From positions 1 through 35,943 of IMG/VR virus record IMGVR_UViG_3300036823_000141: 35,943 nt of DNA. One strand, 5' to 3'. The notes beneath the pieces are model-generated. The model worked only from the letters and a program-made list of their open reading frames with translations, was not told where the DNA came from and ran no database searches. The DNA is from a virus. The position numbers and the translations under genes were made by a program. This document shows positions 1 to 35,943 of this stretch, in pieces (position 1 is the stretch's first letter; every line of letters begins with the position of its first letter).

Positions 1-1
1 C

Positions 2-421
2 GACATGATCGTTGGATTTCCAGGCGAAACCGAAGCGGACTTCGAAGACACGCTTTCGCTCCTCGATGAAGTCAAATTCGACGCGATCTTCGGCTTCAAG
101 TATTCACCACGCCCCAACACGCCGTCTCTTAAACTCGAAGATGCGATCCCTGACGAAGAGAAGGCGCGTCGCCTGAATGTCCTGCTAGACAAACAGCGGG
201 AGATTCAGAGGATTTCTTATCAGAGGCACATGGGGCAGATAGTTGAAGTAATGGTTGAAGGCAGGAACGATGTTAAAGAACAGTGGATCGCACGCACATC
301 GCAGAATAAAGTGCTGAATTTCAAAGCGCCCGAGGGGATGTTGCTAGCTCTCGGAAGCTATGTGAATGTTGTGATTACAGGTTGTTTTCCCAACAGCCTG
401 GCCGGCGCACTTGTGCCATAA
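2..421 (+). CDS. miaB: MiaB, tRNA methylthiotransferase, 3' part
   Basis: This is the C-terminal 139 residues of the radical-SAM enzyme that adds the 2-methylthio group to i6A37 in tRNAs reading UNN codons. The gene is cut by the left window edge, so the iron-sulfur cluster motifs are not visible. The fragment opens with the family hallmark DMIVGFPGETEADF, followed by FGFKYSPRPNTPS, both typical of the end of the MiaB/RimO radical-SAM domain. The last 65 residues or so form a TRAM RNA-binding domain ending in VNVVITGCFPNSLAGALVP, matching the usual MiaB terminus. A RimO assignment is less likely because the SPRPNTP and NSL.G pattern is MiaB-like. It lies 24 bases upstream of the nuclease gene in the same direction, probably in one operon. 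It is host chromosomal, not phage. Confidence 0.93.
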   Translation, partial: DMIVGFPGETEADFEDTLSLLDEVKFDAIFGFKYSPRPNTPSLKLEDAIPDEEKARRLNVLLDKQREIQRISYQRHMGQIVEVMVEGRNDVKEQWIARTSQNKVLNFKAPEGMLLALGSYVNVVITGCFPNSLAGALVP

Positions 422-445
422 CGAGCGGAATTACGGGAGATTTCG

Positions 446-931
446 ATGGAAGTAGAAATGAAAATTCGCGGCCTGATGATGGATCCGGTAACCAATATGC
501 CGATCGTCATCCTCAAAGAAGCTGCTAATGAGAACGTTCTGCCCATATGGGTGGGTATTTACGAAGCCAACGCGATCGCCCTGGAGATCGAAAAGGTGGC
601 TACGCCGCGTCCCATGACCCATGACCTAATCAAGAACGTGTTGGTTGGGCTGGATACCCATGTTCACAAGATTGTGGTAACGGAACTACGCGAGGACACG
701 TTCTACGCAGTGATCTGGGTCGAACGCGAGGGACGAATCATCAGCATCGACTCGCGCCCGTCCGACGCGCTGGCTCTGGCGCTAAGAGTGGATTGCCCGA
801 TCTTTGTGGAAGACGAAGTCCTGAAGAACTCGAAACTCACGACGAATGCTAACGACCGCGTCACCAGTGAAGAACTCCGAAAATGGCTGGAAGGCTTGAA
901 CGATGAAGATCTGGGCCGTTACAAGATGTAG
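446..931 (+). CDS. Bifunctional nuclease family protein (DUF151)
   Basis: This 161-residue protein belongs to the BFN/DUF151 family, whose characterised members have DNase and RNase activity; the physiological role in most bacteria is unclear. The family features seen are an N-terminal MKIRGLMMDPVTNMPIVIL strand pair, the LPIWVGIYEANAIALE segment at about residues 33-48, the MTHDLIKN helix, and the SRPSDALALALR motif at about residues 104-115. The start is supported by GGGAG about seven bases upstream of ATG at 446. Spacing and direction suggest co-transcription with miaB. It is the last confident host gene before the prophage region. Confidence 0.92.
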   Translation: MEVEMKIRGLMMDPVTNMPIVILKEAANENVLPIWVGIYEANAIALEIEKVATPRPMTHDLIKNVLVGLDTHVHKIVVTELREDTFYAVIWVEREGRIISIDSRPSDALALALRVDCPIFVEDEVLKNSKLTTNANDRVTSEELRKWLEGLNDEDLGRYKM

Positions 932-1130
932 AGCGCTAACAGAACAAGCTATCTGAGCTACTTTACATAATACCTGTTATCGGACCTTCCGAACGTAAGC
1001 CGTCCCAGACGGTTGGTAGCTGCGCCACCATCGCTTCCGATTGCGTCTTTTGTGGCGGTCACAACTGGCAGCACAACCCCGGCTGTAAGATCGTGGAATT
1101 GTTTTCCGGCCATGCCAGGGCGGTCGCCGC

Positions 1131-1625
1131 GTGAACTATTTTTCGGTTCGCCTGCTGGTCTGGGTCCTCGCATTTTTCCTCTGCCCGATCCCGGCTTCGC
1201 TCTGGGCGCGCGATTTCCAAATTTCGGTTTTAGGGCGTATAACTCTCGCCGCGCCTCCACCCCTCCCGGAGCAGGAGCCCGTGCGCGTGGACCTGACCGA
1301 AAGGGTTTTGCTGCACCTCGAAACTGCCGAAAAAAATGAGATCGATCCCTGGTATCGCGATGACATCCGCATCGCGTGGATCACAACCAATTGGGCGCAA
1401 AACGGCGTGCCGGAATGGTTCAGCTGGGACCAGAGCTCATCGCCGCATGTAGCCGCTACCTACCAAGTTCTCCACTGCCATCCTGACGCAGTTTGGGCAA
1501 ATATCACCGCACGCCGAAAGGCCAAGCTCGGAGCGAGCTATGCCGAATTCTTCCCCGATGGCGCGAGCTCGCCGAAAAAACCCTGCGTCAGTGTGAGGAC
1601 TCCGCGGAAGCAAAGGGCGGCGTGA
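1131..1625 (+). CDS. Marginal hypothetical protein with possible signal peptide
   Basis: A GTG-initiated frame of 164 codons. The first 26 or so residues resemble a Sec signal peptide: a short N-region, the hydrophobic run LLVWVLAFFLCPIPASL, then ARD. The middle (LETAEKNEIDPWYRDDIR to EWFSWDQ) reads like real protein. The last 60 residues are basic and low in quality, while a neighbouring frame gives a more protein-like ending (LPRWRELAEKTLRQCEDSAEA). This could mean a frameshifted remnant or a chimera of a truncated host gene and phage DNA at the integration site. AGGGCGG lies a few bases upstream of the GTG. I recognise no family. Confidence 0.3.
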   Translation: MNYFSVRLLVWVLAFFLCPIPASLWARDFQISVLGRITLAAPPPLPEQEPVRVDLTERVLLHLETAEKNEIDPWYRDDIRIAWITTNWAQNGVPEWFSWDQSSSPHVAATYQVLHCHPDAVWANITARRKAKLGASYAEFFPDGASSPKKPCVSVRTPRKQRAA

Positions 1626-1644
1626 AACTTCTGGCGTAAAAACA

Positions 1645-1676
1645 TTCGGCGCGAGAGTTCTAGCTCTCGCGCCGGA
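1645..1676 (-). terminator. Strong hairpin, probable intrinsic terminator for leftward transcription
   Basis: CGGCGCGAGAG (1647-1657) pairs perfectly with CTCTCGCGCCG (1664-1674) around the six-base loop TTCTAG, and two more outer pairs are possible. On the minus strand the stem is followed within two bases by a run of five T (complement of 1638-1642), the arrangement of a Rho-independent terminator. On the plus strand no T-run follows. It could stop reverse-strand transcription from the prophage into host miaB, although no clear minus-strand gene lies just upstream. Confidence 0.55.
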
Positions 1677-1699
1677 CACAAAATTGAGCGACCAAGGCT

Positions 1700-2062
1700 A
1701 TGGCTACTCACTCGGCAGCTTCCCACAATCCGGCTGTGCGTTCAAGTGGAAAAGTGCGCTCCAGCCGCTTTGCCATGACGGAGGCCAAGATCGCCGCCTG
1801 CCGCCTGGTTAAAAGCCTCGGCCTCGTCCCTAGCTTTCGCAATCTCCACATCATCGAGTTGGCCATCACGGCCGAAAGCAACTTCTCCTCCATCTCGATC
1901 CAACAAGCCACGGATCAAATCCTCCATGAGGCGCGCGTTGGCCTCGAGTGCGGCGAAAGCCTGGACTATTTCTGGTTCGAGGATTGCCGCTGGCGGAATC
2001 CCAAACTCAGTTTCAAGGAACGGGATGAAAAGCGAATGCGCGAAAAGGCGCGCTGGTACTGA
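1700..2062 (+). CDS. Hypothetical phage protein, first gene of the left arm
   Basis: A 120-residue soluble protein with no family I can name with certainty. After a low-complexity N-terminus it has a helical core (TEAKIAACRLVKSLGLVPSF, then LAITAESNFSSISIQQATDQIL) and a strongly charged end with the aromatic motif DYFWFEDCRWRNPK. That aromatic motif resembles small proteins I associate with early regions of acidobacterial and proteobacterial prophages. Its stop overlaps the next start as TGATG, so the two are probably translationally coupled. The opposite strand also has a long open frame, but its composition (Ala, Gly, Asp and Glu rich) is that of a shadow. The initiating ATG has no strong ribosome-binding site. 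Confidence 0.6.
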   Translation: MATHSAASHNPAVRSSGKVRSSRFAMTEAKIAACRLVKSLGLVPSFRNLHIIELAITAESNFSSISIQQATDQILHEARVGLECGESLDYFWFEDCRWRNPKLSFKERDEKRMREKARWY

Positions 2063-2331
2063 TGACTGGAGCAATCAAGTTTTTCGATCTGAGAAAGCGA
2101 TTCGGAATCATCATTCCGACCGGCGTCCCGCTGCGTGAACGCGACCGACACGTTTTTTTTTACGAGGATGTGCTCGAGGGCGGCAACACCGCCCATGCGG
2201 GTCAAGAAGTCGAATACTCCCTCATGCCGAATTATCCCTCGCCGCGCGCGCTGACGGTGCGGTTGCTGGGAAAAACGGCTTATGTCCCGATCGATCAACA
2301 CCCCAACAGGAAGGCGGCTTATGGCGATTAA
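2062..2331 (+). CDS. Cold-shock-domain-like phage protein
   Basis: This 89-residue protein starts TGAIKFFDLRKRFGIIIP, which aligns with the RNP1-bearing strand of CspA-type cold-shock proteins (G.VKWFN..KGFGFI). DRHVFFYEDVLEGG follows, matching the RNP2 region (D.FVH.....G), and AGQEVEYSL matches the G..V.F strand. The OB-fold core is thus seen across residues 2-70. CSD proteins bind single-stranded RNA or DNA, so a role in remodelling phage or host mRNA, or in single-strand binding, is plausible. The C-terminal 20 residues are an extension. It is coupled to the upstream gene by TGATG and overlaps the next gene by 11 bases. Confidence 0.75.
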   Translation: MTGAIKFFDLRKRFGIIIPTGVPLRERDRHVFFYEDVLEGGNTAHAGQEVEYSLMPNYPSPRALTVRLLGKTAYVPIDQHPNRKAAYGD

Positions 2332-2530
2332 ATTCGACGCGGAGTTTATTGAACGTCGCATGGAAGAGCATCGGCGCTGGCAGCAACAGCTTTTGCATGC
2401 GCTGATGGAGGAAGTGATCGATGAAGTGCAGGAGCTTCCCAAGCGCAAACCACGAACGGCACGGCTGTTCGAAGCTTTGCCAGCGCACCTGCAGTGGAGC
2501 GTTGCGGCCAACCTGGAGACAAAACCATGA
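2321..2530 (+). CDS. Small charged helical hypothetical protein
   Basis: A 69-residue protein dominated by a charged helix (FIERRMEEHRRWQQQLLHALMEEVIDEVQEL), with no recognised family. The internal ATG at 2321 is preferred over an in-frame upstream ATG at 2282 because AGGAAGG precedes it by about six bases and the overlap with the upstream gene is then only 11 bases. Its stop overlaps the next start in ATGA form. Confidence 0.6.
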   Translation: MAIKFDAEFIERRMEEHRRWQQQLLHALMEEVIDEVQELPKRKPRTARLFEALPAHLQWSVAANLETKP

Positions 2531-2760
2531 GCGCGGGTACGGGCACTCCTCAATCGCCGTCTCTATTCGAAATTGCTTGCTTGGTCGCACTCGCTCAGCC
2601 GGTTGAGTGGATGCGCTATTGCGAAGACTGCGACAAAGAAACTCTTTTCTTCGCCGATCGCGATTGTCCTCTCGGCCTGGTCGGGCATTGCACAGCTTGT
2701 GGCTCTGAACGAATTGCGCCGTTTACGCGGACGCCAAGTGAAGGTGGAGTGAAACCATGA
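2527..2760 (+). CDS. Small zinc-ribbon-like hypothetical protein
   Basis: A 77-residue protein with two CxxC knuckles, C32-x2-C35 (YCEDCDKE) and C55-x2-C58 (HCTACGSE), about 20 residues apart, the classic spacing of a zinc ribbon. Residues 16-29 are mildly hydrophobic. The start is set by the ATGA overlap with the preceding stop. It is one of several Cys-rich small proteins in this arm. Zinc binding is inferred from the cysteine pattern; function is unknown. Confidence 0.65.
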   Translation: MSAGTGTPQSPSLFEIACLVALAQPVEWMRYCEDCDKETLFFADRDCPLGLVGHCTACGSERIAPFTRTPSEGGVKP

Positions 2761-2891
2761 AAGAAATAACCAAATCTCGAATTCTGCACATCGTCCTGCT
2801 GGTGGCGATTGGAATCGCTGCAGGTGGGGCAGTTTTGTATATGTCACTGCTCGGCACGACTGGATCTCATCTCAGCGGAGATCCCCGATGA
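2757..2891 (+). CDS. Tiny single-span membrane protein (44 aa)
   Basis: A short frame with ATGA overlaps at both ends (2757-2760 and 2888-2891), which is the main evidence that it is translated. It encodes MKEITKSRILHIVLLVAIGI followed by AAGGAVLYMSLLG and a polar tail. It therefore has one membrane helix at about residues 9-30 with a positively charged N-terminus. No family is recognisable at this length. It is one of several tiny membrane proteins in the arm. Confidence 0.6.
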   Translation: MKEITKSRILHIVLLVAIGIAAGGAVLYMSLLGTTGSHLSGDPR

Positions 2892-3301
2892 GCGCCGCCG
2901 CTCAGTTTTCTCTCACGGCTTCAGGCCGCGCGCCCTGCGGGTTTCCGCTGTGCGTTCTCGATGCCTATCACGACGGCGATCACCAGATCTCGCGGGCGGT
3001 CCTCACCGAAGCGGCGCGGAAACTGATTCGCATCTGCGTGGAGTGCGGGACGAAGTTCATCGTTTATGGCGAGCATATTCCTGGCAACGTTCGCACTTGC
3101 GACAATCCCCATTGTCTCGAAGCTCTGTGCGCGCGTGAAGCCAAACAGGCGCCGCTGATGTGCTGCTGCGTGCAGCGCACTTATCCGCACGAGATCAGCA
3201 TCCATCCGAGAATTCGCCACGAAGGCAATCGCAATCGCTGGCCATGGTCGCTGATGCGTTCTCCGCGCGTTGAGATGAGTACAGAACGGGAGGCCGCATA
3301 A
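2888..3301 (+). CDS. Cys/His-rich putative zinc-binding protein
   Basis: A 137-residue protein with three potential metal sites: C17-x4-C22 followed by H28 and H32, C50-x2-C53 (CVECGTKF), and C71-x4-C76 (CDNPHC). The last two are spaced like a treble-clef or zinc-ribbon pair. A further CCC cluster lies near residue 95. The start overlaps the previous stop (ATGA). The C-terminal third is basic. Nucleic-acid or protein binding is possible, but no family is named. Confidence 0.62.
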   Translation: MSAAAQFSLTASGRAPCGFPLCVLDAYHDGDHQISRAVLTEAARKLIRICVECGTKFIVYGEHIPGNVRTCDNPHCLEALCAREAKQAPLMCCCVQRTYPHEISIHPRIRHEGNRNRWPWSLMRSPRVEMSTEREAA

Positions 3302-3302
3302 A

Positions 3303-3914
3303 ATGCGACCTCTCGATATGACGCGGTTGGAACTTTTAGCCATCAAGCATCCCCACGGAACGCGCGTGCGTTACATGACCGGATGCAAATGTGTTCCCTG
3401 TCGCGCAGCCAACTCTAGATACGAAACCGATCGCGCCGCGGCGCGGAAAAACGGCGACTGGAATGGACTGGTGCCAACCGACTTGGCGCGCAATCACCTA
3501 TTCGCTTTGTCGCATAAAGGAATAGGCCGACGCACCGTCGCCGAGGCCTCGGGAGTCAGCGTCACTGTAATCAGCGCAATCAAATCCGGGAAAAAGAAAA
3601 ACGTTCGCACGCGAACGCACAAAGCAATCATGGCCGTCGACGCCAGCGCGCGCGCAGCTAACACTTTGGTGAAAGCCAGACCTGTTTGGGCGCAGATCAA
3701 TCGACTGCTGCGAGAAGGATTTACGCAAACAGAATTAGCTCGCCGATTGGGCTCCAGGGCCAAGATTCCCGCTCTCCAGTTGAATGGCCGCGTCGTTACT
3801 GCAAGAAACGCGATGCGAGTGGAACGGCTGCACGCGGTGATTATGGCCGGAGCCGGAATTCGTTTGAGATGGCCCCTGAATGCGGTCGCACAGCGACAGA
3901 AAAGTGGTGCATGA
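3303..3914 (+). CDS. Phage protein with Cys motif and helix-turn-helix-like regions
   Basis: A 203-residue basic protein. Near the N-terminus, HGTRVRYMTGCKCVPCRAAN matches a motif (RYxxGCxCxxCRxAN) that I associate with DNA-binding small phage and actinobacterial proteins. Two HTH-like stretches follow: GRRTVAEASGVSVTVISAIK (about residues 75-95) and EGFTQTELARRLGSRAK (about residues 137-153). The protein is therefore probably a DNA-binding regulator. It begins one base after the preceding stop, and its own stop overlaps the next ATG. Confidence 0.65.
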   Translation: MRPLDMTRLELLAIKHPHGTRVRYMTGCKCVPCRAANSRYETDRAAARKNGDWNGLVPTDLARNHLFALSHKGIGRRTVAEASGVSVTVISAIKSGKKKNVRTRTHKAIMAVDASARAANTLVKARPVWAQINRLLREGFTQTELARRLGSRAKIPALQLNGRVVTARNAMRVERLHAVIMAGAGIRLRWPLNAVAQRQKSGA

Positions 3915-4159
3915 TGCACGCCGAACTCTTAAATATTTACCTCTTCGTTTACGCCGTCGGCAAATGCGCGCTGATGACTGGACTCGGGCCCGCCGTGATC
4001 ATTGCGCCAATCGTAGTCCCGCGCGCACAACGCTTGTGGCGACAATTTAGGCGCACAAGTTCCGGGGGCGGGCAGTTAGTCCTTCCTGCGATGGAAGCGA
4101 TGTCGACCACATCGTTACGGGCAACAAGCCCGCTCCGGAAAGTTTGGAGGAGCGCGTGA
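3911..4159 (+). CDS. Small putative membrane protein
   Basis: An 82-residue protein with a hydrophobic N-terminal half (LNIYLFVYAVGKCALMTGLG followed by PAVIIAPIVV) and a basic, Ser/Thr-rich C-terminal half. One or two membrane spans are possible. ATG at 3911 overlaps the preceding stop as ATGA; a second ATG follows directly at 3914. Its stop overlaps GTG of the next gene. A minus-strand frame covers the same stretch but lacks such junctions. Confidence 0.5.
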   Translation: MMHAELLNIYLFVYAVGKCALMTGLGPAVIIAPIVVPRAQRLWRQFRRTSSGGGQLVLPAMEAMSTTSLRATSPLRKVWRSA

Positions 4160-4392
4160 AGCAAGAATGGGTCGAAGCGCAATTGGAACTGAAGCGACGC
4201 ACCAAGACTCTGACGAAGATTTGGCTGAGATTGATTGCTTGTGGCCTCATCCGCCGCAACAGCAAACGCTATGGGGAGCTTATCGACGAGGTGCGCCTTA
4301 TCAGCAGCAAGGAGCAGCAACGAATTTGGGAACTCGATCATCCCCGAAAGAAACGTGGGGACTCATCAGCAAAACGGAGGGGCATAGTATGA
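4156..4392 (+). CDS. Small basic hypothetical protein
   Basis: A 78-residue, highly charged protein (KQEWVEAQLELKRRTKTLTK, then RRNSKRYGELIDEVRL), probably helical. GTG at 4156 is chosen because GGAGGAG at 4146-4152 sits at ideal distance and the GTG overlaps the upstream stop (GTGA). A longer start at TTG 4144 would place the ribosome-binding site inside the gene. No family is recognised. Confidence 0.6.
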   Translation: MKQEWVEAQLELKRRTKTLTKIWLRLIACGLIRRNSKRYGELIDEVRLISSKEQQRIWELDHPRKKRGDSSAKRRGIV

Positions 4393-4658
4393 CGTGCAAA
4401 TTCTGCGGCTGCACCGATGAACGCCCATGCATGATTGAGATGTTTTGGGCCACAACCCCTGACGTCATCGAGCTCCGGGTTTTCTTTGGCGATGCTATCT
4501 ATCCGGCAATTGCTGGCCAAGGCCGACTCGCGGAGATCGAGACGCCGTGTCATTGGAGCGCGCCGGGTATCTGTTCGGCGCCGGCATGCGTCGATCGCGC
4601 ATATCCGGAAGCGTGCGCTCTCGTCGACCGGATGCTACTGGAGGAACTGGCAGCATGA
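4389..4658 (+). CDS. Small Cys-rich phage protein
   Basis: An 89-residue protein opening with CKFCGCTDERPC (C3, C6, C8, C14) and carrying a second cluster, CHWSAPGICSAPAC, near the centre. This resembles small phage proteins that start with KCxxCGCTxxxAC and later contain a CSxC pair, probably binding one zinc. It overlaps its neighbours by ATGA at both ends and directly precedes the HerA-like ATPase, with which it is coupled. Confidence 0.65.
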   Translation: MTCKFCGCTDERPCMIEMFWATTPDVIELRVFFGDAIYPAIAGQGRLAEIETPCHWSAPGICSAPACVDRAYPEACALVDRMLLEELAA

Positions 4659-6439
4659 GCAAGATCAACATCGGACTGTCAGATGGCAAGCCGCTATTCA
4701 TAGACGTGGATCTTCTGATCCCGAGCCGGCTTCTCATCCAGGCGAACTCAGGCGGAGGTAAGTCGTATCTGCTGCGACGGCTGATGGAGGCGCTTTGGAA
4801 GCTCAAAGTGCAGACGATCGTCATCGATCCCGAGGGCGAGTTCTACACCCTGCGCGAGAAGTTTGGATATGTGCTGATCGGCGAGAATGGCGAAGCGCCG
4901 GCCGACGTCCGATCCGCGGCGCTCCTGGCCGAGAAATTCCTCCAGCTCAAGGCTTCGGCAGTTTGCGATTTGTACGAAGCTTTCCGTTCTCAGCCCATGC
5001 AGCAGCGGCAATGGGTTCGCGCATTCATCAATGCCCTGCTCGATGCTCCGCGATCGCTGTGGCATCCGCTGGTGGTCATCGTCGACGAAGCTCACAAGTT
5101 CTGTCCGCAAGAATCTCCCCAAGCGGCCAGCAGGAACGATCGCGAAATTATCGGCGGCTGTAAAGATGCCATGATTGCGCTCTCTACTACCGGACGCAAG
5201 CGCGGATTCTGTCCCATCTGGGCAACGCAACGTCTGGCGAAGCTCGATAAGGATGCTTCTGCCGAGTTCTTCAATCGCATGGTTGGCATGACGATCGAGG
5301 ATGTCGACGTGGACCGCGCCGCGGACCTGATGAGCGTATCGAAGGTCGACAAGGCAGACTTCCGCTCTTCGTTGCGTAATCTCACTCCTGGCGAGTTCTA
5401 TTGTTTTGGGCGCGCTGTCACGACTGTCCGCAAGCTGGTCAAAGTGGGATCTGTCGAAACTCATCACCCCGAAACCGGGAAGGCTGCGAAGACAGCCGTC
5501 GCTCCGCCTACTCCAGAAGAAGTGAAGAAGTTTCTTCCGCAACTTTCGGATTTGCCGAAGCAGGCGGAAGACAAGGCACGAAGCGAAGCTGAGTTGAAGC
5601 GTGAGCTCGCGGAGGCGCGTCGGCAATTAGCCGCGGCGACGAAAGCTCAGCCGGCTACATCGAAGTCTGCACCGGATCCGCGCGCGATCGAGCGCGCCGT
5701 CAAAGCTGCAACTGATCCACTGGTGAAGCAATTAAATCTCACCAAGCAAAGGATGCAGAATCTCCTCGGCAAGTCATCCGTGGAAGGCTCCAAGCTTGTC
5801 GAGATGCTCCAGGCAGGCCTCCGCGATATCGCTGGCTTAGAACTCCCTACCGTGTCATTGAACCCGCCAGCGATGGCGGCGCGCGTGCCTGCGTTAATCG
5901 CACCGCAACAGCAGCGCCAACCCAGAGCAGTTCCATCTTCCGGCCAGGCTTCCCCTTTGAATTCAGTGGGGATCCAAATTGCCGGCATCCTCGCGGCTTA
6001 CTATCCCGAGCAAATGAAACGCAGCATCTTGGCCGTTCTATGCGGCAGAACAGATGGCGGCACGTTTGGCAATCGCTTGAGTGAGCTGCGAGTTAACGGC
6101 CTTCTGGAAGATCCGGCTCCTGGGTATGTAAGGGCTACAGAGGTTTGTTCGCGTGAGTATGCCGGCGCTTTTGAAGCTCCCACGAATACAGCAGAAGTGC
6201 GGAAGGTCTGGGATACGAAGCTGGGAGAAGTAAACAAGAAAATTCTGGATTACCTGATCTCACTCAATGGTGAGTCGATCCACCGCGGGGAGTTGGCGGT
6301 GGCGCTGGGTTACACCGATGGAGGGACGTTCGGTAATCGCCTCAGTGAGCTGCGTGTGGCCGGCTTGATCGTAGATCCGGGAAAAGCTCTTGTGGCGGCG
6401 AACAAGGAAGCCCTGTTTCTCAATGGAGCGGCCGCATGA
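4655..6439 (+). CDS. HerA/FtsK-like (DUF87) ATPase with tandem C-terminal winged-helix-like repeats
   Basis: A 594-residue P-loop ATPase of the HerA/DUF87 type, probably a DNA translocase or pump. Walker A is ANSGGGKS (residues 30-37, K36). DPEGEF at 58-63 is the characteristic HerA motif, and Walker B is VVIVDEAHKF with D144 and E145. A downstream GRKRG followed by ATQR fits sensor and arginine-finger positions. After a charged coiled-coil-like linker (about 290-360) come two related blocks, TDGGTFGNRLSELRVNGL (from about 466) and TDGGTFGNRLSELRVAGL (from about 554), which look like recognition helices of winged-helix domains. No NurA-like nuclease partner is visible. It is the largest gene of the left arm, coupled by ATGA at both ends. 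Roles in replication, packaging or interference with other DNA are all possible. Confidence 0.85.
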   Translation: MSKINIGLSDGKPLFIDVDLLIPSRLLIQANSGGGKSYLLRRLMEALWKLKVQTIVIDPEGEFYTLREKFGYVLIGENGEAPADVRSAALLAEKFLQLKASAVCDLYEAFRSQPMQQRQWVRAFINALLDAPRSLWHPLVVIVDEAHKFCPQESPQAASRNDREIIGGCKDAMIALSTTGRKRGFCPIWATQRLAKLDKDASAEFFNRMVGMTIEDVDVDRAADLMSVSKVDKADFRSSLRNLTPGEFYCFGRAVTTVRKLVKVGSVETHHPETGKAAKTAVAPPTPEEVKKFLPQLSDLPKQAEDKARSEAELKRELAEARRQLAAATKAQPATSKSAPDPRAIERAVKAATDPLVKQLNLTKQRMQNLLGKSSVEGSKLVEMLQAGLRDIAGLELPTVSLNPPAMAARVPALIAPQQQRQPRAVPSSGQASPLNSVGIQIAGILAAYYPEQMKRSILAVLCGRTDGGTFGNRLSELRVNGLLEDPAPGYVRATEVCSREYAGAFEAPTNTAEVRKVWDTKLGEVNKKILDYLISLNGESIHRGELAVALGYTDGGTFGNRLSELRVAGLIVDPGKALVAANKEALFLNGAAA

Positions 6440-6672
6440 CAGCAGCCGAGCTGATGGCCGATTTAAAAGCCATGGGACCGCAGGAGCTCCACGTCTTTCT
6501 GCATTACCTCGCCGATCACCTTTACGAAGCAGAGCTCGCCGGATCACGACGCGACTGTGTCGTCGCCTTTCGCATTGGGCTTGCTCGCGACAAGATGCAA
6601 ATCCCCAAGCTTCGCGACGCGATCGATTTCAAACTGTGGCTGGAAGAGCTGGCGGAGGCGGCGCGCAAATAA
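6436..6672 (+). CDS. Small helical hypothetical protein downstream of the ATPase
   Basis: A 78-residue acidic, mostly helical protein (TAAELMADLKAMGPQELHVF, ending WLEELAEAARK). It is joined to the ATPase gene by ATGA and to the next gene by TAATG, so it could be a small partner of the ATPase. That is inferred only from position. No family is recognised. Confidence 0.6.
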   Translation: MTAAELMADLKAMGPQELHVFLHYLADHLYEAELAGSRRDCVVAFRIGLARDKMQIPKLRDAIDFKLWLEELAEAARK

Positions 6673-6989
6673 TGCCGGCACTCTGGACCTCAACTCTCAA
6701 TCCGCAGGGACCGAACTACGAGGACTGGTTAAAGATTCTCGGGACTGGCGCGGTGCCGCTCATCAGCCCGCGATGGAGACTTGCCGAAGTCGCAGGTGAA
6801 AAAAACGTCCCTATTTTTTTGCTGAACATCCGCGGATTAACTCTCAGCCAGCGGGCGCGAATGGTGAACTCCCTGGCGCAGCGATACAACTTGTCGATCT
6901 CAGAGGTTGAGACGGAGATCGCGAAAACCGGAATTCCGATTCGCACGGCCGATGTGATTGTCAGCTACAGCACGAGGGCATTCGTATGA
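6672..6989 (+). CDS. Hypothetical phage protein
   Basis: A 105-residue protein whose C-terminal half (LTLSQRARMVNSLAQRYNLS, then EVETEIAKTGIPIRTADVIV) resembles a small phage family I know only as conserved hypotheticals: a helix followed by an acidic helix and a G.PI..ADV strand. ATG at 6672 overlaps the preceding TAA (TAATG). An upstream extension in frame would run back into the ATPase gene and is not needed. Function is unknown. Confidence 0.6.
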   Translation: MPALWTSTLNPQGPNYEDWLKILGTGAVPLISPRWRLAEVAGEKNVPIFLLNIRGLTLSQRARMVNSLAQRYNLSISEVETEIAKTGIPIRTADVIVSYSTRAFV

Positions 6990-7087
6990 AGTGGTACGAC
7001 TGGCTGGTTTTCGTGATGGTCTGGCTGCTGATTCCCGCCTGTATCGTGGCCGAGTTCGTCATCAGAAAGCGGAGGAAGCAGCAATGA
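6986..7087 (+). CDS. Tiny single-span membrane protein (33 aa)
   Basis: A 33-codon frame held between two ATGA overlaps. It starts MKWYDWLVFVMVWLLIPACI and ends VAEFVIRKRRKQQ: one membrane helix (about residues 6-26) and a strongly basic cytoplasmic tail. Coupled start and stop and the positive-inside pattern are the evidence. No family. Confidence 0.55.
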   Translation: MKWYDWLVFVMVWLLIPACIVAEFVIRKRRKQQ

Positions 7088-7290
7088 TCCTGGTCATCGC
7101 TGAACTGGTGATCGTGATAGTGATCTGCGTTCTTTCTGAACGCTTCGGCTTCGGACGCGGGCGCGAAAAAGGTTTTAAGCTCGGTCGGATTCATGCGGAC
7201 AACTGGTGGCTCGAAGCTGAGCGCCAGATTGACGATGAGCGTAAGAAGATTTGGATGGAAGACGACAGGAGAAAAAATTCATGGCCTTAG
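7084..7290 (+). CDS. Small membrane protein with charged C-terminal helix
   Basis: A 68-residue protein with an N-terminal hydrophobic span (MILVIAELVIVIVICVLS) followed by a basic then mixed-charge helix (FGRGREKGFKLGRIHADNWW to the end). The ATG overlaps the preceding stop. It could be a single-span protein with a cytoplasmic domain. Family unknown. Confidence 0.55.
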   Translation: MILVIAELVIVIVICVLSERFGFGRGREKGFKLGRIHADNWWLEAERQIDDERKKIWMEDDRRKNSWP

Positions 7291-7520
7291 AAAACGTGTT
7301 GATTGCGCAAAGCGACGATCCGGAGCTACTGGAATGGCTGGCGAAAGCTGATACGGACGGCGGCGGATTTATTAGTTCACTCGCCCGCGCCGCATTGGTC
7401 GCCGACGAAGATAACTATCCGATTCTCCGGCCGGTGCTGATCTTGATGCGCTCGAAATATCCCAATTACGAGCCGAGCGATGAGGTGAAAAGGGAGATCC
7501 GAGAGCGGAACAAGCCTTGA
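7281..7520 (+). CDS. Conserved-type small phage protein
   Basis: A 79-residue acidic protein. The stretch GGGFISSLARAALVADEDNY followed by LRPVLILMRSKYPNYE resembles a widespread small siphovirus protein in which an Ala-rich helix is followed by NY..LRP.L..L..KYP.Y. The start at 7281 is supported by AGGAGAAAA upstream and gives a 10-base overlap with the previous gene. Function is unknown. Confidence 0.65.
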   Translation: MALENVLIAQSDDPELLEWLAKADTDGGGFISSLARAALVADEDNYPILRPVLILMRSKYPNYEPSDEVKREIRERNKP

Positions 7521-7663
7521 TCGACACGCTCATCATCGCCGGCATCACCGCTCTCGGCGGATTGCTCGTGCTGATCTTCGTCGTGACGGTCGACCGGGCA
7601 AGAAAGTGGTATGACGCGCTGATTGCGCGTTACAGACGACGGAAAGGAAATTCCCGTGGATGA
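7517..7663 (+). CDS. Tiny single-span membrane protein (48 aa)
   Basis: TTG at 7517 overlaps the upstream stop (TTGA). The frame encodes MIDTLIIAGITALGGLLVLI followed by FVVTVDRARKWYDALIARYR and a basic end. It has one membrane helix at about residues 4-25 and a basic amphipathic tail. The TTG start makes the call less certain, but coupling and composition fit the neighbouring tiny membrane genes. Confidence 0.45.
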   Translation: MIDTLIIAGITALGGLLVLIFVVTVDRARKWYDALIARYRRRKGNSRG

Positions 7664-7739
7664 TGTTGCGCTCGCAGTTTTCACGCTCTTTGTTTTTGGT
7701 TGGGTGATCTGGAGACTGCTTGAGGTTCCGACCCCATGA
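7656..7739 (+). CDS. Possible tiny membrane peptide (27 aa)
   Basis: GTG at 7656 opens a 27-codon frame overlapping the upstream gene by eight bases. It encodes DDVALAVFTLFVFGWVIW then RLLEVPTP: almost entirely one membrane span. GGAAAGGAAATTCCC upstream contains a good ribosome-binding site (AAGGAAA). Short length keeps confidence low. Confidence 0.4.
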   Translation: MDDVALAVFTLFVFGWVIWRLLEVPTP

Positions 7740-7852
7740 CCGGTTGCTTACTTTTAATTTTCGCGCGGCGGCCGCGTGGATTTTGGATCACATATGCGGC
7801 GACGGAAGGAGAAAAGCACGATGATCTACGCAATTCTCGTCGTACAGCGTGA
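7736..7852 (+). CDS. Possible small peptide (38 aa)
   Basis: ATG at 7736 overlaps the preceding stop (ATGA) and opens 38 codons beginning MTGCLLLIFARRPRGFWITY. The last ten codons overlap the next gene. The junction matches the local coupling pattern, but the sequence is weak evidence on its own. The alternative is that 7740-7820 is merely a spacer carrying the ribosome-binding site of the next gene. Confidence 0.25.
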   Translation: MTGCLLLIFARRPRGFWITYAATEGEKHDDLRNSRRTA

Positions 7853-8024
7853 CGGCGACGAAGACTATATTTGTGACGGCCTTGGCAACACTCCTTCGAA
7901 ATTCCCCTCACGCGCGGCTGCGCAGCGGCAGAGAGATTTCATGATGATCGGCATGGATGGCGACGTTCAATCGATCAATATCGTTAAGTATCCCGCCTCT
8001 CCCAGTACAGCGAAACAATCGTGA
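7821..8024 (+). CDS. Small hypothetical protein
   Basis: A 67-residue protein with alternating strands and a helix (MIYAILVVQRDGDEDYICDG, then FPSRAAAQRQRDFMMIGMDG). It is compact and possibly alpha/beta. The start at 7821 is supported by GAAGGAG about ten bases upstream; an in-frame ATG at 7791 lacks such a site. Its stop overlaps GTG of the next gene. No family. Confidence 0.6.
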   Translation: MIYAILVVQRDGDEDYICDGLGNTPSKFPSRAAAQRQRDFMMIGMDGDVQSINIVKYPASPSTAKQS

Positions 8025-8248
8025 GGGACATCCCCGAAGGGTTTCTGCCAGAGTGGGTAGCCGATCCGGAATGGAAAGTCGGAGGCGACGGCAAGAAATG
8101 CCGCATGAAGGGCTGCAAAGAACCGAGTGTAGCCGCGCTTCGGCGAAAGCATCGCGGCCGCTTGTGGTACTACTGCCGCGATCATCTGTACGGGCGCAAA
8201 ATCGAAGAGGGAGTTGTGAAGTTTTGTCGCCTGGTCGAAAAGATATAA
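8021..8248 (+). CDS. Small zinc-finger-like protein
   Basis: A 75-residue basic protein with a C-x4-C pair (KCRMKGCKE) and, about 20 residues later, YYCRDHLYGR, giving a C/C/C/H set suited to one zinc. Similar RMKGC...YC.DH patterns occur in small phage and plasmid proteins. GTG at 8021 overlaps the preceding stop. The frame ends in DNA that also contains a perfect TATAAT (8244-8249). Confidence 0.6.
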   Translation: MRDIPEGFLPEWVADPEWKVGGDGKKCRMKGCKEPSVAALRRKHRGRLWYYCRDHLYGRKIEEGVVKFCRLVEKI

Positions 8249-8249
8249 T
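8244..8249 (+). promoter_or_regulatory. TATAAT box, possible internal promoter
   Basis: A perfect TATAAT lies at the end of the upstream gene. A transcript starting about eight bases further on would begin at or next to the ATG at 8258, i.e. essentially leaderless; that ATG has no ribosome-binding site. The -35 side is poor (TTTTGT at 16-base spacing). Confidence 0.3.
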
Positions 8250-8257
8250 CCAACCCT

Positions 8258-8437
8258 ATGGCGGAACTACCGGCAAAGCTTTGGGTGATTGTGCGGCGAG
8301 GGCTGGAAGATTCAGAAGTCGTGGAGCTTCATGTCCGCCAGGACACCGCCTTCGCAAGAGCAGTCCTCATCAAAGCCGCGTCCGTCCAGCCCGGAGAAGT
8401 CGTTTACGTGGTTGAAGCTCCGGTGATCTCCGAATAA
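8258..8437 (+). CDS. Small hypothetical protein (59 aa)
   Basis: A 59-residue frame (MAELPAKLWVIVRRGLEDSE, ending GEVVYVVEAPVISE) with a strand-helix-strand pattern. It has no evident Shine-Dalgarno sequence and follows a TATAAT box by eight bases. It is the last gene before the structured gap 8438-8613. No family recognised; the frame has normal composition. Confidence 0.5.
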   Translation: MAELPAKLWVIVRRGLEDSEVVELHVRQDTAFARAVLIKAASVQPGEVVYVVEAPVISE

Positions 8438-8613
8438 CGCTCAGCGACACGCAATCACATCCCCACTCTGACCTCTGTTCAGAGTCCGAAGTCCATAGCA
8501 CGGTGGTAACGTGCTTCGCTGCCCGGTTTGGCACTACACTGCAATCTCTTTAAGGCATGCGCCGCGCCATGCGGTGGTAACACGCATCATCTCAACACCC
8601 CTTAAATATTCGT
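8438..8613 (+). promoter_or_regulatory. Structured gap with three stem-loops, two sharing CGGTGGTAAC
   Basis: This is the only sizeable non-coding gap inside the left arm. Hairpin 1: ACTCTGA (8465-8471) with TCAGAGT (8479-8485). Hairpin 2: AGCACG (8497-8502), loop GTGGTAA, CGTGCT (8510-8515). Hairpin 3: ATGCG (8569-8573), loop GTGGTAACA, CGCAT (8583-8587). Hairpins 2 and 3 share the ten-base string CGGTGGTAAC although their stems differ. The left arm of hairpin 3 can instead pair upstream (GCATG 8555-8559 with CATGC 8568-8572), so two exclusive folds exist. It may be an mRNA leader element or a pair of operators for the gene at 8614. It matches no RNA family I know. Confidence 0.5.
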
Positions 8614-8955
8614 GTGTCCAATCATCGAAACATAGGCGTACTTGCGCACTACCAAACGGTCGAAATCCGACCTAGTGCTCATGTGCCGCGCGCGGCCGCT
8701 GACGAGCTCGTGCGACGCATGATCTGCGAGCGGATCTCCAGCAAGTTGATCCGAATGTTGCCGCCTGAATCCACATTCTTGGCGGCCGATCGTTGCGATC
8801 GTCCCACTGCCTATCCTGTCCACGATGAGCCTGCCGATGAAATGCCGAACGACGAACTTCCGGGCATCTATTTCGAAGATCCGAATCCAGCCCGGAAACG
8901 AAATCCGCTCGTGTTCGGTGCAATAACGCTCGAGAGCTACAGGTTTGCGATCTAA
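8614..8955 (+). CDS. Hypothetical phage protein downstream of structured gap
   Basis: A 113-residue protein from GTG at 8614. The central part (AAADELVRRMICERISSKLI followed by RML) looks like an amphipathic helix pair similar to small regulatory phage proteins; the C-terminal half is Pro and Asp rich. There is no clear ribosome-binding site, and GTG at 8612 is in a different frame, so the start is uncertain. A longer reverse-strand frame (8602-9135) covers the region but is judged a shadow because all neighbours run forward and abut tightly. Confidence 0.5.
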   Translation: MSNHRNIGVLAHYQTVEIRPSAHVPRAAADELVRRMICERISSKLIRMLPPESTFLAADRCDRPTAYPVHDEPADEMPNDELPGIYFEDPNPARKRNPLVFGAITLESYRFAI

Positions 8956-8956
8956 C

Positions 8957-9160
8957 ATGTCCTCTAATTCCATAATCATCAATCCTGACCGCTTCGTGGA
9001 AACGCGACGGCTGAGGATCAATGCAGAGGAATGGTTGCGGACCCATTGGCCGGAAAATGTCGGCTCCTTTATCCCGAGAGGCCGCATGTGTTCGGACTGC
9101 CTGCACGGCCAGCACTGCGGTAAGCAGACATGCAATTGCGTGTGCGGGGGAAAGTATTAA
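8957..9160 (+). CDS. Small Cys-rich putative zinc-binding protein
   Basis: A 67-residue protein whose last 22 residues hold a dense cluster, MCSDCLHGQHCGKQTCNCVC, with six cysteines and one histidine, enough for one or two metal sites. The N-terminal part is basic and helical (RFVETRRLRINAEEWLRTHW). ATG at 8957 begins one base after the upstream stop. Function unknown. Confidence 0.6.
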   Translation: MSSNSIIINPDRFVETRRLRINAEEWLRTHWPENVGSFIPRGRMCSDCLHGQHCGKQTCNCVCGGKY

Positions 9161-9162
9161 AA

Positions 9163-9333
9163 ATGGAAACCGCTGAGCGCTTTGTATGCGCCGGTTGCTT
9201 CCACGTAGGTCCGCTCAACACTCACGGCGGCTGCGCACGATGCCAGAGCCAAGCTGTGATGTCACTTCACCTTATTCCACTTCCCTGTTTGACCGACCTC
9301 TCCAGTGAAAAAACTAACAATCACGCTCAGTGA
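9163..9333 (+). CDS. Small zinc-ribbon-like protein (56 aa)
   Basis: A 56-residue protein with CAGC (C9, C12) and CARC (C24, C27) knuckles 12 residues apart, a rubredoxin-like or zinc-ribbon arrangement. It starts two bases after the preceding stop and overlaps the following gene by 29 bases. The C-terminal tail is polar. Function unknown. Confidence 0.55.
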   Translation: METAERFVCAGCFHVGPLNTHGGCARCQSQAVMSLHLIPLPCLTDLSSEKTNNHAQ

Positions 9334-9484
9334 AGAAATGTTCAATGAGCTATCTATAGCGGCCGTCGATTCGGCCGAGCTTGACGAAAACGACGCACCT
9401 ACGCCAGCGATTTTCGCGCGCGAGTGCGTCGAATCCGTTTTGGCTTCTCGCAGGCTGGAGCGGATTGCGTTCTCGCAATCGTAG
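9305..9484 (+). CDS. Ribbon-helix-helix (CopG/Arc-like) protein
   Basis: A 59-residue protein starting at GTG 9305. KKLTITLSEEMFNELSIAA gives the short N-terminal DNA-binding strand and first helix of an RHH fold; after a loop, PAIFARECVESVLASRRLER gives the second helix. Length and layout match small Arc/CopG-type repressors, which bind operators as dimers of dimers. It is followed ten bases later by a Fis-type gene. It may be one of this prophage's regulators. Confidence 0.6.
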   Translation: MKKLTITLSEEMFNELSIAAVDSAELDENDAPTPAIFARECVESVLASRRLERIAFSQS

Positions 9485-9493
9485 ATCCCAAGA

Positions 9494-9829
9494 GTGTCGG
9501 AATCATGGTTGAACTTGATCACCGTTTTTGTGGAAGAAACGATGCGCCGGCACAATGCGCTGCCAAGTGCGATCGGCGCGACGCTTTCTCCAGAAGCAGC
9601 TCAGATAATTTCTGTGATCGCTGAACAGCCGATCGGATGCACCCGGTACATCCTCGACAACATTCACACCGCGATTCGGCCGCTCGCAGAAGTTGAAAAA
9701 GACGCGATCTGTACAGCGATGATTCTCTGTCGCGGCAATCGCGACAAAGCCGCGAAATGTTTGAAGATTGGGCGCGCGACCCTCTACCGCAAATTAGCTG
9801 CCTACCAGAAAGACGAAAAACAATCGTGA
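9494..9829 (+). CDS. Fis-type HTH DNA-binding protein
   Basis: A 111-residue protein whose C-terminal 40 residues (AICTAMILCRGNRDKAAKCL, then KIGRATLYRKLAAYQ) match the Fis/HTH_8 domain found at the C-terminus of sigma-54 activators and in Fis: A.....GN...AA..L.I.R.TLYRKL..Y. The N-terminal 70 residues contain no AAA+ domain, so it is a stand-alone DNA-binding protein. GTG at 9494 is used; ATG at 9539 is an alternative. Its place just before the packaging module suggests a role in late-gene control, which is inference. Confidence 0.75.
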   Translation: MSESWLNLITVFVEETMRRHNALPSAIGATLSPEAAQIISVIAEQPIGCTRYILDNIHTAIRPLAEVEKDAICTAMILCRGNRDKAAKCLKIGRATLYRKLAAYQKDEKQS

Positions 9830-10074
9830 CAACCAAGACAACTCCATGGCGTGATCTTCCAGAAGAAGAAGCCGCGATCGCGCGTGAAGAGTTTCTGGCG
9901 CGACCTCTGACGCATATTCCGAAAGACGTTGTCGTTCTTTTTGATCGCAACGCAAGACTTCAGCGACAACTCAATCTCGCGACCTGGAAGATCTGGACCC
10001 TGATGCTTGTCGTCGGCGGTGAAGGCGCGGTGATTCGCTGGCTATTTAAATTCGTTTTGGCGCACGTTCGATGA
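9826..10074 (+). CDS. Small protein with C-terminal hydrophobic segment
   Basis: An 82-residue protein: charged N-terminal half (WRDLPEEEAAIAREEFLARP) and a hydrophobic C-terminal stretch (WTLMLVVGGEGAVIRWLFKF) that could be a tail anchor. GTG at 9826 overlaps the preceding stop (GTGA) and its stop overlaps the next start (ATGA). Function unknown. Confidence 0.55.
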   Translation: MTTKTTPWRDLPEEEAAIAREEFLARPLTHIPKDVVVLFDRNARLQRQLNLATWKIWTLMLVVGGEGAVIRWLFKFVLAHVR

Positions 10075-10313
10075 AGCCGCTATACATGCGAAAGCTCACT
10101 GTCACTTTGATCCTGGCAAATGGTGCCAGGAATCGTCGTGTGATCAAGGCGGATAGCGGAATGCTTCTGACGCGCAATGGTATCGATCGAATTGTCAGCG
10201 ATCACGTAGACATCGCCAACCGTGCGTTCCCTGGGCACGCGTTCAAAGCTGTGCCGTTGAGAAGCGGTGACTTCAACATCGTGGAATGCTCGTCACAACC
10301 ATGTGCCCAATAG
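10071..10313 (+). CDS. Hypothetical phage protein
   Basis: An 80-residue basic, probably alpha/beta protein (KLTVTLILANGARNRRVIKA, then GIDRIVSDHVDIANRAFPGH). It is joined to the preceding gene by ATGA and overlaps the HNH gene by 11 bases. No family recognised. Confidence 0.55.
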   Translation: MKPLYMRKLTVTLILANGARNRRVIKADSGMLLTRNGIDRIVSDHVDIANRAFPGHAFKAVPLRSGDFNIVECSSQPCAQ

Positions 10314-10761
10314 AGCAGCGACTATCTGTCGTGATTGTCCCAGCATTGCTGTCCGCGGTGGATATTGCGATGCTCATCAGTCTGACAACAGATCGATCCG
10401 CGCCGCGCGCGATCGCGAAGTCAGTCGACGCAGCTCCGGACTCAAGTCGCTTTACGATAGCGCCGCCTGGCGCAAGCGCACCCGGCCATACATCTTTTCC
10501 CTCGATCCACTCTGCACCATCGCCGTCATCTGTGAAGGACGCGCACCAAGCACCGAAGTTGATCACGTTGTGCCGGCGGAGATACATATCGCCGCGAACG
10601 GTGGCGATCACAGCTTCTTCTATGACGAGCACAACCTGCGCGGAGCATGTCATGCCTGCCACTCGCACAAGACAGCACTTGAGCAGCGCGGACTTTGGAA
10701 GGAACCTTCTATTTCAAGAGATGGTCTTGCCCCAAGGTGGCAGCAGCCCAGCAGGGGGTAG
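10303..10761 (+). CDS. HNH endonuclease next to the terminase genes
   Basis: A 152-residue protein of the HNH family found beside terminase genes in HK97-type phages, where such enzymes assist terminase cutting. An N-terminal cysteine pair (CRDCPSIAVRGGYCDAH) precedes the catalytic domain. The ββα-metal core shows VDHVVPAE (D87, H88), then NLRGACHACHSHKT with N111, C116, H117, C119 and H120. GTG at 10303 is preferred because it gives the usual MPNR start; GTG at 10267 in the same frame is an alternative. It overlaps the preceding gene by 11 bases. Confidence 0.82.
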   Translation: MPNRAATICRDCPSIAVRGGYCDAHQSDNRSIRAARDREVSRRSSGLKSLYDSAAWRKRTRPYIFSLDPLCTIAVICEGRAPSTEVDHVVPAEIHIAANGGDHSFFYDEHNLRGACHACHSHKTALEQRGLWKEPSISRDGLAPRWQQPSRG

Positions 10762-10865
10762 GGGGGTCGAGTTTCTAAAAGCGACGTGCCACCGACCGTC
10801 CTGCAAGCACGCACGTAACGCCGCAGCAAAAGATTTTTCGTTTTGGCCAAGGTTTTTTTAGGTTT

Positions 10866-11378
10866 ATGGGCGGAAAAGGCTCAGGGGGCCGCAATCGAAA
10901 GCCGACAGCGCTGAAAAAAGCGCAGGGCAACCCTGGCAAACGGAAGCTCAACGAAAAAGAGCCGAAGCCGAAGTCAGGAATTCCCGCGATGCCCAAGGGA
11001 CTGCCGAAATTGGCGGTCATCGAGTGGAGGCGCATCGTTCCCATCTTGAATGAGATGGGAGTTTTGAATATTGCATGCGGACCGGCGCTCGCCGCTTATT
11101 GTTCCTCCTTCAATCAATGGTTTCTGGCCGAAGCGGCGATCCAGAAGTTCGGAATCATCTGCGCTCAGCTCGACGAGGACACTGGCACAGCGGTTCTAAA
11201 AGTTAATCCGGCCGTCCGAGTGAAGTCTGACGCGCTTCGCCACATGAAAAGTTTCGCCATCGAGTTCGGGTTAACGCCTGGATCTCTTTCAAGACTCACC
11301 ACAAAATCAGATGATTCAACACAAGACCCGCTGGACGACTTCCTCGGCAGAAAAACTGCTGGCGAAACAGTGCAGTAG
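10866..11378 (+). CDS. terS: Terminase small subunit, P27 family
   Basis: A 170-residue protein with the P27-family start MGGKGSGGRNRKPTALKKAQ GNPGKR, followed by the W..I.P.L...G.L family pattern in EWRRIVPILNEMGVLN and helical segments up to the FAIEFGLTPGSLSRL motif near the end. It recognises phage DNA and hands it to the large subunit. ATG at 10866 follows a T-rich stretch (TTTTTTTAGGTTT) with AGG close by. It overlaps the large-subunit gene by 68 bases, so translation is probably coupled. Confidence 0.88.
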   Translation: MGGKGSGGRNRKPTALKKAQGNPGKRKLNEKEPKPKSGIPAMPKGLPKLAVIEWRRIVPILNEMGVLNIACGPALAAYCSSFNQWFLAEAAIQKFGIICAQLDEDTGTAVLKVNPAVRVKSDALRHMKSFAIEFGLTPGSLSRLTTKSDDSTQDPLDDFLGRKTAGETVQ

Positions 11379-13128
11379 GATTCCGACTTTCGCGCGCTAT
11401 TGCCTGGGAGTGCTCACGGGCCAAGTCGTGGCCGGCCGCCTCATTTTCCTGGCGGTCGAACGTCACTTGAACGATCTCGCGCGCATGGATAAATCCGGTC
11501 TGCACTTCGACCAGGATGCCGCGGCGCATGCGATCAAGTTTTTCCAGACGCTGCTCTGTTTCGCTGAAGGAGAAAACGAAGGCAAGCCCTTCGTGCTCCA
11601 ACCCTGGCAACAATTCATCATCGGCTGTCTGTTCGGATGGAAGGGTGCCGACGGCTTCCGTCGCTTCCGGACCGCATACGTGGAGATCGGCAAGGGCAAT
11701 GGGAAATCGCCACTCGCTGCCGGCATCGGACTCTACGGACTCATCGGCGACGGTGAAGCAGCGGCGGAAATCTATTCCGCGGCCGTCACCAAGGACCAGG
11801 CGAAGATTCTGTTTCGCGATGCTGAGAACATGCGTGCGGCGTCGCCGGCACTGAAGAAGCGCATTGCCAAACACGTCAACAATCTCTCATACAGGAATTC
11901 GTATTTCCGTCCCATCTCTTCGGAGAAGCGCGGCCTCGATGGCAAGCGCGTCCACATCGCGCTCATCGATGAGGTCCATGAACATCCCACGCCGATCGTC
12001 GTCGACAAGATGCGCGCTGGCACCAAGGGGCGCCGCCAGGCTCTCATCTTCGAGATCACCAATTCCGGTTATGACCGCGAGACAGTTTGCTATTACCACC
12101 ACGAGTACTCGCAAAAGATTCTCGAAGGCGTTCTCGAAAATGATTCGTGGTTTGCCTTTGTCTGTCACCTCGACGCATGCGGCGAATGTCGGACCACAAA
12201 AGGCAGGCTGCAGCCTGAGCAGGATTGCACTGAGTGCGATTCGTGGCTTGATGAAGCGGTATGGATCAAAGCGAACCCGAACCTGGGCGTCTCGATCCAG
12301 CCGAAATATTTACAGGACCAGGTGATGGAAGCCCTGGCCATGCCGGCTAAGGAAAACATCGTTCGCCGGCTGAATTTCTGCATGTGGACCCAGGCGGACA
12401 ACCGCGCGATCGGCGCCGAGGCCTGGGCGGCATGTTCGGGCACGGTCGGCTCTGCCACGCCGGTCGAAACCTGCGCGACCTGGCAGGCCGAACTCAAGGG
12501 AAAGACCAGCTACGGTGGCATGGATCTCGCGTCGACGATGGATATCGCCGCTTTCGTGGAGTTCTTCCCGAAACAGGATGGCCTGGACAAGGCGCGGATC
12601 CTTCCCTACTTCTTTGTGCCCTCCGCGGCGATAGAACAGCGTGTGCAGAAGGACCGCGTTCCCTACGATGTCTGGGTACGTGACGGCTTTCTGATCGCGA
12701 CTCCAGGCAATGTGATCGATTACGCCTTCATCCGTGAGCATATTCGCCAAGCCGCGGCTGAGCACAATATTCCCGAAGTTGGCTTCGATCCCTGGAATGC
12801 CACGCAGCTAGTCACCCAGCTCATGGACGACGGACTAACGATGGTTGAGCATCGCCAGGGCTTCCAGTCGATGAGCGACCCCACCAAGCAGCTGCTCAAG
12901 ATGGTTGCAGGGAAAGAATTTATGCACGGAGGCAATCCGGTCCTGACCTGGATGGCGGACAACCTCGTCACTATTTCAGATCCTGCCGGCAACTTGAAGC
13001 CGATGAAGCCTGAGAATCCAAATTCTCCCAAGAAGATCGATGGCATGGTCGCGCTGATCATGGCTGCCGGCCGGGCTAACGCTCACGCCGAAGTCGAGGG
13101 CGATTTTCCGGGAGTGTGGTCTCTGTGA
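11311..13128 (+). CDS. terL: Terminase large subunit, HK97 type
   Basis: A 605-residue packaging motor. The ATPase has Walker A GKGNGKS (127-133), then the HK97-type Walker B HIALIDEVHEHP with D220 and E221. The nuclease domain is indicated by GGMDLASTMDIAAF (about residues 405-418) and VGFDPWNATQLVTQL later. Unusually, C290-x2-C293 and C306-x2-C309 form a putative zinc knuckle between the ATPase and nuclease parts, just before AVWIKANPNLGVSI. The start at 11311 lies inside terS. It overlaps the portal gene by four bases (GTGA). Confidence 0.95.
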   Translation: MIQHKTRWTTSSAEKLLAKQCSRIPTFARYCLGVLTGQVVAGRLIFLAVERHLNDLARMDKSGLHFDQDAAAHAIKFFQTLLCFAEGENEGKPFVLQPWQQFIIGCLFGWKGADGFRRFRTAYVEIGKGNGKSPLAAGIGLYGLIGDGEAAAEIYSAAVTKDQAKILFRDAENMRAASPALKKRIAKHVNNLSYRNSYFRPISSEKRGLDGKRVHIALIDEVHEHPTPIVVDKMRAGTKGRRQALIFEITNSGYDRETVCYYHHEYSQKILEGVLENDSWFAFVCHLDACGECRTTKGRLQPEQDCTECDSWLDEAVWIKANPNLGVSIQPKYLQDQVMEALAMPAKENIVRRLNFCMWTQADNRAIGAEAWAACSGTVGSATPVETCATWQAELKGKTSYGGMDLASTMDIAAFVEFFPKQDGLDKARILPYFFVPSAAIEQRVQKDRVPYDVWVRDGFLIATPGNVIDYAFIREHIRQAAAEHNIPEVGFDPWNATQLVTQLMDDGLTMVEHRQGFQSMSDPTKQLLKMVAGKEFMHGGNPVLTWMADNLVTISDPAGNLKPMKPENPNSPKKIDGMVALIMAAGRANAHAEVEGDFPGVWSL

Positions 13129-14801
13129 AAAGTCGCTTCGTCGAGCGGATCCGAAATGCTGTGAGGGGATTTAATGCGGTCGACGGACCGCCTTCGCCTG
13201 ACTCCGATTATTGGTATCAGTCGCGCAGCGGGTTTCTCAGCCAGGCTGGCACTTACGTGTCACCGGATACCGCGATGCGCCTGGCGGCCGTTTATGCGTG
13301 CGTGCGAGTGATCTCAGAAACGATCGCATCCCTCCCGATCGTCATCTATCGCCATCGCCAGGACGGGGGGAAAGAGAGAGCCAACCAACATCCGCTCTAT
13401 GACGTCCTGCAAAATCCCAACGTTTGGCAGACCGGCTTCGAATTCTGGGAAATGATGGAGGCGCACCTGGACCTGCGCGGCAACGCCTTCGCCGAAATCG
13501 TAAGCGGCAACGGCCGCGCGATTGATCAACTGATTCCCTTTCATCCAGATCGAGTCCGCGTTTTTCGGCTTCCGAATGGACGTCTGCGCTATGAGGTCAG
13601 TTCGTATTCTGATGGATCGATTATCAAGCTGGCCCAAGACCAGATGCTTCACCTTCGCGGCCTGTCCTCAGACGGGATCGTGGGCATGAGCACCATCGCG
13701 GCGAGCGCGGAAGTCATGGGCACGGGCCTGGCGCAACAGCAATACGCCGCTCGCTTCTTCGCCAACGATGCAACTCCTTCGATGACCATTGAGAGCCCGG
13801 TGAAATTGACTAAGGAAGCACGCGAGAACCTAAAGAATACTTGGCGGGAAGCCCACAGCGGCGCCAACGCTCACCAGCCGGCCGTGCTCGAAATGGGCCT
13901 GAAGGCAAACGCCCTGGGATTAACCAATCGCGATTCGCAGCTGCTCGAAGCGCGGCAGTTCACTCGCACCGAGATCTCTGCAGTGTTCCGAGTTCCTCCG
14001 CACAAAATCGGAGATCTCACCCGCGGCACGTTCTCGAACATCGAGCAGCAGAACATTGAATTCGCAACCGACTCGATCCGGCCGCGCCTGGTGAGGATGG
14101 AGCGACGCATCAATCGCGATTTGATTGAAGCAGTCGGCATCGGCGAGCCGGGAGATTATTTCGCGGAATGGAACATGGACTCGCTGCTGCGCGGCGACAT
14201 GAAGAGCCGCTACGAAGCTTACGCGATCGGCATCAATGCTCAGTTCCTATGTCCCAACGATGCCAGGCGTTCAGAAAATCTCAATCCTGTCGACGGTCTC
14301 GATACTTTTGTGCGGCCGGTGAACATGGCGCCGATCGACGAAAACGGCGACTCGAAGATTTCTCAAGACGATGCTCCTCCCGACACCGAGGATGACAGCG
14401 CGCCCGATTCAGATCCTGCCGGCGACGAAGAAGAAGCGCGCAGTTTGCGCTTGCGGGAAATGGCTGTGAGCGCTGCCGGCCGCGTGGTGCGGAGAGAAGT
14501 AAAAGGCTTGCGGAGATTGGCGTCTCGATCGTGGAACGCGGAGGGCACGTCCTTTGCTGCGGAGGTCGCGGATTTCTATACCTCATTCACACCGGTGATC
14601 GCGGAGATCCTCGTCATGTCGGAAAACAAAGCTAAGGAATACGCGCAGGGACATTCACTTCTAATCACCACCGCGAAGGCGGGATGCCTTGAAATGGTGA
14701 TCGACGGAATTGAGGAAGAAAGCCCAGCGACTCTGGCAAGTCTGGCCTTAGGCGAATCAATCAAAGGGGAAAAGCATGAAGTACGCAAATCTCGTCGCTG
14801 A
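13125..14801 (+). CDS. Portal protein, HK97 family
   Basis: A 558-residue dodecameric portal protein. Hallmarks are AAVYACVRVISETIASLPIV (about residues 50-69), HPLYDVLQNPN, MEAHLDLRGNAFAEIV, and FRVPPHKIGDLTRGTFSNIE about residue 290-310. The core ends near residue 410; the remaining 150 residues are an acidic Pro/Asp linker and a helical tail longer than the usual HK97 portal. GTG at 13125 overlaps the terL stop and has GGGAG ten bases upstream. The 3' end overlaps the protease gene by 26 bases. Confidence 0.95.
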   Translation: MKSRFVERIRNAVRGFNAVDGPPSPDSDYWYQSRSGFLSQAGTYVSPDTAMRLAAVYACVRVISETIASLPIVIYRHRQDGGKERANQHPLYDVLQNPNVWQTGFEFWEMMEAHLDLRGNAFAEIVSGNGRAIDQLIPFHPDRVRVFRLPNGRLRYEVSSYSDGSIIKLAQDQMLHLRGLSSDGIVGMSTIAASAEVMGTGLAQQQYAARFFANDATPSMTIESPVKLTKEARENLKNTWREAHSGANAHQPAVLEMGLKANALGLTNRDSQLLEARQFTRTEISAVFRVPPHKIGDLTRGTFSNIEQQNIEFATDSIRPRLVRMERRINRDLIEAVGIGEPGDYFAEWNMDSLLRGDMKSRYEAYAIGINAQFLCPNDARRSENLNPVDGLDTFVRPVNMAPIDENGDSKISQDDAPPDTEDDSAPDSDPAGDEEEARSLRLREMAVSAAGRVVRREVKGLRRLASRSWNAEGTSFAAEVADFYTSFTPVIAEILVMSENKAKEYAQGHSLLITTAKAGCLEMVIDGIEEESPATLASLALGESIKGEKHEVRKSRR

Positions 14802-15708
14802 GTTCTACAGTCGCGCCTGGGCGATCCTGCCTCAGAAGCTTTACGTCATCGATCAGCTGATCCGTCTGCGCGCGTCGGGCCAGAAATTCACCTCCGAAGA
14901 AGTGCAGGAACGCATTTCGGCCGAGGGCATGGTCGCAGGTCCGCGGCCGCGCGCCAATACTCCTGGGACTGTCGCGCTGATTCCGATCGTCGGCGTAATT
15001 TCTCACCGGATGAACATGATGGCCGAGCTCTCGGGCGGAGGCGGATGTTCGATCGAGATGCTCACCAAGCAGTTTCGGGCGGCGATGGCCGACACCAACT
15101 GCAAAGCAATCATCTTCGATATCGATTCTCCTGGAGGATCCGTCGACGGAGTTGCGGAACTCGCGAGCGAAATATTTAACGCGCGATCGCAAAAGAAAAT
15201 CGTGGCAGTCGCTAATTGTCAGGCCGCGAGCGCAGCCTACTGGCTGGCGTGCTCGGCCGACGAGCTCGTCGTAGCTCCCAGCGGCCAGGTTGGATCGATC
15301 GGAGTTTTCGGAGCGCACGAGGACCTGTCGAAGGCTCTCGATGCAGAAGGCATCAAGATCTCCCTGGTCAGCGCCGGCAAGTACAAAGTCGAAGGCAATC
15401 CTTACGAACCTCTCTCCGACGAGGCCAAGGCCGCGCTCCAGTCCAAGGTTGACGAATATTACGGGATGTTCACCAAAGCAGTGGCGCAGGGCCGCGCTGT
15501 ATCGGCTTCAGACGTCCGCGGAGGCTTCGGTCAAGGTCGCATGGTGATGGCCGCGCAGGCCGTGAAAGAAAAGATGGCCGATCGCGTCGCTACGCTCGAC
15601 GACGTCCTCGCAAAATATGGCGTGAGGACCGAGAGCCCGACGTCGAAGATGGCGGCCGCGGATGCTTCGGCGCTCGCGCGCCGGCGCCGCGAATTACAGA
15701 TGCACTAG
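14776..15708 (+). CDS. Prohead protease, S49 (SppA-like) family
   Basis: A 310-residue serine protease of the ClpP/crotonase fold that matures the prohead. IFDIDSPGGSVDG (about residues 115-127) is the oxyanion-strand motif, S152 in CQAASAAYW is the nucleophile, GSIGVFGAHEDLSKALDAEG follows, and K204 in SAGKYKVEGNPY is the likely general base. The family also includes lambda protein C. No scaffolding fusion is evident, so the N-terminal delta region of the capsid protein probably serves as scaffold. It overlaps the portal gene and is followed by a 134-base gap with a hairpin. Confidence 0.93.
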   Translation: MKYANLVAEFYSRAWAILPQKLYVIDQLIRLRASGQKFTSEEVQERISAEGMVAGPRPRANTPGTVALIPIVGVISHRMNMMAELSGGGGCSIEMLTKQFRAAMADTNCKAIIFDIDSPGGSVDGVAELASEIFNARSQKKIVAVANCQAASAAYWLACSADELVVAPSGQVGSIGVFGAHEDLSKALDAEGIKISLVSAGKYKVEGNPYEPLSDEAKAALQSKVDEYYGMFTKAVAQGRAVSASDVRGGFGQGRMVMAAQAVKEKMADRVATLDDVLAKYGVRTESPTSKMAAADASALARRRRELQMH

Positions 15709-15768
15709 AAAAGTTTTCATCGCTGGTTTTTGCCGATGCAAGACCGGTGAGCGCACCACCTGAACACA

Positions 15769-15788
15769 CTTCAATCCTTCGATTGAAG
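15769..15788 (+). other. Perfect 8-bp hairpin upstream of the capsid gene
   Basis: CTTCAATC and GATTGAAG pair perfectly around the tetraloop CTTC, about 54 bases before the capsid start codon. No T-run follows, so it is not a standard terminator. It may be an mRNA processing or stabilising element for the highly expressed capsid message. Confidence 0.5.
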
Positions 15789-15842
15789 CGCAGACAGTCC
15801 TGACCACAATCCCGAAAATCAAATCCTGAAGGAGCAAATCCT

Positions 15843-17144
15843 GTGAAAAGCAATATTTATAACATTCGCCAGCGCAAGATCGAGCTGAGCAAACAGAATC
15901 GAGCACTGCTCGATGCCGCAGCCAAAGAGTCACGCGACCTGAACGAGGCCGAGGCAGCCAAATTTGACGAGAATCTTGCCGCGCTCGTCGCAACCGAAAA
16001 ACAGCTGGAGCGCGAGGAACGTCAGCTTGAGTTAGAGCGCACAGTCGGAGCCGTGGTGGACGAAAACACCGTTTCCGCGGACAAGAATGGCCAGCACGTC
16101 GACCAGAAGCCGAAATTCAGCAGTCTGGGAGAACAGCTGCTGGCTATCGTCAAGGCCGAGCGAAGCGGTGGCCGTTTGACCGATCCCCGCCTTATGGCGA
16201 GTGCATCGGGCACCAGCGAGGCCGTTCCATCGGACGGTGGATTTCTCGTGCAGAAAGATTTCTCTGGCGAGCTGCTCACCCGCATTTACGAAACCGGGCA
16301 GATCGCGCAGCGATGCCGGCGCATTCCAATCAGCACCAATGCCAACGGAACGAAGATTAACGCCGTGGATGAAGACAGCCGCGTCGACGGATCTCGGTTC
16401 GGCGGTGTCCTGGCGTACTGGATCAACGAAGCAGATGCGTTGACCGGCTCCAAACCGAAGTTTCGCCAGGTTGAGCTGAATCTTCAAAAGCTGGTCGGTC
16501 TTTGCTATGCCACCGATGAGCTACTGCAAGATGCGGCGCAATTGGAATCCGTGATCACCACGGCTTTCGGCGAAGAATTGACTTTCAAACTTGAAGACTC
16601 AATCTTCAACGGAACCGGAGCTGGGCAGCCCTTGGGCGTCAACAATTCCGGAGCTGTAATCCCGGTGACAGCCGCTGCCGGATCCGGCATCCGCTTCACC
16701 ACAACCGACGTGCTCGCGATGTACGCGCGTATGTGGGCTGCGTCCCGCCAGAAGGCGGCGTGGTTTATCAACCAGGACCTGGAGCCCTTCCTCTATCCTC
16801 TGACCTTGGGCAGCGGGACCGCAGTGCAGTTGCTTTACACTCCTCCGGGACAGAACGGAAATCAGTACGGAATGCTGCTCGGCAAACCGGTGATCCCAGT
16901 CGAACACTGCGCCACCGCCGGAACACAGGGCGACGTTGTGCTGGCCGATATGAACCAGTACATCCTCATCGACAAGGGCGCGCCGCGCGCGGATTCGTCC
17001 TTGCACGTCCGCTTCCTCAATGACGAGATGACCTTCCGCTGGATCTACCGCGTGGACGGCCAGTCGTGGTGGAAGAAGCCGCTCACTCCGAAGAACGGCA
17101 CCAACACGCTTTCGCCGTTCATCACACTGACCACACGGTCCTAG
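15843..17144 (+). CDS. Major capsid protein, HK97 fold
   Basis: A 433-residue major head protein. Residues 1 to about 110 are a charged, coiled-coil-like delta domain (KESRDLNEAEAAKFDENLAA, then EKQLEREERQLELER). The mature shell domain follows with typical signatures: SDGGFLVQKDFSGELL near the start, VGLCYATDELLQDA, FEDSIFNGTGAGQPLGV-like text at about 260-275, and MLLGKPVIPVEHCAT near 340-355. The upstream S49 enzyme probably removes the delta domain. GTG at 15843 has AGGAG at ideal spacing. Hairpins lie on both sides of the gene. Confidence 0.95.
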   Translation: MKSNIYNIRQRKIELSKQNRALLDAAAKESRDLNEAEAAKFDENLAALVATEKQLEREERQLELERTVGAVVDENTVSADKNGQHVDQKPKFSSLGEQLLAIVKAERSGGRLTDPRLMASASGTSEAVPSDGGFLVQKDFSGELLTRIYETGQIAQRCRRIPISTNANGTKINAVDEDSRVDGSRFGGVLAYWINEADALTGSKPKFRQVELNLQKLVGLCYATDELLQDAAQLESVITTAFGEELTFKLEDSIFNGTGAGQPLGVNNSGAVIPVTAAAGSGIRFTTTDVLAMYARMWAASRQKAAWFINQDLEPFLYPLTLGSGTAVQLLYTPPGQNGNQYGMLLGKPVIPVEHCATAGTQGDVVLADMNQYILIDKGAPRADSSLHVRFLNDEMTFRWIYRVDGQSWWKKPLTPKNGTNTLSPFITLTTRS

Positions 17145-17159
17145 CTTTTCCATAACAGG

Positions 17160-17177
17160 GGCGCTGGCCACAGCGCC
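17160..17177 (+). other. 7-bp hairpin after the capsid gene
   Basis: GGCGCTG and CAGCGCC pair perfectly around GCCA, 15 bases after the capsid stop. No T-run follows. It sits in the same relative position as the other capsid-module hairpins, between two cistrons. Confidence 0.45.
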
Positions 17178-17212
17178 GCGCCCGTCAAATTCTCGAATCG
17201 AGGAACATTGTC

Positions 17213-17704
17213 ATGAAAGGTTTTGTAGTTTCAGAACAAGGTCACGTTGTACAGCTTCTCGCACCCGTCGATATTACCGGCGGGAAAGTCGCGCAAGCGT
17301 TTTCGATGAAGGAGTACCAGCACGCCTCCATCTTGGTCATGATCGGCGCTTCTGCCGCGGCATTCACCAAGATCATCCTCAGCGCCTGCACCGCCACCGG
17401 AGCGGTAGGCACTCCCGGCGCCGGTGCGACTGCGATCCCCTTCAACATGTACAAACAGGAAACTGCCGGCGAAGCCCACGATGTGCTGGGCGCTCGCACT
17501 GCAGTGACCTCGGCCGGCTACGCTCCATCGGCGAATGACGGGATCTTCTACGTCATCGAAATCGATGCCAACGAACTGCCCGATGGATCACCATACGTGC
17601 AGCTCTCACTCACCAACACCTCCAACAGCGTGATCGCCAGCGCGGTTGCTGTGCTCTCGGGATCTCGCTTCGCTGAGGCACAAAGCCCGACCGAAACGGC
17701 TTAA
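17213..17704 (+). CDS. Putative capsid decoration protein
   Basis: A 163-residue protein directly after the capsid gene. It is rich in Ala, Ser, Thr and beta-forming residues, without charged clusters (FVVSEQGHVVQLLAPVDITG, YVIEIDANELPDGSPYVQLS). Position and composition fit a head decoration or cement protein; I cannot place it in a named family. ATG at 17213 has GAGGAA upstream. A strong hairpin follows its stop. Confidence 0.6.
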   Translation: MKGFVVSEQGHVVQLLAPVDITGGKVAQAFSMKEYQHASILVMIGASAAAFTKIILSACTATGAVGTPGAGATAIPFNMYKQETAGEAHDVLGARTAVTSAGYAPSANDGIFYVIEIDANELPDGSPYVQLSLTNTSNSVIASAVAVLSGSRFAEAQSPTETA

Positions 17705-17727
17705 TCCCCTGGGAAGTTGCCGGGAAT

Positions 17728-17765
17728 GCGGAGTGTAGCGAGACAACCAACTCGCTGCACTCCGC
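17728..17765 (+). other. 15-bp intercistronic hairpin
   Basis: GCGGAGTGTAGCGAG (17728-17742) pairs with CTCGCTGCACTCCGC (17751-17765) around the loop ACAACCAA; the only imperfection is one G-U pair. It fills the gap before the gene at 17795 and ends about 20 bases before that gene's ribosome-binding site. There is no downstream T-run, so it more likely marks an RNA processing or stabilising site than an intrinsic terminator. Confidence 0.6.
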
Positions 17766-17794
17766 ACCCTGGCGATGTAAAAAAAGGAAATTCG

Positions 17795-18061
17795 ATGTAT
17801 ATCAAAATGAAAACCGGACCGCGGATTGGTGAGATGCAAGACGTCCGTTTCGATGCCGCGAAATCGCTCATCGAGCAGGGCCTCGCTGAGAAGGTAGATT
17901 TTGATGTTCGCGACAATCAACCGATGATGAGAGAAGCACAGGGTGAAGAAGCTCTGCATTTTATGAACGAAACCAAGCTCGCAAATATTGAGCTGGGTGA
18001 TGAAGTTATACGTCCGAACAGGGGCGCCGGCGCGATCGCCAAAAAGCGGCGAAAGATCTAG
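17795..18061 (+). CDS. Small head-module protein
   Basis: An 88-residue protein (MYIKMKTGPRIGEMQDVRFD, then SLIEQGLAEKVD, ending in a basic AIAKKRRKI). Short proteins with this IKMK.GPR.GE...F start and A..L...G.AE motif commonly lie between capsid and connector genes in HK97-type phages. AAAAAGGAAA provides the ribosome-binding site, making 17795 the start. Role unknown. Confidence 0.65.
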   Translation: MYIKMKTGPRIGEMQDVRFDAAKSLIEQGLAEKVDFDVRDNQPMMREAQGEEALHFMNETKLANIELGDEVIRPNRGAGAIAKKRRKI

Positions 18062-18063
18062 AC

Positions 18064-18318
18064 ATGTTCAACCGCACTTATCCAATCCGATCAGCGAGAG
18101 AAGTCAGGAAGGCTGGCGGCGGGCATCGCATCGCCGATCGAACGCTGGCGACAATTCACGACGGCGCATTTTATCGACCGAAGAGACGCATCCAGCCAGG
18201 CGCAGCACCCGCACCGAAAAAGAATTCACAGCAGATGCAGATTCCTTTTCCCATGACCTGCGAGCAGCTCGATCGCGAGTTTGATTTTCTGTTTTCGGAG
18301 AAGCCATGTCCTCGATAG
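18064..18318 (+). CDS. Hypothetical protein of the head module
   Basis: An 84-residue basic protein, beginning two bases after the preceding stop and overlapping the connector gene by 13 bases. It is rich in Arg, Pro and Lys (KAGGGHRIADRTLATIHDGA, PKRRIQPGAAPAPKKN) and ends in an acidic helix. No family is recognised. Confidence 0.5.
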   Translation: MFNRTYPIRSAREVRKAGGGHRIADRTLATIHDGAFYRPKRRIQPGAAPAPKKNSQQMQIPFPMTCEQLDREFDFLFSEKPCPR

Positions 18319-19505
18319 TACGCACCGGGACGGTTTCCGCTGAGCCCGTCACCCGCGGGGATATGAAGAACTATCTCAAACTTCCTCCCAGCAACCAGAC
18401 CGACGATACGTTGATCGACAGTCTCATCAGCGCCGCGCGGGTCCAGGCGGAGATCATCACCGAATGCGCGCTCGTGCGATCGACCTTCGTTCAATACATG
18501 GATCGATTTCCAGGCAGGCATAGTCACGAGCTGGGCAACTTTCAGCACGGCCGGCATTCCGCGGACCATCATCAGCACCATCGCGGTGAGATCAAGATGA
18601 AACGTGGACCGTTGGTCTCGGTACAAAGCCTTATCTACATCGGCACGGATGGGAATCCGTATCCGCTGAGCCCAGGCGAGGATTTCATCGTCGATCCGGC
18701 TACTCAGCCAGGGAGGATTCGCCCGGTTCCCTACACGGTCTGGCCTCTCACTCTTTGCGTTCCAAACGCGGTGGCGATCGCATTCACCGCAGGCTATGCT
18801 CCCGGAAATGTTGGCGTATCGGTCGACGCAGGGCAGACAACTATCCCCGAACCTGAAACGTCAACGCCGGCGTTCGGGCCGAGCTGGCAACCAGGCGCGT
18901 TGCGGCCGCAATTCAGCTTTCTTATCGATCCAATCGGCAATGTAGAAGTTCAGATGAGCGCGGGCACGCCGGCAGCCGGCACAACTGAGCCGACGTGGCC
19001 GGCTCCTGGTGCGACCGTCGCTGACGGCGCCGCGCTCTACAAGAATTTCGGTCCTCTGCGCGGAGTGTGGACTCCGGACACGCAATATTCCGGGAACTGG
19101 GTAATTCTCGATCAGAACGGCAACCTGCAGCTGCTGATCACTTCATCCCTTATCAGCCAGACCTCTCCGCCCGCGATTTCAAACGGCGCGGCCGAGCCTC
19201 CATTCTCGTCGACGCTCGGAGCGATCACTACCGACAACGGCATCCCCGCCTGGCAATGCCTGGGAGCCTATAAGGCGCTGGGCAATTCAGGCGCTTCGAC
19301 CTCGAACACTCCTGAGCAACAGGCCGCCTATACCGTCGACCTGGCGCTGCCTCCAACCATTCCGATCGCGCTGATGCAGCTCGTCGCACACTGGTATTTC
19401 AACCGCGAGCCGGTCATCGCCGGAGGCGCATTCGAAGTTCCCCTTCACGTTCAAAATCTTCTGGCGACCGTATCGGTTCCAGACTACGCACCAACGCCAG
19501 ACTAA
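18306..19505 (+). CDS. Head-tail connector (gp6-like) with inserted repeat modules
   Basis: A 399-residue protein, roughly twice the usual size of HK97 gp6-type connectors. The family N-terminus is clear: EPVTRGDMKNYLKLPPSN, then DDTLIDSLISAARVQAEIIT (residues 13-52). The family C-terminal helix is LPPTIPIALMQLVAHWYFNR at about 348-367. Between them are a His-rich loop (eight His in residues 72-92) and two tandem modules at about 194-254 and 255-320. Each module starts W.P, contains D..GN, and ends in G.(T)..DG followed by a W-or-Y...G motif, resembling carbohydrate-binding-like repeats of phage fibres. The connector would form a ring below the portal with the modules projecting outward. GGAG lies six bases before the ATG. 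Confidence 0.8.
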   Translation: MSSIVRTGTVSAEPVTRGDMKNYLKLPPSNQTDDTLIDSLISAARVQAEIITECALVRSTFVQYMDRFPGRHSHELGNFQHGRHSADHHQHHRGEIKMKRGPLVSVQSLIYIGTDGNPYPLSPGEDFIVDPATQPGRIRPVPYTVWPLTLCVPNAVAIAFTAGYAPGNVGVSVDAGQTTIPEPETSTPAFGPSWQPGALRPQFSFLIDPIGNVEVQMSAGTPAAGTTEPTWPAPGATVADGAALYKNFGPLRGVWTPDTQYSGNWVILDQNGNLQLLITSSLISQTSPPAISNGAAEPPFSSTLGAITTDNGIPAWQCLGAYKALGNSGASTSNTPEQQAAYTVDLALPPTIPIALMQLVAHWYFNREPVIAGGAFEVPLHVQNLLATVSVPDYAPTPD

Positions 19506-19540
19506 AAAAATCAAAACATTTCCCAAAGGAGATCACCCTC

Positions 19541-19966
19541 ATGTTCAGTAAACTCACAGCGCTCGTTAGCATTCTGATCCTGTCAGCGTCGATGGCATTT
19601 GCCACTGCGCCCACACCACTCACCGTTCCCACGCTCAAGCAAAACAACTACGCCGTGCAGGCGGGGGATCTGACGATCACCTTCGCCGCGTGTGATGCCA
19701 CCAACGGCAATTCCTTCTACATGACTGGACAGGAAATCCTTCTGGTCCAGAACTCCGACTCTGCCAGTCACACCTTCACTGTGACCAGCGTGGCGGATAC
19801 TCTCGGCCGAGTCGACAGTTCCCTCACCGCTTACACAGTGGCCGTGTCTCCTGCAGTAGTGGGAGTGCAAATGAAGGTTCTTCAAGGCTGGGTACAAAGT
19901 GGGCAGCTCGTGAATCTGACATGCAGCTCCACCATGCTTAAGTTCGCCGTCATCCGCTACCAATAA
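19541..19966 (+). CDS. Signal-peptide-bearing beta-rich protein in the neck module
   Basis: A 141-residue protein with a textbook Sec signal peptide: basic start, SILILSASMAFA core, and a probable cleavage after AFA (about residue 22). The mature part is beta-rich and clearly related to the last 125 or so residues of the large protein encoded at 20677-23868. Shared positions include a PG.L or QAGDL strand, an (I)ILAQN or EILLVQN strand, D.LGR, a long strand ending GW, and the terminus FAVIRYQ versus ISVIRYK. AAAGGAG precedes the ATG. Location among head-tail joining genes suggests a virion role, but the signal implies export. Confidence 0.65.
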   Translation: MFSKLTALVSILILSASMAFATAPTPLTVPTLKQNNYAVQAGDLTITFAACDATNGNSFYMTGQEILLVQNSDSASHTFTVTSVADTLGRVDSSLTAYTVAVSPAVVGVQMKVLQGWVQSGQLVNLTCSSTMLKFAVIRYQ

Positions 19967-20026
19967 ATCGAACACCAGCTCCCAGGCTGTGCACTTCACA
20001 AACCCCTTCAAAGAGGAAATTCCACC

Positions 20027-20677
20027 ATGAAAATCTCACGCACGTCCTTCAGTCTTTTGATTCCATTTTTGCTTGCGAGTCTTGTCTTCTCGCAGCAAGA
20101 AAAACTTCACACCGGCGACGCAGTAGCCGTTCAGGTCAATAGCCGGCCGGCCGCTCCTCGCGGACTTACGGCCGTGGCCCAGGAGCAGGCCGCGTCGCTC
20201 GTAGAGCAGTTAGCCGATCGGCCTCACTATGTGCATGTTGTCGCCAAGCATGCAGATGGCACAGTCTTCGCCGATTTCATAACGCACAATCTGCGGACCA
20301 CCGGCGGCGCCGATTGGCAAGCAAGCGTGATGGGCAATACGTCGACGCAGCCTGCTTCCTCAAATTACATCGCATTGACGAATGACGGCGGCGCTCCTGC
20401 CGCGGGTGATTGTGTGGCCGGTTCGACGAGCTGCACTTTGACCAGCGAGGTCAGCACCAACGGCCTGGCCAGGGCTCAGGGAACCTACGCCCACAGCAGC
20501 GGAACCAGCAGCTGGACGCTGACTCATACCTGGACAGCCACAGGAGCGCAATCCGTACAGAAGGCCGGCATGTTCAACGCCACGAGCTCAGGGACCATGG
20601 TTTTTGAAGCTTCCTTCAGCTCCGTCACTCTGGCCAGCAGCGACACGCTCACAGTTACCTGGACCGTTTCGATCTAA
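20027..20677 (+). CDS. Exported fibre-like protein
   Basis: A 216-residue protein with an N-terminal signal (SFSLLIPFLLASLVFS, probable cleavage near residue 22). The last 140 residues (HNLRTTGGADWQASVMGNTS onward: a T/S/G-rich beta domain with STNGLARAQGTYAHSSGTSS and a final LTVTWTVSI strand) resemble domains found in tail-fibre-like and surface proteins. It has AGAGGAAA upstream and is joined to the next gene by TAATG. Export of a fibre-like protein is the odd feature. Confidence 0.65.
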   Translation: MKISRTSFSLLIPFLLASLVFSQQEKLHTGDAVAVQVNSRPAAPRGLTAVAQEQAASLVEQLADRPHYVHVVAKHADGTVFADFITHNLRTTGGADWQASVMGNTSTQPASSNYIALTNDGGAPAAGDCVAGSTSCTLTSEVSTNGLARAQGTYAHSSGTSSWTLTHTWTATGAQSVQKAGMFNATSSGTMVFEASFSSVTLASSDTLTVTWTVSI

Positions 20678-23600
20678 TGAATGCGGCACCCAACTTTCCG
20701 CCTCGAACCAAGATCATTCTTGTCTTGCTCTTCGCGGCGGCTTCCTGCTTTGCACAAAGCACGGGAACGGGCACGGTGCAGATTCCGTCACCGATCCCGA
20801 GCTGGGGCGGATACCTGGGCCGCGGCACGGTCATCACTCCGTCAGACTTTGGCGCGCCGATCTGCCGCGGCACGGATGGACATTCGGAATCAGATTTTGA
20901 CAGCACTCAAAATGGCGCGAACTTCTCTGAAAACTTCAGCGGCTCCAACGTCGATCATCGGATCAGCTCAAACCATTCGCTAGTAGCGCTCGCGCGAAAC
21001 GGAGCCTCAGACTCATTGATTGAGTCAGTCTCCTGGAACGGCGGTCCGAGTTGTGTCCTCTCAGTTGTCTACGACGTCCCAAGTAAGTCCATCGCTTTTA
21101 GTGGGCAAGCTTCGAAGCCGAAAACACTTTTCGATGTCGAGACCGCGGCAATTAAGAAGTACGATTTCGGTGATACGGCGACGGGCACTCCTGCGACCAT
21201 CACGTCATTTTCCATCACCTCAAATGTTGTTACCGTCATCGGTTCGAATTCTTTCGTAGCTGGGCAGTCGGCACTCATCAGCGGACTCACCATTGGCACA
21301 TACCTAAACGGGTCTAGGCTGATCGTGCTCACGGCGGGACTTTCCTCCACGCAGTTTGAAGCTGCATTCACTCATGCAAATGTCACTTCGACCTCGGCTT
21401 CAGGAACCGCGACCCCAAGTTGCTCCCTCACCGGACCTTGCGTCACCGTGGTGCATGACTTTGCGGCTGGAACCTGTCTCTCTGGAATATCGCCCACATC
21501 GAATAGCGTTTTTCTGCAGAGTCACCTGGACCAGTTCTTTGCGATAGGCTTCTCGATCGGCGGAGGACAGGGTACTGGGACGCTGATATCAACTTTTCTG
21601 ATTGGATCCGGCGAGCGAATTTTAAATTCCGGCGGCAGCACCGTGATGGGGATCCCCGCCAGCTCAGTGTGCGGAGACTACGGTCCCACCGGCATGATCA
21701 ATATGGTCGGCGGAAACTGCCCCGCGGCCGGATCGGGCGTTTGCGGGACCGGCGCTGGCGGCGTTGTTTTCCCCGATCAATCAACGTTCCACGAAGTTTA
21801 CGCTTCGCCGAACGATACGACTCCGTGGCTCGTCTATGATCTGGGCGCGACCTGCACGCAATGCGGATCGGATGACGATTGGATCTGGTCGGCTAAAACG
21901 CTTAACGTAACGGCTCCAAGTTGGAGCGGTCACTACGCCCTGGGCTACAACCACGTCGTCATCGCGACGAACAATCCTTCGCTAGGAGAGAATGCGATTT
22001 TCCAGGCGATCGATAGCAGCGGCAATCTTATTTTCCCGATTACAAAACTCAGCATCATCTCGACTTCGAGTCCCAACAATTTGCCTTCTCCAGGCGTCAG
22101 CAACCTGGACAATCACCTGTCCTGGCAAAACGTGGACGCGAACGACACCAATAGTGTTTTTGAGACAAACACGGTTTACCGCACTGACACCGTGGATCTG
22201 ATCGCAAATTATGTTGCCTCCGGAGAGCCGCCTTCAGCGATGCCAGGAATTGAGTGTGGCATCACTTGCTTGCCGGTGCTCAATCCGATTCCAGGCTACG
22301 GCGTCAACGAATTGCTGTCTAATCCTTTAACAGACCCACCGGGAAACGGAACGCTTGGCAACACATCGCCGCTCACCACGAAGGCGAAAACGCGCTATGC
22401 CCATGAACTGAACGACACCGCTTCGGCTCTCTTCAATGCGCAGAACGCGGCCGGCGGCGTTTCTCCGGACGGCATGATGTTCGCCTTCACTACAACCGAC
22501 TTCTGCGGCTTTGGCGATAGCACGAATGACAGCAACGGAATCTGCGGCGGTCCGCCCTGGAACAATTCAAATGTCTACCACGTTGGCAACATCGTTTCGC
22601 CGCTCGGCGTGGGAAATCCTGGCCACTTCACCTATCAAGTAACTGCGATCTCTGGAACCGGCACCAGCAGCGCCTCGGCTCCAACCTGGACGCAATCAGC
22701 CGGCGCCGTGGTAATCGACAACGCCGGCGCGAACCAAGTTACGTGGACTGCCAGCAACGCGCAAAACATGCGCTCTGACGTCTTATTCGTCTGGTTGGCG
22801 ACTCCTGGAGTACCGGTTTCAAATGCGGCCACGCCAGCGCCCTCGCAATCGCTATGCACGACGGATTCAATCTCGATCGCTCCTTCTCATCGCAATCTTC
22901 GCGAAGGAACGCACCTGGTGAATCTGACATGGGGCGGACTGAGTCCCGCTCCGGACTGGTATCGGGTTTATCGCTCGCAGGTGAGCGGCGGTCCCTACAC
23001 GGTCATCGCGGACTGCCTTCAGAGCGCGGCCTACACTGATAAGAATGTCGTCGATACGCAGACTTATTTCTACGTGGTAACCGATGTTCTCCTGGGAGGA
23101 GAATCGAGTTTTTCAAACGAGATCTCCGCCAGCATCCCGACCTTCGACACCATCTCGGTCTCTTACACAGGTCCGCTGCCCAACTTCTTCGAAACGCTGA
23201 ACACTTCGGCTTCGGTTGCAGCCCATCACGCGGGACCGCGGACGGCCAGCGAGACTCTGACGATCAGCGACGCCATTGTGACGAGCTCCGCGCACTTCCG
23301 CCTGGCGCAGGAAACTCTTATCACGAACGGCGCCATGGCCTCGAACGTCACAGGACCGCTGGCTATAGGGCTTACCGAAGACATCAGGACCTCCGATAAC
23401 ATTTCGCGATTGAGCGTGTTCGGGCGTTCCGCCGGCGAATCGTTGTCGACTTCAGATTCTCCTCTGGCGACTGTTAACGTCGGCGGGGATCCAGCCTGCA
23501 TCTTTACCTCAGACTGCAATGGTCCTTCTCTGCTGACAGTGGATGTGCTGCAGAAAAACGGTTCTCCGATCGCGCCCGGTTCCCTGGTCATTCCCTTCCA

Positions 23601-23868
23601 GGCCGGCGCGGTCCATGGGATCTGCTACAGCGCGACGGCGCGAGACATCATCCTGGCGCAAAACGTTTCGACGCGCGAGCAGTTTCTGAGCATTCAGAAT
23701 CAGGCGGACCGGCTCGGCCGCACAACGCCGCAATTTTCGCAGTATCCGGTCGACCCTGGAATTTCGATGGCGATTCAGATGAGGCGCCAAGTGGGTTGGG
23801 CTCTCGCCGGCCAGATCTGTTTCAACACAACGAATGGCCTCAACATCTCCGTCATTCGCTACAAGTAA
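20677..23868 (+). CDS. Large modular exported protein with FN3 domain and adhesin-like repeats
   Basis: A 1063-residue protein, the longest in the window. It begins with a signal peptide (RTKIILVLLFAAASCFAQ, residues 10-27). After a beta-rich region come an 80-residue T/S-rich module (about 170-250), a W-P/DG-W module at about 628-693 like those in the connector, a fibronectin type III domain at about 733-821 (WYRVYRSQVSGGPYTVIADC, then YFYVVTDVLLGGES), four degenerate ET/DLxxSD repeats (about 850-930), and a C-terminal domain (about 935-1063) homologous to the small exported protein at 19541. The layout is that of an adhesin or receptor-binding fibre. It starts by TAATG coupling and is followed without a gap by the head-closure gene. 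Confidence 0.75.
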   Translation: MNAAPNFPPRTKIILVLLFAAASCFAQSTGTGTVQIPSPIPSWGGYLGRGTVITPSDFGAPICRGTDGHSESDFDSTQNGANFSENFSGSNVDHRISSNHSLVALARNGASDSLIESVSWNGGPSCVLSVVYDVPSKSIAFSGQASKPKTLFDVETAAIKKYDFGDTATGTPATITSFSITSNVVTVIGSNSFVAGQSALISGLTIGTYLNGSRLIVLTAGLSSTQFEAAFTHANVTSTSASGTATPSCSLTGPCVTVVHDFAAGTCLSGISPTSNSVFLQSHLDQFFAIGFSIGGGQGTGTLISTFLIGSGERILNSGGSTVMGIPASSVCGDYGPTGMINMVGGNCPAAGSGVCGTGAGGVVFPDQSTFHEVYASPNDTTPWLVYDLGATCTQCGSDDDWIWSAKTLNVTAPSWSGHYALGYNHVVIATNNPSLGENAIFQAIDSSGNLIFPITKLSIISTSSPNNLPSPGVSNLDNHLSWQNVDANDTNSVFETNTVYRTDTVDLIANYVASGEPPSAMPGIECGITCLPVLNPIPGYGVNELLSNPLTDPPGNGTLGNTSPLTTKAKTRYAHELNDTASALFNAQNAAGGVSPDGMMFAFTTTDFCGFGDSTNDSNGICGGPPWNNSNVYHVGNIVSPLGVGNPGHFTYQVTAISGTGTSSASAPTWTQSAGAVVIDNAGANQVTWTASNAQNMRSDVLFVWLATPGVPVSNAATPAPSQSLCTTDSISIAPSHRNLREGTHLVNLTWGGLSPAPDWYRVYRSQVSGGPYTVIADCLQSAAYTDKNVVDTQTYFYVVTDVLLGGESSFSNEISASIPTFDTISVSYTGPLPNFFETLNTSASVAAHHAGPRTASETLTISDAIVTSSAHFRLAQETLITNGAMASNVTGPLAIGLTEDIRTSDNISRLSVFGRSAGESLSTSDSPLATVNVGGDPACIFTSDCNGPSLLTVDVLQKNGSPIAPGSLVIPFQAGAVHGICYSATARDIILAQNVSTREQFLSIQNQADRLGRTTPQFSQYPVDPGISMAIQMRRQVGWALAGQICFNTTNGLNISVIRYK

Positions 23869-24264
23869 ATGCCTCTTCGTCGCCTCAATTCGGTTGTGCC
23901 GGCCGCTGGCAACTATATGCCGCTCGGCTCGTTTCAATCCATTGTTACTATTTTGGCGCCAGGCGGAAGGAACAACGACGGAAGCACGCAACCGTCTAGT
24001 CCGTTGACGACTTCATGGGCAGCGATCCGTGCGCTCCGAGGCGACGAAGTGGATAAGGCGCAGCAGATTGCGCAATCGATTTCGCACATGGTGGTCATCC
24101 CTTACCAGACGGGAATCACCAACAGCATGTCCGTCGGGCTCGACGACGGAGGATCCACCGATCGAATTTTTCAAATCAACTATGTCGAAGATGCGGATGA
24201 ACGCCAGGTCGAGCTGCGCCTCTATTGCACAGAGACTGGCCAGAATGCCGGACAGCAATCGTGA
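23869..24264 (+). CDS. Head-tail joining (head closure) protein
   Basis: A 131-residue protein of the SPP1 gp16-like/Phage_H_T_join type, the plug that closes the filled head. Seen: an N-terminal GSFQSIVTILAP strand pair, TSWAAIRALRGDEVDKAQQI (a W...RAL.G.E..KA pattern), HMVVIPYQTGITNSMSVGLD, and an end motif RIFQINYVEDADERQVELRL. It begins directly after the large exported gene's stop and overlaps the next gene by GTGA. Family assignment is good; its separation from the connector gene by 4.4 kb is unusual. Confidence 0.8.
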   Translation: MPLRRLNSVVPAAGNYMPLGSFQSIVTILAPGGRNNDGSTQPSSPLTTSWAAIRALRGDEVDKAQQIAQSISHMVVIPYQTGITNSMSVGLDDGGSTDRIFQINYVEDADERQVELRLYCTETGQNAGQQS

Positions 24265-24956
24265 TCGAAAGCGGACTCTATCAATTCGCCACCCAGACCA
24301 GTGCGATCACGGATTGCCTGGGCAAGGCCGAATCGGTTTTCTTTTCGGCGCTGATGAAGCAATCGAAGCTTCCCGCGCTCGTGATTCATCGAGTGTCGCT
24401 AACAGACCCCGCGACAACGCTCGATCTACAGACTTCCGCACCCGCACTGGTGGTGGGACGTTTCCAGTTCAGCAGTTTTGGCGAAGACAACAACAATGCC
24501 AATCTTATCTCGACGTCAGGCTATCTATGCGCCGCGCAGCTTTCGCGCACTCTTCGGCTCACACTGCAAGCCATGGTCGGGCTGCCGCTTCCCGATGGCA
24601 CGGTGATCACGGATTACCAACTCAACGATGAATTCGACGCCGACTATGAAGTAGGCGGCACAGGTTATGTTTTTCGCCGGCTGCTCGATGTCACGCTCTG
24701 GTTTGAAGAGGGCGGCGCAGCTCCGGAGGTTCCATTGCCATTCCAACGCTATTCCCCGACACAGTCACCAGACGGATCGCGAACGGTTTTCACTTTCGCC
24801 GGCGAGGCCGCTTCGAGCGCCGAATTCCAGCTCTTCTGGGATGGTCTGCTGCAAAACGAAGGCGGCGACTACACCATCGTCATCGGCGGCGGCGTAACGC
24901 AAGTGACCATGACCGAGGCGCCTCTAAGTGGCCAGCCCGTGTTCGCATATTTCTAA
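24261..24956 (+). CDS. Tail terminator-like protein fused to a fibre-like module
   Basis: A 231-residue protein. Residues 1 to about 160 fit a DUF3168/tail-completion domain: short helices, a PALVIHRVS strand, VVGRFQFSSFGED, a long helix ending LTLQAMVGLPLPDGT, then YVFRRLLDVTLWFEE. Residues about 165-231 are an extra module (GSRTVFTFAGEA, then LFWDGLLQNEGGDYTIVI) of a kind usually seen in tail fibres, and shared with the next gene. GTG at 24261 overlaps the preceding stop. The fusion would decorate the head-tail joint. Confidence 0.72.
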   Translation: MIESGLYQFATQTSAITDCLGKAESVFFSALMKQSKLPALVIHRVSLTDPATTLDLQTSAPALVVGRFQFSSFGEDNNNANLISTSGYLCAAQLSRTLRLTLQAMVGLPLPDGTVITDYQLNDEFDADYEVGGTGYVFRRLLDVTLWFEEGGAAPEVPLPFQRYSPTQSPDGSRTVFTFAGEAASSAEFQLFWDGLLQNEGGDYTIVIGGGVTQVTMTEAPLSGQPVFAYF

Positions 24957-24984
24957 GTTTTAAATTTCCGAAAAAAGAGGACCT

Positions 24985-25698
24985 ATGAATCTCGCACTGT
25001 CAGTGTTCGTTGGGTTGGGTTTCGCGCTGTGTCTATTTACGTTGATCGCGATCTGGTTCGTCCCTGGATTCTTCCAGGCCTTCTGGCGCAAAGCTACGCG
25101 GCCGCTCGGGGCGGTTGCGATTTTCGGGATCGCGATCTTATTCATGGGCGCGGTCACGCAGATCAGTCTGACCACGCAGGTCAACGGAATCCTGCCCAGC
25201 GCGAATGGTGGAACCGGAAGCGCTTTCATCGCCTTCTCGGGCCCGACAGCGCTGAGGACATATACCGGGCCCGATGCGAATGCCACTCTTCTCACATCGA
25301 ACACGGCCGTCAGCGTCCCGCAAGGTGGAACCGGAGCAGGGACATTTACTAATCACGGCGTGTTGCTCGGTCAAGGTACGAGCACACTCGCCGTGACGGC
25401 TGCCGGCACGTTGGGGCAATGCTTCACTTCAAACGGAGCATCTGCTGATCCCACATGGCAGCCCTGCCCTGGCGCTCTGAATTTTTCAGACAACGAAGTT
25501 CCGACAGGAACCATCAACGGCAGCACCACCGCTTTTACCTTGGCGCATGCGCCTAACCCTGCTGCTAGTCTGAATTGCAACGAGAACGGCGTCCACCAGA
25601 TTGCCGGCGGCTCCGATTTCACGCTGGCGACACTTACTATCACTTACGGCGTCGCGCCTCCAACGGGCTCCACGCTCAACTGCAGCTATCGCTACTAA
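24985..25698 (+). CDS. Membrane-anchored fibre-like protein
   Basis: A 237-residue protein with two N-terminal membrane spans (about residues 4-26, LSVFVGLGFALCLFTLIAIW; about 40-58, LGAVAIFGIAILFMGAVT). The rest is phage-fibre-like: VNGILPSANGGTGS and VSVPQGGTGAG carry the GGTG signature of tail fibres, and the last 65 residues are the NG..Q..G.DFTL module related to the end of the preceding protein. AAAAGAGGA precedes the ATG. A fibre-type ectodomain on a membrane anchor suggests display on the lysogen surface or in the inner membrane. Confidence 0.68.
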   Translation: MNLALSVFVGLGFALCLFTLIAIWFVPGFFQAFWRKATRPLGAVAIFGIAILFMGAVTQISLTTQVNGILPSANGGTGSAFIAFSGPTALRTYTGPDANATLLTSNTAVSVPQGGTGAGTFTNHGVLLGQGTSTLAVTAAGTLGQCFTSNGASADPTWQPCPGALNFSDNEVPTGTINGSTTAFTLAHAPNPAASLNCNENGVHQIAGGSDFTLATLTITYGVAPPTGSTLNCSYRY

Positions 25699-25707
25699 GG
25701 ATTGCTC

Positions 25708-26721
25708 ATGAACCGCAGAGACAAAATCATCGTCACGTTCGCAGCCCTTATCCTTATCGGGATGGGGATCTGCGCCGTGACGGTGATCGATGTTAGTTTT
25801 CAGGTGAAGGGCGTGCTCGCGCTCGCCAACGGCGGTACCGGGCTCAATGCTCTGCCTGGCACTGCAGGTCAATTGCTCTTCAACAATTCCGGAGTGCTCG
25901 CAGCCGAAGATCCAATCATCAGTTACAACTATGCGAACCTCCTGACCACGGCCGTCGCGACCGCGACTGCGTCGACGTCCTCGCCTGTACGCCTCTCGCG
26001 CTTCAGCGGGTTCGGAACTCTATACGTCACGTTTGCTTCGATCACCGGATCTCCGCTCACCTGCACTCTGCAATTGAAGAACGCGGACAGCCTAGGCAAC
26101 CTGATCAACAATGGATCCCCAATTTCGGTAACGCCGGCGAATGGCATCACAACGATCGCCGTGAATTCTGCTTCCGGATTGCAGACGGCCGCGCAGCTGA
26201 GCGTCACCTTCGCCTGCGGCACCTATCCCACTGCCGGCACCATCAGCGTCGATTACGTGCAAGCGGACACTGTGGCGATCGCGGGATCGCTGCCGGCAGG
26301 CACGAATTCAATCGGTGGCGTAAAACTCTCGGACTCCGCGGGCACGGGCTACATCGTGGATCCTTGCCAGGGGAATGCTCACACCACATTCTCGATCAAC
26401 CAGGCAACGGGCACGCAGCTCATCGCCGGAACTTCCGGAAAGAAAATTTACATTTGTTCGTACCATGTGGTCACAGCGACCGCGCAAAATATCGCTCTCG
26501 TTGAAGGCACTGGGACGGTCTGCGCCAGCGGCACAGCTGGACTCAAAGGCTTCGGTGGATCCACAGCAGCGACCGGTCAGAATTTCGCAGCGAATGGTGG
26601 CGAAACGTACGGCGATGGTTCATACCAGATCGGCACGGAAGCGACCGCGGCCGACAATGTCTGCCTTCTGCAGTCGAGTACTGGCCAGGTCTCTGGAGGC
26701 GGCAGCTATGTGTTGCAGTAA
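25708..26721 (+). CDS. Membrane-anchored fibre-like protein, larger
   Basis: A 337-residue protein. RRDKIIVTFAALILIGMGIC (residues 3-22) is a basic start plus one membrane helix or uncleaved signal. FQVKGVLALANGGTGLNALP follows with the same GGTG fibre signature as the neighbouring protein. The ectodomain is beta-rich and contains Cys pairs (PLTCTLQL with SVTFACGTY; YICSYHVV with GTVCASG and NVCLLQSS), which would fit an oxidising extracytoplasmic compartment. ATG at 25708 with AAGGA upstream is preferred over TTG at 25702. It overlaps the next gene by 14 bases. Confidence 0.66.
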   Translation: MNRRDKIIVTFAALILIGMGICAVTVIDVSFQVKGVLALANGGTGLNALPGTAGQLLFNNSGVLAAEDPIISYNYANLLTTAVATATASTSSPVRLSRFSGFGTLYVTFASITGSPLTCTLQLKNADSLGNLINNGSPISVTPANGITTIAVNSASGLQTAAQLSVTFACGTYPTAGTISVDYVQADTVAIAGSLPAGTNSIGGVKLSDSAGTGYIVDPCQGNAHTTFSINQATGTQLIAGTSGKKIYICSYHVVTATAQNIALVEGTGTVCASGTAGLKGFGGSTAATGQNFAANGGETYGDGSYQIGTEATAADNVCLLQSSTGQVSGGGSYVLQ

Positions 26722-27502
26722 AACCGCGCTGCGAATCGCGACGATTCTTCTGCTCTGCTGCTCACTAAATGCGCAGGTCAGTCTTCCTCTGATGGGTGTA
26801 GGAGGAACGGCGGCCGGCGGCGGAGGCCTCGGAATATTTACCCTGGTCCACAACTACGCGCAAGATTGCGGCGGCGGGGTTAAGGTCTGCACCGCGACCA
26901 TCACGGCTCTCGGCAGCGGCCACGGCGTGGGTGCATTTTGCTTTCTCGTTTATCCGACCTCGACCACTAATGCTCTACCCACCAGCATCACGTCGACGGC
27001 AAATGCTTTCACGCCGCCAGCCACGGCGAATGTCGCGGTTCTGGCAACGCACAATTACATCACGCTAGGTGGCGCCTATAACATAAGCTCTATTTCCGGG
27101 ACTACATCGGTCACCTGCAACTGGGCGAATGCGACGGCCGGCTCGGTCGAAGATGCGATCATCCACATTTTTGAATATTCCTACACCGGCTCTTCGATTT
27201 CGTTCGACAACGCGAATGCCGTTTCTAATGCGGCTTGCACGAATTGTTCTGGCGTTTCTCTAACCCTCAGCGGTTCTGTCGAAGTCGTCATGCAAGCACT
27301 GATGGCCGACACCACTACCAACGGTTGTGACGGTGGGACGATCACGGGCGGAGCTGGATACACCAGTCCCAACGAGCAATCCGTCGACGGTGAAGTTAGC
27401 GCCGGCGCCATCAACACCAGCAACGGCGCCGCGCCCACCTGGAATGGATGCGCTACCTCTGACAAGACAGTTGGCTATGCCATGGCCTTCAAGGGCAACT
27501 AG
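26708..27502 (+). CDS. Exported beta-rich protein with Cys pairs
   Basis: A 264-residue protein with a signal peptide (TALRIATILLLCCSLNAQ, probable cleavage after LNA near residue 22). The mature part has a Gly-rich start and a beta-sandwich-like domain with several cysteines (DCGGGVKVC, CNWANA, ACTNC, GCDGG), ending KTVGYAMAFKGN, a pattern seen in secreted or fibre-like bacterial proteins of unknown function. It starts inside the preceding gene and lies just before the tail-tube genes. Confidence 0.62.
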   Translation: MCCSKTALRIATILLLCCSLNAQVSLPLMGVGGTAAGGGGLGIFTLVHNYAQDCGGGVKVCTATITALGSGHGVGAFCFLVYPTSTTNALPTSITSTANAFTPPATANVAVLATHNYITLGGAYNISSISGTTSVTCNWANATAGSVEDAIIHIFEYSYTGSSISFDNANAVSNAACTNCSGVSLTLSGSVEVVMQALMADTTTNGCDGGTITGGAGYTSPNEQSVDGEVSAGAINTSNGAAPTWNGCATSDKTVGYAMAFKGN

Positions 27503-27517
27503 CAATCCTGCAGTCGC

Positions 27518-27949
27518 ATGTCAGCCCCAATTACATGGAACGGCCGCGGATCGCAGCTCATGGTGTCTACCGACGGCGGAACTGACTACACGCCTCTGGT
27601 CCAACTGCAGCGCATCGAGCCCGGCGGATCGAAGCAGACCGTCATCGATCAGACGAACCTGACGACGCCCGGCAACACCACTCAACCTTACCCGGTCCAG
27701 GTGGACTCGGGCGAATGGGATTGCGAAGGCCTGCTGAATCCGAGCGATACGGTCACGCTCTCTCTCGCGGCACTTCACGCAAGTTGCACGATCGCAGATT
27801 TTAAAGTCGTCATGCCTGATGAGGACGAAAGCATTTATACCTTCCAGGCGATGGTGAGCGAGTTCAAACCGCTGAGCATCAAGGCCAACAAACTCATCGG
27901 ATACAGCTTTAAGCTGCGCGTCGTCGGCGGCGTCACTTTTCCCTCTTAG
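27518..27949 (+). CDS. Tail tube protein (first paralogue)
   Basis: A 143-residue tail-tube-like protein. It starts with a short extended arm (SAPITWNGRGSQLMVS), has the QLQRIEPGGSKQTVID and DSGEWDCEGLLNPSDTVT segments, and ends in a FKLRVVGGVTF strand. The layout matches siphovirus tube subunits, which stack as hexamers. It is paralogous to the next gene (both show GRGS near the start, LQ.(L/I)E......D, and D.G.(W/Y)...G..(N/D)P). The upstream context lacks a strong ribosome-binding site. Confidence 0.72.
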   Translation: MSAPITWNGRGSQLMVSTDGGTDYTPLVQLQRIEPGGSKQTVIDQTNLTTPGNTTQPYPVQVDSGEWDCEGLLNPSDTVTLSLAALHASCTIADFKVVMPDEDESIYTFQAMVSEFKPLSIKANKLIGYSFKLRVVGGVTFPS

Positions 27950-27992
27950 CAAAAACCCTTTTCACAAATCACATTTCCAAGGAGCATTCACC

Positions 27993-28445
27993 ATGGCAAA
28001 CCCAGTTAGTTACGGCGGTCGAGGCAGCTCGATCGGCTTCAACCTCTCGCCTTTCTCAGGCCCTTACACCATTCTGCCGCAATTGCAGAAGTTGGAACGC
28101 ACCAGCTCGAAGACTGACACCGACGATGCCACCTGCCTCGACTCGCCTGGGAACAATAAATTTCCCGTGCCCGTCGTCGTCGACAACGGAAAGTATTCCG
28201 GCAGCGGCGTCTATGACCCGCAGAATCCGGCCATCACCGCGCTGCAGGGTTATCAGCAGAGCATGATTCAGGTCGGCTACAAGATCATTCTCGTCGACGG
28301 CACGATTGCGACCGGCCTGGGCTATATCACTAAGTTCGAAGCGCCGAAAATCGATCGCTACAAGGTCAATATGTTTGACTTCGAAATGGACATCTTCGGC
28401 GTCGAAACCCTGACCCCGTCCGGCGGAGCTCCGATCTCTGAATAA
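27993..28445 (+). CDS. Tail tube protein (second paralogue)
   Basis: A 150-residue relative of the preceding protein: VSYGGRGSSIGFNLS, LPQLQKLERTSSKTDTDDAT, VVDNGKYSGSGVYDPQNPAI, then a C-terminal KVNMFDFEMDIFGVE strand. AAGGAG at good spacing suggests stronger translation than the first copy, so this may be the main tube subunit. The two copies may form a mixed tube, or one may be an end or spacer variant. Confidence 0.75.
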   Translation: MANPVSYGGRGSSIGFNLSPFSGPYTILPQLQKLERTSSKTDTDDATCLDSPGNNKFPVPVVVDNGKYSGSGVYDPQNPAITALQGYQQSMIQVGYKIILVDGTIATGLGYITKFEAPKIDRYKVNMFDFEMDIFGVETLTPSGGAPISE

Positions 28446-28497
28446 CCGAGATCTGTACTCCCAGACTCATATACCAGCAACGAAAGGTTCGACTTCC

Positions 28498-28941
28498 ATG
28501 AAGAATGCTCTACTGGAGCAGGAACTCACGGGGACGGCTCCCGTCCTCGTGACGCTCGGCGGCAAGGAGTACCCGCTCGCCTACACGCTGCACGCCATAA
28601 TCCTCTACAAGCGGGAGACGGGCGACAATCTTTTCCGGATGTCCACCTGGGACAAGATCGATCCGCTCGACGATCCGGAGCGGTTCCTGGCTGCTTTGTG
28701 GGCGGGGCTTCATCAGGAACAGGATGACCATAGTTGGAAATCCCCTTGCACGCGCGAGGAGCTCGGCAAGCTAGTGGACTTCAACAACGTCGGTCCTCTG
28801 GCTAATGCGGTGCTGGATACGCTCTTGTGCTATTTCCCGAAGGTCCGGGAAAAAGTTAAGGAAGCGACAGAAAGCCCAAACGGGCAGGCGCCGGAGACGG
28901 AGAAGATCCCGGAGCCGGCGGGGATCGAGCCAGCGGACTAA
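28498..28941 (+). CDS. Tail assembly chaperone G
   Basis: A 147-residue protein, short product of the G/GT chaperone pair that coats the tape measure protein during tail assembly. The compact domain (VTLGGKEYPLAYTLHAIILY, then FLAALWAGLHQEQDD) is typical of gpG-like chaperones, and the last 30 residues are a Pro/Glu-rich linker. At codons 127-128 (CCA AAC) the gene contains the slippery heptamer CCCAAAC, from which part of the ribosomes would shift to the GT frame. ACGAAAGG supplies the ribosome-binding site. Confidence 0.82.
   Translation: MKNALLEQELTGTAPVLVTLGGKEYPLAYTLHAIILYKRETGDNLFRMSTWDKIDPLDDPERFLAALWAGLHQEQDDHSWKSPCTREELGKLVDFNNVGPLANAVLDTLLCYFPKVREKVKEATESPNGQAPETEKIPEPAGIEPAD
28875..28920 (+). 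promoter_or_regulatory. Programmed -1 frameshift signal for the GT chaperone
   Basis: C CCA AAC (28875-28881) is a canonical X XXY YYZ heptamer in the correct frame of the G gene. Seven bases downstream, CGCCGG (28889-28894) can pair with CCGGCG (28915-28920), a six-pair GC stem at the usual spacing of a stimulatory structure. After slippage the new frame is open to 29276. Position in the tail chaperone pair is where such sites are conserved in siphoviruses. Confidence 0.8.
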
Positions 28942-29276
28942 CTCTTCTTTGGGCGATCGCGCGCTTCGATCTTCAACTAAGCGATGCGGAGTTTCTCGCC
29001 ATGACTCCGATCGCGCTCGATGCGCTGATGGAGCGCGCGCAGATCCGCCGCGAAGAGTCACGCTGGCTCGCCGCCGGCATCAAGGCGGAAATCTGGAATG
29101 TGAATCTCGATCGTAAGGAACATCCGGAGTCCCTCACCGCGGCTGATTTCATGCCGCCCACCCCGGAAGAACTCGCAGAACGCGAGCGAGAAATGAATCG
29201 CGTTCCCACCAAGGAAGAGATCGAAGCTTACAAACAACGCTTATTCGGCGCGAGGTACGTCGCACCCAAACCATGA
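28881..29276 (+). CDS. Tail assembly chaperone T, translated as G-T fusion by -1 frameshift
   Basis: This is the downstream part of the GT fusion; the full product would be about 259 residues (28498-28881 joined to 28881-29276). The frame runs through a Gly/Asp-rich linker into LTLLWAIARFDLQLSDAEFL AMTP, the usual T-domain core, before the first ATG at 29001, so independent initiation there would remove the conserved part. A charged helical tail follows (PTPEELAEREREMNRVPTKE). The stop overlaps the next gene by ATGA. Confidence 0.78.
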   Translation, partial: RAGAGDGEDPGAGGDRASGLTLLWAIARFDLQLSDAEFLAMTPIALDALMERAQIRREESRWLAAGIKAEIWNVNLDRKEHPESLTAADFMPPTPEELAEREREMNRVPTKEEIEAYKQRLFGARYVAPKP

Positions 29277-29818
29277 ATACATCACTCGATTTCGAGGGCT
29301 TGCCCGAGCTCGCAGCTCGGCTAGACAAGGTTGCCATCATTGTGGCCGATCCTCTCGCTCGGCGTGCTCTCTCGGCCGGCGGTGAAGTCGTTCGCGCTCA
29401 GGCGCAAACAAATGTGCGCAAGCTCACGGGCGATCTCGCCGGCGACGTCATCACCGTCACGCGCGTGCTTGATGCTGAAGGCGAAAAGTATGTCCTCATC
29501 GGACCTGCCTACGATTTGGATCATTTGAAAGTGCGACACCGCGGCCGCTATGCCGGCAAGCTCGACACTTCGTCTTCACCAGGCGTCTATGGATTGTTTC
29601 TTGAGACCGGCCACGGTCCTGCGGGATCGGCCTCCTCGCGCCGCGCAGACGTACAACGCGCCGGCCGGCTCAATCTGCGCGCGCGTGAGTTCGGAACCGG
29701 ATCCGGAGATACCCCTCCGTATCCCTGGCTCCGTCCTGCATACGACGCCAAAAAAGATGAAGCCATGGAAGTTGTCGCAAACACCATTCGCGAAGGCCTG
29801 GAAGGATTGAAGCTGTGA
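29273..29818 (+). CDS. HK97 gp10-like tail component
   Basis: A 181-residue protein of the HK97-gp10 family: GLPELAARLDKV at the start, GGEVVRAQAQTNVRKLTGDL (a helix ending in RK.TG.L), a beta section with IGPAYD, YGLFLETGHG, and TPPYPWLRPAYDAKKDEAME near the end. In most HK97-type phages this gene lies between the head-closure and tail-terminator genes; here it sits between the chaperone and tape measure genes. It is coupled on both sides (ATGA and GTGA). Confidence 0.8.
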   Translation: MNTSLDFEGLPELAARLDKVAIIVADPLARRALSAGGEVVRAQAQTNVRKLTGDLAGDVITVTRVLDAEGEKYVLIGPAYDLDHLKVRHRGRYAGKLDTSSSPGVYGLFLETGHGPAGSASSRRADVQRAGRLNLRAREFGTGSGDTPPYPWLRPAYDAKKDEAMEVVANTIREGLEGLKL

Positions 29819-31224
29819 GCACACTCAACGTCGGCGCTATGGCCGCTCGGCTGGGCCTTGATCCCTCTGACTTCCTCGAAAAGATGAAGGGCGTCCAGGG
29901 CGTAAACGCTTTTGCAACCGGCGAAATGAAACGCCAGTGGAAAGAGTCTTCGCGCGAAGGCGCAGAATCCCTGCGCCTCATCGATGAGTCGCTCGGGATC
30001 CACATCTCCCGGCCGCTGGTCAGGATCATCACGCAGGAAATGCCGGGCCTGGCGAAAGGTCTTCAGGCGATTCTCGGCGTGGGAGTAGTCGGCGCTCTCG
30101 GCACGGCCGCGTTCGAATTTGCGGAAGGCATCTCCCGCAAGATGGATGAGGCCAAGAAAAAACAGGAAGAATACGCGGATGCAGTCCGCAAGACGAAGAA
30201 CGTCATCGCCGACGCCGCGATCGCGAGCGAAACGCAACTCGATCGCATTCTCGCGAAAACCGCTACTCTCGCTGGAGACAGCGTCTCAGCAGGTCGATTC
30301 AAGGCCATGGCGGATTATGCCGAAAGCGTGCAGAAGACGGCTGCGTTCGTTGACGCGCTCACTGAAGCCGAGAACAAGGAAGCCATCGCCGCCGCGTCTC
30401 AGATGACGTTTTGGGCTGGAGTCGGAAAAATATGGCACGAGATTTGGAATTCGAACGGCACTTTGGGCGTCGAGAAGATCGCCGATGAGATGAACGTTTT
30501 TAAGGGTAAGTTCGAGGAGCTCTCCAAGACCGACGCGCTTAAGGGCACTCACGATGCGGCGCAATACCTCACGGATCAATTGGCTCAAGCGCAACAACAG
30601 CAGAAAGACATGCTCGCCGCTCAGGAGAAGGCCGCTGCCTCCGTTTACGTCACAGCAGGCCCCCACGGCAGTCAGGTCATACATCATGACCTGCAAGGGC
30701 CTTCACCGGAGGAGCTAGCAACTATCCAGGCCCGCATAGACGGCTTGAAGGAAATGCAGGAACAAGCAAAGCGCAACCGCACAATTATCGGTGCCCAAGG
30801 AAATCTCGATGACGCCGAGGCGTCGATGGAGGGGCTGCGCAAAATTAGAACGGAACAAGATCGACTCGCCGATTCTTCCCGTGGCATGGGCAAGGCGCTG
30901 CACGATGCTTTGGACAGAACAGATGAGATTGCTCGCCTCGACACCGCTTTCGATGCGGACATGATAAAGATTACTCAACTCCGCAACCAACTCGGAGACA
31001 AAGGTTTTTTCGCACAGTTCAACATCAGCGCCGACCAGGCGCGACAGAAGCTTGCGGCCGTTACAGGAGAACTCGAATCGCAGGCCCAACTGAAAAAGTA
31101 TTTTGAAGACACTAAAGAAACAAGAGGATCGCAAAGAGCGCTGCCGGCATTGGATCTCACATCGGCGATGCCAACTCTGGCTAACAGCGGAGCTGTGGCG
31201 GGGCAAAAAAACAGCTTGAGCTGA
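29815..31224 (+). CDS. Tape measure protein, N-terminal part (interrupted frame)
   Basis: The first 469 residues of the tape measure protein that sets tail length. It begins with an alpha-helical head, has a hydrophobic segment at about 80-105 (LQAILGVGVVGALGTAAFEF), and long charged coiled-coil stretches (KMDEAKKKQEEYADAVRKTK, RTEQDRLADSSRG). The frame ends at TGA 31222 just after a run of seven A. The remainder of the protein continues at once in the -1 frame. GTG at 29815 overlaps the preceding stop. Confidence 0.85.
   Translation: MSTLNVGAMAARLGLDPSDFLEKMKGVQGVNAFATGEMKRQWKESSREGAESLRLIDESLGIHISRPLVRIITQEMPGLAKGLQAILGVGVVGALGTAAFEFAEGISRKMDEAKKKQEEYADAVRKTKNVIADAAIASETQLDRILAKTATLAGDSVSAGRFKAMADYAESVQKTAAFVDALTEAENKEAIAAASQMTFWAGVGKIWHEIWNSNGTLGVEKIADEMNVFKGKFEELSKTDALKGTHDAAQYLTDQLAQAQQQQKDMLAAQEKAAASVYVTAGPHGSQVIHHDLQGPSPEELATIQARIDGLKEMQEQAKRNRTIIGAQGNLDDAEASMEGLRKIRTEQDRLADSSRGMGKALHDALDRTDEIARLDTAFDADMIKITQLRNQLGDKGFFAQFNISADQARQKLAAVTGELESQAQLKKYFEDTKETRGSQRALPALDLTSAMPTLANSGAVAGQKNSLS
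31206..31212 (+). other. AAAAAAC heptamer at the tape measure break, possible -1 slip site
   Basis: A AAA AAC lies in the reading frame of the upstream part (codons CAA AAA AAC). A -1 shift here leads into CAG CTT GAG CTG ATG AAG and the open downstream frame. It is a canonical heptamer, but no strong downstream stem is visible. The upstream stop and downstream ATG also form TGATG (31222-31226), which would allow reinitiation. A lost A in the sequence is the third explanation. Confidence 0.5.
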
Positions 31225-32180
31225 TGAAGAAGGCTTACGAAGATGCTCTCACGCCGCTCCAGAAATTCTCGATTGCGCAAAAGGAGCTCGGGTTAATTCT
31301 GAAGGACGCGAATGGCAACTTCATTGGCGGCGCTCAAGGCGCCGCTGCATATGCAGGTGCGTTACGTCACCTGGAGGAAGAGGAAGAAAAGCAGCTAGCG
31401 GCCAGTCGCAAAGTAACTGATGGACTTCACGCTTTCTGGATAGAGATGCAGATCGAGGCGGGCAAGAACGGGGCGTTCGCCTTCGACATTCTCAACAAAG
31501 CCGTCAAAGGATTCGAAGACAACCTGGCAAATGCGATTGTAGATGGCACCCGCAACTGGAAACGCGAGTGGGAAAGCATCGCGAAAGATCTTGAGAAAAC
31601 TACGCTCAAATTCGCTTTCACCAAAACCATTTCCAGCGTTGGCTCCGAAATTGGAAAGACCGGGATCGGAGGCAGGATCGGCGGGATCCTCGGAGGTCTT
31701 GGAAAAGGCGGAGGACCGGAGGCTGGGAACACGGCCGCTATCACGGCTAATACGACTGCTCTCGGAGCAAATACCTCGGCCCTGATGAGCTCAACGGTCA
31801 AGAGTGGGGCGGTGCCAGGATTGTCTCTTACGCCCGGACTGGGCGGTGCGGCAGGCGGAGGCGCGGCAGCCGCGGCTTCTACCGACGATTTTGCGGGATT
31901 CTTTGCGGACGGTGGGGACGTAACACCAGGTGGCCGCTTCATAGCGGGTGAGGCGGGAGCGGAAGAGATCGATCTGAATTCCGGAGGAGCGCACGTCACT
32001 CCGCTGGGCAAGGGCGGCGGCGACGTTCATCATCACTACGACATGCGAGGGGCCGTCGTGACTGACGACCTCATGAGGAAAGCTGACGCTGCAAAAATGA
32101 TTACTCAGAGCGAGCAGCGGACAATGCAATCAAGCGCCAGCATGCAGCGCGAGATTAGTTTGCGGAAGCGGCCTGGCTAG
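31224..32180 (+). CDS. Tape measure protein, C-terminal part
   Basis: The last 318 residues of the tape measure protein if counted from ATG 31224. YEDALTPLQKFSIAQKELGL and AVKGFEDNLANAIVDGTRNW are typical of lambda gpH-like C-terminal domains, followed by a Gly/Ala-rich section, then FADGGDVTPGGRFIAGEAGA and HHHYDMRGAVV, the usual end signature. It is in the -1 frame relative to the first part. Together the two parts give about 788 residues, which by the usual 1.5 Å per residue implies a tail near 120 nm. Its 3' end overlaps the convergent gene by 26 bases. Confidence 0.83.
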   Translation: MKKAYEDALTPLQKFSIAQKELGLILKDANGNFIGGAQGAAAYAGALRHLEEEEEKQLAASRKVTDGLHAFWIEMQIEAGKNGAFAFDILNKAVKGFEDNLANAIVDGTRNWKREWESIAKDLEKTTLKFAFTKTISSVGSEIGKTGIGGRIGGILGGLGKGGGPEAGNTAAITANTTALGANTSALMSSTVKSGAVPGLSLTPGLGGAAGGGAAAAASTDDFAGFFADGGDVTPGGRFIAGEAGAEEIDLNSGGAHVTPLGKGGGDVHHHYDMRGAVVTDDLMRKADAAKMITQSEQRTMQSSASMQREISLRKRPG

Positions 32181-32907
32181 CTGATGGAGACAGCCATGTG
32201 AAGTTTTTGTTGTGATCGTTGGTGTAAATCAGTTTTGAAAATCCTCGATCTCGAAGCTCCTCCTCGATCGTGCCACCACCTTTCATCTTCGAGCGGAGCA
32301 TGGATTCGTAATGACCTTCATCGGCCCTGCTGGAGTGGACTGTTAGCACAGTGCCGGCAAGTTGCGCATAGCCGCTTCCTATCTCGCGAAGATGCAAGGT
32401 CAGGGAATCGCAGAAAGCACGACGCGCAGCATCGCCGGGAAGTCTTACAGAGTCGGCCGTCCAATCCGAGATGATCATGCCACAAGCACTCTTTACATCG
32501 GCAGCGATGCTTCCCTTTTCACTCGTCGAAAGAACATCTCCGATTCTGTTCGAAACAACGATTTGATTGTCTCTCGAGAACCCCACCTCGATATGTCTAA
32601 GGGATACGGTGTAGTCAGCAGCCGACGGATTCACGGTCATGATGACGTGAGGGCAGTCCCGCTGAAAGTCCTTTGTCATTTCGATCGATTGATCTCGCTG
32701 GGCGCCCCATGTATTACCGGTCGAAATGGCCTGCACTAGGACGCGCGGATCCGGTTTGGCCGCAGGAATATCGCTTGGTTGTTGCGCTGCAGGAATGGCA
32801 GGGGCGACAGGGGATTCATATCCGCCAGTTGCGTTTTGTTGAGCTGAGCCAACAGTCGCAGCCAGCATTAGCAGGATCGCCGCGGCGATCGTCAGATTGA
32901 TTTTCAT
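32155..32907 (-). CDS. Secreted protein on the reverse strand, probable lysogenic cargo (moron)
   Basis: The only convincing reverse-strand gene in the window, set inside the tail module. The 250-residue product has a clear signal peptide (KINLTIAAAILLMLAATVGSAQQ, cleavage near residue 22), a Pro/Ala linker, then a domain with ISTGNTWGAQRDQSIEMTKD, CPHVIMTVNPSAADYTVSLR and a later ADVKSACGMIISDW. It resembles secreted hypothetical proteins I associate with Acidobacteria rather than phage structural proteins. The start at 32907 is preferred to the longer frame (to 33036) because the signal peptide then begins at residue 1. Independent expression in the lysogen is likely; function is unknown. 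Confidence 0.75.
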   Translation of the reverse strand: MKINLTIAAAILLMLAATVGSAQQNATGGYESPVAPAIPAAQQPSDIPAAKPDPRVLVQAISTGNTWGAQRDQSIEMTKDFQRDCPHVIMTVNPSAADYTVSLRHIEVGFSRDNQIVVSNRIGDVLSTSEKGSIAADVKSACGMIISDWTADSVRLPGDAARRAFCDSLTLHLREIGSGYAQLAGTVLTVHSSRADEGHYESMLRSKMKGGGTIEEELRDRGFSKLIYTNDHNKNFTWLSPSASQAASAN

Positions 32908-33034
32908 CTTTTCACTTTTCTCCAGCAGACCCCGCAATGATCCCACAGCCCTAGACCAGCGCAATGGCCCAAAAGTATTAGCGATTTTAGAACCTGCAAA
33001 CCTTTTCACTTTTTTCGGCAAAGGACCTGATTCC
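32908..33034. other. Divergent gap with 12-bp direct repeat
   Basis: This gap must hold the promoter of the reverse-strand cargo gene. It contains CTTTTCACTTTT twice in direct orientation (32908-32919 and 33002-33013), the first copy immediately upstream of the cargo gene's start. No convincing -35/-10 pair stands out. Confidence 0.4.
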
Positions 33035-34087
33035 ATGGCATATCTCTTCTGCGATCCCTTCGATAACTACACTACGCTATCGTCACTGTGGGACTTGGTG
33101 GCAGGCACCGCACCTACGCTGAGCGCCACCTTTCGGAGATTTGCGCCGCCGTCGGGAATCACCGGCCAGGGCTGCGGGTTCTCCAGTGGCGCGTACGCGC
33201 GGAAGAACCTGCCGGCGAATTCGGTCACGTACATCATCGGCTTTGCCTTCTATATCCCCGCGCTCCCGACCGGTGGAAATTGCCATATAGTCGGCATTCT
33301 CGACAACGTAACCACCCAGGTATCGCTGGGAGTGAGCGCCTCCGGAGTTCTGCAGTTCTATCGCAATGAACCATCGGGCGGAGTGGCTATCGGCTCGGCC
33401 ACAGCTCCAGGCATCATCGCTGCCGCCACCTGGCGATTTGCAGAAGTGCAAATCACTATCGACGCGAGCGCCGGCGCAGTCGCCGTTTATCTCGACGGAT
33501 CCCCTACGCCCGCGATCTCATCGACAGGATTGAATACGAAAAATAGTTCCAACACTTTCGGCAACGTTTTGCAGATTGGCGATTTCTCGAATGGTCTCGC
33601 ATCGGGGATCTACTACGACGATGTTCGCGTCTTCGATAACACGGGCAGCACCAACAATGCCATGATCGGCGACGTGCGCCTCATCACGAAGATGCCGAGT
33701 GCCGCGGGCGATCTCAGTCAGTGGACGCCGAACGGCGCCACTCCGAACGTCAACTGCGTGAATTCCATTCCTCCGAATACTTCCAAATTCGTGTCGAGTG
33801 CGACCCTGGGCCAGGAGGACACGTACGATACCCAGTCCGCCGGCTTGCTTGCTCCTCCGCTATTCATGGTTCTGCGACACTATATGCAAAAAGACGATGG
33901 TGCTGTTCGTACAGCCCAGCAGGTCCTTCGATCCAGCGGATCCGATTTCAAGGCAACGGCCGTCACTCTACCTTCGTCCTGGGCATACTCCGACGCGCTC
34001 GCGCCGGTTAACGATCCCCATACAAGTGCGCCCTGGACAGCCGCAGCCGCGGACGCCGCTCAAATCGGGCAATATGAGGCGAGTTAA
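33035..34087 (+). CDS. LamG-like minor tail protein
   Basis: A 350-residue protein whose first 230 residues fit a concanavalin/LamG-like jelly roll: FCDPFDNYTTLSSLWDLV, IIGFAFYIPALPTGGNCHIV, EVQITIDASAGAVAVYLDGS, then IYYDDVRVFDNTG. The remainder (TPNGATPNVNCVNSIPPNTS and onward) is a conserved type of phage tail extension. It follows the cargo gene and precedes the minor tail proteins, so it is probably a distal tail structural protein, possibly binding surface glycans. AAAGGA precedes ATG 33035. Confidence 0.75.
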   Translation: MAYLFCDPFDNYTTLSSLWDLVAGTAPTLSATFRRFAPPSGITGQGCGFSSGAYARKNLPANSVTYIIGFAFYIPALPTGGNCHIVGILDNVTTQVSLGVSASGVLQFYRNEPSGGVAIGSATAPGIIAAATWRFAEVQITIDASAGAVAVYLDGSPTPAISSTGLNTKNSSNTFGNVLQIGDFSNGLASGIYYDDVRVFDNTGSTNNAMIGDVRLITKMPSAAGDLSQWTPNGATPNVNCVNSIPPNTSKFVSSATLGQEDTYDTQSAGLLAPPLFMVLRHYMQKDDGAVRTAQQVLRSSGSDFKATAVTLPSSWAYSDALAPVNDPHTSAPWTAAAADAAQIGQYEAS

Positions 34088-35320
34088 GTGGCCCAGCAGG
34101 AAGTCTCTCAGGCATCGCTCATTGTCGCTGAGCGGTCCGAAGGTGTTGGCAATGTTGATGTCGCGCAAGCGGCGCTCATCATTGCAATCCCCACGGATAC
34201 CGCTGGAGACCTTGGTGAGCAGCAAGTTGCTCAGGCTTCACTCATCGTCGCAGCCAAGGGTGTTAGCAGCGGCCACGCTGATGTTGCTCAGACTGCGCTC
34301 ATCGTTTCCACACAGCATCTCGGAAGTGTCGACGTCGCCCAGGCAGCGCTGATAGCTGCAGTTCCCTCACCCAAGCCACCTGCGCCGGCAACAGGATCCG
34401 GTCCAACATTCATGCCCACATTTTCTTATCCACTCAGTCCACCAACTCTTCTCGGTCCCGCTAAAGCGAACTTGAAAAAGTTCGACGCGATCGGAGAAAA
34501 CATTTCTCCGTTCGATGGTTCGGCCGAAGAGCAGATGTGGCAGGACCAGCACTGGGAGCTGGATCTCGTGTGGCCCGAAATGACCTGGGATCAGGGCGCA
34601 GCTTATGACGCATTTCTAGGAGCGCTGCACGGCAAGTTTGGAACATTCCTTTGGGGACCGCCGCTGGCGAGTGCACCGCGCGGATCCGCGCTCGGCACTC
34701 CGGTCTGCGTGGGCGCGGACGAAGCCGGAAGTAATCTGCTGCACACGAGCGGATGGAGGCCTAGCACCAGCGGACTTTTGCTGCCCGGTGACTTCTTTCA
34801 GCTCACCGCACCGGCGCCGATCCAGCCAGCACTCAATACCATTAAGGACATCGTTCTCGTAAGCGGTCAGCTCATTATGGAGATGACAAACACGTGGACT
34901 GCGGACCAGCTCGCAAACCTTCCGGGAACGCAATTCATTCTGGAAGGTCTCGATCCGGCCAGCGATCTCAACGGACTTGTATTGACCGTCTTTTCCGTCC
35001 AGAATTTTTTCCCGCTGTTGGTTGCCGACTACGCCGGGACGCTAACAGGAGGGGGATTTCAGTCTTCCGGTGCAGTATTTGCGGTCGCTACGCACACCCG
35101 GCTCTACCAGTACGTGAATCCGAATCCTCTTGATAGCGACTCCAGCGGCAACGCGGTGCTTGATTTTTTCCCGAGCTTACGGGAACAGCCGGGCGCGGGA
35201 ACGGCAGTCATCCTCTCGAATCCAGTTGGAACATTTCGCCTGGCTGAAAATCGACGCGAAGCGCCGGCCGACAAAACCAAAACTCTCACCTTTCAGTTAA
35301 AGGCACGCGAAGCGATCTGA
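34088..35320 (+). CDS. Minor tail protein with five N-terminal VAQAxLIVA repeats
   Basis: A 410-residue protein. Residues 6-91 contain five copies of a nine-residue motif V(A/S)Q(A/T)(A/S)LI(V/I/A)(A/S) at 6, 25, 47, 66 and 83, spaced 17-22 residues apart. A Pro-rich linker follows, then a distal-tail-like part (ENISPFDGSAEEQMWQDQHW, FGTFLWGPPLAS) and a beta-rich end (TFRLAENRREAPADKTKTLT). Similar short alternating repeats occur in front of minor tail proteins in many siphoviruses. GTG 34088 starts directly after the preceding stop, with GAGG upstream. Confidence 0.72.
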   Translation: MAQQEVSQASLIVAERSEGVGNVDVAQAALIIAIPTDTAGDLGEQQVAQASLIVAAKGVSSGHADVAQTALIVSTQHLGSVDVAQAALIAAVPSPKPPAPATGSGPTFMPTFSYPLSPPTLLGPAKANLKKFDAIGENISPFDGSAEEQMWQDQHWELDLVWPEMTWDQGAAYDAFLGALHGKFGTFLWGPPLASAPRGSALGTPVCVGADEAGSNLLHTSGWRPSTSGLLLPGDFFQLTAPAPIQPALNTIKDIVLVSGQLIMEMTNTWTADQLANLPGTQFILEGLDPASDLNGLVLTVFSVQNFFPLLVADYAGTLTGGGFQSSGAVFAVATHTRLYQYVNPNPLDSDSSGNAVLDFFPSLREQPGAGTAVILSNPVGTFRLAENRREAPADKTKTLTFQLKAREAI

Positions 35321-35321
35321 G

Positions 35322-35943
35322 ATGCCACGCAAGACAAGTCCACAAGTTCTTTCCGCCGTGCTCTCGGGCCAGATCGTTCCGGCGTTCTTCGTCGAGATTC
35401 AATTCGACGGAGACACAGTCTGGATGTGGACGGGCTTCGGCACCAAGACGCCGGCTGGCCCGGCCTTCGATCCGGATTCTTCTTTTCCTTACGGACAAAC
35501 GTTTGTCGGTATGGGATGGATGGGCCAGATTCGCGCGATCCCGCAAGTCGGCGATGTGGTCGCGCAAAATATAACGCTTTCGCTTTCTGGAATTCCCGTG
35601 GAGCTGCTCACGGACGCGATCAATGCGGTCCGCCAGAATTCAGTGGCTACAGTGTGGGTCGCATTTCTCGACTCGGATAACCAGGTCATTGAAGATCCCG
35701 TGCAGTGTTTTCTCGGGAGCCTCGACGTGCCAACGATTACGGAGAGCGGCTCGACGGCCACTATCAGCATAACGGCAGAGAATTCGCTGATCGATCTGAA
35801 CCGCGCGCCCAGCCGTCGCTTCACGGACGTCGACCAGCAGTTCGTGCATTCGGGCGATATCGGTTTTTATCAGGTCCAACTGCTGCAGGATTACAACGTC
35901 ACCTGGCCATGGCCGTCACCGCCGACCGGGAGCTATAGTCCGC
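35322..35943 (+). CDS. DUF2163-like tail/baseplate protein, 5' part
   Basis: A frame open to the window edge (207 codons visible). It begins MPRKTSPQVLSAVLSGQIVP AFFVEIQF, then has a WTGFGT segment, a GIPVELLTDAINAVRQNSVA helix and ENSLIDLNRAPSRRFTDVDQ QFVHSGD. The R(R/Y)(F/Y)TD.DQQ...GD.GF motif is characteristic of DUF2163-like tail proteins that lie next to the hub in siphoviruses. The ATG at 35322 follows the previous stop by one base. Confidence 0.8.
   Translation, partial: MPRKTSPQVLSAVLSGQIVPAFFVEIQFDGDTVWMWTGFGTKTPAGPAFDPDSSFPYGQTFVGMGWMGQIRAIPQVGDVVAQNITLSLSGIPVELLTDAINAVRQNSVATVWVAFLDSDNQVIEDPVQCFLGSLDVPTITESGSTATISITAENSLIDLNRAPSRRFTDVDQQFVHSGDIGFYQVQLLQDYNVTWPWPSPPTGSYSP

Follow-up and report, generated by a model that had tools for sequence, protein, structure and literature searches.

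Predicted export signals on proteins of the head-tail module in a probable Acidobacteriota provirus and related phages

Gene content of the window

The window, i.e., the whole stretch of 35,943 nucleotides analysed here (IMG/VR record IMGVR_UViG_3300036823_000141, positions 1 to 35,943), has host genes at its left end, where the end of a MiaB-like gene is recognizable by inspection and where gene 446-931 encodes a protein, interpreted as a DUF151 nuclease, that shares 83% identity over 161 aa with a sequence in an Acidobacteriota genome. On these grounds, the window most likely represents a provirus, and its virus one of soil Acidobacteriota. A gene at 4655-6439 appears, from motifs identified by inspection only, to encode a phage-borne HerA/FtsK-like ATPase. 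The head part of the window runs in the order terminase, portal, protease, major capsid, P163, small genes, head-tail connector (HTC), A, B and C, and is followed by head closure, a putative tail terminator, D, E, F, two tail-tube-like genes, tape measure and tail genes. The HTC (18306..19505; like the module genes described below, on the plus strand) has no signal and has homologues at the same place in many related contigs; the window copy is about 100 aa longer than its 300-aa orthologues, with an apparent mid-protein insert.

Six genes of this module had been described in the initial annotation as encoding exported or membrane-anchored, fibre-like proteins. Genes that are coding by codon usage are indeed present at all six positions (E starts at 25708, its mechanical open reading frame at 25702), and the four Sec signal peptides and two sets of membrane helices read from the sequence are borne out. 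A (19541..19966) is a small, beta-rich and decoration-like protein of 141 aa with a Sec signal at residues 1-21, the cysteines C51 and C128 and an SD-like site; B (20027..20677) has 216 aa, a conserved phage C-terminal domain (phrog_5417, 7.4e-5) and a cysteine pair; C (20677..23868) is a predicted exported fibre of 1063 aa with homology to signal-bearing proteins of contigs L001, L003, L005 and L057; and F (26708..27502) is a cysteine-rich protein of 264 aa, the gene of which overlaps the end of E. Each of these four proteins combines a positively charged n-region and a hydrophobic core with a predicted signal-peptidase I site, viz., ...AFA/TA in A, ...VFS/QQ in B, ...CFA/QS in C and ...LNA/QV in F. 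D (24985..25698), a fibre-like protein of 237 aa, starts with a transmembrane hairpin, the two helices of which are joined by a loop with R/K residues; it also has two GGTG motifs, and its C-terminal part contains four cysteines. E (25708..26721), likewise fibre-like and of 337 aa, has one GGTG motif and a single N-terminal hydrophobic helix behind RRDK, which may act as a signal-anchor or a signal peptide and is weaker than the signals of A, B, C and F. By the positive-inside rule, the fibre parts of D and E would lie outside the cytoplasm.

The six genes flank, as had been noted, head closure Hc1 (23869..24264; Phage_HCP, 2.2e-9; phrog_25, 1.6e-9) and the putative tail terminator TT243 (24261..24956), neither of which has a signal. 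The role of TT243, which has a C-terminal extension and syntenic homologues, is taken from its position; a Pfam search found no family match. Homology between the C-terminal domains of D and TT243 was considered and discarded as evidence, the alignment being weak. The two tail-tube-like proteins (27518..28445; phrog_158, 9.8e-14 and 1.4e-6) and the downstream tail genes have no signals in the window. The only other called gene of the window with a signal peptide, and a clear one, is moron-like and lies on the minus strand (32155-32907) between tape measure and tail genes. Searches of Pfam and PHROGs were uninformative as to the family of C, D, E and F, with F having no match in these databases, and neither a beta-helix nor a hydrolase domain was found in the six window proteins.

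Conservation of the export signals in related viral contigs

Signals were called with a rule applied to the sequence, and the calls are supported by conservation of the signals in relatives and by cysteine statistics. Among the 218 core phage genes of these contigs, the rule fires on two, a fragment at a contig edge and a misfire. Both hits are apparent misfires, and chance N-terminal hydrophobicity was ruled out as the source of the signals. Wrongly assigned starts were ruled out as well, given the SD-like sites 5' of A and B and the retention of the signals in relatives: in the A and B families the signal is conserved in orthologues at the true start, an SD-like site precedes the start in the A relatives checked, and the class of signal is kept despite sequence drift. 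Judged from these sequences, export of the proteins is very probably real.

Viral contigs related to the window were found through B and A, and about 40 of them carry such signal-bearing genes. The 52 tabulated entries, four of which are the same contig fetched twice, include 46 with at least one signal-bearing gene and 40 with at least two. In relatives, the signal-bearing proteins range from about 110 to 1829 aa and are encoded after the capsid gene, after head closure or before the tail tube. Structural proteins of tailed phages are held to be cytoplasmic; we know of no tailed phage that sends particle-type proteins out of the cytoplasm, and a limited literature search found no precedent for exported particle proteins in tailed phages. 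That the trait is shared by many related viral sequences and by two phages grown in the laboratory (see below) suggests that particle-type proteins are sent out of the cytoplasm here.

The A family has 22 distinct signal-bearing sequences, the window included, and A, with or without a signal peptide, lies between HTC and head closure in 25 of the 28 contigs of readable order (window included), the exceptions being L045, L055 and L060; in L030, the order is interrupted by a single gene. Signal-less A orthologues (L034, L045, L048, L049 and L050) occupy the same neck locus, start with M[SA][QR]T.L at the position of the mature N-terminus and have no C51/C128 pair. By a strict automatic count, both cysteines are present in 19 of 22 copies with a signal peptide and in 0 of 7 without (p = 7.7e-5; here and for B below, the rows counted are related sequences and the p-values are therefore optimistic). 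Examined by eye, L025 has two cysteines missed by the regular expression, L047 is cut by the contig end, and L030, with a signal and no cysteines, is the sole true exception. About three changes of signal state are needed on the A tree, which is poorly resolved and also compatible with a single origin. The A profile gave no match in 396 Acidobacteriota genomes, i.e., no host-genome copy of A was found; A and two of its signal-less homologues gave no match in INPHARED, where a third homologue had weak partial matches only, and the portal protein used as a probe in viral contigs found no confirmed relative.

B likewise keeps its signal peptide in relatives, and its cysteines are present in 15 of 19 copies with a signal peptide compared with 2 of 13 without (p = 8e-4, similarly optimistic), the signal-bearing exceptions being loci from genomes named Nitrososphaera or Nitrososphaeraceae. 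The B-domain proteins of contigs so named (L013, L014 and L015), most of which have hydrophobic N-termini, are without cysteines and may reflect either a virus or mis-binning. Gain of signal and gain of cysteines thus occur together in the A and B families. C ends in a copy of the A domain and also carries a separate region found in further exported C proteins, and 20 of its cysteines lie beyond residue 25; the A domain in this place would fit an anchor carrying a fibre. The D homologue in L030 has a transmembrane N-terminus, E has relatives with clear signal peptides in L001, L003, L035, L043 and L058, and genes at the E position have a common, recognizable signal type (PIGLLLFxxLCLVPG...AQ).

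In relatives, the neck modules of which the initial annotation had suggested comparing for a conserved six-gene block, the A locus is mostly kept and the genes at the C to F positions are highly variable between phages. This variability, along with a signal style (...AQ) and FN3-like regions that in our judgement resemble host secreted proteins, would suit host-derived morons encoding secreted proteins, with no role in the phage cycle and present in the structural module by chance. We consider such an origin improbable, given that A is found at one locus in most relatives, that C runs stop-to-start against head closure and that such arrays are also present in unrelated phages, cultured lytic ones among them.

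Hydrophobic prefixes are also found on two virion proteins of relatives. In the post-capsid protein, MTQITAQ... becomes ...LFGTFITAQ... in L001, L003, L004, L035 and L043, with diverged forms of the prefix in L039, L041 and L046. In several relatives, the second tail-tube-like protein is extended at its N-terminus by hydrophobic residues, and MTTTAYPGRGS... becomes ...LFGTTIAYPGYGS... (L001, L035, L040, L041 and L043, also L038). Both prefixes follow one pattern, in which two hydrophobic stretches flank a histidine and the small residues after it, with an FGT-type junction at the end. A prefix with a conserved histidine is present on two unrelated proteins (L001:9026-9583 and L001:19596-20159, with equivalents in L003, L004, L035, L038-L041, L043 and L046), and the prefix-less orthologues of both begin exactly at the prefix junction; the window copies of both are without these prefixes. 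Like D and E, these prefixes are anchor-like with no clear cleavage site, as would be expected if the N-termini were unprocessed hydrophobic virion or membrane anchors and export were only apparent. The typical cleavage sites of A, B, C, F and most other signal-bearing proteins, and a cysteine parity bias that fits an oxidising compartment, make this explanation quite unlikely.

Cysteine content of the signal-bearing proteins

The mature part of 85 non-redundant signal-bearing proteins shows a bias towards an even number of cysteines (61 even, 22 odd, p = 1.1e-5), compared with 18 even and 49 odd among core virion proteins and 57 and 59, respectively, among other non-signal proteins. The density of cysteines is 1.79 per 100 aa in the signal-bearing proteins and 0.77 in the core proteins. 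The even bias matches what folding in an oxidising periplasm would be expected to leave in the sequences. Phage Milano has disulfides in virion proteins that are not exported, and disulfide-rich surface proteins (PMC10491603); cysteines by themselves are therefore no proof of export. Proteins encoded at the prohead protease position in L001, L004, L025, L027, L039, L044, L046 and L053 have a very cysteine-rich C-terminal tail (e.g., CNCRCERCADC, CDCRCVACARDNDCGSCSDH).

Predicted folds of A and B

The AlphaFold model of A (pLDDT 88) matches small uncharacterised phage proteins in a Foldseek search of BFVD (E to 5e-7, TM-score up to 0.66/0.80), and its PDB matches are weak (TM ~0.42) and include chains from the neck/portal-vertex entries of phage Milano and from 7-7-1 capsid entries. 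The matched chains measure 137 and 135 aa, and a jellyroll has been described in the minor capsid protein of Milano (PMC10491603); both points suggest that these chains may be decoration proteins. For B (pLDDT 78), the best PDB matches are the phage GP4 fibre/fibre-tail adaptor and Bas63 connector entries. The likeness of A and B to phage neck, capsid or fibre-adaptor proteins is weak, with TM-scores of 0.3-0.6 against the PDB and none at E <= 0.001, and function is not identifiable from these folds. Of 25 members of the A family, 13 have a match to PHROG 16194 (tail protein) with E-values of 0.5 or lower, the best being 8e-7.

As in the window, the genes for the Milano minor capsid protein, LP1 and collar and for T4 Hoc and whiskers belong to the head-neck module, and the likeness extends to the disulfide-rich surface proteins of Milano, to Ig-like, FN3-like and fibre domains and, weakly, to the small beta-rich fold of A. 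To our knowledge, the decoration proteins and neck appendages of Milano and T4 are made in the cytoplasm without signal peptides, whereas the proteins described here carry Sec signals.

Signal-bearing structural genes in cultured phages

Tunturi 1 and 2 are described as lytic podovirus-like phages of Tunturiibacter psychrotolerans (PMC11924767), and the main text of that article makes no mention of signal peptides or mass spectrometry. In Tunturi 1, ORF12, 13, 14, 16 and 17 of the structural module have signals; ORF12 is called transmembrane by the rule, but its start, MKKFIQLALLFILPAAASAQ, is that of a typical signal peptide. The deposited annotations name ORF14 a tail spike and ORF17 a virion structural protein in Tunturi 1, and ORF13 a tail fiber protein and ORF14 a pectin lyase in Tunturi 2. 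ORF33, a protein of 124 aa with no signal, is likewise annotated as a tail fiber; receptor binding thus has its main candidates, though not all of them, in the signal-bearing genes. ORF17 differs most between Tunturi 1 and 2 (97.0% identity, with a 96-residue gap). The run of signal-bearing structural-module genes (ORF12-14, 16 and 17) and the host phylum are as in the window phage, but the head and tail are of another type and the proteins are largely unrelated in sequence. L067 is related to the podovirus type of Tunturi 1 (40% over 1117 aa for ORF31) and has large signal-bearing proteins of its own, one of 1792 aa with 44 cysteines. The trait is not general to Acidobacteriota phages, a possibility ruled out by several prophages and by Tunturi 3 and 4, which share the host strain and the host genus, respectively, and the structural genes of which have no signals.

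Several exported proteins of relatives have a right-handed beta-helix, as do tail spikes and depolymerases, and Tunturi 1 ORF14 carries the tail spike annotation. We know of no export signals on ordinary tail spikes, whereas the same slot holds signal-bearing proteins here.

Expression and possible sites of action

The start of C lies on the stop of B (TAATG), and head closure begins directly after the stop of C (TAA/ATG), so that C is probably made with an essential virion gene. No promoter-like site was found 5' of the cassette, the nearest match being inside gene C at 22184, and the cassette region has fewer promoter-like matches than shuffled sequences. From gene order alone, the set is probably made together with the late virion proteins. 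The lipobox pattern is found in 3 of 126 signal-bearing proteins, none of the six among them, and no outer-membrane anchor was recognised in the signal-bearing proteins.

Export of these proteins is strongly supported. Two routes had initially been proposed for them, i.e., a cell-surface system of the lysogen or infected cell and a decoration of the virion that passes through the envelope. Display by the lysogen is weakened by the lack of a 5' promoter-like site, the coupling of C to head closure, the scarcity of lipoboxes and the presence of the trait in lytic isolates. The virion-linked route has gained support from signal-less A at the same neck locus, the weak fold likenesses of A and B, and the tail-spike signals of Tunturi 1 and 2. 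The exclusion proteins T5 Llp, phi80/N15 Cor and TP-J34 Ltp are small, mostly lipoproteins, and are expressed early or from the prophage. The proteins described here are like them in being exported, phage-encoded and possibly envelope-acting, but differ in their size (about 110 to 1800 aa), near absence of lipoboxes and location inside the structural module.

Domains detected in relatives include a beta-helix (in L005 above the Pfam cut-off, in L028 and Tunturi 1 ORF17 below it), FN3 (L060), an Ig-like domain (L030, below the cut-off), a chitobiase C-terminal domain (Tunturi 1 ORF17) and a GDSL hydrolase in an L034 protein that is itself without a called signal. These domains suggest contact with polysaccharide. 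Their adhesin-like or enzyme-like nature would also suit proteins that never join virions and instead form a coat in the periplasm or on the cell surface, or leave the cell when it lyses, with receptor masking, exclusion of other phages, prevention of progeny re-adsorption to debris or loosening of extracellular polysaccharide as outcomes. Two further observations point the same way: the window phage has additional tail genes without signals, so its exported fibres need not be receptor binders, and the cassette is absent from several prophages of Acidobacteriota whose terminases are related, so particles can be built without it. Proteins acting in this manner would have little to hold them on an intact diderm cell, given the few lipoboxes and no recognised outer-membrane anchor; the signal-less A orthologues at the same neck locus and the fact that the main tail-fibre and tail-spike genes of Tunturi 1 and 2 are the signal-bearing ones also argue against it. 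On balance, a role wholly outside the virion seems rather doubtful, though it deserves serious consideration.

A model for assembly in two compartments

Our leading reading, to which we give close to an even chance, is that the six genes encode late-expressed appendage or decoration proteins of an Acidobacteriota siphophage, which are oxidised in the periplasm and added to progeny virions when the cell lyses. A, B, C and F would be translocated by Sec and then cleaved, and D and E would remain inserted in the inner membrane, their fibre domains facing outward. The exported proteins would fold and form disulfides in the periplasm, and once lysis breaks the inner membrane, the soluble ones could attach to progeny virions, probably to their neck or capsid, via domains that are made in the cytoplasm in sister phages. 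Judging by the beta-helix, FN3, Ig-like and GDSL domains of relatives, they may then act adhesively on, or depolymerise, host or soil polysaccharide. Conserved export signals, disulfide-type cysteines, signal-less orthologues at the same locus and the coupling to head closure are the features read from the sequences that support this scheme; late timing, virion docking, the docking site and lysis as the moment of docking are what we infer. The hydrophobic prefixes on the post-capsid protein and the second tail-tube-like protein of relatives also count in its favour. No mechanism is known to us that would let tailed virions acquire proteins from the periplasm. The broader proposal, that a group of Acidobacteriota tailed phages assembles in two compartments, with capsid and tail made in the cytoplasm and Sec-exported, disulfide-bonded decoration, neck or spike proteins added at lysis, is plausible and is put forward with some reserve.

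Tunturi 1 and 2, being lytic and cultured on a soil bacterium, make the question directly testable. If the exported proteins are not virion parts, these phages would be spending several kilobases of their structural module on coating or digesting the host surface. If they are, phage assembly would make use of the host secretory route, which may offer new options for disulfide-stabilised particles in soil.
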